64,000 nucleotides of DNA. Source: Tunturiibacter gelidiferens (lineage in GTDB: Bacteria > Acidobacteriota > Terriglobia > Terriglobales > Acidobacteriaceae). The DNA is taken from positions 1,984,001 through 2,048,000 of the forward strand of contig NZ_JACCCV010000001.1 in the NCBI RefSeq assembly GCF_013410115.1. Reading direction: 5' to 3'. The notes beneath the pieces were generated by a model, which did no database searches, had not been told where the DNA came from, and saw only the letters and a program-made list of their open reading frames with translations. This document shows, piece after piece, positions 1-64,000 of this stretch (position 1 is the stretch's first letter; each line of letters starts with the position of its first letter). Position numbers and translations under genes: made by a program.

Positions 1-51
1 TCCAATAAACAGGCTAACGCAGACGGGCGGTGGGGGCAATGTGGGGTGTGA

Positions 52-609
52 TCACAGAATGCGTCGAATGAGGCTGCGCATGAGTTCCAGACAGCCCCCG
101 TAGACGACGTGCGCGGCCCAGTGTTGGAGATGGTCGGTGGCTGGAGTGTCTGTCTGAGACGGCGAGAGTTGGAGGGCGGGCACGGCGACTTCGTCTGCGG
201 CGAGGAAGAGAAGAGTGCCGAAGGCGGTTCCGGCGCCGGTGGTGACTTCGGGAAGGAGTTCCGCCGAGACGCTATAAACGACTCCCATCAGCGTGCCAAA
301 GGTGTAGTGAACGGCCTGGCCGGCGGCTTTCTTTTTTTCGTCGTCGAGTTGGGTTCCCGAAACTTCCGCGATCTTACGAGCAACGATTTCAGTTGAGCCC
401 TCTTGTTGAGCGGCCTGGCGTTCCTGTTGCTGTTGATCATGGACGATCTTGTCTTCCGGCTCTCCCTGGGTCAGTTTAATCTGCTTCTCAGCAACTTTTT
501 GGCCTGCTGCAACGAGCTTTTGAAACTGATCCATGATGAGGGTCGCGGTGATACCCGCAGCGATTCCTGTGACGATTCCTCTTAGGACAGATGGTTTGTC
601 TCGACGCAT
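52..609 (-). CDS. DUF1440-like small membrane protein
   Basis: A 185-residue protein of unknown function. I chose the start at 609 because an AAGAGG ribosome site lies just upstream; a longer reading from 666 adds a basic, unlikely N-terminus. It has one hydrophobic segment near the N-terminus (GIVTGIAAGITATLIMD), a Gln-rich, charged middle, and a second hydrophobic part (residues about 105-150) with small residues and a HYTFGTLMGVVY motif. It ends in a basic tail (RSLIRRIL). The layout resembles the DUF1440/YagU family of inner-membrane proteins; this is recognition by eye. It is divergent from the monooxygenase gene at 690. Confidence 0.6.
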   Translation of the reverse strand: MRRDKPSVLRGIVTGIAAGITATLIMDQFQKLVAAGQKVAEKQIKLTQGEPEDKIVHDQQQQERQAAQQEGSTEIVARKIAEVSGTQLDDEKKKAAGQAVHYTFGTLMGVVYSVSAELLPEVTTGAGTAFGTLLFLAADEVAVPALQLSPSQTDTPATDHLQHWAAHVVYGGCLELMRSLIRRIL

Positions 610-689
610 GTGGTACCTCTTGCGACTCAGATGCATAAGCTTGTAACGGAGTTTGAATTTCGGCATCTCACTGGCAGGAGGATTTTGAG

Positions 690-989
690 ATGGCGAAGTT
701 TGCGTTGTATGCGGAGTTGAAGGCGAAACCGGGGAAAGAAGCGGATGTCGAGGCTTTCCTGAAGAAAGGTGCGGAGATGGCGAAAGCAGAGGCTGGGACC
801 GTGCACTGGTATGGGTTCAAGGAAGATAAAGGTGGGTTTTTTGGCGTGTTCGACACCTTCAACGATGAAGCAGGGCGCGATGCTCATCTGAATGGGGAGA
901 TTGCGAAGGCGTTGATGGCGAATGCGGAGACGCTGTTTTCGGAGGCTCCGAAGATTCACAAGATTAGTTTGATCGCTGAGAAGGTTTAG
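690..989 (+). CDS. Antibiotic biosynthesis monooxygenase (ABM) domain protein, YgiN-like
   Basis: A 99-residue, single-domain protein of the dimeric alpha/beta ABM family, which includes quinol monooxygenases and many uncharacterised members. The typical pattern is visible: an N-terminal strand (FALYAELKAKPGKE), a long helix, then a strand ending in FGVFDTFNDEAGRDAHL and a C-terminal helix with the usual AHLNGEIAKAL signature. An AGGAGG-type ribosome site sits about 10 bases before the ATG. It is a monocistron with no pathway partner beside it, so the substrate cannot be named. Family assignment is good; activity is inferred. Confidence 0.8.
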   Translation: MAKFALYAELKAKPGKEADVEAFLKKGAEMAKAEAGTVHWYGFKEDKGGFFGVFDTFNDEAGRDAHLNGEIAKALMANAETLFSEAPKIHKISLIAEKV

Positions 990-1018
990 TTTTCTCTGCG
1001 CGTCAGATGGCAGATTGG

Positions 1019-2239
1019 CTATGGGTTGTGATCGGAGGCGGCTTGCACATCGCGGAAGACGCGGAGCAGGTTGCCTCCGAGTAGTTTGTGCATGTCGTCG
1101 GCGGTGTAGCCGCGAGCCATGAGAGCGGCTGTGATCTTTGGCAGGTCGGCTGCGGAGTCAATGCCGGCGGGTGGGACCGGGATTCCGTCGAAGTCGGTGC
1201 CGATGCCGACGTGATCGATTCCGGCGATCTTGATGACGTGATCAAAGTGATCGATGAGTGAGTTGAAGGGCGCGCGGCCGATCTTTGCGGCGAACTCGCG
1301 GTCGACCTTGTCGGAGGCGGTGTAGGGGACGGGGAGGCCCTTGGCTTGGTAGTCGGCTTCGAGGGCCTGCTGTGCTTTCTTTCGTTCGGGTTCCTGTGCG
1401 GCCCAGGCTTTGCGCCAGTTCTCGTCGATGAAGGCGGGGAAGAAGTTGACCATGACGACGCCGTTGTTCTTCTTCATAGCGAGGAGCATCTCGTCGGTCA
1501 TGTTGCGGGCGGCGTGAGTGAGAGCGCGGGCTGAGGAGTGGGACGCGATGACGGGAGTGCGAGTTGTGGCGATGACGTCCCAGAAGGTTTTATCGGAGAC
1601 GTGGGAGATGTCGACCATCATGCCGAGGCGGTTCATCTCTGCTACGACTTGTTTGCCGAAGGGGGTGAGGCCGTTGTGATGGTGGACTTTTTCGTCCTCG
1701 ATGTCGCCTGAGGAGTCGGCCCAGTTGTTGGTGTTGGACCAGGTGAGGGTCATGTAGCGGACGCCGAGGCGATAGTAGTCGCGGAGAAGGCCGAGATCGT
1801 TTTCGATGGAGTGGCCGCCTTCGATGCCCATGAGGACGGCGAACTTTCCTTGTGCGTGGGTGGCGATGATGTCGTCGGCGGAGACGCAGAGGGCGAGTTT
1901 GTCGGGGTGTTTACGGACCTGCTCGAGGGTGCCGTCGATGAGCGAGAGAGTGCGGTGGGCGCTGGCGTTGGCGGAGTATTGGCCGGGGTCGACCCAGATG
2001 GAGAAGAACTGCGCGTCGAGGTTGCCTTGTTTGGCGCTCGAGTAGTTGAGCATGCCGCCGTTGAGGGGATCGGTGAAGTCCCAGTGTTCGTCGACGAATC
2101 GTTGAGGGGTGTCGGCGTGAGTGTCGATGACGATGGCGGATTGATGGACGGCGGCGGGATCAGTCATTGATTTTGTCTGGGGGTGGGCCTGGATGGTGAG
2201 AATGAGCAGGGCAGAGACGAAGATGCCGCGTTTGTGCAT
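1019..2239 (-). CDS. Membrane dipeptidase (peptidase family M19)
   Basis: A zinc-dependent renal-dipeptidase-type enzyme, 406 residues from the ATG at 2239 (a GTG at 2254 would add five residues). It begins with a signal peptide (HKRGIFVSALLILTIQAHPQ), so it is exported. M19 metal-ligand motifs are present in order: IDTHADTP (His-x-Asp), MGIEGGHSI (bridging Glu), DISHVSD and SHSSARAL (His ligands), and GIGTDFDG (Asp). The length fits the family, which cleaves dipeptides including those with D-residues. It stands alone between two short genes and is probably monocistronic. No obvious ribosome site separates the two starts. Confidence 0.9.
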   Translation of the reverse strand: MHKRGIFVSALLILTIQAHPQTKSMTDPAAVHQSAIVIDTHADTPQRFVDEHWDFTDPLNGGMLNYSSAKQGNLDAQFFSIWVDPGQYSANASAHRTLSLIDGTLEQVRKHPDKLALCVSADDIIATHAQGKFAVLMGIEGGHSIENDLGLLRDYYRLGVRYMTLTWSNTNNWADSSGDIEDEKVHHHNGLTPFGKQVVAEMNRLGMMVDISHVSDKTFWDVIATTRTPVIASHSSARALTHAARNMTDEMLLAMKKNNGVVMVNFFPAFIDENWRKAWAAQEPERKKAQQALEADYQAKGLPVPYTASDKVDREFAAKIGRAPFNSLIDHFDHVIKIAGIDHVGIGTDFDGIPVPPAGIDSAADLPKITAALMARGYTADDMHKLLGGNLLRVFRDVQAASDHNP

Positions 2240-2254
2240 GTTGGGTCGCCACAC

Positions 2255-2579
2255 TTTCCACTGATGGGATAGCCGATTGTAGCAAGGGATGGTTTTGGTC
2301 TGCTTAGGATTTCGCGGCGCGATTTTTTTTGTTTTTTTATGCGTGGGGAAAGATGATTTTTGGGGGGATTTTGAGAAAAAGTCGGTGATTGGTGTGGTGT
2401 TTTTGGGGTGTGGTTGTGGTGAATTGTGTGGCTAACGTGGTGTTGTTGCACCACATTTTTGAATGACGAAAAATGCGCCAAGTTTTTCGAAGTTTTTTAT
2501 TTTTTTGACGTACGTAAGGCTTGGATGGCGGAGCAACCTCGAGACAGTGCGATGCCATCTGTCTAGGGAGAGGTGATGT
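2255..2579. other. G/T-rich low-complexity intergenic stretch
   Basis: A 325-base gap of low G+C and strong strand asymmetry: the plus strand is rich in T-runs and GGTG/TGTGG words. Read on the minus strand it is A- and C-rich with CACCACAA words and AAAACCCCC-like blocks. A similar stretch lies at 50260-50460. No hairpin followed by a T-run and no convincing gene is visible in it. The last 30 bases hold the ribosome site of the gene at 2580. See the finding on the shared element. Confidence 0.5.
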
Positions 2580-2780
2580 ATGGCACAGGGTATGAATTCT
2601 TCGAAGACCGGAGCACGTCCTTCCCACGAAGCGATTGAATCAAACGCATCTGCAACTGAAGTTGGCAAGACGAAGCAGGAGAAGATGGACCACGCGGCGA
2701 TGCAGAGTGCAAAACGTGCTGAGAACCGGATTCATTCGAACGAAGAGACCACTCCGGCTAACTCAATCTTTTCGAAGTGA
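2580..2780 (+). CDS. Small hydrophilic protein of unknown function
   Basis: A 66-residue protein with no recognised domain. It is polar throughout, rich in Ser, Ala, Glu, Lys and Asn, lacks Cys and Trp, and has no signal peptide or membrane segment; it is probably disordered. A GGGAGAGGTG ribosome site 5-10 bases ahead of the ATG and a strong hairpin terminator 25 bases after the stop make it a credible, independently transcribed gene. The composition recalls small stress-related proteins, but I assign no function. Confidence 0.6.
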   Translation: MAQGMNSSKTGARPSHEAIESNASATEVGKTKQEKMDHAAMQSAKRAENRIHSNEETTPANSIFSK

Positions 2781-2804
2781 TTGCTTAGCAGAGCAGTAAC
2801 GAGG

Positions 2805-2845
2805 CGGAGATGCCCCGCGGGCCGGCGGGGCGTCTCCGTGTTTGT
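2805..2845 (+). terminator. Rho-independent terminator between convergent genes
   Basis: A 14-base stem (CGGAGATGCCCCGC, 2805-2818, pairing with 2825-2838 through one G-T wobble) with a 6-base loop, followed by the T-rich TGTTTGTTTG. It ends the small gene at 2580-2780. Because it lies between convergent genes it may also serve the GlcG/HbpS-like gene on the other strand. Confidence 0.85.
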
Positions 2846-2856
2846 TTGAGGGCTTT

Positions 2857-3252
2857 TTAGAGAGCGGCTGCGCCGGCTTCGGCTACAGAGTGATCCTGAA
2901 CTCCTGAGCCTCCGCTGACTCCGATGGCGCCTACTACCTTGCCTTCTTTTTTGAGGGGAATGCCACCGGCGAAGATCATGACTTTGCCGTTGTTTGAGGC
3001 ATGGATGCCGAAGAACTGGTTGCCGGATTGTGAGTTGTCGCCGAGGTCTTTGGTGGTGATGTCGAAGGCGCGGGAGGTCCAGGCCTTCTTTTGGGCGATG
3101 TCGATGGAGCCGAGCCAGGCGTTGGCCATGCGCTCGAAGGCGATGAGGTTTCCGCCTTCATCGACTACGGCTACGTTCATGGGCTGGCCTAGTTCTTCGG
3201 CCTTCTTTTCGGCGGCGGCGATGATGCGGCGGGCGTCTGCTAGTTGGATCAT
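2857..3252 (-). CDS. GlcG/HbpS-like (DUF336) heme-binding family protein
   Basis: A 131-residue, single-domain protein of the GlcG/HbpS (DUF336) family. The family signature is clear: an N-terminal helix (ADARRIIAAAEKKAEELG), then MNVAVVDEGGNLIAFERM, the helix KKAWTSRAF, and the C-terminal glycine-rich GAIGVSGGSGVQDHSVAEAG. Some relatives bind heme and some are encoded with glycolate oxidase genes, but the role of most is unknown, and no glc genes are nearby. No signal peptide is seen. The start at 3252 follows an AGGAG ribosome site seven bases upstream. Confidence 0.85.
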   Translation of the reverse strand: MIQLADARRIIAAAEKKAEELGQPMNVAVVDEGGNLIAFERMANAWLGSIDIAQKKAWTSRAFDITTKDLGDNSQSGNQFFGIHASNNGKVMIFAGGIPLKKEGKVVGAIGVSGGSGVQDHSVAEAGAAAL

Positions 3253-3344
3253 TTTTTCTCCTGATACGAGCTTATCGGTTTGACGCTTATGGTGCGGTTG
3301 AGTGGCTTGTATTTTGACGCGAGCGAGGTGGGATTTTACCTTTC

Positions 3345-3383
3345 CATCCCATCACGAAGAGACTGCGATGGATGGAGCACCCG
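3345..3383 (+). repeat. Degenerate copy of palindromic repeat family B
   Basis: Matches the family seen at 43507 and 49638 in the word TCCCA, a central palindrome core and the tail GGATGGAGCACCCGG. Several positions in the left arm have changed, so the hairpin is weaker. It lies between two minus-strand genes, in the same plus-strand orientation as the other copies. Confidence 0.5.
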
Positions 3384-3384
3384 G

Positions 3385-3597
3385 CTATTTGTTGGAGCGA
3401 GAGAAGCTGATTAGTCTTGCTAGGCATACTGCGATCAGGAGGGCGACGCCGAGTGCGGTGAAGCCGTACATGCCCAGGACGACCAGGTACTTTGGTGTGC
3501 TGGGCCATGAGCCTCTGCCGTCGGTCATGACGAAGGCTGTGTAGGAGAGTGCGCCGAAGAGGAGTGAGAGACAACCAAGTCGAAAAAGAGTGCGCAT
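3385..3597 (-). CDS. Small two-helix membrane protein, unknown function
   Basis: A 70-residue protein with two predicted membrane segments: about residues 5-24 (LFRLGCLSLLFGALSYTAFV) and 38-62 (YLVVLGMYGFTALGVALLIAVCLARL). A short polar loop containing DGRGSWPSTPK lies between them, and the tail is basic. No domain is recognised. It sits just downstream of the broken TonB-like gene and may share its transcript. Confidence 0.5.
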   Translation of the reverse strand: MRTLFRLGCLSLLFGALSYTAFVMTDGRGSWPSTPKYLVVLGMYGFTALGVALLIAVCLARLISFSRSNK

Positions 3598-3625
3598 GTG
3601 TGAGATGGCGATCTAGAACATCCGG

Positions 3626-4077
3626 CTAGCTTTCGAAGTGGATCTGAACGTTGAGTTCGACGCGAACCGGCTGCCCGTTTTTTCTGGAAGGTTTGAACTT
3701 GTAGCTTTGAACAGCACCGATAGCTGACTGTTCGAGTTCTTTCACAGCACTTGATCAGGGCTATTAGCTCCTTTGATGATGGTGCGGTAAATGTGAACGT
3801 TGCTCGTTGTTCCGTCAGGTTCCACATAGAAGTTCACAATCACAAAACCATTAAGCTTCGCTTTGTGAACAGACTTTGGGATGTTTGGATTGGTTGAATG
3901 AATCAAAACAGGTGCTGAAACGTCTTTTCCAATTTTAGCGATTTCCAGCGGTTGTGATTGAGAAGCCGTTGGTGGCGCCGCAGCTGCGGGATTATCTTGC
4001 AATGACTCTGGTCGTGCCAGAGACGGAAGAAGCAGGAAAACGACTAGAGAACCTGTACTCCTAAGCGATCGCGGCAT
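3626..4077 (-). pseudogene. TonB C-terminal-domain protein, frameshifted
   Basis: The reading starts at 4077 with a signal peptide (MPRSLRSTGSLVVFLLLP). A polar linker and the first half of a TonB C-terminal domain follow (KLNGFVIVNFYVEPDGTT, IYRTIIKGA), and the frame then stops at 3742. The missing second half continues in another frame: a TonB-like GAVQSYKFKPSRKNGQPV followed by VELNVQIHFES and a stop at 3626-3628. The break lies near 3740-3760. TonB-box energy transducers normally carry this domain whole, so the gene is disrupted, unless the shift is a sequencing error. It lies directly downstream of sdhB on the same strand. Confidence 0.7.
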
Positions 4078-4100
4078 CAGAGGGTGATTCAATCTACATC

Positions 4101-4862
4101 CTATCTTGCGAAGAGGTCTTTGACTTGCTGGATGAAGACGTCGCGGCCCATGTCGGAGATGGCTTCGGTGAGGGGGAGCTGTTTGGGGCAGGCCTGGACG
4201 CAGTTTTGTGCGAAGCCGCACTCCTGAATGCCGCCATCTCCTGCTAAGGCGCGGAGGCGTTCTTCTTCGAGGACGGAGCCGGAGGGGTCCATGTTGAAGA
4301 GCTTGGCCTGAGCGATGGTGGCTGCGCCGACGAAGTTGGTGACGTCGTTGAACTGGGGGCAGACCTCCATGCAGATGGTGCAGGAGATGCAGTTCGAGAG
4401 GGGGTAGCGCTGCTCTTGGATTTGAGGAGCTTGGCGGGGGCCGGCGCCGAGGTCGTAGGAGCCGTCGATGGGGACCCAGGCTTTGACCTTCTTGAGGTTT
4501 TCGAAGAGGACGGAGCGGTCTACGGCGAGGTCGCGGACTACGGGGAACTTGGAGAGCGGGGCGAGGGTGATGGGCTGATCCCGATTTGGTCCGGTGAGCT
4601 TGTCGACCAGGGCGGAGCAGGCCATGCGGGCTTTGCCGTTGATGAGCATGGCGCAGGAGCCGCAGATCTCCTCGAGGCAGTTGGCATCGTAGGTGATAGG
4701 CGTGGTGGCGCGGCCGGAGACGTCGACGGGGTTGAGCGCGATCTCGCCGAGGAGCGAGGTGATGTTCATGCCCGGGCGATAGGGAATCTCGAATTTTTCG
4801 GTGGTGGAGGGGGCGTCCGGGGTGGACTGGCGCTTGATCTCGACTTTGATGGTGCTGGGCAT
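4101..4862 (-). CDS. sdhB: Succinate dehydrogenase iron-sulfur subunit SdhB
   Basis: The electron-transfer subunit of complex II, 253 residues. It carries an N-terminal [2Fe-2S] ferredoxin domain (CLEEICGSCAMLINGKARMAC) and a C-terminal domain with the [4Fe-4S] and [3Fe-4S] motifs CISCTICMEVCP and CGFAQNCVQACPKQLP. I chose the start at 4862 because AAGGAG lies ten bases upstream; 4886 would add eight residues without a ribosome site. It is the last enzyme gene of the minus-strand order sdhC, small ORF, sdhA, small ORF, sdhB. The sequence style is that of the B. subtilis-like branch with a single large cytochrome b subunit. Confidence 0.95.
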   Translation of the reverse strand: MPSTIKVEIKRQSTPDAPSTTEKFEIPYRPGMNITSLLGEIALNPVDVSGRATTPITYDANCLEEICGSCAMLINGKARMACSALVDKLTGPNRDQPITLAPLSKFPVVRDLAVDRSVLFENLKKVKAWVPIDGSYDLGAGPRQAPQIQEQRYPLSNCISCTICMEVCPQFNDVTNFVGAATIAQAKLFNMDPSGSVLEEERLRALAGDGGIQECGFAQNCVQACPKQLPLTEAISDMGRDVFIQQVKDLFAR

Positions 4863-4959
4863 GCGACTGCTCCTTAGGGCCTGCACATATCCTGTGCCTT
4901 CGGCGTGGGGGTTAGCTGGAGGCGTTTGGTGATGCGGGCTGCAGTCGGCGAGGCGTGGA

Positions 4960-5160
4960 TTAGAAGCTGCCGGTTTTGTGCAGGCGTTCTTTCTCCAGAG
5001 TGGCGACCGCTATGCCCTCTTCTTTGCTGATCGGAAGACGGCCTTTGAGGGCCATGGTCCGCTCGTTGGGGTGAAGGTGCGTGGTGTAGAGATACATATA
5101 CGTCATGACCGCTGCGTATACGAGGGCAAGGCCTATGTAGACGAAAGTGATGTTTTCCAT
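4960..5160 (-). CDS. Small single-span membrane protein inside the sdh operon
   Basis: A 66-residue protein with one membrane helix (residues about 5-27, TFVYIGLALVYAAVMTYMYLY) and a polar C-terminal tail (KGRLPISKEEGIAVATLEKERLH). No family is recognised. It lies between sdhA and sdhB with no promoter of its own that I can see, so it is probably co-transcribed with complex II. The position suggests an assembly or membrane-anchor accessory, which is inference. The ribosome site is weak. Confidence 0.55.
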   Translation of the reverse strand: MENITFVYIGLALVYAAVMTYMYLYTTHLHPNERTMALKGRLPISKEEGIAVATLEKERLHKTGSF

Positions 5161-5479
5161 GCCCGGTTAGACGGTGTTGGCGGGTTTTAGGGAGATCCGT
5201 CGTGTTGGGTCTTTTTGTTGCTGGCTGCCACTGTGGTGCAGCGACGAGGCGAAAAGCAGATTCCTCCGCTGCGCTGCGGAATGACAACAAAAGAACAGGC
5301 AACGGCAAGGACAACAAAAGAACAGGCAACGGCAAGGACAAATACGGGGGTCTCTCCGCTTCGGCGGCAAAGTGCGCCACCTTCGGTCGAGATGACGATT
5401 TTTGTGGGTAGGCTGGCATCTGTTTAGGACGGTGTTTGTCAGGCTATGAGCGGGGTTGATCAGGATCTTAGGGCGTTTG
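5161..5479. other. Gap inside the sdh operon holding a hairpin repeat
   Basis: A 319-base interval between sdhA and the following small gene. Most of it is a family A repeat (5256-5340) and a related short hairpin near 5350-5370. No gene or terminator is evident; transcripts of the operon would have to pass through it. Confidence 0.6.
5256..5340 (+). repeat. Family A hairpin repeat with duplicated tail
   Basis: Consists of GCAGATTCC, a TCCGC/GCGGA hairpin, GGAATGACAAC, and then a tail AAAAGAACAGGCAACGGCAAGG present twice in tandem. Related copies occur at 9730, 22693, 49051, 50564 and 52955, all on the plus strand. This copy sits inside the minus-strand sdh operon. Confidence 0.8.
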
Positions 5480-7252
5480 TCAGGCGGTGGCGTCGTAGCG
5501 GCGGGGACGTGGGGTGATGTGGCTGATGTCTACCTCTTCGAACTCGAAGGCGGGGGCGTCGTTTTTGTAGCTGGCTTTGGTGGTTTTGAGGAACTTTTCG
5601 TCGTTGCGTTCGGGGAAGTCGGGTTTGTAGTGGGCTCCGCGGGATTCGTCGCGGAGACGTGCGCCCTGGACGATGACGCGGCCGAGTTCGAGCATGTTGT
5701 AGAGCTGGCGGGTGAAGGCGAAGCTGGTGTTGGCCCACTGGCTCTTGTCGGAGAGGTTGACGTTGCGGTAGCGGTCGAGGAGTTCGACGATCTTGGCGTC
5801 GGCTTCGTCGAGGCCAGCGTTATAGCGGATGATGGTGGCGTGCTTGGTCATGGTGTCGCCCAGTTCGCGCCAGAGCTTGAAGGGGTTTTCGGTACCCTTG
5901 TTGTTGAGCAGGGCGTTGTTGAACTCCTTCTGACGGGCGAGTTCGGCGGCGTGGCCACCGTCGCCTTCCGGCGCGGGGAGGGCCTTGGCGTAGGCGAGGG
6001 CGTGGGGGCCGGCGACGAAGCCTCCGTAGATGCAGGAGAGGAGGCTGTTGGCTCCGAGTCGATTGGCGCCATGAATCGAATAATCTGCTTCTCCGGCTGC
6101 ATAAACGCCGGGGATATTGGTGCGCTGGTCGAAGTCGATCCAGAGGCCGCCCATGGTGTAGTGCATGCCGGGGAAGATCTTCATGGGGACTTCGCGGGGG
6201 TCGTCGCCAACGAACTTCTCGTAGATCTCGAGGATGCCTTCCAGTTTGTTGAGGCGTTCCTTGGGGAGGTGGGTGAGGTCGAGGTAGACCATGGGCTGGC
6301 CATCGATGCCCATGCCGTGCTCGTAGACGACTTTGAAGATGGCGCGGGTGGCGACGTCGCGGGGGACGAGGTTGCCGTACTTGGGGTACCACTCTTCGAG
6401 GAAGTACCAGCGATCGGACTCGGGGATGGAGCGGGCTACGCGCTTGTCGTTCTTGTCTTTGGGGACCCAGACGCGGCCGCCTTCGCCTCGGGCGGACTCG
6501 GACATGAGGCGGAGCTTGTCTTCGCCGGGGATGGCGGTGGGGTGGACCTGGATGAACTCGCCGTTCGCGTAGAAGGCTCCCTGCTGGTAAAGTGCTGATT
6601 GAGCTGAGCCGGTGCAAACTACTGAGTTGGTGGACTTTCCGAAGATGGCTCCGTTGCCTCCGGTGCAGATGATGATTGCGTCGGCGGGGAATGTTCTCGT
6701 CTCCATCGACCGGAGATCCATGGCGCAGATGCCTCGGGCTTCGCCCTTGGAGCCCAGGACGGCGGAGAGAAACTCCCAGCCTTCGTACTTGGTGACTTTG
6801 CCTTCGGCTTCGTATCTTCTTACTTGCTCATCCAGGGCGTAGAGGAGTTGCTGGCCGGTTGTTGCTCCTGCGAAGGCGGTGCGCTGGTAGAGGGTGCCTC
6901 CGAAGCGGCGGAAGTCGAGGAGGCCTTCGGGGGTGCGGTTGAAGGGGACGCCCATGCGGTCGAGGAGATCGATGATGGCGGGGCCCTGGGCGGTCATGTT
7001 TTTGACGGGGGTCTGGTTGGCGAGGAAGTCGCCGCCGTAGACGGTGTCGTCGAAGTGCTTGAGGACGGAGTCGCCTTCGCCTTTGAGGTCCTTGGCGGCG
7101 TTGATGCCTCCCTGGGCGCAGACGGAGTGGGAGCGCTTGACGGGGACGATGGAGAAGAGGTCGACCTTGCCGCCCGCTTCGGCGATCTTAATGACGGCGG
7201 CTAGTCCGGCTAGTCCGCCGCCTACTACGATGATTCTGGGTGTTGCTGCCAT
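5480..7252 (-). CDS. sdhA: Succinate dehydrogenase flavoprotein subunit SdhA
   Basis: The FAD-carrying catalytic subunit of complex II, 590 residues. It oxidises succinate to fumarate. The N-terminal dinucleotide-binding motif VGGGLAGLAAVIKIAEAGG and the FAD-attachment region HSVCAQGGINAAKD, containing the covalently flavinylated type of His, are clear. Downstream come the substrate-domain motifs FAGATTGQQLL, HPTAIPGEDKL, RGEGGRVWVP and HYTMGGLWID, and the C-terminal GANRLGANSLLSC. An AGGAAG ribosome site precedes the ATG. A small ORF separates it from sdhC upstream, and a repeat-bearing gap separates it from the next small ORF. Confidence 0.96.
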   Translation of the reverse strand: MAATPRIIVVGGGLAGLAAVIKIAEAGGKVDLFSIVPVKRSHSVCAQGGINAAKDLKGEGDSVLKHFDDTVYGGDFLANQTPVKNMTAQGPAIIDLLDRMGVPFNRTPEGLLDFRRFGGTLYQRTAFAGATTGQQLLYALDEQVRRYEAEGKVTKYEGWEFLSAVLGSKGEARGICAMDLRSMETRTFPADAIIICTGGNGAIFGKSTNSVVCTGSAQSALYQQGAFYANGEFIQVHPTAIPGEDKLRLMSESARGEGGRVWVPKDKNDKRVARSIPESDRWYFLEEWYPKYGNLVPRDVATRAIFKVVYEHGMGIDGQPMVYLDLTHLPKERLNKLEGILEIYEKFVGDDPREVPMKIFPGMHYTMGGLWIDFDQRTNIPGVYAAGEADYSIHGANRLGANSLLSCIYGGFVAGPHALAYAKALPAPEGDGGHAAELARQKEFNNALLNNKGTENPFKLWRELGDTMTKHATIIRYNAGLDEADAKIVELLDRYRNVNLSDKSQWANTSFAFTRQLYNMLELGRVIVQGARLRDESRGAHYKPDFPERNDEKFLKTTKASYKNDAPAFEFEEVDISHITPRPRRYDATA

Positions 7253-7276
7253 GAGCTTCTTCCTAGTGAAATCTGA

Positions 7277-7519
7277 TTATCTATGTCTTTGTCGAAACAA
7301 CCACAGAGCAACGAAGCTCCATAAGAATCCGATCACGATGGTCGTCGTCAGCCGGATATAAAATCGCGCTCGCCATTCGGTTGGATTTGCATACGGGTAC
7401 GCTGTCATCCATACGTCGAACATCACCTGATAGAGACTGCACAGGCCGGCGAGTGACAGGGCGACCAACGAAAGACTGGCCCATTTGACCTTAGAACGAA
7501 ACATCCCTTGAAACATCAT
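7277..7519 (-). CDS. Small two-span membrane protein between sdhC and sdhA
   Basis: An 80-residue protein with two hydrophobic segments: residues about 13-34 (WASLSLVALSLAGLCSLYQVMF) and 53-73 (LTTTIVIGFLWSFVALWLF). The end is basic (RQRHR). It matches no family I know. GAAGG six bases before the ATG at 7519 supports this start, and the stop lies 24 bases before sdhA, so it belongs to the operon. Together with the other small ORF it could be an accessory of complex II; this is positional inference only. Confidence 0.55.
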   Translation of the reverse strand: MMFQGMFRSKVKWASLSLVALSLAGLCSLYQVMFDVWMTAYPYANPTEWRARFYIRLTTTIVIGFLWSFVALWLFRQRHR

Positions 7520-7600
7520 GATTGCCTTCAGCTTTACGAACGATCTGAAAATTCAAACAGGAACGAAGAATTGATCAATCAATCCAATAGCCAAGCAGCT

Positions 7601-8416
7601 TTACCGAACCTCGCCCGGTTGGTCTGGGTTTGTTGAATTTGGTGGTGGGACTGTTGGGGCGGGTAGGGCTATGCCGGCCGGTTGGGCGGGCATTACGTCG
7701 ACGGGAGCGTTCGGGTACATGTAGACGACGGCGTAGATGCTGGCGAGGCCCATGATGCAGAGAGCAAGGCCGAAGGCGGTGCAGACGTAGCCGAATTTCT
7801 TGCGAGCCTTTTCGCCGGGGGTGATGCCCCACTTGGCGGCGAAGAGCCAGATGCCGTAGGCGAAGTGCCACGTGGTGGCGATCATCGCGATGACGTAGAT
7901 GGCGAGCATCCAGGGGTTCGAAAGTTCAACCTGTACTTTATGGAAGGCTGCGCCGGGGTTCTCGGGGAGGGAGATGCCGCTGAAGCGCTGTCGCCAGACG
8001 TGCTGGACGATATAGAAGAAGGCGATGATGCCGGTGATGCGCTGGGAGAGGTACATCCAGTTGGAGGCCCAAGGGTAGACGTTGACGCTGACGCGGCCGC
8101 GGAAGGCGATGAAGAGTCCGTAGAGGGCGTGGAAGGCGAGGGGGATGAAGATGAAGGCCCACTCGAGAACGCGTACCAGCGGGAGGGAGTTGAGGAACTT
8201 GACCTGCTGGGCGTAGGCGAGGGGCCCGTTGAGGGTCTCGAAGTTGGAGACGATGTGCTCGACGAGGAAGGCGCCGATGGGGATGATGCCGGAGAGGGAG
8301 TGGAGTTTGTGCCAGAGGAAGGAGTGGCCCTGGCCGGCGCGGAGAGGTTGCACACCCTTGAGCGTTCCCTGGGAATGGGGGGTGGCAGGAGGTGCTGGCG
8401 AGGCGGCGGTGGCCAT
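7601..8416 (-). CDS. sdhC: Succinate dehydrogenase cytochrome b subunit SdhC
   Basis: The membrane anchor of complex II, 271 residues, of the single-subunit cytochrome b558 type with about five membrane helices. Likely heme-ligand histidines lie in LHSLSGIIPIGAFLVEHIVSN, AFHALYGL, IVQHVWRQRF and TTWHFAYGIWLF. It passes electrons from SdhB to the quinone pool. The start at 8416 follows AAGGAG; 8446 would add ten residues. The C-terminus is an unusual Pro-rich tail. It is the first gene of the operon, about 60 bases from the promoter at 8479-8507. Confidence 0.93.
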   Translation of the reverse strand: MATAASPAPPATPHSQGTLKGVQPLRAGQGHSFLWHKLHSLSGIIPIGAFLVEHIVSNFETLNGPLAYAQQVKFLNSLPLVRVLEWAFIFIPLAFHALYGLFIAFRGRVSVNVYPWASNWMYLSQRITGIIAFFYIVQHVWRQRFSGISLPENPGAAFHKVQVELSNPWMLAIYVIAMIATTWHFAYGIWLFAAKWGITPGEKARKKFGYVCTAFGLALCIMGLASIYAVVYMYPNAPVDVMPAQPAGIALPAPTVPPPNSTNPDQPGEVR

Positions 8417-8478
8417 GGGGACTCCTTGAAATCGTGATGGATGCACTTGGGCTGAGGTGTAAAAAGTGCAGCACCGCG

Positions 8479-8507
8479 ATTATTCCGCCTGGGATTGGCA
8501 GCGTCAA
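8479..8507 (-). promoter_or_regulatory. Sigma70-type promoter of the sdh operon
   Basis: Read on the minus strand: -35 TTGACG, a 17-base spacer, -10 AATAAT. The start of transcription would fall near 8472, leaving a leader of about 55 bases before sdhC at 8416. Spacing and both boxes are close to consensus. Confidence 0.7.
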
Positions 8508-8600
8508 GGAAAGTGCTGGATTTTGTGCGGTTATCGTTATGTTTGTGCGATTAAGTCGCATCGCGTCGATTACCGGTGTGCTTCTGATTCTTGCGAGGCT

Positions 8601-8984
8601 TTATTCCGACGCTGGGCGGCAGTAGAACTCGAGGCGGAATCCGTTGGGGTCGTTGAACCAGATGTACTCTTTGCCGCCGTGGGAGTCGATGCCGATTCCG
8701 CTGTGTTTGAGGCCGGAGTTGTTGAGGTGATCCTCGATTTTGCGGAGGTCGGCGGGATCATGAACTCCGAGGGCGAGGTGGTTCAGGCCGGGCAACTCTT
8801 TGTTGTAGGGGGCGGAGGGTTTGGCGGAGGGTGTGAAGAAAAGGGTGGCGTCACCGATCTTGTAAACCAGGAAGTCTTTGCCTTGTGCGGTGGGTTCGCC
8901 GAGGAGTGCGCGATAGAACTTTGCTGTCGGTTCTAAGTCTTCGACGCGGAAGACGAGGTGATCGATGTAGAGAGTGGGTAGCAT
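8601..8984 (-). CDS. VOC-fold (glyoxalase/bleomycin-resistance type) protein
   Basis: A 127-residue vicinal-oxygen-chelate domain protein. The two beta-alpha-beta-beta-beta modules are visible: IDHLVFRVEDLEPTAKFYRALLG, with the first metal-ligand His, and LNHLALGVHDPADLRKIEDHL. The family ending WFNDPNGFRLEFYC carries the metal-ligand Glu. Family members include glyoxalases, dioxygenases and resistance proteins, so the substrate is unknown. It starts 12 bases after the rdgB stop and is probably the second gene of that operon. Confidence 0.8.
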   Translation of the reverse strand: MLPTLYIDHLVFRVEDLEPTAKFYRALLGEPTAQGKDFLVYKIGDATLFFTPSAKPSAPYNKELPGLNHLALGVHDPADLRKIEDHLNNSGLKHSGIGIDSHGGKEYIWFNDPNGFRLEFYCRPASE

Positions 8985-8996
8985 GCGGGAAGTCTA

Positions 8997-9626
8997 TCAA
9001 GCATGTGGAAGCAGTTGCGGGAGCAGGGCGGCGAAGGCTCGGCCGCGGTGGCTGAAGGTGAGCTTGGAGGTTAGGTCGAGCTCTGCCATGGTTTTGTTTT
9101 GAGCGGGGAGGTAGAAGAGGGGGTCGTAGCCGAAGCCTTCGGTGCCGCGTGGGGCGGGGAGGATCTCGCCTTCGACGGTTCCGTGGCCGATGGCGAGGAT
9201 GCGGCCGTTGCGTGCGGCGGCGAGGACGCAGTGGTAGCGGGCGCTGCGCTCGGTGAGAGGGATGCCGGTGAGGTTGGAGAGGAGATAGAGGTTGTTGCGC
9301 TCGTCGGGGGTGTGAGGAACGTTGTCGGGCAAGTCTCTCGGGGAGAAGTTGTGATCATCGGCGTAGCGGGCGGAGCGGACGCCGGGCGCTCCGTGGAGGG
9401 CGTCGACTTCGAGGCCAGAGTCGTCGGCGATGACGATTTCGCCGGGGGCGTGGTGGGAGTAGAAGATGGCTTTAATGCGGGCGTTGCCTTCGAAGGTGGG
9501 CTCGTCTTCTGCGGGTGCGGGGATTTGTTTGAGGTTGGGTAGGGGAGTGAGTGTGATTTGCGGAGAGGCTGTGGCGGCGAAGTCGCGAAGCTTGCCTGGG
9601 TTGGTGGTGGCGACGAAGAGATTCAT
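8997..9626 (-). CDS. rdgB: RdgB/HAM1 XTP/dITP pyrophosphatase
   Basis: Removes non-canonical purine triphosphates (dITP, XTP) from the nucleotide pool. The 209-residue length suits the family. The N-terminal substrate-binding signature FVATTNPGKLRDF is followed by EDEPTFEGNARIKA, the metal-site region IADDSGLEVDALHGAPGVRSARYA, and the C-terminal GTEGFGYDPLFYLP and FSHRGRAF motifs. The last of these is the Ser-His-Arg base-recognition site. It is first in a two-gene minus-strand unit with the VOC gene. Confidence 0.93.
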   Translation of the reverse strand: MNLFVATTNPGKLRDFAATASPQITLTPLPNLKQIPAPAEDEPTFEGNARIKAIFYSHHAPGEIVIADDSGLEVDALHGAPGVRSARYADDHNFSPRDLPDNVPHTPDERNNLYLLSNLTGIPLTERSARYHCVLAAARNGRILAIGHGTVEGEILPAPRGTEGFGYDPLFYLPAQNKTMAELDLTSKLTFSHRGRAFAALLPQLLPHA

Positions 9627-9729
9627 GATCTATTGGTATAACTTTAGCGGCTTTGCTGGAACTTGAGTGACGATGATTTGCAGTGGTATAAGGGTCAACT
9701 CATTGACGTTTCCTGACGATGGTCGTTAA

Positions 9730-9845
9730 TGCCAACGGCAACCGCAGATCCCTACGGGATGACAACAAAAGAACAGGCAACGACAAATGCCAACGGCAAC
9801 TGCAGGTCCCTACGGGATGACAACAAAAGAACAGGCAACGACAAA
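9730..9845 (+). repeat. Family A repeat, two tandem 58-base units
   Basis: Units 9730-9787 and 9788-9845 differ at about two positions. Each contains GCCAACGGCAAC, the small hairpin TCCCTACGGGA, GATGACAACAAAAGAACAGG and CAACGACAAA. It lies between two minus-strand genes, with its own orientation on the plus strand. Such near-identity implies a recent tandem duplication. Confidence 0.85.
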
Positions 9846-9889
9846 AGCAAAGGCCGAGGCAGTGGCCTTGGGCGGATGAAGAGCGCCAG

Positions 9890-11368
9890 TTACCTGGTGA
9901 TGCGGAAGCGGACGAAGGCTACGACGCCAAAGGGGTGGGCTCCGTAGGTTGAGATGAGGGGCGCGGGTGTGGTGTAGGTGGTGAACTGAGCTCCTGGGGC
10001 GGCGAGGAGGTGGGGGGCTACACGGTAGTCACGGTCGTAGCCGAAGGAGTAGGCGGCGACGTGGCCAATGGGAGATTCGGTGAAGTTGGGTGGGAGCGCC
10101 GAACCGGGGGTGAGGAGGAGTTCATTGGAGCGGCCGGCGTTTTCGATGCGGGTCCAGACGTAGTTGCGGGTGCGGAACTTCAGGAGCGATTCGAGGAGGT
10201 AGGAGTTTTCTTTGCTGTTGTCGGTGAGGGATTTTGTGCGGCCCCAGATGAGGCTATTTGACCAGTTGTTGGCGTGGCCGCCGTCTGGCGTTGAGCGGCC
10301 GAAGGGGAGGTTGTACATGATGGAGGCGGTTTGGCGCTGTTGGTCTTCGCGTGGGTAGAGGGCTTCGGGGCTGACGATGTGGGCGATGGAGAATTGGGTG
10401 CTGATGTTTTTTGTTGGTGCGAAGGTGATGCGGGAGGAGTAGCTGTCGATGGCGTGGCCGTTGGGGGAGGGTTGGAAGCCCCAGCGCTGTTCGGTGGGTT
10501 CGGCGCCGTGAAAGCCTGACTCTTCGAAGCGAAGCCAGCGCCAGGTGATGCCGCCGGTGAAGACGTTGAAGGCGATGTGGGTGGAGTCTTCCTGATGATG
10601 ACCGAGAGCGGCGATAGGATCTTCGGAGGCCGAGAGGCGATGCGGGTAGGCGGTGGGGCCAATGGCGGGATCGCCTACGGGGGCGGCGTAGAGGCTGAGA
10701 AGGGTTTGTTTGCCGAGGCGGAGGTCGTAGAGGGCGGCTACTTCCATGAAGAAGTCGTGCGGGTGCTGGCCGTCGATGATGGGTTTGCCGAAGGCGGTTT
10801 CGCCTTGCTGAAAGAGCTCGGGGAACCGGCGGCTGCTGATGGTGGCGGGTTCGAGCGAGAGCATGGTGCGGAGGGTGAGTTGGCCGTATTGGCCGTGGTC
10901 GCCGAGTTGGCGCATGGCCATGGGCATGATCCAGTTGGTGGAGAAGAGCTTGTCGCCGCCGCGAGTGACGGGGGTTGCGCAGGGGAGGTTGAACTGCGTG
11001 CAGGTGTCAGGGGATGGGCCAGTGGGGTTGGAGGCGGCGTGCTGCTGCGTCTCGGAGATGGAGGCGGTGCCGTGGAGCATGAGCATCCATCCGCGATAGC
11101 TGCGCATGATCATGGAGACGGGAGTGGAGGCGGGTTCGGCGCTGGTGCCGGAGGTGGTGTGATTGAGGATGGTGTCGATGAGGTTTGATGGCGGCTTCAT
11201 CATGTCCATGTCCATCTTCATGGAGGGCGTCGCGGTGGTGGATGCTTGAGGGGAGTCCATTTGCATGCCTGGCATGTTGGGCATGGAACTTTGACCTGTC
11301 TGGGACAGGGCGAGAGGCGGAGCTAAAAAGAACGATGAGAGCAGGGCCGCTTGCAGGATGGAGCGCAT
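9890..11368 (-). CDS. Exported Met-rich protein, probably an outer-membrane barrel; unknown function
   Basis: A 492-residue protein with a signal peptide (MRSILQAALLSSFFLAPPLALSQ). A Met-rich segment follows (residues about 28-60, SSMPNMPGMQMDSPQ and MKMDMDMMK) of the kind seen in copper-handling proteins. The rest is rich in aromatic, alternating segments that look like beta-strands (for example THIAFNVFTGGITWRWLRF and YSFGYDRDYRVAPHLL). It ends with a strand and a basic residue pattern typical of outer-membrane proteins. An AAGGAA ribosome site precedes 11368. The Cys/His-rich exported gene immediately upstream supports a metal-related role, but no family is firmly recognised. Confidence 0.6.
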   Translation of the reverse strand: MRSILQAALLSSFFLAPPLALSQTGQSSMPNMPGMQMDSPQASTTATPSMKMDMDMMKPPSNLIDTILNHTTSGTSAEPASTPVSMIMRSYRGWMLMLHGTASISETQQHAASNPTGPSPDTCTQFNLPCATPVTRGGDKLFSTNWIMPMAMRQLGDHGQYGQLTLRTMLSLEPATISSRRFPELFQQGETAFGKPIIDGQHPHDFFMEVAALYDLRLGKQTLLSLYAAPVGDPAIGPTAYPHRLSASEDPIAALGHHQEDSTHIAFNVFTGGITWRWLRFEESGFHGAEPTEQRWGFQPSPNGHAIDSYSSRITFAPTKNISTQFSIAHIVSPEALYPREDQQRQTASIMYNLPFGRSTPDGGHANNWSNSLIWGRTKSLTDNSKENSYLLESLLKFRTRNYVWTRIENAGRSNELLLTPGSALPPNFTESPIGHVAAYSFGYDRDYRVAPHLLAAPGAQFTTYTTPAPLISTYGAHPFGVVAFVRFRITR

Positions 11369-11449
11369 GGAGATTCCTTGTCTTGAGGCGTGCGTTGTCG
11401 GGAGGCAGCGCGGGAGGACGCTGTGACACGGCGCTAGATCAAGAAGGAA

Positions 11450-11782
11450 TCAGATTCGAAGCGGAGTGCGGGGAGGAAGCGGCGGTGGAGCGGCCCATCG
11501 TGGGGCGGCTGCGTCCAGCGGGATGAAGATTTTATTGGAGGATGCGAAGACGGCGACAACGTGAAGTTGGGCCTGCGTCTCGACCGGTTTGGAGACGATC
11601 GCAGACGGCTGTTGTTGCTGCGCGCTACAACAGGCGGGAGAGTGGTGATCGAGCGGAGATTGTTTCGGGCAATGATCGCATGAGGATTGCTTCGGTAGCG
11701 AAAGCTCTGCACAGGTCGCTGCGCTGACGGCGATCGTCAGGAGGCAGAGCAACGTTGCGAAGAGGTGAAGAGCTTTTTTCAT
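11450..11782 (-). CDS. Small exported Cys/His-containing protein, unknown
   Basis: A 110-residue protein with a signal peptide (MKKALHLFATLLCLLTIAVSAATCA) and a Cys/His cluster (SCDHCPKQSPLDHHSPACC) that could bind a metal. A Pro-rich C-terminus follows (APPPLPPRTPLRI). It lies 81 bases upstream of the Met-rich gene on the same strand and is probably its operon partner. Small exported proteins of this type often accompany copper systems; that reading is inference. The ribosome site is weak. Confidence 0.55.
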   Translation of the reverse strand: MKKALHLFATLLCLLTIAVSAATCAELSLPKQSSCDHCPKQSPLDHHSPACCSAQQQQPSAIVSKPVETQAQLHVVAVFASSNKIFIPLDAAAPRWAAPPPLPPRTPLRI

Positions 11783-11863
11783 CGTTGTGAAGTTTGACGA
11801 AGAAGCGAGGGCGTTGGATACATTTGTCCCAAGAATTATTTTTTTGCTGTTGCGATTGTATTC

Positions 11864-12412
11864 TCAAGTGAGTTTTAGCGTAAGGTGTGCGGGCTGGTGT
11901 TTGTTTTCATGCTCCAGGAGCCAGCGTTTGCGCTCGATGCCTCCACCGTAGCCTGTGAGGGAGCCGTTGGATCCGATGACGCGGTGACAGGGGACGACCA
12001 CTCCGATGGGGTTGGAGCCGTTGGCGAGCCCGACTGCTCTGACGGCTTTGGGCCTGCCGATCTGCGCGGCCAGCTTTCCATAGGAGAGGTTTGTGCCGTG
12101 TGGAATCTGTCGCAGTGCGCGCCAGACCTCGCGTTGAAATGGCGTGCCAGCTGTGCGTACCGGGAGCTCGTTTATCGCGGCAAGCTCTCCTGCGAAGTAA
12201 CGCTTCATCACATTGGATAAGCCAGACGGATTATTGGCTGGCTCAAGCTTGAACCCGTTGCGACCATAGTGAAGCCGCAAGGACTTTTGCAGGCGCTCTT
12301 CATGATCTGTCCATTCAATGGCGCGTAGGTTTCCGTCATGATCGGCCACGATGATCATCTCGCCGATTGGTGTGTCGAATCGATCTGTTAGCAGACTCAA
12401 AGGTTCAGGCAT
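11864..12412 (-). CDS. ogt: Methylated-DNA-protein-cysteine methyltransferase (Ogt)
   Basis: Repairs O6-alkylguanine by transferring the alkyl group to its own cysteine. The active-site motif PCHRV is present with the family surroundings (SYGKLAAQIGRPKAVRAVG before it and SNGSLTGYGGG after). The protein is 182 residues from the ATG at 12412; longer readings run into the upstream gene. The start overlaps the end of the Ada-AlkA gene by eight bases and follows GGGAG, indicating coupled translation. The pair forms an alkylation-repair operon, the same gene combination as in mycobacteria. Confidence 0.93.
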   Translation of the reverse strand: MPEPLSLLTDRFDTPIGEMIIVADHDGNLRAIEWTDHEERLQKSLRLHYGRNGFKLEPANNPSGLSNVMKRYFAGELAAINELPVRTAGTPFQREVWRALRQIPHGTNLSYGKLAAQIGRPKAVRAVGLANGSNPIGVVVPCHRVIGSNGSLTGYGGGIERKRWLLEHENKHQPAHLTLKLT

Positions 12413-13907
12413 GTGCTCCCTCGGTGTGCAGGATTTCGTTTGCGTTTGCGGCCCACAGGTGCTGAGCCGCATAGGCGCGCCACGGTCTCCAGGAATCGGC
12501 GCGATGAAGAAGACTCTTTGGAGTTGCTGGTGCTCCATCGACCTTTGCAACGCCGCGAAGTAAGCCGATGTCCGAGGCGGGGAAGGCGTCCATCTCGCGG
12601 ATTGCTCGGAGGGCGATGTATTGGGCCGTCCACTCGCCGATGCCGGGAATGGTGCGCAGACGTGCGATGGCTTCTTCGATTGTCCCAAAGGGACGGAACA
12701 GGTTGGGGTCATCGGTGGCAGCCTGCGCCAGCGCCTTCAACGATGCTAAGCGTGCAGCCGGCATGCCCAGTCCTAGTGACTTTGCGGTGGCGAGACGCTT
12801 CGCGGTGGGGAAGGTATGCGTCAGACCTGGAGAGGCGCTGGGGTTTTTCGGTAGCGGCTTGCCGTGAAGCGCGACGAGTTGTCCTGCTAGCTTGCGTGCC
12901 GAAGCGACGGTGATTTGCTGGCCGAGGATTGCGCGCACAGCCAGTTCGAAGCCATCCCAGCCTCCCGGCGCTCGCAGGCCTGGATGAAGCGCCACCCACG
13001 GTGCGAGCTGCGGATCGTGCGAGAGGTGTGCGTCGATCGTCTCGATGTCCGCGCCGAGGTCGAAGAGGCGACGCACCCGAGCTACGATTGCAGGCAGTGA
13101 CTGCACGGACGTGAAGTGGATGGTTACGCTGAGGCTCTGTTGGTGCGGGAGGTGAGTCACGGCGATACTCCCAACTGATCCGTCAATCTCAACGGTGCGC
13201 CGGTAGCATCCCTTCTCTACAACTTCGACACCGGGAATGGCACGCGCCTGTAGAAAGGTGAGCATGGACTCCCAGTCGTAGGGCGGGCGATAGCGGAGGC
13301 GGAGAGTGATACCTGCCGAGGCGTTTGGGCGGCTCACGGACGATTTTCGCCGGAGTGCGCTGGGAGGGCGATGGAAGAGCTGTTGAAACAGTTCGTTGAA
13401 CCGGCGCAGGCTGTTGAAGCCCGCGGCGAGTGCAACTTCGGTCATGGGCATTCGGGTTTCATGGACGAGATGCTTGGCGAAGAGCACGCGCCGGGTCTGT
13501 GCTACGGCGATTGGAGAGGCTCCGAGGTGCTGAAGGAAGAGTCTGCGTAAGTGACGCTCGCCGACGCCCAGACGTTCGGCGAGCGCGTCTACGGTCTTGC
13601 CTTCGCTGTCGAGGGCACCGTCGGCTATAAGCGCAAGCGCGCGTGAGACGGTGTTCGAGGTTCCGCGCCACGAAGCCAGTTCGGGTGCGGTCTCCGGACG
13701 ACAACGCAGGCAGGGGCGGTAGCCGGCTTCATGTGCTGCTGCTGCGGAGGGATAGAAGGTGCAGTTTTCGTACTTCGCGGTGCGGGCCGGACAGACGGGG
13801 CGGCAGTAGATTCCGGTGGATTTCACGCCGACGTACATGAGTCCGTCGAAGCGCGGATCACGGCTCTGTAGAGCCCGGTAGCACGCCTCTTTGTCGGGCA
13901 GTTCCAT
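12405..13907 (-). CDS. alkA: Ada metal-binding/AraC/AlkA fusion: 3-methyladenine DNA glycosylase
   Basis: A 500-residue fusion. Residues about 1-80 form an Ada-type zinc domain (VGVKSTGIYCRPVCPARTA and AGYRPCLRCRPE) with its Cys4 set, which can accept methyl groups from phosphotriesters. About 85-190 is an AraC helix-turn-helix region (LGVGERHLRRLFLQHLGASP, AGFNSLRRFNELFQ). The remainder is an AlkA N-domain and an HhH-GPD glycosylase (LGQQITVASARKLAG, LRTIPGIGEWTAQYIALRAI, followed by the catalytic Asp region DAFPASDIGL). It probably both removes alkylated bases and regulates its own operon. I chose the ATG at 13907; a TTG at 13937 is possible. Confidence 0.9.
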   Translation of the reverse strand: MELPDKEACYRALQSRDPRFDGLMYVGVKSTGIYCRPVCPARTAKYENCTFYPSAAAAHEAGYRPCLRCRPETAPELASWRGTSNTVSRALALIADGALDSEGKTVDALAERLGVGERHLRRLFLQHLGASPIAVAQTRRVLFAKHLVHETRMPMTEVALAAGFNSLRRFNELFQQLFHRPPSALRRKSSVSRPNASAGITLRLRYRPPYDWESMLTFLQARAIPGVEVVEKGCYRRTVEIDGSVGSIAVTHLPHQQSLSVTIHFTSVQSLPAIVARVRRLFDLGADIETIDAHLSHDPQLAPWVALHPGLRAPGGWDGFELAVRAILGQQITVASARKLAGQLVALHGKPLPKNPSASPGLTHTFPTAKRLATAKSLGLGMPAARLASLKALAQAATDDPNLFRPFGTIEEAIARLRTIPGIGEWTAQYIALRAIREMDAFPASDIGLLRGVAKVDGAPATPKSLLHRADSWRPWRAYAAQHLWAANANEILHTEGAHA

Positions 13908-14048
13908 GTACGAAGTTTCGCATGTTGAGAGTCTCAAACTAGCGGTTTTCGGACATGGTCATTTATTGGTTTGTGACTTGAAGCTGAGCGGTCGGAGGGA
14001 TCTTCTGGTCGAGTCGAAGCGTCGCGAGGAAGAGATCTCAAAAACTTG

Positions 14049-14807
14049 TCATTGTGAAGCTGGCTGCTTTCGCAGAAGGATGATGTCGACGCGGCGGTTC
14101 TGGGTGCGGCCGTCTTCGGTGGAGTTGCTGGCGACGGGGTGAAACTCGGCGTAACCTGCGGCGGCGAGGTTGGCGGGGTCGATGGGGCCGTGTTCGAGGA
14201 GAAGGCGCGCGATGGCGGTGGAGCGTGTGGTGGAGAGCTCCCAGTTACTGGCGAACTGCGCGGTGTGGATGGGGACGTTGTCGGTGTGGCCTTCGACCCG
14301 GAGTGGGCCTGCGGGCAAGGTGGTGGCAAGGATCGAGATCATGGGGATCGATGCCGGACGGACCTCTGCGGAGCCGGAGGGAAAGAAGCCGGCCTCATGG
14401 AGGGAGATGACGAGGCCGTCGGGGGTGATGCGCATGGCGATGCCGCCGGGAGGGATGCCACCGGCGGCGACTTGCTGGGCGATGAGTTTGCGGAGGCGGG
14501 CTTCGGTTTCTTCGAGAGTCTCGGTACTGGCTGAGGGAAGCGGCCGCACGATCGGCGAGGGAATGGAGTTGGTGATGGCGGAGGCGTTGATGTCGGTGAG
14601 CGGCGGAGTCTTCGAGTGGGCGTCGAAGGTGCCGAGGGGAGTGAAGGCGGTCTGCATCGCCTCGGAGAGCTTGAGCTGTTTCTTCTTGTCCGACTGGCTG
14701 GAGGCGAAGAGGACGACGAAGAAGGCGAAGAGCAGCGTGATGAAGTCGGCGTAAGAGACCAGCCAGCGCTCGTGGTTGACGTGTTCGGGATGTTTCTTCT
14801 TGCTCAT
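14049..14807 (-). CDS. motB: Flagellar motor stator protein MotB
   Basis: The stator subunit that anchors the proton channel to peptidoglycan, 252 residues. The N-terminus has a short basic stretch and one membrane helix (SYADFITLLFAFFVVLFASS) containing the proton-binding Asp of the MotB family. A linker follows, then an OmpA-like peptidoglycan-binding domain (VEGHTDNVPIHTAQFASNWELSTTRS). Its start overlaps the motA stop by four bases, so the two are translationally coupled. The order flbD-motA-motB is typical of flagellar operons. Confidence 0.93.
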   Translation of the reverse strand: MSKKKHPEHVNHERWLVSYADFITLLFAFFVVLFASSQSDKKKQLKLSEAMQTAFTPLGTFDAHSKTPPLTDINASAITNSIPSPIVRPLPSASTETLEETEARLRKLIAQQVAAGGIPPGGIAMRITPDGLVISLHEAGFFPSGSAEVRPASIPMISILATTLPAGPLRVEGHTDNVPIHTAQFASNWELSTTRSTAIARLLLEHGPIDPANLAAAGYAEFHPVASNSTEDGRTQNRRVDIILLRKQPASQ

Positions 14808-15589
14808 GCGCCAACCTCTGTGGCTTTGCCGGGTTTGGGTGGATGCGAGTCGAAGAGGTAGGTGCGGAGCTTGGTCTCGATCATGCGCGGGTTCATGCCT
14901 TCGAGGATGGAGATGACTCCTTCGAGCATCATCTCCTTGATCATCTGCTCTTCGCGATGGCGGAACTTGAGCTTGCCTGCTGCGGGGAGGCAGATGAGAT
15001 TGGCCATGGCGACGCCGTAGATGGTGGCGACGAAGGCGACGGCGATCCCACGGCCGACCTCATCGATGTTGGAGAGGTTCTTCATGACCTGGATGAGTCC
15101 GAGGACCGCTCCGATGATGCCGACGGTGGGAGAGTAGCCGCCGGCGGCCTCGAAGACGGCGGGGATTTTTTCTTCGATCTCGGATTTGTTGTCGAGTTCA
15201 AGCTGCATGATCTTGCGGACTTCGGCGGGTTCGGTGCCGTCAACGGCGAGCATAAGAGCTTGTCTGAGGAAGGGGTCGGAGACGGTGGAGAGGTCTGCAT
15301 CGAGCGAGACGATTCCGCTTCTGCGGGCCTTGTTGGCGAAGGCTACGATCTGAGCGAGCGTGGCTTCGCCGTTCGAGCCCTTGTGGAGGAAGACTTTTAC
15401 AACGGCCTTGATGGCGGCGAGAAAGATGTTCATCGGAAACTGGAGCATGACAGCGCCGAGAGTGCCCCCGATGACGATCATGGCCGCAGTGGGCTGAGTG
15501 ATCTGGGCGATGCTGCCGCCTTCAACCATCATGCCGGCGAGAATGCCGATGAGGGCGAGAGCGATGCCACCAATGCTGGCGATGTCCAT
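14804..15589 (-). CDS. motA: Flagellar motor stator protein MotA
   Basis: The partner of MotB in the proton-conducting stator, 261 residues. It has four membrane segments: IGGIALALIGILAGMMV, TAAMIVIGGTLGAVML, TVGIIGAVLGLIQVM and IAVAFVATIYGVAMANLICLPAAGKL. The large cytoplasmic loop between the second and third carries the charged residues that touch the rotor. It starts 27 bases after flbD and overlaps motB by four bases, forming one minus-strand transcription unit. Confidence 0.94.
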   Translation of the reverse strand: MDIASIGGIALALIGILAGMMVEGGSIAQITQPTAAMIVIGGTLGAVMLQFPMNIFLAAIKAVVKVFLHKGSNGEATLAQIVAFANKARRSGIVSLDADLSTVSDPFLRQALMLAVDGTEPAEVRKIMQLELDNKSEIEEKIPAVFEAAGGYSPTVGIIGAVLGLIQVMKNLSNIDEVGRGIAVAFVATIYGVAMANLICLPAAGKLKFRHREEQMIKEMMLEGVISILEGMNPRMIETKLRTYLFDSHPPKPGKATEVGA

Positions 15590-15616
15590 GGGTCTCCTCT
15601 TCCAGGATGAAGTTGG

Positions 15617-15895
15617 TTATTCGTGCGAGGCCTTGTGCTGTTGTTCGCGCACAATCTGTTCGGCATCGTGGGCGGATCGTGCGATGACCGAGGGGGCAGC
15701 CTCGGGCCATGCCGTGCGCAGAACGGCGGCACGGAACTCGAGAGTGAGTTGCGAGACCTCGCTGCAGGGTTCTAGGACGACGAGCTTTTCGCCGGTGACT
15801 AAGGTGAGGACGGTGTCGGGTGCGGCTTCGGCGTATTTGATGAGGTCACAGTTTACGGCGAGAGGACTACCGTTGAGGCGTGTCAGTTCGATCAT
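15617..15895 (-). CDS. flbD: Flagellar protein FlbD
   Basis: A 92-residue FlbD-family protein, recognisable from its first half: MIELTRLNGSPLAVNCDLIKYAEAAPDTVLTLVTG (written here as continuous family text at residues 1-35; key elements are the N-terminal IELTRLNG, the central NCDLI and the LVTGEK turn). The function is poorly defined in this short type, which differs from the Caulobacter regulator of the same name. I chose the ATG at 15895; the longer reading from 16132 crosses the flagellin leader. It is first in the flbD-motA-motB operon, with a weak sigma28-like site at 15922-15948. Confidence 0.85.
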   Translation of the reverse strand: MIELTRLNGSPLAVNCDLIKYAEAAPDTVLTLVTGEKLVVLEPCSEVSQLTLEFRAAVLRTAWPEAAPSVIARSAHDAEQIVREQQHKASHE

Positions 15896-15921
15896 GTGTG
15901 TGAGGACTCCTCCCGGATCTC

Positions 15922-15948
15922 TCATCGGCAGAGAAGTGACGGTCAATA
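15922..15948 (-). promoter_or_regulatory. Weak sigma28-like promoter for flbD-motAB
   Basis: On the minus strand: TATT, 15 bases, GCCGATGA. The -10 element equals that of the flagellin promoter, but only two of four -35 bases match TAAA. It lies 27 bases before flbD. Confidence 0.4.
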
Positions 15949-15995
15949 GGGAGCAGGAGAGGTGACCATGACGATGGAGCGAAATGAGATTTGCG

Positions 15996-16022
15996 TAAAG
16001 TCGGCGCGGGGGACGCCGATGA
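15996..16022 (+). promoter_or_regulatory. Sigma28 (FliA) promoter of flagellin
   Basis: TAAA (15996-15999), exactly 15 bases, GCCGATGA (16015-16022). This matches the FliA consensus TAAA-N15-GCCGATAA at all but one position. Transcription would start near 16029, giving a leader of about 130 bases before fliC at 16159. Confidence 0.8.
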
Positions 16023-16024
16023 GG

Positions 16025-16135
16025 GGTTTGAACGCGGAGCCTACCGCTTGGTGAACCGGATCTCACAGACTGCTTCGGCAGGGAGGTGAGTTCGCCGGTC
16101 GGGCACCAGGGACTGGCGTCGCGGTAACTCAAACC
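16025..16135 (+). ncRNA. Structured 5' leader RNA of flagellin (candidate cis-regulatory element)
   Basis: Six stems nest in one another: GGTTTGA/TCAAACC (16025-16031 with 16129-16135), TACCGC/GCGGTA (16042-16047 with 16121-16126), TGGTG/CACCA (16049-16053 with 16104-16108), ACCGG/CCGGT (16055-16059 with 16095-16099), CTCAC/GTGAG (16062-16066 with 16086-16090) and CTGC/GCAG closed by a TTCG tetraloop (16070-16081). A seventh small hairpin, GAC-TGGC-GTC, lies at 16111-16120. The flagellin ribosome site follows at 16145-16149. I recognise no known riboswitch. With the predicted transcript start near 16029, the outermost stem may be only partly transcribed. Confidence 0.6.
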
Positions 16136-16158
16136 GAGCAGTACAGGAGCGTTTCCAC

Positions 16159-17004
16159 ATGTCCTTGGGCATTCTTACAAACGTTGCAGCAACCTATGCT
16201 GAGAACAACCTCAACTCGACGCAGAACAGTCTTCAGAATGTTCTCCAGCAGCTCTCCTCGGGTTCGCGCATCAACAGCGGCGCGGACGACGCGGCCGGCC
16301 TTTCGATCGCGGACGGCCTTACCGCCAACCAAGCTGCGCTGACCCAGTCGGCACAGAATGCACAGAACGGCGTGGGCTTGCTGCAGACCGCTGACGGTGC
16401 GTTGTCTCAGGTGACCAACCTTCTCGATCGCGCGGTTACGCTTGCTACCGAGGCTTCCAACGGTGGTTTGACTGCCGCTCAGTCGACTGCTGCCAACACC
16501 GAATTTCAGAGCATTCTGACTGAGATCGGCAACATCGGTAGCACCACGAACTTCAACAGTACCGGTGTCTTCAATCAGGCAGCAGGAACGACTTTCAATC
16601 TCACTGATGGTACGGCTACCGGACTCACAACCATCACCGCGGCGGCGACAGCACTTACTGCCACAAGCATCGGGGGACAAGCCTTCACCGCTGCCGACAC
16701 TCTGGCTGGCGCGACGCCGCAGGCTTCGGCGCTGACCACGCTGACCGCCATTACCGCGGCGATCTCCGGCGTTTCGGCCGACCGTGGCGCGATCGGTGCC
16801 AACATCAACCAGTTGAACGCGGCTGCCAGCGTTGCCAGCTCGGAAGAGGTGAATCTCTCCTCTGCCAATAGCGCAATTCGTGCGACGAACTTCGGTCAGG
16901 CGACGAGCGATCTGGCTAAGTTCCAGGTGCTGAGCCAGACCGGTATCAGCGCTCTTGCCCAGGCGAACAGCTCACAGCAGGAGATCCTGAAGCTGCTGCA
17001 ATAA
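16159..17004 (+). CDS. fliC: Flagellin FliC
   Basis: The filament subunit, 281 residues. It shows the conserved N-terminal D0/D1 region (NLNSTQNSLQNVLQQLSSG, then SGADDAAGLSIADGLTA) and C-terminal D1/D0 region (DRGAIGANINQLNAAASVAS, AIRATNFGQATSDLAKFQVL, with a helical end finishing ILKLLQ). The middle is short and rich in Thr and Ala, so the outer D2/D3 domains are largely missing and this is a minimal flagellin. An AGGAG site precedes the ATG by about nine bases. It is driven by the sigma28 promoter at 15996 and closed by the terminator at 17018, so it is mainly monocistronic ahead of fliD. Confidence 0.95.
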   Translation: MSLGILTNVAATYAENNLNSTQNSLQNVLQQLSSGSRINSGADDAAGLSIADGLTANQAALTQSAQNAQNGVGLLQTADGALSQVTNLLDRAVTLATEASNGGLTAAQSTAANTEFQSILTEIGNIGSTTNFNSTGVFNQAAGTTFNLTDGTATGLTTITAAATALTATSIGGQAFTAADTLAGATPQASALTTLTAITAAISGVSADRGAIGANINQLNAAASVASSEEVNLSSANSAIRATNFGQATSDLAKFQVLSQTGISALAQANSSQQEILKLLQ

Positions 17005-17017
17005 GCGGATGAAAGCG

Positions 17018-17062
17018 ACGGTGGCCACGCGAAGAGGCGTGGCCGCCGTTCTTTCGTTTTTG
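17018..17062 (+). terminator. Rho-independent terminator after flagellin
   Basis: A 13-base stem, ACGGTGGCCACGC pairing with GCGTGGCCGCCGT (one G-T wobble), with a six-base loop, followed by TCTTTCGTTTTTG. It starts 14 bases after the fliC stop. Confidence 0.92.
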
Positions 17063-17147
17063 TGAGGGTTAGCTGCTTCTAATCTTCGATGGTCAGATCT
17101 GGCAAGGCGCTTGCTTCCTGACCGTGCAAGAAGAACGGAAAGGTGAC

Positions 17148-18506
17148 ATGGGCACTGTTGGATTAAGTTTCGGGTCGGCGACGAGTGGTCAGGGATTCGA
17201 CGTGGCGTCGACGGTGACGCAGATTCAAGCGGCAAGCCAGGCCATTGAGACTCCGTGGCAGAATCAACTTACGGCCTTGAAGGCTCAGGATACGGTTCTC
17301 TCTTCGCTTGGAACAGATCTTTCGACCCTCTCTACTAGTTTGCAAAAGCTGACGGATTTTGAGGGTGTCTTCGCCGAGAAACAGGGGTCGAGCTCGAATA
17401 CGGACGTGCTCAGCCTGACCTCGGCGAGCTCGACGGCGGTGGCAGGAAGTCACACGATCGTTATCGGGCAACTGGCGCAGACCTCGTCCGATGCGTCTAC
17501 TTCTATTTCGAACGCGAACGACACGCTGTCGGGGAGTGTGACGATTCAGGGGCACACGTTTAATGTGGACAGCACCGATAACGACACTACACTCGCGTCT
17601 CTCTCTGCTGCGATCAACTCCGCCGGGATCGGCGTTAGCGCAAGCGTGATCACGGACTCAAGCGGGTCGCGGCTTTCGATTGTAAGTGGGACCAGCGGAG
17701 CGGCGGGACAGCTGACCATCTCTGGTTCTTTGTCTGGCGCATCCTCGGGAAATATTACCTTCCAGACTGGTGAGAATGGACAGGATGCCAACCTGACCGT
17801 CGATGGAGTATCGATTACAAGTTCGTCCAATACTGTGAGTAACGCGATTCCCGGAGTCACATTTCAACTGCTAGCGCCCTCTACCAGCCCGGTGCAGGTA
17901 CAGATTACGGACGCCACTACGGACATTGCAACCGCGATAAGCAGTTTTGTTTCGGCCTATAACACGGTGGTAGGAGACATAAATACTCAGGAGCAAAGCG
18001 GCGCGGGGGGAACCTCTTCGCCGCTCCTGGGAAGTCCGATCATAGCTCAGTTGCAGGAGTCCATTACTGGATCCCTCTTCTCCGGTTCGGCAAGTGGTTC
18101 GATCAACAACATTACCCAGTTGGGAATCAGTGTCAACAATGATGGAACTCTGACACTGAGTGCGGATACCCTGACCAGCGCTCTGAACTCCAATCTGGCC
18201 GACGTGACCGGCTTTTTGCAGAACTCGGGAAGTTTCGGCCAGACGTTGGCCACCGCTCTGAACAATGCCGGGACGCAGGCGCCGAGTGGAGCCATCTATC
18301 TTGCACAGCAACAGAACAGCAGTGAGGAGACGGCGCTGAATGCGGATATTACCAACGAAAACGCAATTCTGGCGACGCAGAAGACGCAGCTGACGAATGA
18401 ATTGAATGCTGCGAATCAGATTTTGCAGTCAATCCCGAGTCAACTTAATGAGGTCAATTCGGTCTTTGATTCCTTGACGGGTTTCAACCCAAATACGCAG
18501 GCATAA
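17148..18506 (+). CDS. fliD: Flagellar filament cap FliD (hook-associated protein 2)
   Basis: The cap that assembles flagellin at the filament tip, 452 residues. The FliD N-terminal domain (residues about 9-110: GFDVASTVTQIQAASQAIETPW and LSTLSTSLQKLTDF) and C-terminal domain (ITDATTDIATAISSFVSAYNTVVGDINTQ, ITQLGISVNNDGTLTLSADTL) are clear. The Ser/Thr/Ala-rich middle replaces the usual variable domain. I prefer the ATG at 17148, which follows AAAGGTGAC, over the GTG at 17124. It is followed after 13 bases by fliS, its usual partner. Confidence 0.93.
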   Translation: MGTVGLSFGSATSGQGFDVASTVTQIQAASQAIETPWQNQLTALKAQDTVLSSLGTDLSTLSTSLQKLTDFEGVFAEKQGSSSNTDVLSLTSASSTAVAGSHTIVIGQLAQTSSDASTSISNANDTLSGSVTIQGHTFNVDSTDNDTTLASLSAAINSAGIGVSASVITDSSGSRLSIVSGTSGAAGQLTISGSLSGASSGNITFQTGENGQDANLTVDGVSITSSSNTVSNAIPGVTFQLLAPSTSPVQVQITDATTDIATAISSFVSAYNTVVGDINTQEQSGAGGTSSPLLGSPIIAQLQESITGSLFSGSASGSINNITQLGISVNNDGTLTLSADTLTSALNSNLADVTGFLQNSGSFGQTLATALNNAGTQAPSGAIYLAQQQNSSEETALNADITNENAILATQKTQLTNELNAANQILQSIPSQLNEVNSVFDSLTGFNPNTQA

Positions 18507-18519
18507 CTTAGGAGCAAAG

Positions 18520-18984
18520 ATGAGCTACCAAGATCAAAGTCTGTCCGGTGCGACCGGCGTCGAACTTGTTGTCGCGCTTTACGATGGTACGATTCGCTTT
18601 CTTTATCGCGCGATGCAGTGTGTGGAAGAGGACGACGTGCGGGGACGTCGCATCGCGGTGAAGAAGGTGCTCGATATCCTGACGTATCTTCAGGCGCGAT
18701 TGCGGCCGGATCTCGGTGGGACGGTAGCTGCTTCGCTCGCAGACTTCTACGCGACGATGTTCACGATGACGCTGGAGGCTTCGCACCTGGAGTCGAAGGA
18801 GCAGTTTGAAGAGGTGATTGGCTTTGTTCGCAATGTCCGCGAGGCCTGGGTGGTCGTGGCGCGTGATCCGGAGGCGGGCAAGGTGTTGCCGCGAGAGCTG
18901 AGAACGCGGGAGGAGCGGTTCGTTCCGCAGACGGAGATGTATGCGCCTGTTAGCGAGGCTGCAGCTTCGGGCTGGTCGGCTTAG
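18520..18984 (+). CDS. fliS: Flagellin export chaperone FliS
   Basis: Binds the flagellin C-terminus in the cytoplasm and keeps it from polymerising before export. The 154 residues include the helical-bundle signature GVELVVALYDGTIRFLYRAMQ and LDILTYLQARLRPDLGGTVAASLADFYATM. A C-terminal extension (about residues 125-154) is longer than in the 130-residue standard form. A TTAGGAG site precedes the ATG, and the gene lies 13 bases after fliD. Confidence 0.9.
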   Translation: MSYQDQSLSGATGVELVVALYDGTIRFLYRAMQCVEEDDVRGRRIAVKKVLDILTYLQARLRPDLGGTVAASLADFYATMFTMTLEASHLESKEQFEEVIGFVRNVREAWVVVARDPEAGKVLPRELRTREERFVPQTEMYAPVSEAAASGWSA

Positions 18985-18988
18985 TTTT

Positions 18989-19122
18989 GTTAGCTAGTCA
19001 GCGAGTCAGCGAGTTAGCAAGTCAGCAAATCAGCGAGTTAGCAAGTCAGCGGTTGGGAAATGCGATTCGTTTCCTTGTCAGGCTTGCAGTAACTAGCTAA
19101 CTAGCTAATTAGCTGACTCGCT
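18989..19122. repeat. Octamer tandem repeat with inverted counterpart between convergent genes
   Basis: Seven perfect-length 8-base units of the form (G/A/T)AGT(C/T)AGC run from 18995 to 19050. After a 40-base spacer, 19090-19122 holds about four units of the same octamer in the opposite orientation (AGCTAACTAGCTAATTAGCTG and so on). The two arms can pair into a long imperfect hairpin. It separates fliS from the convergent ABC exporter and overlaps the last codons of the latter; it could act as a two-way terminator. Confidence 0.8.
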
Positions 19123-20887
19123 ACGTGGCTACGGCGAGCTCTTCTTCCAGACGTTGCTTTTCGAAGAGGCTGGTGTAGTAGCCGTTACGCGCGATGAGTT
19201 CTTCGTGGGTTCCCAGCTCTGCGATACGGCCGGCTACGAGGACGGCGATCTGATCGGCGTTGCGGGCTGTCGAGATTCGGTGGGAGATGAAGACGGTGGT
19301 GCGGGTGCCCATGCCTTGGCGCAGTCCGTTCAGGATGCGCTCTTCGGTGTAGGTGTCGACGCTGGCCAGGGCGTCGTCGAGGATGAGGATGCGGGGTTCG
19401 CGGATGACGGCGCGCGCGATGGCGGTGCGCTGCTTCTGGCCGCCGGAGAGGGTGATTCCGCGCTCTCCTACCATTGTCTCGAAGCCCTTGGGGAACTCAA
19501 GGATTTCGTTGCCTATGTGCGCGATGCTGGCTGCGTCCTGGACCTGCTCCTCAGAGGCGTCGGGCCTGCCGAAGGCGATGTTCTGGCGGATGGTGTCGGA
19601 GAAGAGGAAGGTCTCTTGCGGGACGAAACCGATCTGCCGGCGGATGTCGGCGAGTGGGTACGAGCGGATAGGTTCGCCATCTACCAGGACCATGCCTGGA
19701 GCTGCGTCGTGAAGACGAGGGATGAGACCGACGAGGGTTGATTTTCCGGAGCCGGTGGGGCCGACGATGGCTAACGAGGAGCCGGCTGGAATGCGGAGGT
19801 TGATGTTTTTCAAGACCGCCGGGGCGTCAGGATAGGCGAAGGTGAGATTGCGGAACTCGATCTCGCCGGCGATCTCTTCCGCGTTTTCGAAGCGATGTAC
19901 TTGCTGCGGGGTGACGTCCTGATCGGTGATGGCTGGTTGCTGTTTGAGGAGCTCGTCGATGCGGACCACCGAGGCGGTGCCGCGCTGGAAGAGATTGACG
20001 ACCCAGCCGACTGCGATCATGGGCCAGGTGAGCTGCACCATGTAGACGTTGAAGGAGGTGAACTGGCCAACGGAGATGTTGTGGGAGACGACTTCGTGGC
20101 CGCCTACCAGCAGCGTGATCATTAGCGAGAGGCCCAGGACGAACTCGAGGGTGGGCCAGAGCATGGCCATGAGGCGGACGAGATGCAGGCTGCGCTTGAT
20201 GTACTCAAGGTTGGCGGTCTCGAAGGAGTCGATCTCAGCATCTTCCTGGGCGAAGGCTCGGATGAGGCGGGCGCCGGAGAAGTTCTCCTGTGCCTTGGCG
20301 GAGATGTCGGAGAACATGGCCTGAATGCGCTCGAAGCGGCGGTGGATGCGGTTGCCGAAGTACTGGACGAGCACCGAGGCCATGGGGAGGGGGACGAAGG
20401 CGAAGAAGGTCAGCTTCGGACTGATGCGATACATGAAGGGCAGCGCGGCCGCAGTGAAGACGATGGTGTTGGCGCTGTACATGATCGCGGGGCCGAGGAG
20501 CTGGCGGACGGCGTTGAGATCGTTGGTGGTGCGCGCCATGATGTCGCCGGTGCGGGTGGTGTGGTAGAAGCTGGGGGCCTGGCGTTCCAGATTGCTGAAG
20601 AGGTCGTTGCGGAGGTCGAACTCGATCTCGCGGGAGGCCCCGATGATGACCTGACGGGTGATGTAGAGAAAGATCGCGGACAGGACTGCGATGAGAAGAA
20701 GACGAAGGGTGTGGTGGACGACCTTGGCTTCGGTGATGCCGTGCTGCATGTCGTCGATGGCGTGGCCGATGACGATGGGGATGAGCACTTTGATGGCGTT
20801 GTAGAGGATGACCGCGACCCCACCCCAGGCGAGATTCTTCCAGTATCGCCGGAGGTAGGGTACTAGCGGTTTAAGTCGTTCCAACAT
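19121..20887 (-). CDS. ABC exporter, MsbA/LmrA-like half-transporter
   Basis: A 588-residue fused membrane/ATPase half-transporter that presumably works as a homodimer to export lipids or drugs. An N-terminal six-helix domain is followed by an ATPase domain (from about residue 340). The ATPase has Walker A GPTGSGKST, Q-loop GFVPQETFLFSD, signature LSGGQKQRTAIARA, Walker B ILILDDALASVD and the switch His in FISHRIST. A first-intracellular-loop motif (FYHTTRTGDIMARTTNDLNAV) is typical. It starts 34 bases after the stop of the FKBP gene (20922), so the two may be co-transcribed. The substrate cannot be read from sequence. Confidence 0.9.
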   Translation of the reverse strand: MLERLKPLVPYLRRYWKNLAWGGVAVILYNAIKVLIPIVIGHAIDDMQHGITEAKVVHHTLRLLLIAVLSAIFLYITRQVIIGASREIEFDLRNDLFSNLERQAPSFYHTTRTGDIMARTTNDLNAVRQLLGPAIMYSANTIVFTAAALPFMYRISPKLTFFAFVPLPMASVLVQYFGNRIHRRFERIQAMFSDISAKAQENFSGARLIRAFAQEDAEIDSFETANLEYIKRSLHLVRLMAMLWPTLEFVLGLSLMITLLVGGHEVVSHNISVGQFTSFNVYMVQLTWPMIAVGWVVNLFQRGTASVVRIDELLKQQPAITDQDVTPQQVHRFENAEEIAGEIEFRNLTFAYPDAPAVLKNINLRIPAGSSLAIVGPTGSGKSTLVGLIPRLHDAAPGMVLVDGEPIRSYPLADIRRQIGFVPQETFLFSDTIRQNIAFGRPDASEEQVQDAASIAHIGNEILEFPKGFETMVGERGITLSGGQKQRTAIARAVIREPRILILDDALASVDTYTEERILNGLRQGMGTRTTVFISHRISTARNADQIAVLVAGRIAELGTHEELIARNGYYTSLFEKQRLEEELAVAT

Positions 20888-20921
20888 AGTGATTTCTGGG
20901 TGTCCTTGGGATCAGATGAGG

Positions 20922-21620
20922 CTAGAGGGTCTCAGGATGCGGGGGAGTGGTTGATGGAGGGGTCGGGGACGTCGGGTTTGCGGGTGGCGTATCGGTTGCT
21001 GGCTTGGCCGGCGGAGTGGACGGGGTCTGCGCGGGCGGAGTGGCGGAGGGCTGCGCGGGTGTCTCGGATGGCTTCGGCGCTGCATTTGGAGGAACGGGAG
21101 CCTGCTTTGGCTGCGGTGGAGTGTCGGACATGGAGACCAGCTCGACGTCGAAGATGAGGTCTGCTTTCGCCGGGATGACGGGGGGCCGGCCGGATTCTCC
21201 GTAGGCCAGTTGGTACGGGACGAAGAGGCGGCGCTTGCCGCCGACATGCATGCCTTGAAAACCTGTGTCCCAGCCCATGATGACGCGGTGTGCGCCGTAG
21301 GGGAAGGTTATCGGTTCGCCGCCGGGGTGATCGAAGGAGGAGTCGAACTTGGTGCCGTTGGTGAGCCAGCCGGTGTAGTGGACAGTGTAGTACTTACGCT
21401 CTTCAGCGGGGCCTCCGGTGCCGATTTTGGTGTCGATATACCTGAGCGTGTAGAGAGGCTTGGGGAGTCCGACTACCTTGGGGATGTTGGGCGGCGTGGT
21501 TGCGGTCTTTGCAGCGGTGGTGTGGTGCGGGGTGGTCGTGGTTGCTTTTGGGGTGGTTTGGGCGGTGGCGACGGTTGTAAAAGCGGCCAAAAGGGTGATC
21601 GAGGGGAGCTTTGCAATCAT
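20922..21620 (-). CDS. Exported FKBP-type peptidyl-prolyl isomerase
   Basis: A periplasmic folding enzyme, 232 residues. It has a signal peptide (MIAKLPSITLLAAFTTVATAQ), a Thr-rich linker, and one FKBP domain (residues about 60-165). The FKBP core motifs are YYTVHYTGWLTNGTKFDSSF, PITFPYGAHRVIMGWDTGFQGM, GGKRRLFVPYQLAYGESG and IPAKADLIFDVELVSM. A long Pro/Ala/Thr-rich tail of about 65 residues follows and looks disordered. It is divergent from the ArsR gene and upstream of the ABC exporter. Confidence 0.9.
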   Translation of the reverse strand: MIAKLPSITLLAAFTTVATAQTTPKATTTTPHHTTAAKTATTPPNIPKVVGLPKPLYTLRYIDTKIGTGGPAEERKYYTVHYTGWLTNGTKFDSSFDHPGGEPITFPYGAHRVIMGWDTGFQGMHVGGKRRLFVPYQLAYGESGRPPVIPAKADLIFDVELVSMSDTPPQPKQAPVPPNAAPKPSETPAQPSATPPAQTPSTPPAKPATDTPPANPTSPTPPSTTPPHPETL

Positions 21621-21705
21621 TGTGGTTCCAGTTTAGGACGTTTGCGCTTAACAGAGGTGAACAGTATAGGATTTTCGCCTTGAGTATAAAACTATTTAAT
21701 AATTT

Positions 21706-21753
21706 GGTTGAATAGTTTTAGTTTTTGAATTATATTCAACCACATGGTTGAAT
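21706..21753 (+). promoter_or_regulatory. Promoter and operator of the ArsR-AHSA1 pair, apparently leaderless
   Basis: -35 TTGAAT (21708-21713), a 17-base spacer, -10 TATATT (21731-21736); the transcript would begin at or within a base of the ATG at 21744. A perfect palindrome ATTCAACC-ACAT-GGTTGAAT (21734-21753) covers the -10 edge and the start codon. A third copy of the half-site GGTTGAAT (21706-21713) covers the -35. This fits autorepression by the ArsR protein. Confidence 0.7.
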
Positions 21754-22121
21754 TGTCAGTTGCTTCTTTGGATTCCGTGTTTCATGCTCTTTCGGACGCT
21801 ACGCGTCGCGCGATTCTGCGGGACGTGAGCCGGGAGGCCAGGACGGTGGGGCAGATTGCAGAGCCTTACAACATGTCGCTGGCGGCAGTGTCGAAGCATC
21901 TGCAGGTGCTGGAACGGGCGGATTTGATTCGGCGGGAGAAGAAGGGCAACTTTCGGATGGTGCAGTTGAATGCGGATAGTTTGCGGGCAGCGCAGGAGTG
22001 GCTTGCCTACTACGAAACATTCTGGACGGGCCAGTTGGATGCCCTCCAGAATTACCTGGAGACGGCGGAGACGCCGGGAGAGGATGTGCGGAATGGCAAC
22101 TCTGGAGATGGATCAAAATAA
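21744..22121 (+). CDS. ArsR-family winged-helix transcriptional regulator
   Basis: A 125-residue repressor-type regulator with the subfamily start FHALSDATRRAILRDVSRE and the DNA-recognition helix region NMSLAAVSKHLQVLERADLIRREKKG. It lacks the Cys pairs of metal-sensing ArsR proteins, so it is of the type usually encoded beside an AHSA1/START protein. The downstream AHSA1 gene overlaps it by 29 bases. The operator across its start codon suggests self-control. Confidence 0.9.
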   Translation: MVELSVASLDSVFHALSDATRRAILRDVSREARTVGQIAEPYNMSLAAVSKHLQVLERADLIRREKKGNFRMVQLNADSLRAAQEWLAYYETFWTGQLDALQNYLETAETPGEDVRNGNSGDGSK

Positions 22122-22590
22122 AGTTGACAGAAGCGCTTTGAAGCTTGAGTTGACGCGGGTGATTCGGGCGAGCCGGGCACGGGTCTACGAGGCTTGGACG
22201 CGGCCGGAGATCTTGCAGAAATGGCATGCGCCGGGCGATATGAATTTTGTGAGCGCCACGCTCGATGTGCGCGAGGGGGGAACTTACGAAGTTTTATCGC
22301 AGGGGATGATGTGTGCCAAGGAGGGGATGACGGACGAAGAGAGAAAGCGTCAAGTAGCGGTTCGTGGGCAGTATTTAAGGGTGATTCCGAACGAGCTGCT
22401 GCAGTTTACGTGGAACGGAAGTTGGGCTCCAACGGAAACCTCGATGGTGACGGTGTTTCTGAGAGATGTCGAGGGCGGAACGGAGATACGGTTGCAGCAT
22501 GAACAGTTCGCTACGGAGAGCTCGCGAGATGGTCATGGGATGGGCTGGGAGAGCTTGTTTGGGAAGCTGGCTACGGCGCTGGAGGGCTGA
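22093..22590 (+). CDS. SRPBCC/AHSA1 (activator of Hsp90 ATPase-like) domain protein
   Basis: A 165-residue START/SRPBCC-fold protein with a hydrophobic ligand pocket. Visible signature: LTRVIRASRARVYEAWTRPE, QKWHAPGDMNF, DVREGGTYEV, RVIPNELLQFTW and the closing helix GHGMGWESLFGKLATAL. The family occurs with ArsR regulators across bacteria, but the ligand and target are generally unknown. The start at 22093 overlaps the ArsR gene and follows GAGAGG, so translation is coupled. Confidence 0.85.
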   Translation: MATLEMDQNKVDRSALKLELTRVIRASRARVYEAWTRPEILQKWHAPGDMNFVSATLDVREGGTYEVLSQGMMCAKEGMTDEERKRQVAVRGQYLRVIPNELLQFTWNGSWAPTETSMVTVFLRDVEGGTEIRLQHEQFATESSRDGHGMGWESLFGKLATALEG

Positions 22591-22692
22591 TGGGAGGAAC
22601 GGCGAGTGGCGGACGGGTGGGTCCGCTGCCGTCGACTGCTTTGCGACGGGTTGCTGGCGGGCGGAGCTGGTAGTGAATTTGGAGAGTTCGAG

Positions 22693-22845
22693 ACAACAGC
22701 AGATTCCTCCGCTTCGCTGCGGAATGATAAACAAAAAAGCAATTACAAACAGAAAAGAAAAACAATTACGAACGAAGAGCAACGATGACAAACGAAGAGC
22801 GATAATGACAAGCGAAATGCAGCAACAAAAACGGGTCGAGGTGAC
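22693..22845 (+). repeat. Family A hairpin repeat with long A-rich tail
   Basis: AGCAGATTCC, a TCCGC-TTCGCT-GCGGA hairpin, GGAATGATAAAC, then about 100 bases of A-rich degenerate tail with recurring ACAAA, AATTACAAAC and ACGAAGAGC words. It lies between convergent genes (AHSA1 and LptFG). Confidence 0.75.
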
Positions 22846-22867
22846 GCCGTTTTTGTTCGAACGACGG

Positions 22868-25255
22868 CTACGTCGGTGTGCGCAGGAGAAGATAGGCGCC
22901 GGTGATGCCGAAGAGGAGATCGGGCGTCCAGGCGGCGAGGACTGCGGGTAGGGTGTTGACGTTGCCGAGGGATTCGAAGATGAGTGCGATGACCCAGTAG
23001 GTGATGGCGAGGCCTATGGCTGTGGCGATGCCGGTGAGGGATCCTTTCTTACCCATGGATAAAGCGAAGGGGATGGCGAGGATGGCCATGACGAGGGTGA
23101 TCAGTGGGTAGGCGATTTTTTTGTTGAGCTGGACGCTGAGGCGCTTGGTGTCGAAGCCGGACTGCTTGAGGTCGGTGATGTAGCGCGAGAGTTCGGTGTA
23201 GCTCATCTCCTGCGAGGGGATGTACTCCTTCTTGAAGTAGCCGGGTTGCTCGCGGATCTCGGGGAAGGTGGCCACGGTGAAGGGTTGATAACTGGCGATG
23301 GTCTCGCCGGAGAAGGTGCGCTGCCAGCCGTTGTCGAAGACCCAGTTGTTGACTTTGGGGTCCCATTGGGCGGTTGCGGCGAAGATGCGGCGCTGGAGGG
23401 TGAAGGAAGCGGGGTCGAACTCGAAGACGGTGAGGTTGGCGAAGGTATCTTTTTCGGCGTTGAAGTACTGGTAGTAGAAGATGCGGGAGGGTTCACCGGC
23501 GTTGTTGGTCTGGCCGGAGATCCACTGGCGGTCGGGTCGCGAGAATGTCTGGGTGGGTTTGTCTTTGATGATGGAGAGGAGAGCTTCCTGGCGGCGGTTG
23601 GCGGCGGGGAGGTAGAGCTCGTCGAAGGCAAAGAGGCCAGCGGAGATGAGGATGGTAACGACCAAAACAGGGGTAATGATGCGGTAGAGGCTGATGCCGC
23701 TGGACTTCATGGCGGTGAGCTCTGAGGTTCGGCTGAGAGAGCCGAAGGTAACGAGGACCGCGACGAGTGCGCAGAGGGGCGTGATGTTGTAGAGGATGTA
23801 AGGGATGAGCGTGACGAGGTATTCGCCGACGGTGATGAGCGGCGTGCGATTTTTGAAGATTGGGCCGATGAGCTCGAAGAAGGTAAAGATGAGGAAGAGT
23901 GTGGAGAAGGAGCTGAGGACGATGGCGAAGTTGGTGGCGTACTCGCGCATGACGTAGTCGTCGAGCAGGAGAGGGAATTGAATGCGTACGATGCTGCGGA
24001 AGCGGCGGAGCAGGGTGGCGACGTCGTGATTGGAGCGAATGTTGTTGGATTCGTGGCCGTTGCTGGTGAGGCGGGTGATGAGTTTGCTGAGCCAGACGCC
24101 GATGGTAGAGACGAGGCTGAGGGCGATGCCTCCGCGGGACATTTGGTAGAGAAGGATGGCGCCGGCGGCTGCGAAGAGGAGGTTGGCTCCCCACACGCCG
24201 AGGAAGGGTGAAAGCCTGCCGGATTGCGCGAAGGCTACTCCAACGGAAGAGAGGAAGTAATAGATGAAGACGAGCAGGATAGTGAGGACGAAGCCGGTGG
24301 ATTTGCCGCCGCGTTTGGAGGAGATGCCTAGCGGAACGCCGACGAGCATGAGCACCAGACAGGCGAAGGGGTAGGAGAAGCGCTTGTTGAACTCGATGCG
24401 GTAGACGGAAGATTCGTGGCCGCTGGAGGCTTTGATGGCGTTGGCGCGGCGCCAGAGGTCGGGCAGTGAGAGGGCCTGGATGGGAGTGTTGACGCGGCCC
24501 AGGTGAGCTTCTTCGGGAGCTTCGGTCTCGATGGGGACGTCGGTGCTGGTGAAGGTGGATATGTTGTATTGGTTAGGGTCGCTGGAGGAGGTGTCGTGCT
24601 GGCCGCCGTTGAGCAGATGAAGGCGGATGGTTTGGGCGTCCTGCGTGTTGGGCGCGCCGCTGACGACGACGGCTTGGTCGGCGGTGGTGATGTGGGGATC
24701 GGCTGGTTCGGTGAGGTCGGCGAGAAAGACGTGATGCCAGAGAGCGGCTCCGGCTGCGGGGCTGACGTCCTGGATGTAGAGGACGCGATCTTTGAACTCT
24801 TCGTAGAAGACGCGGGGCTGAACCTCGAAGGAGGCCTGCGAAGACTTCAAAGATTCTCCGAGGGCGATGAGGCCGGAGGCGGCGCGTGGGGCGAGATACA
24901 GCGAGTTAAAGAGGCCCAGCGCGAGGGCCACCGCGGAGACGATGGAGACGATGCGGACGAAGTCGATGGCTCCCATGCCGCTGGCGCGCATTGCGGTGAT
25001 TTCGCTGTCAGCGGCCAGGCGGGAGAGGCCCAGAAGGATGCCGACCAGAACGGCCATGGGGATGGTGACGGTGAGGGCTGGAGGAAGGGTGAAGGCAATG
25101 ATGCGGGCAACATCCCCCATAGTGGCGGAGTCGCGTACGACGAACTCGAGGATACGGCCGAGGTCGCGCATGAAGATGATGAAGGTAAAGAGGGCTCCGC
25201 CGAGGAGGGCGTGCGAGGTGACTTCGCGGAGAATGTACCGGGTGATGATGCGCAT
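22868..25255 (-). CDS. LptF-LptG fused lipopolysaccharide export permease
   Basis: A 795-residue single chain carrying two YjgP/YjgQ permease units. The first runs from IITRYILREVTSHALLGGAL through LSRLAADSEITAMRASGM, with its C-terminal helices at about 300-380. The second restarts at YVMREYATNFAIVLSSFSTLF with LGSLSRTSELTAMKSSGI-like text near residue 520 and ends with the last helices WVIALIFESLGN. Each unit has the usual periplasmic beta-jellyroll between helices 3 and 4. In most bacteria LptF and LptG are separate proteins forming a heterodimer with LptB. I chose the ATG at 25255; 25375 would add a non-membrane extension. Confidence 0.88.
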   Translation of the reverse strand: MRIITRYILREVTSHALLGGALFTFIIFMRDLGRILEFVVRDSATMGDVARIIAFTLPPALTVTIPMAVLVGILLGLSRLAADSEITAMRASGMGAIDFVRIVSIVSAVALALGLFNSLYLAPRAASGLIALGESLKSSQASFEVQPRVFYEEFKDRVLYIQDVSPAAGAALWHHVFLADLTEPADPHITTADQAVVVSGAPNTQDAQTIRLHLLNGGQHDTSSSDPNQYNISTFTSTDVPIETEAPEEAHLGRVNTPIQALSLPDLWRRANAIKASSGHESSVYRIEFNKRFSYPFACLVLMLVGVPLGISSKRGGKSTGFVLTILLVFIYYFLSSVGVAFAQSGRLSPFLGVWGANLLFAAAGAILLYQMSRGGIALSLVSTIGVWLSKLITRLTSNGHESNNIRSNHDVATLLRRFRSIVRIQFPLLLDDYVMREYATNFAIVLSSFSTLFLIFTFFELIGPIFKNRTPLITVGEYLVTLIPYILYNITPLCALVAVLVTFGSLSRTSELTAMKSSGISLYRIITPVLVVTILISAGLFAFDELYLPAANRRQEALLSIIKDKPTQTFSRPDRQWISGQTNNAGEPSRIFYYQYFNAEKDTFANLTVFEFDPASFTLQRRIFAATAQWDPKVNNWVFDNGWQRTFSGETIASYQPFTVATFPEIREQPGYFKKEYIPSQEMSYTELSRYITDLKQSGFDTKRLSVQLNKKIAYPLITLVMAILAIPFALSMGKKGSLTGIATAIGLAITYWVIALIFESLGNVNTLPAVLAAWTPDLLFGITGAYLLLRTPT

Positions 25256-25497
25256 TTGTTTGCTGCTTAATGTGGCTGGTTTCAAGTGTATCGTGTGCGC
25301 GGTGGATTGCTGGTTGATGGGGAAGGAGTTAGGTGCTGATTCGAACTCGAGGCAACTCGGAGAGAGATTGTGCACTCCATCTTCAGAGACAAATACTGCA
25401 TGGGGTGAGTTCGCGCGGCAGTTGATGCCGAGTGCGAAACTGGGAGTTTGAGACGGGATTGAAGTTAGAACCGAGATTCAGAAATGATGATTCGCCG

Positions 25498-25938
25498 ATG
25501 TCGCTAGATATTTTTGCCTCTGAGCGTGTTGCCGCTGAGCTTTCGCCGAGCAGGATTTTGCTGGTCGATGACGATCCGGATATGCGCGCGTTGACGCGGA
25601 CGTTCCTTGAACATGAAGGTTATGGGGTTTTTAGTTCGGGGGACGCGGAACGGGCAGCACAGATCTTTCGCAGCGTGCCGGAGATCGATCTGTTGGTGAC
25701 GGATTTGTATATGCCCGGCAGGTCGGGCATGGAACTGGCACGCGAGTTGAAGGTGATCCGTAGTGAGTTGCCGGTACTGATGATTTCGGGTGGGATGGTG
25801 GATGGCGCGCAGAAGTTGCGGTTGGAACAGGAGGGTTGGAGCTTCCTGGCGAAGCCGTTCCGATTGCCGGAGTTGTTGAGCACAGTGCATCGGATTCTTG
25901 CGCCGATGGAGGCGCAGAGGTGGAGAGAGGCGCGTTAA
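25498..25938 (+). CDS. Single-domain response regulator
   Basis: A 146-residue receiver-only protein. Acidic pair LLVDDDPDMRAL, phospho-acceptor Asp in LLVTDLYMPGRSGMELA, switch residue in LMISGG and conserved Lys in FLAKPFRLPEL are all present. There is no output domain, so it probably acts by protein contact or as a phosphate sink. No kinase is adjacent. The start is uncertain: 25498 gives the natural N-terminus, while 25432 adds 22 residues. Confidence 0.85.
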   Translation: MSLDIFASERVAAELSPSRILLVDDDPDMRALTRTFLEHEGYGVFSSGDAERAAQIFRSVPEIDLLVTDLYMPGRSGMELARELKVIRSELPVLMISGGMVDGAQKLRLEQEGWSFLAKPFRLPELLSTVHRILAPMEAQRWREAR

Positions 25939-25972
25939 CGATTGCTTGCTGCCAGTCTTTCGGCGACGAGTA

Positions 25973-26500
25973 TTAGCGCTCTTGGTTGGTGGATCGGAGT
26001 TCTTTTTCCATTAAGATGAAGTGGCACGGCAGGATGAGAACTTCAGGGCGTATGTAAGGAGCTTCGCCAACGATTTTGTAACCTTGTCTCTGATACCACG
26101 CGAGGAGTTCCGGCCTGAGATCGATAACGGAGATCTCGATGAGACGGCAGTCGTGGTCGCGACAGAGTTGCTCGCCTGCCTTCATCAACTCTCTGCCGGT
26201 TCCCATGCTTTGCCAGCCGGGATCGACGGCAACCATGCCAATATAGCCGTGGCCGTTATCGCGCAGCTCGATGTATATCAAACCGAGCAATCCATCTCCA
26301 TCTTCCTTGAGGAGAAAGGTGCCTTTCTGAAGATATTCCGCGACCTGTTCAGCGTTGGTTCGTTCGGTGCGCTTGAAATAGTTGTCGCGGGCGAAGGCGC
26401 GATTGATGAAGGGCACCAGTCGACCAGTGTCTTCAGGCGTGGCCGTCCTAAGTTGAGTGGCGAGGTCTGACCCGAGTGCCGGTGTCGATGTATGGGACAA
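25973..26500 (-). CDS. GNAT-family N-acetyltransferase
   Basis: A 175-residue acetyltransferase. The fold is visible from LRTATPEDTGRLVPFINRAF through IYIELRDNGHGYIGMVAVDP and the acetyl-CoA loop WQSMGTGRELMKAGEQLC to the C-terminal LAWYQRQGYKIVGEAPY. The substrate is unknown. It lies convergent with the response regulator gene. Confidence 0.85.
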   Translation of the reverse strand: MSHTSTPALGSDLATQLRTATPEDTGRLVPFINRAFARDNYFKRTERTNAEQVAEYLQKGTFLLKEDGDGLLGLIYIELRDNGHGYIGMVAVDPGWQSMGTGRELMKAGEQLCRDHDCRLIEISVIDLRPELLAWYQRQGYKIVGEAPYIRPEVLILPCHFILMEKELRSTNQER

Positions 26501-26612
26501 GGTTATGTGTTTTCCTTCGATCGATGATGGAACAGGTCAGGAATGCTCAATGGCTCCCTCAAATTCGATAGCCACGTTGTTGATGCCAAGACTTCCTTAA
26601 TTATAAATACGC

Positions 26613-27368
26613 CTAGGGATTGGCGAGGAAGCGGTAGCCGACGCCGCGGACGGTGACGAGGTGTTGGGGATCGGCGGGATCGTCTTCGATGTAGCGGCGG
26701 AGTCGGACGATAAAGTTGTCGATGGCACGGGTGTCCGTGTCTTCGTGGACTCGCCAGACGTCTTCAAGAATGGCTGATCGCGAGACGATCTGGCCTTCTC
26801 GCTCGGTGAGATAGCGGAGAAGATCGGCCTCCATCAGGGTGAGGTGGGTGATGCGATTGGGTGCGATGAGTTCCAGGGTGTCGAATCGGATGGTGCGGTG
26901 ATTGAAGGCGTATTCGTCGGTCTGATCCACGATGGCGGGTGGTGGAGTCTCCGGAGTTGCTGCGTTTTGCCAGGCAGTCCGGCGCAGGAGTGATTTGAGC
27001 CGTACGAGAAGGATGTTGAGGTCGAACGGCTTGGCGAGGTAGTCGTCGGCGCCGGCCTCGATGCCTTCGAGAACCTCTTCGGGGCGGGAGCGGGCGGTGA
27101 GCATGAGGACGGGAGTGTAGTGATGGGCTTCGCGTAGTGCGCGGACGATGGTGAAGCCATCAGCGCCGGGGAGCATGCCGTCAAGGATGATGGCGGCGAT
27201 GTGTTCTTCGGGAGTGTGTTTTTCGGCGAGAAGATAGGCGAGGGCGGCGTCGCCGTCGGATTCATGATGAGTGCGATAGCCTTCGGCTTGAAGGTTGAAG
27301 AGGAGGCCCTGGGCGAGATGCTCCTCGTCTTCCACAAGAACGATGAGTGGGGCGGTGGGTTCAGTCAT
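26613..27368 (-). CDS. OmpR-family response regulator
   Basis: A 251-residue receiver plus winged-helix regulator. Receiver: LVEDEEHLAQ, the Asp in ILDGMLPGADGF, and the Lys in GADDYLAKPFDLNILLVRL. The DNA-binding domain (about 150-250) has HLTLMEADLLRYLTEREGQIVSR and the recognition-helix region VIVRLRRYIEDDPADPQHLVTVRGVGYRF. Its likely kinase is the HK at 28194-29120; a MarC gene lies between them on the same strand. Confidence 0.92.
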   Translation of the reverse strand: MTEPTAPLIVLVEDEEHLAQGLLFNLQAEGYRTHHESDGDAALAYLLAEKHTPEEHIAAIILDGMLPGADGFTIVRALREAHHYTPVLMLTARSRPEEVLEGIEAGADDYLAKPFDLNILLVRLKSLLRRTAWQNAATPETPPPAIVDQTDEYAFNHRTIRFDTLELIAPNRITHLTLMEADLLRYLTEREGQIVSRSAILEDVWRVHEDTDTRAIDNFIVRLRRYIEDDPADPQHLVTVRGVGYRFLANP

Positions 27369-27413
27369 GGCTTTTCGGTCCGGATCTTCTGTGCTATTTT
27401 GTAACTTTAGACG

Positions 27414-28106
27414 TTACGATTTCTTCAAAAGCTCGGTGAACAGACCGCTGAGGCCGTTCCATGCTATCTGAACTCCTATGCAGAGCAGAATGAAGGCCAC
27501 GACGCGAAGGATGCCGTGCGCGGTCGCGGGCGAGATGGTGCGGGCGATTTTGGGAGCATAGGCGTAACACAGATAGATAAGAGCGCTGAGCACGATGACG
27601 GCGATGAAGAGGCCTAGATGGGCGAGGACTTTGTCTTCGAGGGTGGTCTGTTCCGTGTGCACGCTGAGGGTGAGCATAACTACGATACAGCCAGGGCCGG
27701 CGGTGATCGGGAAGGTGAAGGGATAGAAGGCTTTTTGTCGAAGGCTGTCGATCTCTGCGGGTGTGACGGCAGGGGCGGCGGCTGACGTCTTCTCGGGGTT
27801 GGGGGTGCTGTCGGGTTGATTCAGGAGCGCCCAGGCGATCATGGCGATGACGATGCCTCCCGAGACTTGAACGATGGGAAGCGAAATGCCGAAGAAGCCG
27901 AGAAGATAAGAACCGATGAGTTCGATAACGGCGAAAAAGATTACGGTGTTGATTGCGATGCGGCGGGCGAGGCCACGATAGATGTCGATGGGTGCAGCGC
28001 CGACGAGACCAAGGAAGATCAGCGCGGAGCCGAGGGGGTTGATGAGCGGCAGAAGCGCGCTGAATCCAAGGGCGAAGTATTTCCAGAGCAGAAGCATGGA
28101 GATCAC
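27414..28106 (-). CDS. MarC-family integral membrane protein
   Basis: A 230-residue protein with about six membrane segments and the family motif LPLINPLGSALIFLGL near the N-terminus. A central AFYPFTFPITAGPGCIVVMLTLS is characteristic of the MarC/UPF0056 family, whose function is not established despite the name. It lies between a histidine kinase and a response regulator gene, all on the minus strand, so it may be regulated with or by them. Confidence 0.9.
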   Translation of the reverse strand: MISMLLLWKYFALGFSALLPLINPLGSALIFLGLVGAAPIDIYRGLARRIAINTVIFFAVIELIGSYLLGFFGISLPIVQVSGGIVIAMIAWALLNQPDSTPNPEKTSAAAPAVTPAEIDSLRQKAFYPFTFPITAGPGCIVVMLTLSVHTEQTTLEDKVLAHLGLFIAVIVLSALIYLCYAYAPKIARTISPATAHGILRVVAFILLCIGVQIAWNGLSGLFTELLKKS

Positions 28107-28193
28107 GAAGTCGATTGAGATTAGCTACAAGCTTTGATGTGATTGTACGTCTCGTATTCTTTAAGGAGTCCTTGAAGGAGAGTACAAGATTGC

Positions 28194-29120
28194 CTAGTTG
28201 TTGACCGCTGAAGAGGCTGGCGCGGCGAGCGGAAGGGTGATGGAGATGGTGGTGCCGAGGCCAGGACCGGGGCTGATGGCGGTTGCCTCGCCGCCGTGTT
28301 GACGGGCGATGTTACGAACGAGAAAGAGGCCGAGGCCTGTGCCTTTGATCTTGGCCATGGCCCTACCGGGGACTCGGTAGAAGCGTGTGAAGATGCGTTT
28401 GAACTGGTTGGCGGGCAGACCGACGCCGGTGTCGGTGACCCGGAGGGCGACCCAGGTGTAGTTGGATATGGAGAGCGAGCAGCGGATGTGAACTCCTTCA
28501 GGGGAGTATTTGACGGCGTTATCGAGAACGTTGAGGACGGCGGTGCGAAGATCTTCGGCGATGCCCTGGGTATAGAGGCGGACGACGCCCGAAATCGGTT
28601 CGAGGACGATGCTTTCGGCAGGAAGGTGGTGCCGCTGGAGGGTGATGGCGATGCAGTCGGAGACGAGGGATTGCATGTCGATGAGGGTGCGGTTTTGTTG
28701 ACGGTGGCGCTGCCCGAGCTGGCCAGCTTTGAGGACCTGCTCCACGGTGGCCAGGAGACGGTCGGAGTCAGAGAGCATGATCTTGTAGAACTCCTGGCGC
28801 TGGGACTCCTCGACGGGGCGCCGCTGGAGGGTTTCGAGGTAGAGGCGGATGCTGGCGATAGGGGTTTTGAGCTCGTGGGTGACGGCGTTGAGGAAGGAGT
28901 CCTGGCGTTCGTTGCGGCGGATCTCGCGGACGAGGAAGACGGTGTTGAGGACGACGCCGGCGATAAGGGCTGCGAAGAGAATGACGCCGAGGACGGCGAT
29001 GGCGACGGTGCGCTCGTTGAGAACGATCCAGGTGATATTGAGGGTGATGGCGAGGCCGACGGTTAGGACGCCCAGGGTGATGAAGGTTGCGATGGCTCCG
29101 CGGCGTCGGGTGATGTTCAT
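28194..29120 (-). CDS. Membrane sensor histidine kinase
   Basis: A 308-residue kinase. Two membrane helices lie at about residues 10-60 (ATFITLGVLTVGLAITLNI, AVLGVILFAALIAGVVL) with almost no periplasmic loop, so it probably senses in or at the membrane. The H-box is NAVTHELKTPIASIRLYLE, the N-box VLDNAVKYSPEG, and the G-boxes VTDTGVGLP and GTGLGLFLVRNIARQHGG. The gene precedes marC and the OmpR-type regulator and is probably the kinase for the latter. Confidence 0.92.
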   Translation of the reverse strand: MNITRRRGAIATFITLGVLTVGLAITLNITWIVLNERTVAIAVLGVILFAALIAGVVLNTVFLVREIRRNERQDSFLNAVTHELKTPIASIRLYLETLQRRPVEESQRQEFYKIMLSDSDRLLATVEQVLKAGQLGQRHRQQNRTLIDMQSLVSDCIAITLQRHHLPAESIVLEPISGVVRLYTQGIAEDLRTAVLNVLDNAVKYSPEGVHIRCSLSISNYTWVALRVTDTGVGLPANQFKRIFTRFYRVPGRAMAKIKGTGLGLFLVRNIARQHGGEATAISPGPGLGTTISITLPLAAPASSAVNN

Positions 29121-29148
29121 GGCTTGCTGGAAGTATAGCGGGGGAGGT

Positions 29149-29535
29149 TTAGAGAAGGAGATAACGTCGGGCGAGATTGTCCATGAGGTCTGCCGGGGCG
29201 TCGCAGAGACCTGTGTGGACGGGCGAGACCTGGATGATGGTGCTGCGAGGAGAGACGAGCCAGTGGAAACGTTCGCGTTGGCTCAGTTGCGAGATGGGGC
29301 CGCCAGCGGGGTCTGCGGCGCAGATTCTAGGGAAGGCCTCAAGGTGGTTGCGAACCAGATCGAGATCGATCTCGGGCCAGAGGGTGCGGAGGCGTTGATT
29401 GTCGATGTGGATGCGGGCTTCAAGGAAGCGTTGCTGCAGGCAGAAGACGACAACGCCCGCGTTGACGAACTCTTCGCGCTCGACGCGGGGAACGACGCGA
29501 ACGACCGCATAGTCAAATGAGATGGGCGCGAGCAC
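29149..29535 (-). CDS. DUF3037 domain protein
   Basis: A 128-residue protein of unknown function, with the family text FDYAVVRVVPRVEREEFVNAGV near the start and WPEIDLDLVRNHLEAFPRIC further on. The start I propose is a GTG at 29535: AGGAGG lies six bases before it, and no in-frame ATG fits. It overlaps the upstream HipA-like gene by 23 bases, indicating coupled translation. DUF3037 genes are commonly paired with HipA-like genes, which supports both the start and the pairing. Confidence 0.8.
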   Translation of the reverse strand: MLAPISFDYAVVRVVPRVEREEFVNAGVVVFCLQQRFLEARIHIDNQRLRTLWPEIDLDLVRNHLEAFPRICAADPAGGPISQLSQRERFHWLVSPRSTIIQVSPVHTGLCDAPADLMDNLARRYLLL

Positions 29536-30289
29536 GGATGGCCTCCTGGGTGAAGATGGGGGATGCAGCCAGCCGCCGGGTGAGGAGATCGAGATAGGCT
29601 GCGCGTGCCTCGGCGGGAGTGGGATGGCTGGACTGAAGCCACTCGTCGGGAATCTGCGCGAGGATCTCGGTGAGAACCTGGCGGTTGAGGCGGCTGGATG
29701 CATGCACGGCAGCTTGTTCCAGATCTGTGGCCCAGGGCAGAAGGATGTGGTTGCGGACGTCGGAGAAGGGAGAGTCGGCGAGGCGGCTGGCGTCGGGCCA
29801 ATTGTGGTGAAAGTAGAGTGCCGCGCCGTGATCGATAAAGTAGAGCTGGGTGTGCCAGTTGAGGAGATTGGCATTGCGCGGGGTGCGGTCGACGTTGAGG
29901 GTGAAGGCGTCGAACCAGACGGCGAGTGAGGCGGTGTGCGGGTCGGCTTTGTCGCCGGCTGCCCGGTCGAACATGGAGGAGCCGGGCAGATAGTCGAGGG
30001 CGAGGTTGAGCCCGGAGCTGGCGCGAAGGAGGTCGCGGATCTCTTGGTCGGGTTCGTTGCGTCCTAGCGCGGGGTCCACTTGGGCGAAGACAAGTTCAGG
30101 AACGTTGAGGCCGAGGGTGCGGCCGATTTCGCCGGCGACGAGTTCGGCGACGAGGGCGAGAGGACCCTGGCCCGCGCCGCGGAATTTGACGACGTAGAGG
30201 CCAAGGTCGTCGGCCTCGATAATTGCGGGAAGAGAGCCGCCTTCACGAAGAGGAGTGACGTACTGGGTGGCGCGGATGGTACGAAGCAT
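29513..30289 (-). CDS. HipA-like kinase-fold protein paired with DUF3037
   Basis: A 258-residue protein resembling the C-terminal kinase fold of HipA. Features are LYVVKFRGAGQGPLALVAEL (the Lys of the ATP site), AVWFDAFTLNVDRTPRNANLL (catalytic-loop-like, with Asp and Asn), and LYFIDHGAALYF (a DxG-like metal site). Unlike true HipA toxins it lacks the HipA N-terminal domain and is not next to a HipB antitoxin; its companion is DUF3037. The role of this pair is not known to me. Confidence 0.8.
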   Translation of the reverse strand: MLRTIRATQYVTPLREGGSLPAIIEADDLGLYVVKFRGAGQGPLALVAELVAGEIGRTLGLNVPELVFAQVDPALGRNEPDQEIRDLLRASSGLNLALDYLPGSSMFDRAAGDKADPHTASLAVWFDAFTLNVDRTPRNANLLNWHTQLYFIDHGAALYFHHNWPDASRLADSPFSDVRNHILLPWATDLEQAAVHASSRLNRQVLTEILAQIPDEWLQSSHPTPAEARAAYLDLLTRRLAASPIFTQEAIRARAHLI

Positions 30290-30363
30290 TGGTGCTTAGT
30301 GTAGCTGGACGGTAGTCATCTTGGAGCAGGTGACTACCGTCGAGTTCGGCGATCAACAGGCGA

Positions 30364-30864
30364 TCAATAGCGGACGCGGAAGTCGGCGCGACAGCCGCGG
30401 TCGACCCAGAGGCCGCGACGGTCGAGGCCCCAGGTGCTGTCTCGGACACAGGGGGAGCCGCTGATCTGTCGATTTAGTCGGACGTCACGACTAGGCCCGA
30501 TGTCGCACCAGTTTCGCCTGCCATCATTCGAAGAGCAGGTGACGATGCGGGCTGGTGGTGGCGGTGGTGGGCCTCCCCGGCCGACGATAAACTCTGCGCG
30601 GCATCCGCGGTCGACCCAAAGGCCGCGACGATCTACGCCCCAGGTGCTGTCACGAACACAGGGAGAGCCGCTGATCTGTCGCGCCATGCGGACATCGCGA
30701 GAGGGGCCGATATCGCACCAGTTTCTGCGGCCATCGTTGGAGGAGCAGGTGATCCTTGGTGGCGGGCCGCCGTAACCAGGTTGTGCTGTCGCGGATGTGG
30801 TTACGACGGAGGTGCCGGCGATAAGCAGGGTGGATATCAGTAGGAGTTTGATTGTGCGCGTCAT
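30364..30864 (-). CDS. DUF3011 exported protein, two repeats
   Basis: A 166-residue exported protein with a signal peptide (MTRTIKLLLISTLLIAGTSV) and two copies of a DUF3011-type unit. Each unit has CSSNDGRRNWCDIGP, then RQISGSPCV and RRGLWVDRGCRA(E/D)F. Four Cys per unit suggest disulfides. A Pro-rich linker separates them (GGPPPPPPAR). The function is unknown. The start at 30864 follows GAGGAAAG. It is a paralogue of the gene at 31053-31751, including the upstream promoter region. Confidence 0.8.
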   Translation of the reverse strand: MTRTIKLLLISTLLIAGTSVVTTSATAQPGYGGPPPRITCSSNDGRRNWCDIGPSRDVRMARQISGSPCVRDSTWGVDRRGLWVDRGCRAEFIVGRGGPPPPPPARIVTCSSNDGRRNWCDIGPSRDVRLNRQISGSPCVRDSTWGLDRRGLWVDRGCRADFRVRY

Positions 30865-30920
30865 CTTTCCTCTTTCGAGTTGAAGATTGCCACTGATGTT
30901 GAAACGTGCGGTTCCGGATG

Positions 30921-30949
30921 AGGATAGCGCGGAGTGGAATGCTTGTCGA
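30921..30949 (-). promoter_or_regulatory. Promoter of the downstream DUF3011 copy
   Basis: On the minus strand: TCGACA, 17 bases, TATCCT, 57 bases ahead of the ATG at 30864. The same boxes and spacing recur before the other copy (31814-31842), with surrounding bases conserved. Confidence 0.6.
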
Positions 30950-31052
30950 GATTGGATGAAGAGATTTAGAAGACTGTCAGTCCTTTCGGAGGACGGGTTT
31001 TTTGGTTGCTGATGTTCGGTCAGAGACATGGTGCGAAGTATTGATGCTCGTG

Positions 31053-31751
31053 CTAGCGAGCCTGGAAGTCGGCACGGCAGCCCTGGTCTACCCACAGGCC
31101 GCGATTGTTGACGTTCCAGGTCTGGCCGCGAACGCAGGGAGATCCGCTGATCTGCCGGATGAGCCGGACTTCGGTTCGGGGACCTATGTCGCACCAATTT
31201 CTGTCTCCGTTATTGGAGGAGCAGGTGACAGTGATGGGAGGAGGTGGTGGTGGTCCTGTGCGAACGAGGAAGTCGGCGCGGCATCCGCGGTCGACCCAGA
31301 GGCCGCGTTGATCGATGCCCCAGGTGTCGTCCTGGATACAGGGGGAGCCACTGATCTGTCGCGCCATGCGGACATCGCGAGCGGGGCCGATATCGCACCA
31401 GTTTCTGCGGCCATCGTTGGAGGAGCAGGTGATGGTAATGGGAGGAGGAGGTGGTTCGCTGCGGCCGAGGATGAACTCTGCGCGGCATCCGCGGTCAACC
31501 CACAGGCCGCGGCGGTCGACGCCCCAGGTGTCGTCCTGGACGCAGGGGGAGCCGCTGATCTGTCGGACCATGCGGACCTCGCGATCGCGAGTCGGTCCGA
31601 TATCGCACCAGTTTCTGTGGCCATCGTCGGAGGAGCAGGTAATTCTCGGGGGACCGCCGTAATCAGGTTGCGCCGCTGCGGTTGCGGGTAGGGCGCAGAA
31701 GCCGGCGATGAGAGTCGTGGCTGTGAGGAGGAGCTTGATTGTGCGCGTCAT
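31053..31751 (-). CDS. DUF3011 exported protein, three repeats
   Basis: A 232-residue paralogue of the neighbouring gene: signal peptide (MTRTIKLLLTATTLIAGFCA) and three DUF3011-type units with the pattern CSSxxGxRNWCDIGP, RQISGSPC, RGLWVDxGCRA. The third unit (about 175-232) is the most divergent (WNVNNRGLWVDQGCRA). Pro-rich linkers lie between units (EPPPPPITITC, GPPPPPPITVTC). The function is unknown. A GAGGAAAG site precedes the ATG. Confidence 0.8.
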   Translation of the reverse strand: MTRTIKLLLTATTLIAGFCALPATAAAQPDYGGPPRITCSSDDGHRNWCDIGPTRDREVRMVRQISGSPCVQDDTWGVDRRGLWVDRGCRAEFILGRSEPPPPPITITCSSNDGRRNWCDIGPARDVRMARQISGSPCIQDDTWGIDQRGLWVDRGCRADFLVRTGPPPPPPITVTCSSNNGDRNWCDIGPRTEVRLIRQISGSPCVRGQTWNVNNRGLWVDQGCRADFQAR

Positions 31752-31813
31752 CTTTCCTCTTTCAAGTCGGCGATTGCAACTAAGGGCCCTTGAAGCGTTT
31801 GCGATTCCGGATG

Positions 31814-31842
31814 AGGATAGTGCGGAGTTGGATGCTTGTCGA
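31814..31842 (-). promoter_or_regulatory. Promoter of the upstream DUF3011 copy
   Basis: On the minus strand: TCGACA, 17 bases, TATCCT, 63 bases ahead of the ATG at 31751. Boxes and spacing are identical to the copy at 30921-30949. Confidence 0.6.
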
Positions 31843-31864
31843 TATTGGATGCAGAAATAAGAAT

Positions 31865-31899
31865 GGCCGCCACCCTTTTTGGATGACGGCCTTTTCTTT
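31865..31899. terminator. Hairpin terminator between desaturase and DUF3011 genes
   Basis: GGCCGCCACCC (31865-31875) pairs with GGATGACGGCC (31881-31891), 9 of 11 positions, around a five-T loop. The T-rich tail lies on the plus-strand side, but the minus-strand reading (end of the desaturase transcript) also has an A-rich run before and T-rich bases after. It most likely ends the desaturase transcript. Confidence 0.6.
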
Positions 31900-31915
31900 T
31901 TTTGTGAACGGTGGA

Positions 31916-32905
31916 CTAGATGACGCCCGCTGGTTTGGGATTCTTCGGATCGAATTTGGCGATCTGGATCTTGTCTGCGAGACCGACTTTGCTGAGAACC
32001 CAGATGCAGTAGTAGTTGATGTCGAACTCATACCATTCGAGACCGTGGCGCGCGCTGACGGGATGGGCGTGGTGGTTGTTATGCCAGCCTTCGCCTCCGG
32101 TTAACATGGCGACCCACCAGTTGTTGCGGGAGTCGTCCTTGGTCTCGAAGCGGCGCTTGCCCCAGAGGTGGGTGGCGGAGTTGACGAGCCAGGTGGCGTG
32201 GAGACCGATGGTGACGCGTAGGAAGGTTCCCCAGAGGACCATGCCGAGAGCGCCTACAAAGTGGTGACCTGCAGGTGCGAGAGCTGCGCCGAGCGCTACC
32301 TGGAGAAGCCCGGTGACGACGAGGGGCACGTAGTGGTATTTGCTGAGCCAGACGTGGACCGGGTCTTTGGTGAGGTCGGGAGCGTAGCGGCCGAGGAGGG
32401 CGGTTTCGGAGTGGAGGGCGCGACCGGAGAGGATCCAGCCGGCGTGAGCCCACCAGGTGCCGTCATGCGGTGTGTGCGGATCGCCTTCCTGGTCGGAGTT
32501 CTGATGGTGGACACGGTGGGTGGCTACCCAGAAGATCGGGCCACCCTCGAGCGCGAGGCAGCCGCACATGGTGACGAAGTACTCGACCCACTTGGGAACT
32601 TTGTAGCCGCGATGGGTCAACAGGCGGTGATAGGCGACGCCGATGCCGACGTTGATCGCGAAGAAGTACATGACGAAAAAGACGGCTAGATTTTTCCAGG
32701 AGAAGAAGAAGAAAGAGGCGATGGCTCCAACGTGGAAGAGTCCCATGGCGATCGTGGTGATCCAGTTGATGCGGCCTTCCTGGTGCTCGCGGCCCATTCG
32801 CAGATCCTGCTTGATCTTCTGGGTAACTTCGGCGACGGCCGGAACGACGGCGGCGAGCTTGGGTGCTTTTACCTGGGCTTCTTCGATGGTGGTGATGGGG
32901 GTCAT
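31916..32905 (-). CDS. Membrane fatty acid desaturase (acyl-CoA delta-9 type)
   Basis: An integral di-iron enzyme that introduces a double bond into acyl chains, 329 residues. The three His boxes are clear: HRLLTHR, HRVHHQNSD and HNNHHAHP, along with four or more membrane helices (MGLFHVGAIASFFFFSW, LAVFFVMYFFAINVGIGVAY and so on). A WHNNHHAHP-type third box marks the acyl-CoA/lipid delta-9 class. I chose the ATG at 32905; the open frame continues upstream without meaning. It is probably monocistronic, with a terminator after the stop. Confidence 0.93.
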   Translation of the reverse strand: MTPITTIEEAQVKAPKLAAVVPAVAEVTQKIKQDLRMGREHQEGRINWITTIAMGLFHVGAIASFFFFSWKNLAVFFVMYFFAINVGIGVAYHRLLTHRGYKVPKWVEYFVTMCGCLALEGGPIFWVATHRVHHQNSDQEGDPHTPHDGTWWAHAGWILSGRALHSETALLGRYAPDLTKDPVHVWLSKYHYVPLVVTGLLQVALGAALAPAGHHFVGALGMVLWGTFLRVTIGLHATWLVNSATHLWGKRRFETKDDSRNNWWVAMLTGGEGWHNNHHAHPVSARHGLEWYEFDINYYCIWVLSKVGLADKIQIAKFDPKNPKPAGVI

Positions 32906-33034
32906 ATATGTATCGCTGTCCTTGTGTTTCGGGTACCGATGAACTGCTAATACTGACGCTATCAGGGGCGAAGGGAGACGTGGTGTAAGACTTTTGTAAT
33001 GCCACCCAAAGGTGGGAGTTGATAGGCTTGAAGT

Positions 33035-33946
33035 ATGACGATTGGGACCAAAGTTGCACCGTTTAGCCTGAAGCCGTGGTTTAGCGAAAGAGTATGGGGA
33101 AAGAGCGATCTGAAGCCTTGGTATGAAGAGACTGGAACGACCGAGTTGGTGGGGGAGGCCTGGCTGACCGGGCCGCAGTGTCTGGTGGAGAGTGGACCGT
33201 ATACGGGGCAGACGCTGGCTTCCGTTGCGGAGAAGATGGGTGGCGAGTTTCCGCTGCTTGTCAAGATTCTGTTTCCGGCGGATAAGCTTTCGGTGCAGGT
33301 GCATCCGGATGATGCGCAGGCGACGGCTATGGGCGAGACGCGGGGAAAGACCGAATGCTGGTATGTGCTGGAGGCGGAGCCGGGTGCGACGGTCGCACTC
33401 GGGTTGAAGCCGGGTGTGGGTGCGAAGGAGGTTGCGGCTTCTGTGGAGAGCGGGACGATGGAACTGCTGCTGGAGCATGTTCCGGTGTCAGTGGGGGACA
33501 TGCTGTTTGTGGATGCTGGGACTGTACATGCGATCGGACCTGGGGTGGTGCTGCTGGAGACGCAACAGACGAGCGATGTGACGTATCGGCTATATGACTA
33601 CGGACGGCCGCGGGAACTGCATCTGGAGAAGGGCCTGCAGGTGATGAAGTCTAAGACAGAGGCGGGCAAGGTTGCGCCGCGGAAGATGGACGGATTTACG
33701 AGATTGATTGAGCAGAAGTATTTTGTCGTTGATCGATTTGAGATCTCTTCGAGGAGTGAAAGAACGGTTTCTTTTGCGGGAGCGGGATGTCTTGTCGGGT
33801 TGACGGGTAGTGGAGTGGTCAGGACTCCTGATGGAGAGTTAGCGTTGACTCCCGGGAGGGCCGTGGTAGTGCCGCGGGGAGATGGTGACGTTGTTGTTGA
33901 GACGAAGGCTGGAGTTTCGTTTGTGCGGTGTGTGGCTCCAGTTTAG
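33035..33946 (+). CDS. manA: Mannose-6-phosphate isomerase, class I
   Basis: Interconverts mannose 6-phosphate and fructose 6-phosphate; 303 residues, the short bacterial type. Zinc-site text: KLSVQVHPDDAQA and GKTECWYVLEAEPG, then the catalytic region TVHAIGPGVVLLETQQTSDVTYRLYDYGR. A C-terminal cupin-like half is present. It is followed after 11 bases by the DUF1697 gene. Confidence 0.92.
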   Translation: MTIGTKVAPFSLKPWFSERVWGKSDLKPWYEETGTTELVGEAWLTGPQCLVESGPYTGQTLASVAEKMGGEFPLLVKILFPADKLSVQVHPDDAQATAMGETRGKTECWYVLEAEPGATVALGLKPGVGAKEVAASVESGTMELLLEHVPVSVGDMLFVDAGTVHAIGPGVVLLETQQTSDVTYRLYDYGRPRELHLEKGLQVMKSKTEAGKVAPRKMDGFTRLIEQKYFVVDRFEISSRSERTVSFAGAGCLVGLTGSGVVRTPDGELALTPGRAVVVPRGDGDVVVETKAGVSFVRCVAPV

Positions 33947-33957
33947 AGGAGTGCATG

Positions 33958-34518
33958 ATGAAGGATCGAGTCGCCGAGACGCCTTTGAGATATGTCGCTT
34001 TGATGCGTGGCATAAATGTTGGCGGTAAGAACATGTTGCCGATGAAAGATCTTGTGGGGTTCTTTGAAGCGGCTGGATGTGGGCAGGTCGCGACATACAT
34101 CCAGAGCGGGAATGTCGTCTTCTGCGCCGACGACAAAGTGGTGAAGCGATTGGAGACGGTGATTGCGATGAAGGTTGAGGAGCGGTTTGGGTTGAAGGTG
34201 CCGGTGGTGTTGCGGACGGCTTCGGAGATGAAGGCAGTGGTTCGGGGAAATCCGTTTTTGAAGGCGGGAGCTGCGGAAGAGATGCTGCATGTTTCTTTCC
34301 TCGCGGATTGTCCAGGAAAGAATTTAGTGGCGGGGCTGGATGCAATGCGATCACCGCCGGACGAGTTTGCAGTGATTGGGAGAGAGATCTACATGAAGCT
34401 GGTGAATGGGGCGGCGAGGACGAAGCTGACAAATGCTTATTTTGACTCGAAGCTGCAAACCGTGAGCACGATGCGGAACTGGCGGACGGTTTTGAAACTC
34501 GCCGAGATGATGGCATGA
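33958..34518 (+). CDS. DUF1697 protein
   Basis: A 186-residue protein of the DUF1697 family, unknown function. Characteristic text: YVALMRGINVGGKNMLPMKDL near the start, TYIQSGNVVF, and VNGAARTKLTNAYFDSKL near the end. Two adjacent ATGs (33955 and 33958) are possible; GAGGAG is better spaced for the second. It is co-directional with manA and probably in its operon. Confidence 0.85.
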   Translation: MKDRVAETPLRYVALMRGINVGGKNMLPMKDLVGFFEAAGCGQVATYIQSGNVVFCADDKVVKRLETVIAMKVEERFGLKVPVVLRTASEMKAVVRGNPFLKAGAAEEMLHVSFLADCPGKNLVAGLDAMRSPPDEFAVIGREIYMKLVNGAARTKLTNAYFDSKLQTVSTMRNWRTVLKLAEMMA

Positions 34519-34553
34519 GATGCGATTCTCATTCGACTGAATTTTGGTGACGA

Positions 34554-35417
34554 TTAGTTGAGGAAAGCGCTTAGCTCGTTGGCGGCGTTGCGAAGGTGAT
34601 TGAGGAATCGGCTTTGCATCTCGAGGACGGAGAGACGAGGCGCGTTGCCGCTGAGATTCAGCGTGGCGACGACTCGGCCTGAGGCGGCATAGACGGGCAC
34701 GGCGAGGGAGCGGAGGCCGACCTCGTACTCTTGATCGACGAGGGCGTAGCCGTTGCGACGTACGTTGCGCAGAGCGAGGCGGAGCTTTTCGACTGAGATG
34801 ATGGTGCGAGTGGTGTGAGGAGTGAGCACGGCTTTGGCGAGATACTGCTCGAGCTGCTCGGTGGGGAGATAGGCGAGAAGGACGCGACCCATGCTGGTGC
34901 AGTAAGCGGGGAGCCGGCTGCCAATGTGGAGGTCGACGGCCATGACGCGGCTGACTTGAGTGCGGGCGATATAGACGATGTCTTCGCCGTCGAGGGTGGC
35001 GACGGAAAAGGACTCGCGGAGAGCGGCGGACATGCGTTCGAGGATGGGCTGCGCGGCAGTGGAGAGGGTGTTCGAGGTGGTGTAAGTCTGGGAGAGGGTG
35101 AGCATGCGCGGACGAAGGGAGTAGCGCGAGCCGTCTTCCGCGCCGGCAAACCCTAGCTTGGTGAGCGTGTAGAGGCAGCGGCGGACTGCTGCGCGAGAGA
35201 GGCCGGTCTTCACACTAAGTTGCGAAATGGTCATCTGCGGGGATTGCTGGGTGAATGCCTGGATGACAATAAGACCGCGAGCGAGCGAGGTCATGAAGTT
35301 GGGATCGCCGGTGAAGATGTCGAGAGAGGATGCGGGGGTGGGTTTGGGAGCAGGAGGTGGAGCGGGCGGGAGGGAGGTTTCGGATAATGTGAGGGGTTGG
35401 CGGGGGGTGAGGCTCAT
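34554..35417 (-). CDS. IclR-family regulator, PcaR/PobR-like
   Basis: A 287-residue regulator. A Pro-rich N-terminal tail (about 45 residues) precedes the winged-helix domain (LARGLIVIQAFTQQSPQMTISQLSVKTGLSRAAVRRCLYTL). The effector-binding domain follows, with IGSRLPAYCTSMGRVLLAYL, EKLRLALRNVRRNGYALVDQEYEVGLRSLAVPV and VVATLNLSG. The form is that of aromatic-catabolism regulators, but no such pathway is nearby. A palindrome upstream (35441-35458) may be its own operator. Confidence 0.88.
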   Translation of the reverse strand: MSLTPRQPLTLSETSLPPAPPPAPKPTPASSLDIFTGDPNFMTSLARGLIVIQAFTQQSPQMTISQLSVKTGLSRAAVRRCLYTLTKLGFAGAEDGSRYSLRPRMLTLSQTYTTSNTLSTAAQPILERMSAALRESFSVATLDGEDIVYIARTQVSRVMAVDLHIGSRLPAYCTSMGRVLLAYLPTEQLEQYLAKAVLTPHTTRTIISVEKLRLALRNVRRNGYALVDQEYEVGLRSLAVPVYAASGRVVATLNLSGNAPRLSVLEMQSRFLNHLRNAANELSAFLN

Positions 35418-35440
35418 GCGGGTCCTTTTCCGTGACGTTG

Positions 35441-35458
35441 TCGAACAAGACTGTTCGA
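35441..35458. promoter_or_regulatory. Palindromic operator candidate upstream of the IclR gene
   Basis: TCGAACA-AGAC-TGTTCGA, perfect seven-base arms, 24 bases before the IclR start codon. The position and length suit an autoregulatory site, which is inferred. Confidence 0.55.
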
Positions 35459-35611
35459 TAGACGGACTATCACTACGATAAACGCACGCTTAGGATATCG
35501 CAAGATCTCGCCATGATCGGGCTTCAATATTGCGGGAAGATTGGAAGTCTCTAGAGGAATCAGCGACACGTCCGTCGGCGGAAAGCTGGCTATCGTGGGG
35601 TGTGAGCTGTT

Positions 35612-36301
35612 TTATCTCTGGTCGAGAGTTGCAAGGATGTCGGCAGGTTCAGGGCGGACACGGAAGTCGGCGTGGCCTTCGGCGAAGACGATGGTGTTGG
35701 TCCGGTCGATCACGAAGACGGCGGGGAGCGGGAGGCGCCAGCTGGCTTCGGTGGCGTTGTGATAGCTGAGGCCTGCGTTGTTGAAAGGGATATTGATGAG
35801 GATGGACTGGTAGTAGCTGCGGAGGGCTTGCGGGATGGTGTGGGCTATCCCAAATTTGTCTGCGATCGTAGCGCCGGGGTCGGAGAGGAGGGGGTATTGC
35901 AGGCCATGCTGCTCGAGGGTGAAGTTATTTTGGCGAGTAGTTTGCGGGGAGATGGCGACGAAGATGGCGCCGTGTCTGCGGAGGTCGGTGTGCAGCTCGC
36001 GCCAGGCTTCGAGTTCTGTGACGCAGTAGGGATCCCAGCGCCCACGAAAGAATTTGATGACGAGGGGTCCGAGGGCCAGCAGATCGGCAGAGCTGACGGA
36101 CTTGTGGGTGAGGGCGTCTTCGAGTGTGAAGGCCGGAGCTTGCGCCCCGGCTTTGAGGGTACGGTCTTCAATGCCGGTGTTGAAGAGGTCTTCGGTCGCT
36201 TTTTCGGAGATGGCGAGACGCTCGGGCTGGACTAGAGCACGAGTGTTTTGCGTGATGCGGTCCAGTTGATCCTGAAGCGAGATGTTGAGAGCAGCGGCCA
36301 C
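35612..36301 (-). CDS. AhpC/TSA peroxiredoxin-like protein with altered active site
   Basis: A 229-residue thioredoxin-fold protein of the peroxiredoxin-like family. Text: AGAQAPAFTLEDALTHKSVSS, LVIKFFRGRWDPYC (where relatives have a Cys at the Asp90 position of a CPYC motif), VAISPQTTRQN, PLLSDPGATIADKFGI and AVFVIDRTNTIVFAEGHADF. Cys93 is the only cysteine in the protein, so the normal two-Cys chemistry is not possible. It starts three bases before the stop codon of the gene at 36304, so the two may be co-transcribed. Confidence 0.85.
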   Translation of the reverse strand: MAAALNISLQDQLDRITQNTRALVQPERLAISEKATEDLFNTGIEDRTLKAGAQAPAFTLEDALTHKSVSSADLLALGPLVIKFFRGRWDPYCVTELEAWRELHTDLRRHGAIFVAISPQTTRQNNFTLEQHGLQYPLLSDPGATIADKFGIAHTIPQALRSYYQSILINIPFNNAGLSYHNATEASWRLPLPAVFVIDRTNTIVFAEGHADFRVRPEPADILATLDQR

Positions 36302-36303
36302 GA

Positions 36304-37248
36304 TTACATTATTGCAGCTGTCTCTGTGGGTTGGTTTGTTGGACTGGCTTTCGCAACTTTCGTGTTGGTGTGGCAGGAGATGGCGGGCTGTGCTTTTTGC
36401 GCTACGGTCTTATTGTGATTTGCGTTGCTGGCAACCGGGGCCGCCTTCATCTCCTTAATCAGAGTTACGAGACGGGTGAAGGCTTGTTCGCGTGCGGTTT
36501 TGTTTCCGGGGACTGTGTTGCCTGGGTCTTCGCCGGCGCGCATGAAGCCGTGGCCTGCGCCGGCGTAGGTGATGGGCTCGTACTTCTTGCCGGCGGCCTT
36601 CATAGCATCGGTGGTAGCGGGGATGGTTGCGCCGATGCGGGCATCATTGCCGGCGTAGAAGCCGTAGACGGGAGCGGTGATCGTGGTGACGTCCGAGGGG
36701 CCGGGGCCGTAGAAGACGAAGGCGGCGGAGAGATCTTTGCGGTGAGCGGCGAAGGCGAAGGAGTTACCACCTCCCCAGCAGAAGCCCGTCACAGCGATCT
36801 TGCCGTTGGCCGCCGGTAGCTTCTTGCCGTAGTCCGCTGCGGCGTCGAGGTCGGCGGTGACGACGGCGGGATCGAGGCCGGAGATGGCTTTGACGGTGGC
36901 GTCCTGATTGGGGAAGGCGTCGGAGCCGCCGCCATTTGGGCCGAAGCCGGTAAGCAGATCGGGAGCGATGACGATGAAGCCCTGGGCGGCTAGCTCGTCG
37001 GCCATCTCTTTAGCCCAGTCGCTGAGGCCGAAAATCTCGTGGATGAGAATGATGACGGGGGCCTTCGTCTTTACCTCTGGGTAGACGACAAAGGCCTGAA
37101 CGGTGCGGTCGCCATGCTTGAGAGGAACATATTCGTGGTGGCGGGGCGAGGCTTCGAGGCGGGTCTTGGCCCAGTCCTGCGCTTGGATCGTAGATGTGAG
37201 GGGGAGGAGCAGAGCAAGGGCTAGGAGGTGCAGAGCAGGTCGGCGCAT
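36304..37248 (-). CDS. Exported dienelactone-hydrolase-family enzyme
   Basis: A 314-residue alpha/beta hydrolase with a signal peptide (MRRPALHLLALALLLPLTSTIQAQ). Key residues: ILIHEIFGLSDW (oxyanion region), the nucleophile Cys in VTGFCWGGGNSFA, an acidic residue after FYAGNDARIGATIP, and the His in GAGHGFMRAG. A C-terminal tail of about 55 residues is rich in Ala, Lys and Thr and probably disordered. The family hydrolyses lactones and esters; the substrate is unknown. Adjacent to the peroxiredoxin-like gene on the same strand. Confidence 0.88.
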   Translation of the reverse strand: MRRPALHLLALALLLPLTSTIQAQDWAKTRLEASPRHHEYVPLKHGDRTVQAFVVYPEVKTKAPVIILIHEIFGLSDWAKEMADELAAQGFIVIAPDLLTGFGPNGGGSDAFPNQDATVKAISGLDPAVVTADLDAAADYGKKLPAANGKIAVTGFCWGGGNSFAFAAHRKDLSAAFVFYGPGPSDVTTITAPVYGFYAGNDARIGATIPATTDAMKAAGKKYEPITYAGAGHGFMRAGEDPGNTVPGNKTAREQAFTRLVTLIKEMKAAPVASNANHNKTVAQKAQPAISCHTNTKVAKASPTNQPTETAAIM

Positions 37249-37302
37249 GGGAGGAGTTTAGTCCTGCGGTAAGGACTCGACAAGGCGCACGGAAAGTTTT
37301 CG

Positions 37303-38304
37303 TCAGGCTTTGATGGATCCGTCGTCCACAGGATATGGTCCCTGAGAAAATACTTCGTTGTGATAGCCCTTGGCTCCAACCGCTCTTGCGAGAGGACTTC
37401 GAAAATCAACCCCCGCGTTGAGACTATTTATGACAGAGGTGAAGTCATATTGCGGCAACCATCTCAGTTCGTCGCGGGCACGTTCGTTCACATAAACCCG
37501 TTCGATACCGGGAAACATCTTCCAGCCCCGATGACTGTATTTGACCTCGTAGTCCGGAACCCGCTTCCGCACGACTCCGGGTGCATCGTGTCGTAGCTGT
37601 TCTAGATCGTCGCGGTGGAATGGGGTTGTTGCGCTGACAATATATCTTCGGAAACCAAGATCTGGCGCGCGTTCTGCAGCCAGCAAATGTGCGCTCACGA
37701 CGTCTTCGATATCAACACGCCGGTAGAGGTACTCGTTCGCCTTTGAATTCAGATCCGAAAAAGCTTCGCGCACTTCCTGGTTGTCGTCCTCCTCAGGAAA
37801 GAATCGAGACGTCCTGAGCACGATGCATGGGAGATTTTGATTGCGATGGAATAACTGACAGAGATCCTCGGCGGCTGCCTTGGTCGCGCCGTAGATATTC
37901 TTGGGAACCGGCGTTACATCTTCGGTGATCCATGCCGCAGGATGTCCCGAAGGGGGCACAAGAGCGTCGCCAAACACACTGGTTGTGCTTGTGTGGACAA
38001 AAGACTTCACGCCTGCGGAGACAGCGGCTTCCAGCAGATTGAGCGTGCCGGTGATGTTGGTGTCGACAAACTCCTGTCGGCTATGTGTGGCAATGTGTGG
38101 CTTGTGCAGCGTGGCAGCGTGGAAGACCACCTGGACCTCTTTCATGCAGTGCGTTACGAGAGACCGCTCCGATATCGAGCCGATGTGAGTCGTAAAGGGA
38201 GATTTCAAAATATCCAGTCCCACAACTTCATGATCCAAGCTGTGCAGAGTTCGAACTAAAGCCTCACCCAGGTGACCTGCACTGCCCGTGACTAGAAATT
38301 TCAT
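37303..38304 (-). CDS. NAD-dependent epimerase/dehydratase (extended SDR)
   Basis: A 333-residue Rossmann-fold enzyme. The cofactor motif is VTGSAGHLGEALVRTL and the catalytic set is SFVHTSTTSVFG, then the Tyr-x3-Lys in NIYGATKAAAEDL. The C-terminal substrate domain is less conserved. Family members act on nucleotide sugars and on other carbonyl substrates, and no sugar-nucleotide genes are nearby, so the substrate is unknown. Confidence 0.88.
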   Translation of the reverse strand: MKFLVTGSAGHLGEALVRTLHSLDHEVVGLDILKSPFTTHIGSISERSLVTHCMKEVQVVFHAATLHKPHIATHSRQEFVDTNITGTLNLLEAAVSAGVKSFVHTSTTSVFGDALVPPSGHPAAWITEDVTPVPKNIYGATKAAAEDLCQLFHRNQNLPCIVLRTSRFFPEEDDNQEVREAFSDLNSKANEYLYRRVDIEDVVSAHLLAAERAPDLGFRRYIVSATTPFHRDDLEQLRHDAPGVVRKRVPDYEVKYSHRGWKMFPGIERVYVNERARDELRWLPQYDFTSVINSLNAGVDFRSPLARAVGAKGYHNEVFSQGPYPVDDGSIKA

Positions 38305-38485
38305 AAAGTGTCGTTCCGTGCATCCCAGGATTGGTCGGAGATGCGGCTGTTTCCGTCATGGTAAATGAATTAATTAAGGCTACTAATCGCGAAACAAATC
38401 ATTGAGGTGCAACCCGGAAGATCGTCACGCCGGATTCCGCTGCAGTGACATGGCTCGCCATCTGGGCTTTTATACTTTGCTGACC

Positions 38486-39067
38486 ATGCGATTTCAATTG
38501 AGAGTGGCTACGGCGAAGGATGTGGGAGCGATTCGCGAACTGATCGAGGCTTCGGTGCGTGGGCTTCAGGCGAAGGATTATTCGACGGCGCAGAGGGAGG
38601 GTGCGTTGGCGACAGTATTCACGGTGGACAGTCAACTGATTGCGGATGGGACTTACTTTCTCGCGATTGCTGAAGGTGGTGAGATTGCAGGGTGTGGTGG
38701 ATGGAGCTTTCGGAAGACCCTGTATGGAGGAGATCATCAGGTCGAGAAGATTGCTCTGGAGAGGCTGAATCCGGTGGTGGATGCGGCGAAGATTCGGGCG
38801 ATCTTTGTGCATCCTGATTTTGCGCGAAAGGGCTTGGGAAGTCTGATTCTAGCGGCTGCCGAGGATGCTGCGATCGCGGAAGGGTTTACGCACTTCGAGA
38901 TGGGCAGTACGTTGACGGGCGTGGGGCTTTATGCGCTGAAGGGGTATCTGGAGTTGGATCGTCGGCAGGTTCCGGTGGGCGGTGGGGAGACCATTGAAGT
39001 GGTGAGGATGGTGAAGCGGCGCGGCTTTGATGTTGGCACGACGCCGTGTAGTCTTCAGGCAGATTGA
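38486..39067 (+). CDS. GNAT-family N-acetyltransferase
   Basis: A 193-residue acetyltransferase. [60 protein letters not shown] (acetyl-CoA loop) and [15 protein letters not shown] show the fold. The start at 38486 gives a standard N-terminus; an open frame upstream has no ribosome site. The substrate is unknown. It precedes the HerA-like gene on the same strand by 17 bases. Confidence 0.82.
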
Positions 39068-39084
39068 GAGTTGGGAGTGAACCG

Positions 39085-40593
39085 ATGATTGAGATGCCAA
39101 TGATTGCGAAGGGTGCAGACGAGCTCTATTTGCTGCCGGGAATGACGAATCGACATGGTCTGGTCGCCGGGGCCACGGGGACTGGCAAAACTGTCACGCT
39201 GCAGGTCATGGCGGAGGCGTTGAGTTCGATTGGGGTGCCGGTGTTTGCCGCGGATGTGAAGGGAGACCTGTCGGGAATCTCGCAGGCGGGGAAGAGTTCG
39301 CCGAAGTTTGATGCGCGGGTTGCTGCGATGGGATTGGGGGAGTGGAGCTTTGCGGGGTGTCCCGTCGTGTTCTGGGATGTCTTCGGCAAGCAGGGACATC
39401 CTGTGAGAGCTACCGTCAGTGAAATGGGGCCGCTGCTGTTGAGCAGGATTCTGAATCTGAACGATACGCAGACGGGTGTGCTGACATTGGTTTTCAAGAT
39501 CGCCGATGACAGTGGATTGCTGCTGTTAGATATGAAAGATATGCAGGCGATGCTGCAGCATGTGGGTGAGGGCGCGAAAGAGTATCAGACGCAGTATGGA
39601 AATATTTCGGCGGCGAGTATCGGGGCGATTCAGCGTGGGTTGGTGGCGTTGGAGCAGCAGGGAGGCGACCTTTTCTTCGGCGAGCCGGCGCTGAATATCG
39701 ATGACCTGCTACAGGTAGATTCCAGCGGCAAAGGTGTGGTGAATATTTTGGCTGCGGATCAGCTGCTGCAATCGCCGCAGTTGTACGCGACGTTTCTGCT
39801 TTGGCTGATGAGTGAATTGTTTGAGAAATTGCCCGAGGTTGGAGATCAGGAGAAGCCGAAGCTGGTTTTTTTCTTCGATGAAGCTCATCTGTTGTTCAAC
39901 GATCTGCCCTCAGTTTTGCAGAATCGCATTGAGCAAGTGGTGCGGCTGATCCGGTCCAAGGGAGTTGGGGTATTCTTTGTGACGCAGAACCCGATCGACG
40001 TGCCGGATACGGTGTTGAGCCAGTTGGGCAACCGTGTTCAGCATGCGCTGCGGGCGTTTTCTCCAAGAGATCAGAAGGCAGTGAAGGCGGCGGCGCAGAC
40101 GTTTCGCGCGAATCCGAAGGTGAATGTGGAGGCTGTGATTACAGAGATGGGTGTGGGGGAGGCGTTGGTCTCGTTCCTGGATGAGAAGGGGATTCCGGGA
40201 ATGGTGGAGCGGGCGATGGTATGTCCGCCGCATAGCCAGATTGGGCCGATTACGCCGGAGCAGAGGGCGGAGATTATCAAAAATTCGGTGGTGGCGGGGG
40301 TGTACGAGACAGTGGTGGATCGGGAGTCGGCGTATGAGCGACTGAAGGGGAAGGCCGTGGTTTCGGGGGGTGGGGCTGCCGGTTCGGCAGGGTCTCTCAC
40401 AGGTTCGGGATCGGGTTGGATAGAGGCGGCTGGGACGGCGTTGGGTGGGGTGCTGGGACAGGGGAGTTCACGGAGAGGGGATACTGTGTTGCAGGCGGCG
40501 GTGAAGAGTGCAGCGCGGACGATGGGGAGCACGGTGGGACGGCAGCTGATCCGCGGGGTGCTGGGATCGTTGCTGGGAGGATCGAAGAGGTAA
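39085..40593 (+). CDS. HerA-like ATPase (DUF853)
   Basis: A 502-residue ATPase of the HerA/DUF853 class. Walker A is [22 protein letters not shown], Walker [18 protein letters not shown], and the arginine-finger region [34 protein letters not shown]. The C-terminus is Gly/Ser-rich and low in complexity ([18 protein letters not shown]). Relatives are thought to act on DNA ends or as helicase-like translocases, but no NurA-type partner is present, so the role is not fixed. The ATG at 39085 follows GGGAG; a TTG at 39064 is the alternative. Confidence 0.88.
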
Positions 40594-40599
40594 GCTTGG

Positions 40600-40986
40600 C
40601 TACTTGGCGCAGGAGGAGCAGGTGCCGTAGACGAAGAACTCGTGGCTGGAGTACTTGAAGCCGCGGGGTAGCTTCGGTCTGGACTGCATCTCGCAGCCTT
40701 CGAGTTCGTGTACGGTGCCGCAGGTGTTGCATTGGAAGTGGTGATGGTGGGCCTTGCCGGCTACTTCGTAGCGGGTGGAGTGGCCGGGGACGTCCACTGG
40801 GGTAAGCCACTTGTCGTCGACCAGGCTGCCGATGTTGCGATAGACGGTGGCGATGCTGAGCGCGTCGACCTCTTTCTGGGCGAGGGCGAGAGCCTCGTCG
40901 GGGGAGAGAGGGCGGTCGGCCTCAACGAAGGCTGCGCGGATGGCGTCTTTCTGGCGGGTGTTACGGGTCTGGACCGATATTGGCAT
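40600..40986 (-). CDS. Fur-family metal-responsive regulator
   Basis: A 128-residue regulator with a winged-helix N-terminus (RQKDAIRAAFVEADRPLSPDEALALAQKE, SIATVYRNIGSLVDDKWL) and a metal-binding dimer domain (AHHHHFQCNTCGTVHELEGC). A C-terminal CSSC motif adds the second pair of structural Cys. Whether it senses iron, zinc or peroxide cannot be read here. The start at 40986 gives the normal N-terminus. It is convergent with the HerA-like gene, six bases apart. Confidence 0.88.
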   Translation of the reverse strand: MPISVQTRNTRQKDAIRAAFVEADRPLSPDEALALAQKEVDALSIATVYRNIGSLVDDKWLTPVDVPGHSTRYEVAGKAHHHHFQCNTCGTVHELEGCEMQSRPKLPRGFKYSSHEFFVYGTCSSCAK

Positions 40987-41109
40987 GAGCGCGCTTGGCA
41001 CGCTTATCTTAGCGTGTTGCGAAGATAGTCTCAACTAGAAGGGGAAGGCGCGGAGGGCTGGGTCGGCCCATTCGTTGCTTGAGGGCTGCGCGGAATGGGC
41101 CGGTCTCAG

Positions 41110-41253
41110 TTAGATAACTTTTAGCAGAAGCAGGATGAGAACGATGAGCAGGATGAGGCTGATGCCGCCGCCTCCGTAGTAGCCGAGGCCAGGTCCCAAA
41201 CGATAGCCGCCAAAGCCGAACACCAGAATCAGAATGATCAAAAGGATAAGCAT
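41110..41253 (-). CDS. DUF3309-type small membrane protein
   Basis: A 47-residue protein with two hydrophobic segments around a Gly-rich turn (GFGGYRLGPGLGYYGGGGIS). It ends LILLIVLILLLLKVI. This is the form of the DUF3309 family, whose function is unknown. I chose the ATG at 41253; the longer reading from 41346 adds a non-family N-terminus. Confidence 0.7.
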   Translation of the reverse strand: MLILLIILILVFGFGGYRLGPGLGYYGGGGISLILLIVLILLLLKVI

Positions 41254-41463
41254 CTTTAGTTTTTCTCCGTTCGGCGAAGTTTCGCCAGTTGGAGGTGTGA
41301 TGCAGATTTTGTTGCGGACGCAATAACAATTTCTCCCGTGCTCCACTGATTGTCTTCAGGCCGGGCTCGAACTCGTTGGTACCCCCTCCCCCTCCCCCCA
41401 AGGGGATCTTGCGGCTAACTTATCTATTTTCAGTAACTTGAAGGGAGGGTATATCTATAAAAT

Positions 41464-41505
41464 ATTCAAAACAGGAGACTTGCGTGCAAAATACTTGTTT
41501 TGAAT
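41464..41505. repeat. Perfect 10-base inverted repeat
   Basis: ATTCAAAACA (41464-41473) and TGTTTTGAAT (41496-41505) are exact inverses 22 bases apart, in an AT-rich stretch upstream of the DUF3309 gene. It could be an operator or a stem-loop; I cannot tell which. Confidence 0.6.
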
Positions 41506-41612
41506 GAGTTGCAAGATTTCTATCGAGCTACACATCCCTCGCTGCTTAGGTCCATCCATCCCATCTCATGACCGCTGTTAACAGGATATCTGTTTCAAGC
41601 GGGTAGATACGC

Positions 41613-41649
41613 CACGCGAAAAACCGCATCTGGAGCGGGTTTTCGCGTG
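41613..41649 (-). terminator. Hairpin terminator of the small Cys protein gene
   Basis: CACGCGAAAAACCGC pairs with GCGGGTTTTCGCGTG with one mismatch around a seven-base loop, 35 bases after the stop at 41684 (minus strand). The A-run/T-run lies inside the stem, and no T-run follows, so termination is probable but not certain. Confidence 0.6.
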
Positions 41650-41683
41650 TATGGGGCTTGACATGCGATTTATGGGTTGTTTT

Positions 41684-41944
41684 TCAGGTATGTTGCAGGC
41701 TTGTTTCTGGTGTCTGCCGAGGAATGCCGGGTCTTCTGCTGGCGATCAGGTTTCGACATACGGGACAGCGGACGAGGTGGTCGGCGGCGTGACGGTATGC
41801 GGCCTGGAGTGCTTCTGCTGTATCCATCTCGAGGGCGATCTCGTAGCTGGATCTTGTTTTGCCGGGGAGTTCGCACTGGCGGCGGAGGGATTCCACCAGG
41901 TTTCCTATGAGCAGGGCGGCGTCGGGACAGGAGTGGATCGACAT
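41684..41944 (-). CDS. Small protein with a C-terminal CPVC motif, unknown
   Basis: An 86-residue protein. A helical N-terminal half (DAALLIGNLVESLRRQCELPG, EIALEMDTAEALQAAYRHAADHL) ends in VRCPVCRNLIASRR, which could bind a metal. No family is recognised. A strong AAGGAGG ribosome site seven bases ahead of the ATG and a hairpin after the stop make it a real gene. Confidence 0.65.
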   Translation of the reverse strand: MSIHSCPDAALLIGNLVESLRRQCELPGKTRSSYEIALEMDTAEALQAAYRHAADHLVRCPVCRNLIASRRPGIPRQTPETSLQHT

Positions 41945-42194
41945 ATCGTGCCTCCTTCTTCGAAAGAGACTTGCGATAGAGGTACGACGCGGCGAGGTGC
42001 CTGGATGGGGGTCTGCGAGAGTTTTCTTCTCTAAATGGGGATACGTCGGTGGATAGCAGTGGAGCGACCGGCCGGTTCAAAGGAGATTGCCGCAGTCTTT
42101 GCGTAGAGGAGCTACGATCTTCGCTCCGGGCTAATCAATCGTTGTTGAGAGGGGTGCTGTGCTCCCTTGCGGTTGAATTGGGGAGGGTTTGCGA

Positions 42195-42566
42195 TTATTT
42201 TTCCTTTTCGAGTTCGACGACCATGACTTCCATTGGTTTGTCTCCGGCGTTGATGTCGGAGTGGAGGGTGTTGGGTGCCATGGCGGGGAGCCAGTAGGCT
42301 TTGCCTGTCTCCCATACGTGGGTCTCGGTTGCGCCGGAGGGCTCGACGATGTTCATGGTGCCGCCGGTGAGCGCGATGATGACGCGGGGATGATCGTGGT
42401 GGTGCATGGCGAGTGGCTGGTGCGGCATGACGATCGTCTTCCAGACTTTGACGTCTTCATTGTCAAACTGAGGGAATCTTTGGGTCTTCTGTTCGACCTG
42501 CGAGATGAGAACAGACGTGCTGAGGGCGGCCGCTAAGAGGGCGGCCACGCGGGTGACGTGCTTCAT
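42195..42566 (-). CDS. Exported cupin-domain protein
   Basis: A 123-residue protein with a signal peptide (MKHVTRVAALLAAALSTSVL) and one small cupin barrel. The metal-ligand set is visible: MHHHDHPRVIIALTGGTMNI for the first cupin motif and LPAMAPNTLHSDINAGD for the second. Substrate unknown. A second exported cupin gene lies at 52204-52893. Confidence 0.78.
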   Translation of the reverse strand: MKHVTRVAALLAAALSTSVLISQVEQKTQRFPQFDNEDVKVWKTIVMPHQPLAMHHHDHPRVIIALTGGTMNIVEPSGATETHVWETGKAYWLPAMAPNTLHSDINAGDKPMEVMVVELEKEK

Positions 42567-42758
42567 GGGTGTCTCCTTTTGGCGAGGAGTTTAGCACGCG
42601 GTTAGACGGCTGGCATCTTCGTTCGCGCGTGGCGCAAGTGCCCAGATGTCAGGATCGAGATATAGGCATCGGGCATAACATTGTTGCGTCTGAACGGTCT
42701 CACAGTTAGGAATGACGGCCCGGGCAGGTGAATCGACTTATTCAAGGAGGCAGGTGCA

Positions 42759-43469
42759 ATGTCAAATCGAATGGTTGGAACGATAGTGTCTGGCGTGGTG
42801 TGTGGCGTGGTTCTACTCGGTGCGGCTGGTGTCGGCTGGGGGCAGGGAGCGAAGGCGCTGTATCCGGCGATGGCTCCCATAGAGCAGTACCGCGTGGCGA
42901 GCGTGGCGGAGGAGGTTGCGCTGGCGCGCAGTGCGGCGAATGCGGCAGTGAGCGGCGATGCGGAGGTGATGGTGCTCGGTAGCCACGGCTACGAGACGGC
43001 GGCAAAGGGGAAGAACGGCTTCGTCTGCCTGGTCGAGCGGTCGTGGGCTACTAACTTCGACGACTCTCAGTTCTGGAATCCGAAGCTGCGTGCGCCGCAC
43101 TGCTTCAATGCGGCTGCTGTGCGGTCGGTGATGCCGGCGTACCTGAAGCGGACGGAGTTGGTGTTGTCCGGATTGCCGAAGGATCAGGTGGAGGCACGTA
43201 TGAAGGAGGCGGTGGCGAAGAAGGTCATCGGGACGCCCGAGCAGGGGGCGATGTGCTACATGCTGTCGAAGCAGGGCTATCTGAACGATCATGACGGCCA
43301 CTGGCGTCCGCATCTGATGTTCTTCCTTCCCTCCGTGGATGCGGCGAGCTGGGGTGCAAACCTCGACGGGTCGCAGGTCTTCGCTGCGCAGGGAGACCCC
43401 GAGCCGGTGACGATCTTTATGGTTCCGGTGATGACTTGGTCGGATGGGACGGTGGAGGAGATGAAGTGA
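42759..43469 (+). CDS. Exported protein of unknown function
   Basis: A 236-residue protein with a signal peptide (MVGTIVSGVVCGVVLLGAAGVGWGQG). The mature part contains ASVAEEVALARSAANAAVSG, then GFVCLVERSW, and EQGAMCYMLSKQGYLND followed by WRPHLMFFLP. No known domain is recognised. A strong AAGGAGG ribosome site nine bases before the ATG supports the gene. Confidence 0.65.
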   Translation: MSNRMVGTIVSGVVCGVVLLGAAGVGWGQGAKALYPAMAPIEQYRVASVAEEVALARSAANAAVSGDAEVMVLGSHGYETAAKGKNGFVCLVERSWATNFDDSQFWNPKLRAPHCFNAAAVRSVMPAYLKRTELVLSGLPKDQVEARMKEAVAKKVIGTPEQGAMCYMLSKQGYLNDHDGHWRPHLMFFLPSVDAASWGANLDGSQVFAAQGDPEPVTIFMVPVMTWSDGTVEEMK

Positions 43470-43506
43470 TGGAGTCTCTTTGCGGCACTCGGCTAGCGGT
43501 TTGCGA

Positions 43507-43545
43507 TCCCACCCTTCGCAGAAAGGGCGAAGGATGGGGCACCCG
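43507..43545 (+). repeat. Palindromic repeat family B, intact copy
   Basis: TCCCACCCTTCGC (43507-43519), a seven-base loop, GCGAAGGATGGGG (43527-43539) and the tail CACCCG. The arms pair with one G-T wobble. It lies just upstream of the Shedu gene. A short related word GGGCCACCCGAATG follows at 43569-43582. Confidence 0.8.
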
Positions 43546-43667
43546 AGCATTAGTTTGAGAGTGCGGGCGGGCCACCCGAATGTTTTCGCGTTCTTACTAT
43601 CGGCCGGCCGCCGTGGAATTTATACTTAGCCGTCACTGTTATCAATGCATTTATGAACCGAGGGCCG

Positions 43668-44843
43668 ATGTCCGAGAACTACGATTATTTTCGCCGACGG
43701 TTACCCAACAAAACGTACATAAGTAGAAAATTTCCTGAGACCGCGAGCGACGAAGATAGTCGTTCACTTCGAATTGCATACAAAGTGTTTGACACTGACG
43801 GGGGCATTTCTTTGATAAGACGGCTAGGCGAAACCATCATTCAAAAGTCTCCGGCTGAGCGCAACCAAATAAAAGCTACTTTTTACGAAGATGATCGAAG
43901 CTTATCTCGTCTGACAATCCAAAAGTTTATCCGCAAAGGAACCAGTCCTCAAGAGCTTTATTTTTCATTCGGGCCAGCCGAAATTCTTCGGTTATTTAGA
44001 TTTATTCAGAGTCTCCAGAAGGTTCCGCTTCTTGATGGTCAAACCATGTCGGTAACTGACGACGAACTGGAGAAGATATTGCTTTCTTCTGATCAAGTCA
44101 GACGATTAGTTAGTGAAAATCAACCTCTTGTATTAGAGATGCTTCGTTCCGAAATAACACCGAGTGATATCGTCGCCCTAAGCTATCGAAAAAAACAGTT
44201 GGATCGATTTCACAAACTACTGTTTGATCCTGCATATTTCAAAGAGCAGGCATCCGATCTCAACAAGACAGAAGAGGCCCTGTGGCAGGCGTTCTTTGAA
44301 GAAAATAAGTGGGTATTTGGCTACGGATTGACCTATTTGTTCTTATCGAGTTTGGATGGCAGTAAGCTCGAACAAACTGTCGCCGGATCCGATATATGGG
44401 GGAAGGGTAAACGGGCCGATGCTCTCATGAAAACTAGAGGCGCGATCGAAGCGCTATGTTTCGTGGAAATCAAAAAACATACGACCTCGCTCTTAAAAAG
44501 CGCCCAATACAGGTCTGAATGCTGGGTTCCCTCTGATGAGTTGGCGGGTGGCGTCGCACAATCCCAGATTACCGTCGCAAACACATTAAAAAGGGTTGTT
44601 GAGAAATTTGAAACTACCGATGAAGATGGCAACTTGACCGGCGAGCAAGTTTTTTCTTACCAGCCTCGCTCATTCTTAGTTGTGGGCTCTTTGAGTGAAT
44701 TCCAGTCTTCTAACGGTACGAACTCTAAAAAATATCGCTCATTCGAGCTATATCGGCGAAACACAGCTCGACCGGAGATAATTACTTTCGACGAACTCTA
44801 CGAACGCGCGAGATTTATCGTTGCTTCAGAAGAACAGGCTTAA
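43668..44843 (+). CDS. Shedu-type anti-phage nuclease (SduA, DUF4263)
   Basis: A 391-residue protein with a C-terminal DUF4263 nuclease domain. Counting from the ATG at 43668: the domain begins near residue 200 (TEEALWQAFFEENKWVFGYG) and carries a PD-(D/E)xK core with KRADALMKTRGAIEALCFVEIKKHT (Asp251, Glu267 and Lys269 as likely catalytic residues). This is the signature of the single-gene Shedu defence system. The N-terminal 190 residues form a separate, helical, charged region of the type thought to act as sensor or regulator. Base use is clearly AT-richer than its neighbours, suggesting horizontal transfer. It ends three bases from the convergent ffh. A longer start at 43653 is possible. 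Confidence 0.85.
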   Translation: MSENYDYFRRRLPNKTYISRKFPETASDEDSRSLRIAYKVFDTDGGISLIRRLGETIIQKSPAERNQIKATFYEDDRSLSRLTIQKFIRKGTSPQELYFSFGPAEILRLFRFIQSLQKVPLLDGQTMSVTDDELEKILLSSDQVRRLVSENQPLVLEMLRSEITPSDIVALSYRKKQLDRFHKLLFDPAYFKEQASDLNKTEEALWQAFFEENKWVFGYGLTYLFLSSLDGSKLEQTVAGSDIWGKGKRADALMKTRGAIEALCFVEIKKHTTSLLKSAQYRSECWVPSDELAGGVAQSQITVANTLKRVVEKFETTDEDGNLTGEQVFSYQPRSFLVVGSLSEFQSSNGTNSKKYRSFELYRRNTARPEIITFDELYERARFIVASEEQA

Positions 44844-44846
44844 GCA

Positions 44847-46241
<1,395 letters not shown>

Positions 46242-46295
46242 GACTGCTTCAAGTTTACAGGGAAGAGGGGGAGGACGCGCGGCGGGAGGGGAAAT

Positions 46296-46337
46296 GCCCG
46301 CTACGCGCGGGGCGGTCACTTCGTGACTTGTATACCC
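46296..46337 (-). repeat. Partial copy of the inverted-repeat element
   Basis: The text GCCCGCTACGCGCGGGGCGGTCAC followed by TTCGTGACTTGTATACCC matches, as a reverse complement, the part of the 196-bp element at 47893-47938 (GCCCACTGCGCGTGGAGCGG, TCACTTCGTGACGCGTATACCC). About eight mismatches are spread over 42 bases. It lies between ffh and the POTRA gene. (Longer words above are split only to show the pattern.). Confidence 0.6.
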
Positions 46338-46396
46338 CTTCGGTTGGTGCTCTCGTTAGTCGCGAGACGGAGCTGGGGCAGCACGCCGTGCACCCC

Positions 46397-47683
46397 TTAG
46401 TTCAGGACGCCGCCCTTGGCGAAGGTGATGGTGAGGTCGACGAGGTGAGTGTCGGGGTCGGAGGTGGCTTTGTAGGTGGCGGAGTAGCCGGCGAGGGACT
46501 GGAGGGCGCTGTTTTTGTGGAGGAACTCGGTGAGGTAGGTGGCGTCGTAGAAGTCGCCGGGGTTCATGTGCCAGGCGGAGTCGAACTGTTTCTGCTGCTC
46601 GTCGGAGAGGCCGAGGGCTTTGACGCTGTGGATGTGGTACTGCGGGCCAGGGTCGACGGTGATGGTGTAGGAGACGTGGTGGCTGAGGTGGTCGAAGGTG
46701 GCGGGGGCCTTGACTTTGGCGTCCTGAAAGCCTTTGGCGAAGTAGGCGCCGGCGATGATGGAGAGGCTTTGGCGAAGGGCTGCTTCGGAGGCCATGTCGC
46801 CGGGCTTCATTTTGGTTTGTTTGTTGAAGTCGGCGGTGCTGATGATGTCGGAGCCTGGCCAGGTGAGCTGAAAGAGCTGGTAGGGCTGGCCTTCGCTGAG
46901 TGTGGCGGTGAGGTCGAGATCGATACCACTCGGGGTAACTTGAGGCGGGGCCTCAGTGAGTTTGAGCACGGCCATGTCGAGGTAGCCCTGGTTGTGGTAG
47001 GCCGAGGTGAGTGCGGTGGTGATGGAGGTATGGGTGGTGTTGGTGTCGAAGGGTTGATTGGTCTGGTCTTTGATTACGGTGTCGAGCTTCGGCCGCATGG
47101 CGGGAGAGGCGTGCACCAGGGTGAGGGTATGGACGCGAACCTGGGGGGAGTCGATGGCGAAGCCGATGGAGGATGGGGTGGCACCGGGTTGTGAGCTGAC
47201 GGCGATTGCCACGATGTTGGCGGTGACGCCCTTTTCGGCGACCATGGCTTTGAGGGCGGAATAGATGGTGTCCTGGAGGTTGCCGGCGGTGGGGACGAGG
47301 CCGGTGTAGAGAGGGACTCGGGCCTTGAGCGCGGCGGTGAGTTCGGCGGGAGACCACCAGACGAAGTTGGTAAAGGAGGCGGGGAGGAGGTTTTCGGGCG
47401 GCATCGGCTTGAGATCGTAGACCAGGCCGGTTGCGTTGGACTCGAAGCGGATGTCGGAGAAGAGACCGGTGTCGCTGAGGTGCTGGGCGGCGGCTTGAAC
47501 GTCTGCCTGGGTGGCGGTTGCTCCGGGGTGCAGGCCGCTGACTTTGAGGAGGTCTGCCTGCGAGAAGGTGGGAGCGCCGGTGAAGGTGACGGGCGGCAGT
47601 GTGAAGGACTGTGCGGAGAGGTGGAGGGTGGGGACGGAAAGGCAGAGAGCGAGGAGAGTGAGCCTGAGAGTGGTCGAGCGCAT
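46397..47683 (-). CDS. Exported POTRA-domain protein related to BamA/surface antigens
   Basis: A 428-residue exported protein with a signal peptide (MRSTTLRLTLLALCLSVPTLHLSAQS) and several POTRA-like units, for example at about 30-100 (VTFTGAPTFSQADLLKVSGL), 180-250 (VRVHTLTLVHASPAM, NQPFDTNTTHTSITTALTSAYHNQGYLD) and 330-415 (YHIHSVKALGLSDEQQ, NPGDFYDATYLTEFL). The BamA-type barrel is missing and the protein is too short for it. It may work with an unlinked barrel or be a stand-alone periplasmic adaptor. It is flanked on both sides by copies of the inverted-repeat element. Confidence 0.7.
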   Translation of the reverse strand: MRSTTLRLTLLALCLSVPTLHLSAQSFTLPPVTFTGAPTFSQADLLKVSGLHPGATATQADVQAAAQHLSDTGLFSDIRFESNATGLVYDLKPMPPENLLPASFTNFVWWSPAELTAALKARVPLYTGLVPTAGNLQDTIYSALKAMVAEKGVTANIVAIAVSSQPGATPSSIGFAIDSPQVRVHTLTLVHASPAMRPKLDTVIKDQTNQPFDTNTTHTSITTALTSAYHNQGYLDMAVLKLTEAPPQVTPSGIDLDLTATLSEGQPYQLFQLTWPGSDIISTADFNKQTKMKPGDMASEAALRQSLSIIAGAYFAKGFQDAKVKAPATFDHLSHHVSYTITVDPGPQYHIHSVKALGLSDEQQKQFDSAWHMNPGDFYDATYLTEFLHKNSALQSLAGYSATYKATSDPDTHLVDLTITFAKGGVLN

Positions 47684-48047
47684 TTGAATGGAAGATACCC
47701 CATGCCGCGATGGGAGGAAAGATGATTTATGGGAAGAGACTTTTGAGAGAAGTCTGTCCTGCCGGACGGGCCCACTGCGCGTGGGGCGGGCGTTCGCACG
47801 CCTTTTTACTGCTTCGCTCAGGTCCTACCGTTGGTCGGAGGAGAAGTTGACTCCGACCAACGGGAGGACCTGAAGCAGCTAGTCTCGCCGAAACAGGGTA
47901 TACGCGTCACGAAGTGACCGCTCCACGCGCAGTGGGCCCGTCCGGCAGGACGCCTTCTGGCAAGTGGCGGACTTGGTGAGTGGCCAGGTTGGTTCGGGTC
48001 GTGAGTCGGCAGGCACGGAGGATTGGGGAGCGGGATAATCGACTTCT
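47684..48047. other. Intergenic region dominated by the inverted-repeat element
   Basis: 364 bases between the POTRA gene and the first recombinase gene. The element at 47756-47951 fills most of it. In the remaining bases before 48048, GATAAT (48029-48034) could be a -10 box eight bases from the recombinase ATG; no -35 is convincing. Confidence 0.6.
47756..47951. mobile_element. 196-bp MITE-like element with 29-bp terminal inverted repeats
   Basis: The ends 47756-47784 (GTCCTGCCGGACGGGCC...) and 47923-47951 are exact 29-base inverses. The interior holds a second, long palindrome (47809-47878: CTGCTTC, AGGTCCT and ACCGTTGGTCGGAG on one side; CTCCGACCAACGG, AGGACCT and GAAGCAG on the other), also nearly perfect. 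No coding capacity is present. A partial relative lies at 46296-46337. The form is that of a miniature inverted-repeat element, or a palindrome used by an unlinked recombinase; no target-site duplication is obvious. Confidence 0.7.
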
Positions 48048-49004
48048 ATGCACGAGATTGGTCAGGCCGGCGGGAACGCGCGGACGGTAAAGGAGTTTCT
48101 GGCGTATCTACGAGTCGAGAAGGGTCTGAGACCAGCCAGCTGTGAGGCTTATCAGCGGGATCTTGAGCAGTTTGCTGAGCATGTCGAAGGGCGGAATGGG
48201 TTGCTGGTGGGAGCGACCCAGGCGGATGTGAGCGAGTTTATGGAGAGGCTGCGGGGGCACGGGGTGGAGTCGCGGTCGATTGCGCGGAAGCTGAGTTGTC
48301 TGCGCGGGTTCTATCGCTGGCTGCTGATGGATAAACGGATTGCCCATGATCCTACGGTGAACGTGGAGACTCCTGCGAGTTGGAAGGTGCTGCCTAAGTC
48401 GCTGGCCGAGGGCGAGGTGGCCGAGATGCTGGAAAGGACAGGTGTTGCCGCTCGAAGCGCCGATGCAGATGGGCTGGCGCTGCGGGATCACGCGATCCTG
48501 GAGTTGCTGTACGCCGGGGGGCTGCGGGTGGGGGAGATCTGTGCTCTGCGGGTGGAGGATCTGCATCTGGACCAGGCGAGGGCGCAGGTGAGGGGCAAGG
48601 GCGATAAGGAGAGGATTGTGCCGCTGGGGCGGTCGGCGGTGGAGGCTTTGGAGAGGTATCTGGCCTTGGGCAGGCCGGGCCTCGTGAAGGGTGGGTTGGA
48701 GCGGGGAAGCCATGCGGTGCAGAGGGCACTGTTTCTGAGTGTGCGTGGGCATGGGCTGACGCGGCAGTGGGTCTGGGAGATGGTGCGGTCGGTTTCGGGG
48801 ACGGGGAGTAAGGCCAGCCCGCATATGCTGCGGCATAGCTGCGCGACGCACATGGTGGAGCATGGTGCGGATCTTAGAAGTGTGCAGACTTTGCTGGGGC
48901 ATGCCGATATTGCTACGACCCAGGTTTATACGCATGTGGCGCTGGGGCATTTGAAGAAGGTGCACCGGGAGCATCATCCGCGAGGGAAGAGGCGGGTGGT
49001 TTGA
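48048..49004 (+). CDS. Tyrosine recombinase, XerC/XerD-like
   Basis: A 318-residue site-specific recombinase. The SAM-like N-terminal domain (TVKEFLAYLRVEKGLRPASCEAYQRDLEQF, SIARKLSCLRGFYRWLLMD) and the catalytic domain are both complete. Catalytic residues: Arg in YAGGLRVGEICAL, Lys in GKGDKERIVPLG, His-x-x-Arg in SPHMLRHSCATHMVEHG, His in LLGHADIATTQVYTHV with the nucleophile Tyr at the end of that motif. It may resolve chromosome dimers at dif together with the neighbouring paralogue, but no dif site is seen here. Confidence 0.9.
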   Translation: MHEIGQAGGNARTVKEFLAYLRVEKGLRPASCEAYQRDLEQFAEHVEGRNGLLVGATQADVSEFMERLRGHGVESRSIARKLSCLRGFYRWLLMDKRIAHDPTVNVETPASWKVLPKSLAEGEVAEMLERTGVAARSADADGLALRDHAILELLYAGGLRVGEICALRVEDLHLDQARAQVRGKGDKERIVPLGRSAVEALERYLALGRPGLVKGGLERGSHAVQRALFLSVRGHGLTRQWVWEMVRSVSGTGSKASPHMLRHSCATHMVEHGADLRSVQTLLGHADIATTQVYTHVALGHLKKVHREHHPRGKRRVV

Positions 49005-49050
49005 AGGGTTGGGCTGAAGGTTCGGATTGTCGGGGCGGGTGAGGGGCTTC

Positions 49051-49196
49051 GGGATCCTTCACTACGTTCAGGATGACGGCAAAAACAAAGGCTAAGGCAG
49101 CGGCAAAAGCGAAGGCTCAGGCAGCGGCAGAAACGAAGGCTCAGGCAGCGCAAAAGACGCAGGCGGCGGCAAAGACGAGAGCTAAGGCAGAGGCAA
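49051..49196 (+). repeat. Family A repeat with Lys/Ala-type codon-periodic tail
   Basis: GGGATCC-TTCACTACGTTCA-GGATGACGGC is a degenerate hairpin head. It is followed by a tail of AAAACAAAGGCTAAGGCAGCGG-like words, repeated with period about 24 bases and running to the ATG of the next gene at 49197. The tail has an open frame with Lys, Ala and Gln, but I read it as repeat, not a gene. Confidence 0.65.
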
Positions 49197-50246
49197 ATGC
49201 GGGATAAGGCTGACGAGATCGAAGGATTGGCCGAAGGGTTTCTGGCGATGCTCGCGAATGAGCGCGGCGCGTCGGAGCATACCGTGCGGGCTTATGCACG
49301 CGAGGTGAGGAGCTTTGCGGCTTATCTCAACGAGACGTTGGGCAAGGGTTCGAAGGTGGGAGCGGTGGAGCATCTGCATATTCGCGCTTACCTGGGAGCG
49401 TTGTACGAGCGAGGGCTGACGAAGGCTAGTGCGGCGCGGGCGCTGGCGGCGGTGAGGAGCTGGTTCAAGTGGCTGGCGAAGGAAGGGAAGGTGGCGCAGA
49501 ATCCGGCGCTGCTGGTGAGCACGCCGAAGCTGCCGAAGCATCTGCCGCGGGTGCCTAGTATGGAAGAGGTGAATCGGGTTTTGAATTCGCTGGATGGTTC
49601 GACCGAGAAGAGGGCTGGCGGGTTGGGAGGTGTCGTCTCCCACCCTTCGCAAGGTGCGCGAAGGATGGGGCACCCGGATGGTGGTGGAGATTCGGATGAG
49701 GGAGATGCTTCGGCGTGGCCGGAGCGGGATCGCGTGATCTTCGAGATGTTGTATGGGTGCGGGATTCGCAACTCGGAGCTGGTGGGTTTGAATATGGGCA
49801 GCGTGAAGTGGCGCGACGATGCGGTGCTGGTGCGTGGCAAGGGACGAAAGGAGCGGCTGGTGCCGCTGGGAGATGAAGCTGCCGTGGCGCTTCGAGCGTA
49901 TCTGCCGCTGCGGGAGGCGAAGCTGGGGGCGGCAGGCAAGGGCGCACTGGTGCATGATGGGCCGTTGGTGCTGAATCTGCGAATGCGTGGGGATTGCCGG
50001 CTGACGACGCGGAGTGTGGGGCGGATTGTGAAGGCGATTGCGTTGAGCCGGGGGCTGGCGGCGGATGTTCATCCGCATACACTGCGGCATGCGTTTGGGA
50101 CGCACATGCTGGAGGAGGGTGCGGATCTGCGTGCGATTCAGGAGATGCTGGGGCATGAGCGACTTTCGACGACGCAGAGGTACACGCAGCTGACGGTGGG
50201 TCAGGTGCAGAAGGTGTATGACGAGACGCATCCCCGGGCGAAGTGA
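49197..50246 (+). CDS. Tyrosine recombinase, XerC-like, with an in-frame inserted repeat
   Basis: A 349-residue recombinase, a paralogue of the gene upstream. N-terminal domain: [29 protein letters not shown] and [21 protein letters not shown]. Catalytic residues: Arg191 in [13 protein letters not shown], Lys in [12 protein letters not shown], His-x-x-Arg in [20 protein letters not shown], His and the final Tyr in [15 protein letters not shown]. Between the two domains, residues about 139-173 form an extra linker, [19 protein letters not shown], encoded by a copy of repeat family B at 49638-49676. All catalytic residues are kept, so the enzyme may still work. Confidence 0.88.
49638..49676 (+). 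repeat. Palindromic repeat family B inside the recombinase coding sequence
   Basis: TCCCACCCTTCGC (49638-49650), loop AAGGTGC, GCGAAGGATGGGG (49658-49670) and CACCCG. It is almost identical to the intergenic copy at 43507-43545 but lies in frame in a gene, adding about 13 residues of its own plus neighbouring linker. Confidence 0.85.
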
Positions 50247-50633
50247 GGTTTGTCTTCAAATAATTTTTGGATTGCCGGGAGATTTTTTAATCTTGTGGCT
50301 GTGGGGCGTTTTTGCTGGGGGTTTTGCGAAAAAGGTGTTTTTGAACGTGGCTTTTTGATGGTGGGATTGTGGTGGATTGTGGTGAGTTGGTGGTTGGTTG
50401 ATGGTGTTGTTTCTGGTGGCGAAAAAAGTGACACGGTTTTGAGATTTATTTTCGTGTCATGAGATCCGCTCCGGCCGCGCTGATCGGATTCGCGGAGGTT
50501 GTGGTGGGTTTGCTGATTGCGATGGCGCGCTTGTAGCGGATTTGCTGTTGGTGTGAGGAAGGCAACAGCAGATTCCCTTCGGGAATGACAAACAGAAGGG
50601 CACGGCAGACTCCAGGCCAACGACTACTTTGCT
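50247..50633. other. G/T-rich intergenic stretch and family A repeat
   Basis: 387 bases without a convincing gene. The part 50260-50460 is G/T-rich on the plus strand (A/C-rich on the minus strand) and resembles 2290-2500. A family A hairpin lies at 50564-50606. No strong promoter or terminator is visible. Confidence 0.5.
50564..50606 (+). repeat. Family A hairpin repeat, short copy
   Basis: CAACAGCAGATTCCCTTCGGGAATGACAAACAG: hairpin GATTCCC-TTC-GGGAATG head with a very short tail. Same plus-strand orientation as the other copies; it lies downstream of the minus-strand methyltransferase gene. Confidence 0.8.
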
Positions 50634-51311
50634 CTAGCTGGTGGCGGCGAAGACGTAAAAGTCGGCGAAGGAGGTTTCTTCGGGATTGGCCGGGTCGTAG
50701 GGATAGGCGTTGGGGGTTTTGGACAGGAGAGACCACCGCGGTTGGTTTCGGGCCACCCATTCGGTGAACTTTCGATGGTGGACGTGCTTGTAGGGCCAGT
50801 CCCGCTCCATGTTGCTGGAGTAGACGATGACGAAGCGGCTGGCGGAGGCGAAGAGTTTTTGCATGTAGGCGTCAAAGACGTGGTCCTCGACGACGTGGTA
50901 GATCACGTCGAGGGACAGCGCCAGATCGGCCACGGTGCCTGCGGGAAGGAGACTGGCTTCGAAGAAGCGTTTGGTGGGATCGCTGGCGAAGAGAGTGCGA
51001 CATATCTCAACGGCTTTGGGGGAGATGTCGACGCCGGTGTAGCTGGGATAGCGGGCGAGTTTGAGTTGGGCACCGTCGCCGGAGCCGTGCTCGATGACGG
51101 AGGAGATGCGGTGCTGCTCGACGAATGTGTTGAGGAAGTTGGCTTTGAACTCGGCCAGCCGGTTGTAGCTGCCTGCGCCTGAATCGCCGCCCTTGCGATA
51201 GCGCTGATCCCAGTAGTCGACCGAGCTCCTGAACCGCGCTCTGCGGAGTTGAAGGAGACCCTGACCAAGAACCGGGACGTTCTTTAGGAAGGACTTGACG
51301 CTTCCTAGCAT
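50634..51311 (-). CDS. SAM-dependent methyltransferase (class I)
   Basis: A 225-residue protein with a Rossmann-type methyltransferase fold. The SAM site is VIEHGSGDGAQLKLA, the acidic loop YTGVDISPKAVEIC, and the following strand DLALSLDVIYHVVEDHVFDAYMQKLF. A basic N-terminal helix (SVKSFLKNVPVLGQGLLQLRRARF) may place it near a membrane. The substrate is unknown and no pathway genes flank it. Confidence 0.82.
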   Translation of the reverse strand: MLGSVKSFLKNVPVLGQGLLQLRRARFRSSVDYWDQRYRKGGDSGAGSYNRLAEFKANFLNTFVEQHRISSVIEHGSGDGAQLKLARYPSYTGVDISPKAVEICRTLFASDPTKRFFEASLLPAGTVADLALSLDVIYHVVEDHVFDAYMQKLFASASRFVIVYSSNMERDWPYKHVHHRKFTEWVARNQPRWSLLSKTPNAYPYDPANPEETSFADFYVFAATS

Positions 51312-51583
51312 TCGGTTTACCTCATTTACCTGGCGATGGGACGGCCACTTTTAGTTTGGACCCGAGGAGCAAAAAGAAGTTAGTTGAGCAAGTATGTTTC
51401 GCCGGATTTTCACAAAGCTTATCATGATGCCTAAGTGAGGACCCTGTGCGATTTGTCGCAGGTCTGCAGTTGAACCTCAAGTGCAACGGCGTAAGGCACG
51501 GGCGACTGCTTTTCGAGTATTCTGCGGGGAGATTCGAGGTGCGGCGTGTGGTAAGCCTGCATCCAATGGGGACGAGGTACGGG

Positions 51584-52171
51584 ATGCTGGCACGATTGGC
51601 GAAGGGCGCGGGGTTGGCGGCGGTGGGGTTGGCGTTGATCGTGGGGCAGGGATGTAAGAAGAAGCAGGCTCCGGTGGTGGTGCAGCCTGTGGTTCGCACG
51701 GTGCCCCGCGCTGCACAGCCGGATTTTCCTGATGATCCGCCGCCGGTGCCAGTGGTTGCGGATCAGAGAGCGCATCACGCAGTACGGCGAATGGCGCCAC
51801 CTGTGGTGCAGGCTCCCAGGCCGGTGGTTGACCCGGAGGCGTTGGCCGAGGCGCAAAGACAGAGGGATGCGAGTCTTTTGCAACGGCAGCAGGCGGCTTC
51901 GCAGAGGCAACAGCAGGAGCTGAATGGGGTGGTGCAGCGGAGCTTGAAGATTCAGCAGGACCAGCAGGCGGAGCCGAGGATTCAGGAGGCGCCGCAGGTT
52001 CCGATCACGCAACAGCCGGTGCCGGGGCAGGAGGGTCCGCGGATTTCGGATAATCCGAATGTGCCGCCGCCGCAGCAGCAGGCTGAGCCCGAACAGCCGG
52101 AGCAGCCGGGGACAAATCCTTCGCCGGAGCAGCCGAATCAAGAGCAACCGCAGGTGCCGCCGCAGAGTTAG
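51584..52171 (+). CDS. Putative Pro/Gln-rich lipoprotein
   Basis: A 195-residue protein with a lipoprotein signal (LAKGAGLAAVGLALIVGQGC, with Cys as lipid site). A long low-complexity region rich in Gln, Pro and Glu follows (EALAEAQRQRDASLLQRQQ, PEQPEQPGTNPSPEQPNQE), partly predicted as coiled-coil. The start at 51584 follows GAGG. No domain is recognised. A second Pro-rich lipoprotein gene lies at 57051. Confidence 0.65.
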   Translation: MLARLAKGAGLAAVGLALIVGQGCKKKQAPVVVQPVVRTVPRAAQPDFPDDPPPVPVVADQRAHHAVRRMAPPVVQAPRPVVDPEALAEAQRQRDASLLQRQQAASQRQQQELNGVVQRSLKIQQDQQAEPRIQEAPQVPITQQPVPGQEGPRISDNPNVPPPQQQAEPEQPEQPGTNPSPEQPNQEQPQVPPQS

Positions 52172-52203
52172 CAGGGATTTTTGACCGGTCAGGGTCTTGT
52201 GGA

Positions 52204-52893
52204 TCAGTGTCTTGAGATGAGCAGGATGTGGGCGGGCTCGGATGCGACCGGAGAGATCTGGAAGGATTGGCTGGGGGCTATGGGAAGGACGGTGCCTATC
52301 GCGATCTTCGTGGTTTGACCGTCGTGGGTGAGGGCTGTGGAGGAGAAGGCGATCAGGACAGATGGGGCTGCCGTGGGTGGGACGTTGCAGGGCGCGGGGT
52401 TGACGCAGACGACGCGGAGAACTGTGACGTGCGGGGAGGAGAACTCGGTGGCGCTGATGTTGTGGGTGAGGTCGGTGGGGGCGGGGCCGCGGAAGTCGGG
52501 TGTGGTGTCGGGCAGGGTGAGGTTGGGGAGTTCGACGCGGAGAAAGAGGGAGGGCAGGTCGCTGAGGTTTTCGATGGAATGGCGCTCGATGATGCCGCGG
52601 TTGAAGCGGAAGGCTCCGAGCTGGGTGGGGGGACGGGTGACGGTGGAGGGCGGTGTCCCGTCGTGGATGATGTTTACGGGGCCTGAGTTGTTGAGGTAGA
52701 CAAAGACGGTTGGGGTGGCGGGGTGGTCGTGGACGGGAACCTTTTCATGCGGGCCGTACTGGACACTGATGACTTTGAAGGCGTCGTTGGTGAGGACGGT
52801 GTGGTAGTTGGAGGGAAGGGGGCTCGGGTTCTGCTGGGCTGCGAGGGGCAGCGAGCTTGAGAGAAGGACGATCAACGGAAGGATCTTATGCAA
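52204..52893 (-). CDS. Exported cupin-domain protein
   Basis: A 229-residue protein starting at a TTG (52893), six bases after AGGAGG; no in-frame ATG fits. Signal peptide LHKILPLIVLLSSSLPLAAQ. The cupin region contains GPHEKVPVHDHPATPTVFVYLNNSG and NRGIIERHSIENLSD. The first cupin motif keeps two histidines (VHDHP) and the second has one (ERHS), so metal binding is possible. The C-terminal half is less defined. Confidence 0.7.
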   Translation of the reverse strand: MHKILPLIVLLSSSLPLAAQQNPSPLPSNYHTVLTNDAFKVISVQYGPHEKVPVHDHPATPTVFVYLNNSGPVNIIHDGTPPSTVTRPPTQLGAFRFNRGIIERHSIENLSDLPSLFLRVELPNLTLPDTTPDFRGPAPTDLTHNISATEFSSPHVTVLRVVCVNPAPCNVPPTAAPSVLIAFSSTALTHDGQTTKIAIGTVLPIAPSQSFQISPVASEPAHILLISRH

Positions 52894-52954
52894 GCAAGGC
52901 CTCCTGTGGGTGTGATGCGTTGAGGGTGGGAAACGGGCGATTGCAGCGGTGGGA

Positions 52955-53060
52955 CGACAGCAGATCCCCTTCGGGGATGACAACGAAGAACGGCAACTGC
53001 AACGGCAAGGGCAACGGCAGATTCCTCCGCTGGCGCTGCGGAATGACAACCAAAAAAGCG
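52955..53060 (+). repeat. Family A repeat with two hairpins
   Basis: First head CAGCAGATCCCCTTCGGGGATGAC (52957-52980 region), tail AACGGCAACTGCAACGGCAAGG; second head GCAGATTCC with TCCGC-TGGCGCT-GCGGA and GGAATGACAACC (53015-53050). It lies between two minus-strand genes. Same orientation as the other copies. Confidence 0.8.
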
Positions 53061-53106
53061 GAACGACAGAGCGACAGCGAGAGAAGCGGCAAAGGGACGT
53101 TTTGGG

Positions 53107-53433
53107 TTAGTAGCGGGGGATGGCTGGGTCGATGGTGCGGGACCAGGAATCGATGCCGCCGGCCAGGGACTGGACGTGTTCGAAGCCTTGATTACGCAAC
53201 CACATAGTAACGCTGAGGGAACGGGCTCCGTGATGGCAGAGGACGACGATGGGGGCGTCGGGGTCGAGTTCGGTGTGGGCGCGGGAGGGGATCTCGCCCA
53301 TGGGGATGAGGGTGGAGTCGGGGAGGTGGGCCGTCTGGTACTCCCAGGGCTCGCGGACGTCTAACAGGAGGGGGGAGTTGGGCTGCTGGCGGAGGGCGGA
53401 GAAGGCTTCTACGGTAATTTCGGGCTCTAACAT
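53107..53433 (-). CDS. Rhodanese-domain protein
   Basis: A 108-residue single rhodanese domain. Text: LLLDVREPWEYQTAHLPDS and the active-site loop VVLCHHGARSLSVTMWL, where Cys is the sulfur-carrying residue. It ends WLRNQGFEHVQSLAGGIDSW. Members transfer sulfur or act as regulatory/sensor domains. I prefer the ATG at 53433; a GTG at 53469 adds 12 residues. Confidence 0.85.
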   Translation of the reverse strand: MLEPEITVEAFSALRQQPNSPLLLDVREPWEYQTAHLPDSTLIPMGEIPSRAHTELDPDAPIVVLCHHGARSLSVTMWLRNQGFEHVQSLAGGIDSWSRTIDPAIPRY

Positions 53434-53650
53434 GGTTTCAAGGATATCCTTAGAGATGGCGTACGGCACAGGTCCCGAGACGGGGCCTGGGCGAGGATTG
53501 AGTTAATGGAGTCGGTTCCGCGAAGCGTGCCGGGCTGAGGATGTGATTGAGCAGGGTGCATCCTGTTTGATAAGCTCTCGAATTTAATTGCGGACGGTGG
53601 CTGCTTTGGAGACTGTCTTGGGTTCGACTACTGGTTTTGGTTTGGAGAGT

Positions 53651-55099
53651 GTGTTGGAGAAGGTACTGATTGTTGAAGATGAGGTTCATGCACGGAGTGG
53701 CCTGACGGAGCTGATTGAGAGCTGGGGCTATAGGGCTGAGTGCGCGGCGGATGGCATGGAGGGTCTGGAGAAGGCGGTGTCGTGGGCTCCCGCGATCATT
53801 GTGACCGACCTGAAGATGCCACGGATGGATGGGATGGAGCTGTTGAGCAGGATTGGCGAGCTGCCGCAGAGGATTGCGGTGGTGATGCTGACGGCGCAGG
53901 GGTCGATTGAGTCGGCCGTCGATGCGATGCGGATGGGGGCGTACGACTATATTCCGAAGCCGGTGGACCCGCATCGGCTGAAGACGATTCTCCATAATGC
54001 GAGCCGGCAGCGGGAGGCGGATGCTGAACTGGAGGCGACGGGTCGGCAGCTAAGGGACACGGGCGTGCTGGGGCCGATGGTTGGGTCGTCGCCGCAGATG
54101 GTGGATATCTTTTCGATGATCGAGAGGATCGCTCCGTCGAATGTGTCGGTGCTGGTGACGGGTGAGAGTGGGACGGGAAAAGAGCTGGTAGCGCGGGCTC
54201 TTCATGACCTGAGTGCGCGAAGGCTGAAGCCATTTGTGGCGGTGAACTGCGCGGCGATTCCGGAGACGCTGATCGAGAGTGAGATCTTTGGGCACGAGAA
54301 GGGCGCGTTTACCGGGGCGCTGGAACGTCGTGCGGGGTGCTTTGAGTTGGCGGAAGAGGGTACGCTACTGCTCGACGAAATTGGCGAGATGCCGATGGCG
54401 ACACAGGCGAAGCTGCTGCGTGTGCTCGAGGACAGAAAGCTGCGAAGGCTGGGCAGCAAGATTGAGACGCCGGTGGATGTGCGGGTGGTGGCTGCGACGA
54501 ATAAAGATCCGGAGAAGGCTGTGGCGAGTGGGGAGCTGCGTGGGGATCTTTACTATCGACTGAATGTTTTTAATATCCAGATGCCTCCGCTGCGCGATCA
54601 TTTGATGGATGTGTCGGCGATTGCGGAGAAGATGATCGACGATATGAACGAGCGGCATCACTGCACGGTTGCGGGATTGAAGGATTCGCTGATGACGCGG
54701 CTGGAGAGCTACAAGTGGCCGGGCAATGTTCGGGAGCTGCGGAATACGATTGAGCGGGCGGTGATTCTGGCCGGGTCGGGGATGCTGGGGATTGAACATC
54801 TGCCGCCGCACTTTGGAGAGCCGGGATTTGCTCCTCCGCCTAATCGGGTTGGCGTAGCGGAGGCTGCTGCTGCGCAGATGGCGCACTTTGAGGACGGCCA
54901 GCGGCGTCTGGATGAGTCGAACTCAGTGCGGGTGGAGGTGGGAACGACGGTGGACGAGGCAGAGAGGCAGCTGATTCTGAAAACGCTGGTGGCGACCCAT
55001 AACAACAAGACCAAGGCCGCTGAGATTCTGGGGATCAGTTCGAAGACTCTGCAGAATAAGCTGAAGGAGTACTCGAACGCTGCTGCTGTGACGGAGTAA
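53651..55099 (+). CDS. NtrC-type sigma54-dependent response regulator
   Basis: About 482 residues. Receiver (about 1-120): VEDEVHARSGLTEL, the Asp in IIVTDLKMPRMDGMELL, and the Lys in YIPKPVDPHRL. AAA+ sigma54 domain (about 145-385): Walker A GESGTGKELVARALH, the sigma54-contact motif GAFTGAL, DEIGEMPMATQAKLLRVLEDRKLRRLGS and the arginine-finger region. The C-terminal Fis-type HTH has NNKTKAAEILGISSKTLQNKLKEY. It is the first gene of an operon with a kinase and a lipoprotein. The GTG at 53651 is my best start; TTG 53654 is close. Confidence 0.92.
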   Translation: MLEKVLIVEDEVHARSGLTELIESWGYRAECAADGMEGLEKAVSWAPAIIVTDLKMPRMDGMELLSRIGELPQRIAVVMLTAQGSIESAVDAMRMGAYDYIPKPVDPHRLKTILHNASRQREADAELEATGRQLRDTGVLGPMVGSSPQMVDIFSMIERIAPSNVSVLVTGESGTGKELVARALHDLSARRLKPFVAVNCAAIPETLIESEIFGHEKGAFTGALERRAGCFELAEEGTLLLDEIGEMPMATQAKLLRVLEDRKLRRLGSKIETPVDVRVVAATNKDPEKAVASGELRGDLYYRLNVFNIQMPPLRDHLMDVSAIAEKMIDDMNERHHCTVAGLKDSLMTRLESYKWPGNVRELRNTIERAVILAGSGMLGIEHLPPHFGEPGFAPPPNRVGVAEAAAAQMAHFEDGQRRLDESNSVRVEVGTTVDEAERQLILKTLVATHNNKTKAAEILGISSKTLQNKLKEYSNAAAVTE

Positions 55100-55101
55100 C
55101 G

Positions 55102-57054
55102 ATGCGGCTGAAGACGAAGCTGGTGCTTGCGGCAACGGGGTTGACGTTTGCGATCGTGCTGGTGCTTTCGGCGCTGTTCGTAAGCGAACTGCTGCGGCAG
55201 AGGATCGAGCAGACGGCTGCGGCGAACGATGTGCTGGTGCATGAGGTCTGGCTGGAGATGCGGAAGGCAATCGAGACGGGGCTGCGGGCGAATCCACCGG
55301 TGGACCGAAGCGATGAGGCGCTGCATGCGGCGGTGGTGGATGCGCTGAGGAGTCATACGGCGCTGATCGAGGTGATGAATACGATCGTGCGGTACTCGCC
55401 TACGGTGCAGGACGTGAGTGTGACGGATGCCCACGGAATGACGCTGCTGAGTACGGATCCGGACGCGGTGGATCAGCCGTCGGTGTTTCGGTTCAGCCTG
55501 GCGAGTGTTCAGAACGGGCCGATCCCGCGGCAGATGAGAGTGGTGTTTGGCAAGCCGCGAGTGCTGGATATCTCGCAGGCGTTGCAGCGGAACGGGGCTG
55601 CGTTTCTGGTGGTGCACGTTGGGGTGCGGTCGACGTTTTTGAAGAACTCGTATGAGCCGTGGTTGCTGGATGCGCTGATCTTTGCGGCACTGGCGGCGCT
55701 GGCGGCGATGCTGTCGGCTGGGCTGCTGGCGAATGTGGCGTTGCGACCGCTGGAGGCGATCAGCGCGCGGCTGGAGAGCTTGACGTTGGCAGGGGGAGCG
55801 ATTCCGGAGAAGTTGCTGGAGAGTCGGAATACCAGGAGCGACGCGGTGGTTCGGGTGACGAAGACGCTGGATCGCCTAGGAGAGCAGATGCGTACGCAGG
55901 AGGCCGGGTATACGGCGCTGCAGGCGAATCTGAACCAGATGCTGGATACGCTGCGCGATGGAGTGCTGCTGTTTACGGCGGATCGGCGGGCGGTGATGGT
56001 GTCGGATGCGGTGGCTTATTTTCTTGGCGCTCCGCTGAATGAAGATCACGAAAAGCTGGTGGGGATGCGGCTGGAAGAGATCTTTGCTCCGGATAGCATC
56101 CTCGGAGAGGCGGTGCTGGAGGCGTTCGCCGAGGGGGGCCAGGTGAGTGCGCAGGCGGTGACGCTGGAGGACGGACGGCAGGTGCAATTCTCGCTGGACC
56201 GAATCGACGATCGGTTGAGCGGGGTGGGGAGTGTGGCGACGCTGTTGACGCTGCGGGATATGGAGTCGGTGGCGCAGTTGGGGCAGGAGCTGGAGGTCGC
56301 GAGGAGGCTGGCAGCGATTGGGAGGCTGACGGCTGGGGTGGGGCACGAGGTGAAGAACCCGATCAACGCGATGGTGCTGCACCTGGAGCTGCTGCGTGGG
56401 AAGCTGGCGCCTGGCGGGGCCGAGGCGTTTGGCGGGGCACAACGGCACGTGGAGATTCTGGCGGGCGAGATGCAGCGGCTGGACAGAGTGGTGCAGACGC
56501 TGGCGGACTTTTCGCGACCGATGGAGCTGCATCTGAAGGAGCAGGATCTGCGGCACGTAGTCTCGGTTGTGATGGATCTGACGTCGGCCGAGATGCAGGA
56601 GAGTCGGGTGCGGGTAGTGGTGGATGCTCCGAAGGATCCGTTGATGGTGAGGGTGGATGCGCAGCTGATGCAGCAGGCGCTGCTGAACCTGTTGCTGAAC
56701 GGTATGCAGGCTATGCCCGAGGGCGGGGTGATGGTGGTGAGGATGCGGCGGGATCACCAGTTTGCAGTGGTTGAGGTAATTGATGAAGGAGAGGGTATAC
56801 CTCCGGAGCTATTACCGCGTATCTTCGAACTGTACTTCACGACAAAACCGAAGGGCAGCGGGATCGGGCTGGCGATGACGTACAGGATTTTGCAGCTGCA
56901 TGGCGGAGCGATGGACGTGCGATCCAATGCCGACCCGGATTCGGTCGAGCGAGGGACGACTTTTACGTTTCGGCTGCCGGCTGCGGCGGGAGTTGGCGGC
57001 GAGAGCAGGAAGGCCGCAGGAGCAGTTCACAAAGAACTAGGGGAACGGGTTTGA
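55102..57054 (+). CDS. Membrane sensor histidine kinase, NtrC-type partner
   Basis: A 650-residue kinase. One N-terminal helix (VLAATGLTFAIVLVLSALFV), a periplasmic sensing domain of about 170 residues, and a second helix (DALIFAALAALAAMLSAGLLA). HAMP (about 215-270) and a PAS-like domain (YTALQANLNQMLDTLRDGVLLF) follow, then HisKA with GVGHEVKNPINAMVLHLELLRG and HATPase with LLNLLLNGMQAMPEGG, IDEGEGIPPEL and GSGIGLAMTYRILQLHGG. It starts two bases after the regulator stop, the usual arrangement for a cognate pair. Confidence 0.93.
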   Translation: MRLKTKLVLAATGLTFAIVLVLSALFVSELLRQRIEQTAAANDVLVHEVWLEMRKAIETGLRANPPVDRSDEALHAAVVDALRSHTALIEVMNTIVRYSPTVQDVSVTDAHGMTLLSTDPDAVDQPSVFRFSLASVQNGPIPRQMRVVFGKPRVLDISQALQRNGAAFLVVHVGVRSTFLKNSYEPWLLDALIFAALAALAAMLSAGLLANVALRPLEAISARLESLTLAGGAIPEKLLESRNTRSDAVVRVTKTLDRLGEQMRTQEAGYTALQANLNQMLDTLRDGVLLFTADRRAVMVSDAVAYFLGAPLNEDHEKLVGMRLEEIFAPDSILGEAVLEAFAEGGQVSAQAVTLEDGRQVQFSLDRIDDRLSGVGSVATLLTLRDMESVAQLGQELEVARRLAAIGRLTAGVGHEVKNPINAMVLHLELLRGKLAPGGAEAFGGAQRHVEILAGEMQRLDRVVQTLADFSRPMELHLKEQDLRHVVSVVMDLTSAEMQESRVRVVVDAPKDPLMVRVDAQLMQQALLNLLLNGMQAMPEGGVMVVRMRRDHQFAVVEVIDEGEGIPPELLPRIFELYFTTKPKGSGIGLAMTYRILQLHGGAMDVRSNADPDSVERGTTFTFRLPAAAGVGGESRKAAGAVHKELGERV

Positions 57055-57629
57055 AGGGTACGAGCAACATTACGCAGAAGATCGCATGGACGGCTCTCTG
57101 GTTTGGTTTGGCGATGGGGATGGCGGGATGCCGGCATAAGCAGCAGCTTGCGCCTTTGCCTCCGGTGATGGCTCCAGTGGCGCTTGAGGAGATTCCGGAG
57201 CCGGATGATCTGCCGATGGTGGAGGCGCCGACGGAGAAGCTGCCGCCGGTGCCGGTTTCGACTGAGGCAGGGAAGCCGAAGCGGAAGAAGAAGACGCCTA
57301 AGGTTGTCGCGCCACCTGAACCGCCACCGGAGACCCAGGTGGCCAGCGCCGCTGCAGGACCACCCTCGCCGGATGCAGCGGTTGGTGCTTTGACCGCTGG
57401 CGGAGAGACGAACCCGCAGACGAAACATGAGGCAGAGGACTTGATTGCTTCGATCGACAAGAGGCTGAATGCGCTGCCGGCGCAGAAGGCGGAAGAGCAG
57501 AAGGCGCAGGTGAGCAAGGTGAGGAACTTCTGGAAGGATGCGCGGGATGCGCTGAAGTCCGGCGATGCTGAGGGGGCGAAGACGCTGGCCACGAAGGCGA
57601 AGCTTTTGCTGGATGATCTGGAGAAGTAA
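57051..57629 (+). CDS. Putative lipoprotein in the NtrC/kinase operon
   Basis: A 192-residue protein read from a TTG at 57051, overlapping the kinase stop by four bases. The lipoprotein signal is ALWFGLAMGMAGC, with Cys at residue 27. A Pro-rich middle (EIPEPDDLPMVEAPTEKLPP, KPKRKKKTP) and a charged helical C-terminus (EAEDLIASIDKRLNAL, NFWKDARDALKSGDAEGAKTL) follow. Its position suggests it belongs to the signalling system, perhaps as an envelope sensor. No family is recognised. Confidence 0.65.
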   Translation: MKGTSNITQKIAWTALWFGLAMGMAGCRHKQQLAPLPPVMAPVALEEIPEPDDLPMVEAPTEKLPPVPVSTEAGKPKRKKKTPKVVAPPEPPPETQVASAAAGPPSPDAAVGALTAGGETNPQTKHEAEDLIASIDKRLNALPAQKAEEQKAQVSKVRNFWKDARDALKSGDAEGAKTLATKAKLLLDDLEK

Positions 57630-57717
57630 GGCTCCGTAACTTCCCTCGTTCTTAAAAGTTGCAAGCTAGCGCCCTTTCAGCGCTGGCATCCCCTCGGTGC
57701 GTCGTCCAATGATGAAG

Positions 57718-57745
57718 TTGACACACGTTGGACAGGGCCTATAAT
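57718..57745 (+). promoter_or_regulatory. Perfect-consensus sigma70 promoter
   Basis: TTGACA, 16 bases, TATAAT, about 55 bases before the cupredoxin ATG at 57801. Both boxes are exact consensus, which is unusual and predicts strong transcription. Confidence 0.85.
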
Positions 57746-57800
57746 TCCTGCCGGGCTCCGGGCCTGCTCCCCCAAAATCTATATTTTTCAAGAGGCGATC

Positions 57801-58805
57801 ATGAGATCGAGAAACTCGATGTTTGTGTCGGTGGCGTCGCTGGCGGCGCTGGTGGTTTGTATCCCAAGCAGCGCTTGTGCCCAACAAAGCTGGAAAGCGC
57901 TGTTGGGCGGTCAAAGTAAGGATATGGGCAGGCAGGCAGTCGCCTTTCTTCCCAACGAGCTGTGGATCCACGAGGGCGACAGCATCACCTGGACGTCCGG
58001 CAGCGGCGATATTCATACGGTTTCCTTCTTCATCGCAGGTCAGCCGTATAACGATTTCACGGTGGGTTGTCCGGGTTTCTCGCCAAGTGGGGCAAGTTTT
58101 AACGGCTCCAAGTGCGTGAGTGCGCCCCCGCTAGTGGAGGGGCAAAGCTTTACCGTGAGCTTTCCTAAACCCGGCAACTATAGCCTTATCTGCCTGGTGC
58201 ACACGCACATGACCGGAGTCATACACGTCCTTGACGCGTCGGCGACTTTACCGCACGACCAGGCCTTCTATGACGCGCAGGCAGCGGACCAACGGAAGAG
58301 TCTGCTCACCGATACAGACAAGCAGAGGGACATGGATGACATGCTCTCCGCGCACGTGCTCTCAAACAAGAACAGCGTGACTGCCGGCATTGGAGAGATG
58401 ACGGTGACCGGCGCTGGATTTGAGTCGCTTTCGGTCGTGCGTTTTCTGAAGGGGACCATTGAGGTCCATAAGGGGGACACGATCGAGTGGACCAATTTAG
58501 ACCCGGCTTTGCCACATACGATCACCTTCGGAAAGGAGCCGGCGAATCCCGGGCCTCCGTCCGGCAATGTGCCCATAACTCTCGATGCGGATGGCGTATT
58601 GCATGCCACGATCAGTTCGCAGGGGGACAACGTGCATTCGGGCCTTATTGTCGCATCGCCGCAAAACCAGGTTGGCGTGGCTCAGTCTCCTCCGGGCAAT
58701 ACGCGTTTTCGCATTACCTTCACGGAGGCGGGGACGTACAACTACATATGCGCGTTGCATGACAATCTTGGCATGATTGGCAAGGTGATTGTCCGGGTCT
58801 ACTAG
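57801..58805 (+). CDS. Two-domain exported cupredoxin (plastocyanin-like)
   Basis: A 334-residue exported protein. Signal peptide MFVSVASLAALVVCIPSSACA. It contains two blue-copper domains. Domain 1 (about 40-145) has a His72-containing GDIHTVSF and the Cys-x2-His... set LICLVHTHMTG (Cys131, His134, Met137). Domain 2 (about 205-334) has LPHTITF (His239) and YICALHDNLGMIG (Cys317, His320, Met325). Both keep the ligands for a type 1 copper centre, so it is probably a periplasmic electron carrier. An AAGAGG site precedes the ATG, with the perfect promoter upstream. Confidence 0.85.
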   Translation: MRSRNSMFVSVASLAALVVCIPSSACAQQSWKALLGGQSKDMGRQAVAFLPNELWIHEGDSITWTSGSGDIHTVSFFIAGQPYNDFTVGCPGFSPSGASFNGSKCVSAPPLVEGQSFTVSFPKPGNYSLICLVHTHMTGVIHVLDASATLPHDQAFYDAQAADQRKSLLTDTDKQRDMDDMLSAHVLSNKNSVTAGIGEMTVTGAGFESLSVVRFLKGTIEVHKGDTIEWTNLDPALPHTITFGKEPANPGPPSGNVPITLDADGVLHATISSQGDNVHSGLIVASPQNQVGVAQSPPGNTRFRITFTEAGTYNYICALHDNLGMIGKVIVRVY

Positions 58806-58816
58806 CAGACCGACAA

Positions 58817-58842
58817 GGGGCGGCGTCAATAAGCGTCGCCCC
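58817..58842 (+). terminator. Stem-loop after the cupredoxin gene
   Basis: GGGGCGGCG (58817-58825) pairs with CGTCGCCCC (58834-58842) with one G-T wobble and an eight-base loop, 12 bases after the stop. No T-run follows, so it may be a stabilising hairpin or a weak terminator. Confidence 0.45.
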
Positions 58843-58950
58843 AACACTTCGGGATTGCGGCACAGAGCGACACGCATGGTTGGGATGGTTCAAACGCACG
58901 TCTCTGCGATGCATCGCATCTTGGTTCGCGGCGGCGGGAACTGCTGCAGG

Positions 58951-61998
<3,048 letters not shown>

Positions 61999-62127
61999 AA
62001 CGGTATCCTTCGGGGCGCACTTAATCCCAAATACTAGTGTAACTGGTATGGGTGGCGCGGTTGGAAGTGAAGTTGGCCGTTGGAGATACGGCGAATCTGA
62101 AGCGCGCGGGTGCCAGGGATCGAACGG

Positions 62128-62682
62128 CTAGGATTTCGAGCGTACGTAGACCGGATCGCGCTTGAGGTAGGCGAAGCGATACTTGGCGTCTTGTCCTGAG
62201 GGCGCGCAGAGATGGCCGGTGAAGGGAGCGCGGAGGGTCTCGGTGCCTAAGGCTATGGCTACGAAGGCAGGGGTGAAGCACTTGCTGTTGTCGAAGACCT
62301 CACCGGAGACCCAGTGAAGTTCGCCTGTGGCCTCGGCGTTTGCAGGAATCGCGACGGACAGAATCACCGGGCCGGGGTGCATGCCGGGCGGGGTTTCGAG
62401 GGAGATGGGGAGTTTGGTGTTGGAGCCGTCTTCGAAGGCGAGCGTGGGGCGGCCGGGGACGGTGCAGGTTTGCGCGCCGATGTTGCGAAGGACCAGCAGA
62501 GTTCCGGACTGCGACATGCCGTCGAAGTTGCCACCTTCGCCGTCGAAGGAGAGCGAAAGCTGCGCGGCGGTGCAGGCCAGCAGGGTGGACGCGGAGGGCA
62601 GCGGGGTCGCGCTCGCTGAAGATGCGAGGATGAGCACCACTGCGACAACTACATAGACCGCGTTTGAGGCCGGTTTGGTCAC
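62128..62682 (-). CDS. Exported DUF4232-like protein
   Basis: A 184-residue protein with a signal peptide or membrane anchor (AVYVVVAVVLILASSASA). The rest resembles DUF4232: a Cys pair (LLACTAAQLSLSFDGEGG and TCTVPGRPTLAF), GTLLVLRNIGA and a C-terminal Cys pair (FDNSKCFTPAF and GHLCAP). The function is unknown. It lies upstream of secA on the same strand. Confidence 0.65.
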   Translation of the reverse strand: MTKPASNAVYVVVAVVLILASSASATPLPSASTLLACTAAQLSLSFDGEGGNFDGMSQSGTLLVLRNIGAQTCTVPGRPTLAFEDGSNTKLPISLETPPGMHPGPVILSVAIPANAEATGELHWVSGEVFDNSKCFTPAFVAIALGTETLRAPFTGHLCAPSGQDAKYRFAYLKRDPVYVRSKS

Positions 62683-62826
62683 TGCGAGAATTTTAGTCTT
62701 TCTTTGCTCCTCTGTTGAGATGTTTTCAGGTGGGTGTCCGATGGGCGTGCCATTTCGACGAGCGCTCGAAGCGGGGTGAATGAGCGGTTCCTATTATTGA
62801 CGAAGGGTGTGAACCGCGTGTGACGG

Positions 62827-63366
62827 TTAGGACAGCCTCTGGCCCGAGTCGTTCAGGTCAAGGTCGGAGCGCTCGAAGACTCGTTGGAAGAAGGTGCGGG
62901 TGACGAGGTATCCGCCGAGAAAGCCTTCGACGAGGAAGAAGACGAGCAGAGCGGCGGCGAATGGGACCAGATGGGAGTCGTCGCCCATACCAGCAGCGAC
63001 GAAATGGGATGCGGTGCCGAGTCCATGAGGCAGGTCTTTGAGTTCGACCAGACCGACGCCGACGAGTAATTTGGTGAGCCAGTCGGAGATCTGCTCGATG
63101 TTGGTGTTGGCAGAGAGGCCGGCGTGGGACTGCGGCGCGTCGGTTGCTGAGCCGGTGGCGGCTCGGGGGATGCCGAAGACGAAGCCAAGCAGCGAACCGA
63201 CGGCGAGGCAGGCAAGGGTCCACATCAGGGCGGCGGCGGGCTTTGGGACTTTGTAGAGGAGGACGGTTATGAGGCCGCTCAAGATCGAGCCGACGACGAG
63301 AACGCCGGTGAGCCACAGATCACGATCAATGCCAAGCCATTGCTTCGAACGAAGAGAATGGTTCAA
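62827..63366 (-). CDS. Membrane protein of unknown function
   Basis: A 179-residue protein with four hydrophobic segments (LTGVLVVGSILSGLITVLLY, LMWTLACLAVGSLLGFVFGI, the WLTKLLVGVGLVEL region, and FAAALLVFFLVEGFLGGYLV). The motif NTNIEQISDWLTKLLVGVGL recurs in membrane modules I have seen attached to various effector proteins; I assign no function on that basis. It is divergent from the DUF4239 gene. Confidence 0.6.
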   Translation of the reverse strand: MNHSLRSKQWLGIDRDLWLTGVLVVGSILSGLITVLLYKVPKPAAALMWTLACLAVGSLLGFVFGIPRAATGSATDAPQSHAGLSANTNIEQISDWLTKLLVGVGLVELKDLPHGLGTASHFVAAGMGDDSHLVPFAAALLVFFLVEGFLGGYLVTRTFFQRVFERSDLDLNDSGQRLS

Positions 63367-63550
63367 GTGCTAGACCTCGTTTTTGAAGGAAGAGTTGGAG
63401 AATGATAGCGCATACGGGTTTTTAGCGATCTCACCGGATTGTGTGGGCCCGTTTCGGCGTGTTGACAGGAAGGCGTTTTGGGAATGGTGTGATGTGGAGG
63501 CGGGATGTAGTCTGATCTGTCAGTTGCAGCTTTCCGTTCAGGTGGACCCT

Positions 63551-64000
63551 ATGCTGAGTTATGCGCAGAGTAGCTTGCTGGTTGTGTTGGCGCTGCTGGT
63601 GTCGGTGGTGATGGTGCTTTTGTTGAACCGAGTATGGCCCATTCCCAATCGCAAGCTGATCAATGATGTGACGGGATGGCAGCTGGGGATCCTGGGGACG
63701 ACGTATGGGGTGATTCTGGGCTTCATGCTGTACACGGTGTGGTCGGATTTTCGCGCGGCGGAGGTGAATGCGACGCAGGAAGCCAGTTCGCTGCTGACCG
63801 TTACGCGTGTGGCGTCGGCTTTGCCAGCTGCGGAGCGAGAGGCGTTTCGGGTTCTTGGGATGAAGTATGCGGACGCGGTGGTGAACCAGGAGTGGCCGGC
63901 GATGCAGCATCAGGAGGAGAGCCGCGCGGGAGAGTTGATCGAGGTGGATATGTGGAAGCTGCTGGCGGCGGTGAAGGACGATGCCAGTGCGGCGAATAGC
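63551..64000 (+). CDS. DUF4239-type membrane protein, cut by the window end
   Basis: The first 150 residues of a gene running past 64000. It starts SYAQSSLLVVLALLVSVVMVLLL (membrane helix) and continues NRKLINDVTGWQLGILGTTYGVILGFMLYTVWSDFRAAEVNATQEA, which matches the DUF4239 (bestrophin-like) family: two N-terminal helices followed by a long helical loop. The rest, with two more helices expected, is outside. The function is unknown. Confidence 0.75.
   Translation, partial: MLSYAQSSLLVVLALLVSVVMVLLLNRVWPIPNRKLINDVTGWQLGILGTTYGVILGFMLYTVWSDFRAAEVNATQEASSLLTVTRVASALPAAEREAFRVLGMKYADAVVNQEWPAMQHQEESRAGELIEVDMWKLLAAVKDDASAANS

Follow-up and report, generated by a model that had tools for sequence, protein, structure and literature searches.

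The fliC locus and its promoter

The window, a stretch of 64,000 nucleotides from Tunturiibacter gelidiferens, carries the flagellin gene fliC on its plus strand. Between a sigma-28-type promoter and the coding sequence lies a leader whose parts are listed in Table 1, with the Shine–Dalgarno sequence about ten bases past the last stem, just where the original prediction had placed the ribosome site. Both promoter boxes are highly conserved among 71 orthologous leaders: the −10 box reads exactly GCCGATGA in 63 of them, and in 65 it is preceded by a −35 element of the TAAA/TCAA/TAAT type at a spacing of exactly 15 nt. Judging from sigma-28 promoters in general, transcription of fliC should begin near position 16028. 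Because it is the −10 box that puts the start there, the first bases of the outermost predicted stem are probably untranscribed, and the element itself would lie inside the fliC transcript. The original prediction had hinged on a start that does not leave most of the stems outside the RNA; the start predicted here keeps the four helices P1 to P4 inside.

Table 1. Features of the fliC promoter, leader and gene (positions in the window)
Feature	Position	Strand	Sequence, partner or basis
Sigma-28-type promoter	15996–16022	+	TAAA (15996–15999), 15-nt spacer, GCCGATGA (16015–16022); read from sequence
P1, 5′ strand	16033–16036	+	CGCG; pairs with 16120–16123
P2, 5′ strand	16039–16041	+	GCC; pairs with 16115–16117
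Conserved internal loop, 5′ side	16042–16049	+	UACCGCUU in the window, consensus UUCCGCAA
P3, 5′ strand	16050–16053	+	GGUG; pairs with 16104–16107
P4, 5′ strand	16056–16059	+	CCGG; pairs with 16095–16098
Apical hairpin	16060–16094	+	Variable sequence; here CUCAC/GUGAG and CUGC-UUCG-GCAG
P4, 3′ strand	16095–16098	+	CCGG; same basis as P4, 5′ strand
P3, 3′ strand	16104–16107	+	CACC; same basis as P3, 5′ strand
Conserved internal loop, 3′ side	16108–16114	+	AGGGACU in the window, consensus CGGGACA; position conservation
P2, 3′ strand	16115–16117	+	GGC; same basis as P2, 5′ strand
P1, 3′ strand	16120–16123	+	CGCG; same basis as P1, 5′ strand
Conserved linker, probably single-stranded	16124–16138	+	GUAACUCAAACCGAG; conserved in clade 1
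Shine–Dalgarno sequence	16145–16149	+	AGGAG; sequence, with a GGAG-type site 7–11 nt from the ATG in 71 leaders
fliC, flagellin, 281 aa	16159–17004	+	Pfam Flagellin_N (E = 9.6e-32) and Flagellin_C (E = 3e-13)

A second, sigma-28-like −10 box, again GCCGATGA, is oriented divergently on the minus strand (15922–15948), with a weak −35 element, TATT, at 15-nt spacing. This putative promoter precedes flbD (15617–15895), followed by motA and motB; the flbD leader is short and contains no comparable element. On the other side, a strong intrinsic terminator with a 14-pair stem and a T-rich tail (17017–17050, plus strand) directly follows fliC, which is therefore probably transcribed on its own, apart from fliD and fliS. 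Elsewhere in the window, the translations of the minus-strand region 11864–13937 suggest an Ada-AlkA-type DNA repair protein beside an Ogt-type methyltransferase.

Structure and conservation of the fliC leader

In the window, the leader (16025–16135, plus strand) folds into an elongated rod: its stems are nested, a UUCG tetraloop forms the cap, and the minimum free energy is −51 kcal/mol with a z-score of −3.28; 1 of 200 dinucleotide shuffles was equally stable. The predicted stems are GGUUUGA/UCAAACC, CGCGG/UCGCG, GCC/GGC, CUUGGUG/CACCAGG, ACCGG/CCGGU, CUCAC/GUGAG and CUGC-UUCG-GCAG. The helices were tested on an alignment of 70 sequences against a null model that lets columns evolve along the sequence tree independently of one another (400 simulations, setting a floor of p = 0.0025). 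Since this alignment had been fitted to the structure, the tests were rerun on a MAFFT alignment built without it.

Each of the four helices P1 to P4 withstands the tree null on the structure-fitted alignment, P1 by compensatory change, P2 and P3 by pairing and P4 by both. The fourth pair of P1 underwent a compensatory G-C to A-U exchange in 11 sequences, and change on both sides of this helix yielded p = 0.0175 with the structure-fitted and p = 0.005 with the structure-free alignment. P2, whose counterpart in distant genera is GGUUCC/GGGAACC, was paired in 88.5% compared with 74.6% under the null (p = 0.0025) over all 70 leaders; in clade 1 alone the difference was not significant. For P3 the values were 87% and 69% (p = 0.0025; structure-free alignment, p = 0.03). 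Compensatory changes were seen at all four pairs of P4, for which both pairing and compensatory change reached p = 0.0025 (p = 0.0025 and 0.0075 on the structure-free alignment) and native arms outperformed swapped arms (p < 1/2000). Taken jointly on the structure-free alignment, P1 to P4 reached 82% pairing where the null gave 71% (p = 0.0025), with p = 0.015 for compensatory change; slid-register controls remained at the null level, and the distant clade alone gave p = 0.005 and 0.015. Compensatory change occurred at 9 of 16 pairs, amounting to 36 such cells versus 8.6 in shuffles. The excess of G-U cells (54) over A-C cells (28) fits an RNA of the plus strand. Stability across relatives was modest (mean z-score −1.4 in clade 1 and −0.3 in clade 2).

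A pair-by-pair, APC-corrected scan with the tree null detected no pair at E < 0.05, the best value being 1.1. Covariation in orthologous leaders, on which the six-stem model depended, is thus present as compensatory change at the level of the helix with no single pair significant, and support for the predicted structure holds per helix only. The elongated structure and the middle stems of that model stand, the latter by compensatory changes in the 70 leaders, and its outermost stem does not: the pairing of GGUUUGA/UCAAACC (16025–16031/16129–16135) was no better than the tree-simulated null (p = 0.17–0.33), and native 5′/3′ pairs did not outperform swapped ones (p = 0.49). The side hairpin at 16111–16120 (GAC-UGGC-GUC) is in competition with the conserved stem GCC/GGC, and relatives differ in its 3′ arm. 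Overall, the comparisons among leaders indicate that the core of the fold is real and under selection.

Between P2 and P3, an internal loop (UUCCGCAA opposite CGGGACA) is strongly conserved in the genus. Its CGC core (16045–16047) exceeds 90% conservation in clade 1, and its 3′ side reads CGAAGCA in distant genera. Because the loop is conserved inside a rod whose pairs are otherwise replaceable, its nucleotides suggest a recognition site. The linker after P1 (consensus GUAACUCAAAYCGAG) is also strongly conserved in the genus; helix tests on the 70 leaders supported neither a hairpin nor outer-stem pairing for 16124–16138, and a 3′ hairpin ahead of the Shine–Dalgarno sequence (CUC/GAG plus GUA/UAC) was unsupported in the tested registers. 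The apical hairpin varies in length from 6 to 57 nt among relatives and beats its own shuffles in 89% of the clade-1 leaders tested (Wilcoxon p = 7e-9).

In one subclade, G16037–C16044 is exchanged for A-U together with the change of the P1 pair G16036–C16120 to A-U. This coupled change may reflect an alternative 5′ hairpin, a tertiary contact or one shared event. As a conserved part of the element, the alternative 5′ hairpin CGCGGA-GCCU-UCCGC was rejected: its weak signal comes mostly from one subclade, and a neighbouring pair is A-C mismatched in 13 sequences. We also looked for the means by which refolding, which had been proposed as a control of translation, could mask the ribosome site. 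Sequestration of the Shine–Dalgarno sequence was inconsistent across relatives, the site being about half unpaired on average (mean unpaired probability 0.45 in the predicted folds), and no terminator-like site was found in the fliC leader. Control by such refolding is therefore not supported by the comparison of leaders.

Distribution of the element

Orthologous leaders were gathered via the flagellin protein and with three covariance models, built from Edaphobacter-type leaders (R1), from 48 sequences (R2) and from distant genera only (R3). Among 398 sampled genomes of the family, R1 matched 42 of the 50 genomes of the genus, nearly always with one copy per genome, and all strong matches were located directly upstream of flagellin. 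The eight genus genomes that R1 does not match either have no detectable flagellin (five) or encode a divergent one (three). Weak R1 matches that have no flagellin alongside (L092–L095) are likely due to chance. One genus genome (G354) has two full-length flagellin genes, with 68% and 55% identity to that of the window, and gave a match to the element only at the first.

With R2, weaker matches were added in further genera, again at flagellin; beyond its own genus, the element extends to about ten genera of the family. The model built from distant genera recovered the window copy at the right position (26.9 bits, E = 4e-5), an independent sign of homology. Every family-wide R3 match above 31 bits precedes flagellin; weaker matches (L162, L164, L166–L168) have no flagellin nearby and are apparently due to chance, L162 lying within a reading frame. 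Across the phylum, where 297 genomes were sampled, the sole match outside the family scored 24 bits. Within these samples, the element appears restricted to the flagellin genes of one acidobacterial family, the Acidobacteriaceae, with no convincing match elsewhere. Compensatory helices and a fixed place between promoter and flagellin gene are the two marks of a conserved cis-acting mRNA leader, and the element has both. On sequence evidence we regard the existence of the element as shown, together with the structure of its core, the promoter before it and the fact that it is linked to flagellin exclusively.

Comparison with known leaders and possible function

Searches of Rfam 15 with the whole window at gathering thresholds yielded no matching family. 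With the leader alone at E ≤ 10, two snoRNA-type chance matches outside the element were the only ones, and nothing relevant was obtained for ten related loci. These covariance-model searches confirm that there is no match to c-di-GMP riboswitches, as had been noted at the outset. The c-di-GMP-I and -II riboswitches can act from a leader on motility genes, as the element may, and differ from it in anatomy and in its narrow distribution. Termite-flg (RF01729) and flg-Rhizobiales (RF01736) are likewise lineage-restricted candidate cis-regulatory RNAs with flagellar names (PMC2864571), but they belong to other lineages, and neither the leader nor its relatives matched them at permissive E-values. 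Acido-1 (RF01686) and Acido-Lenti-1 (RF01687) are structured acidobacterial RNAs, classed as not cis-regulatory (PMC2864571); the fliC leader matches neither. Literature searches retrieved no report of this fliC leader element. By these comparisons, the element represents a new RNA family, whereas its kind, the cis-acting flagellin leader, is a known one.

Flagellin is among the costliest proteins of motile cells and is under post-transcriptional control in many bacteria. In Caulobacter, FlbT controls flagellin mRNA, and FljA of Salmonella acts on the fliC leader, both being cases of protein control at the 5′ leader of flagellin, as may apply here. Unlike in Caulobacter, FlbT (PF07378) is absent from the T. 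gelidiferens genome, so that a leader controlled by FlbT was rejected. In Bacillus, CsrA controls flagellin translation at the leader and is opposed by FliW (PMC7652899). The hag leader of Bacillus is a flagellin mRNA leader that serves as a control point beside the ribosome site (PMC7652899), as the present one may, and a role in homeostasis as in Bacillus would suit the exclusive flagellin link of the acidobacterial element. On the other hand, the acidobacterial structure is larger and distinct. Neither CsrA nor FliW was detected in the T. gelidiferens genome; CsrA was found in 2 and FliW in none of 200 family genomes, 104 of which encode a flagellin-like protein despite the near-absence of CsrA and the absence of FliW. 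Because of this distribution, flagellin control of the Bacillus type is missing in the family. Control of the leader by CsrA and FliW, which takes both proteins, was discarded, and so was a CsrA site at the CsrA-site-like ACAGGAGCG.

Since CsrA, FliW and FlbT are all absent from the genome, a different, putative protein most likely reads the leader. In the mechanism that we propose, the sigma-28 promoter would give rise to a fliC mRNA whose first ~105 bases form the conserved element, a rod of four short helices with a variable apical hairpin as its cap and the conserved loop between P2 and P3. A trans-acting factor specific to the flagellum, probably a protein, would bind this loop and set the translation efficiency or the lifetime of the mRNA. 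In bacteria devoid of the usual CsrA–FliW control, flagellin output would thereby be matched to filament assembly. That a factor is bound, in which direction it controls fliC and at what level it acts are what we infer here, and we give this reading, that a putative flagellum-specific factor binds the leader and tunes fliC translation or stability, about an even chance of being correct.

The presence of conserved loop nucleotides within a helical rod would also be expected of a riboswitch that switches translation of fliC when a small molecule, such as a cyclic dinucleotide, occupies its internal loop. Riboswitches before motility genes are generally known, and the alternative hairpin, in the form CGCGGA-GCCU-UCCGCR, could form in many leaders (weak signal, p = 0.03–0.08). 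We nevertheless consider a riboswitch unlikely: no Rfam riboswitch matched even at permissive E-values, occurrence at one gene of one family and once per genome is atypical for aptamers, and a conserved expression platform was not recognised in a leader that has no terminator and masks its Shine–Dalgarno sequence inconsistently. Sensing of cyclic dinucleotides by the fliC leader is not supported, as positive evidence for it was not obtained. A flagellum-specific factor fits better than a general ligand or a c-di-GMP sensor because the element occurs once per genome, at a single gene and in a single family. To a similarly small degree we would credit a passive role, in which the rod, without any regulator, shields a very abundant mRNA against degradation or holds the ribosome site open. 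The rod starts only a few bases after the predicted 5′ end of the transcript and precedes a gene for which high expression is expected, and its stem lengths and apical loop vary freely; mere stabilisation, however, could do without conserved sequences in the internal loop and the linker, and the helices of distant genera are no more stable than shuffles, which is unexpected for a stabiliser.

Two further explanations seem very improbable to us. The divergent promoter region is common to fliC and flbD, and its sigma-28 boxes are very conserved, as they would be if conservation stemmed from a promoter or operator acting on double-stranded DNA rather than from RNA. Such a signal would account poorly for the compensatory changes, which fall in nested helices whose loops are asymmetric, for the prevalence of G-U over A-C exceptions on the plus strand and for conservation that reaches 120 bases downstream of the promoter. 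Equally remote is the idea that a base-pairing small RNA docks on the leader, or that the leader is itself released as one. The conserved single-stranded linker (16124–16138) that adjoins the ribosome site speaks for this; against it, the structured loop is a centre of conservation too, and no terminator follows the element.

Returning to a leader bound by a flagellum-specific factor, one may tentatively go further and suppose that the Acidobacteriaceae have swapped CsrA–FliW-based flagellin homeostasis for an RNA checkpoint, with the leader read by a putative flagellum-linked RNA-binding protein; on the sequence comparisons made here, we regard this as possible but doubtful. A family of abundant soil bacteria is nearly devoid of the known flagellin controllers, yet has an RNA element of its own at the same point. 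With covariance models available, helices predicted and a candidate loop for recognition at hand, the RNA is now defined, and the search for its partner and its mechanism has become directly testable.
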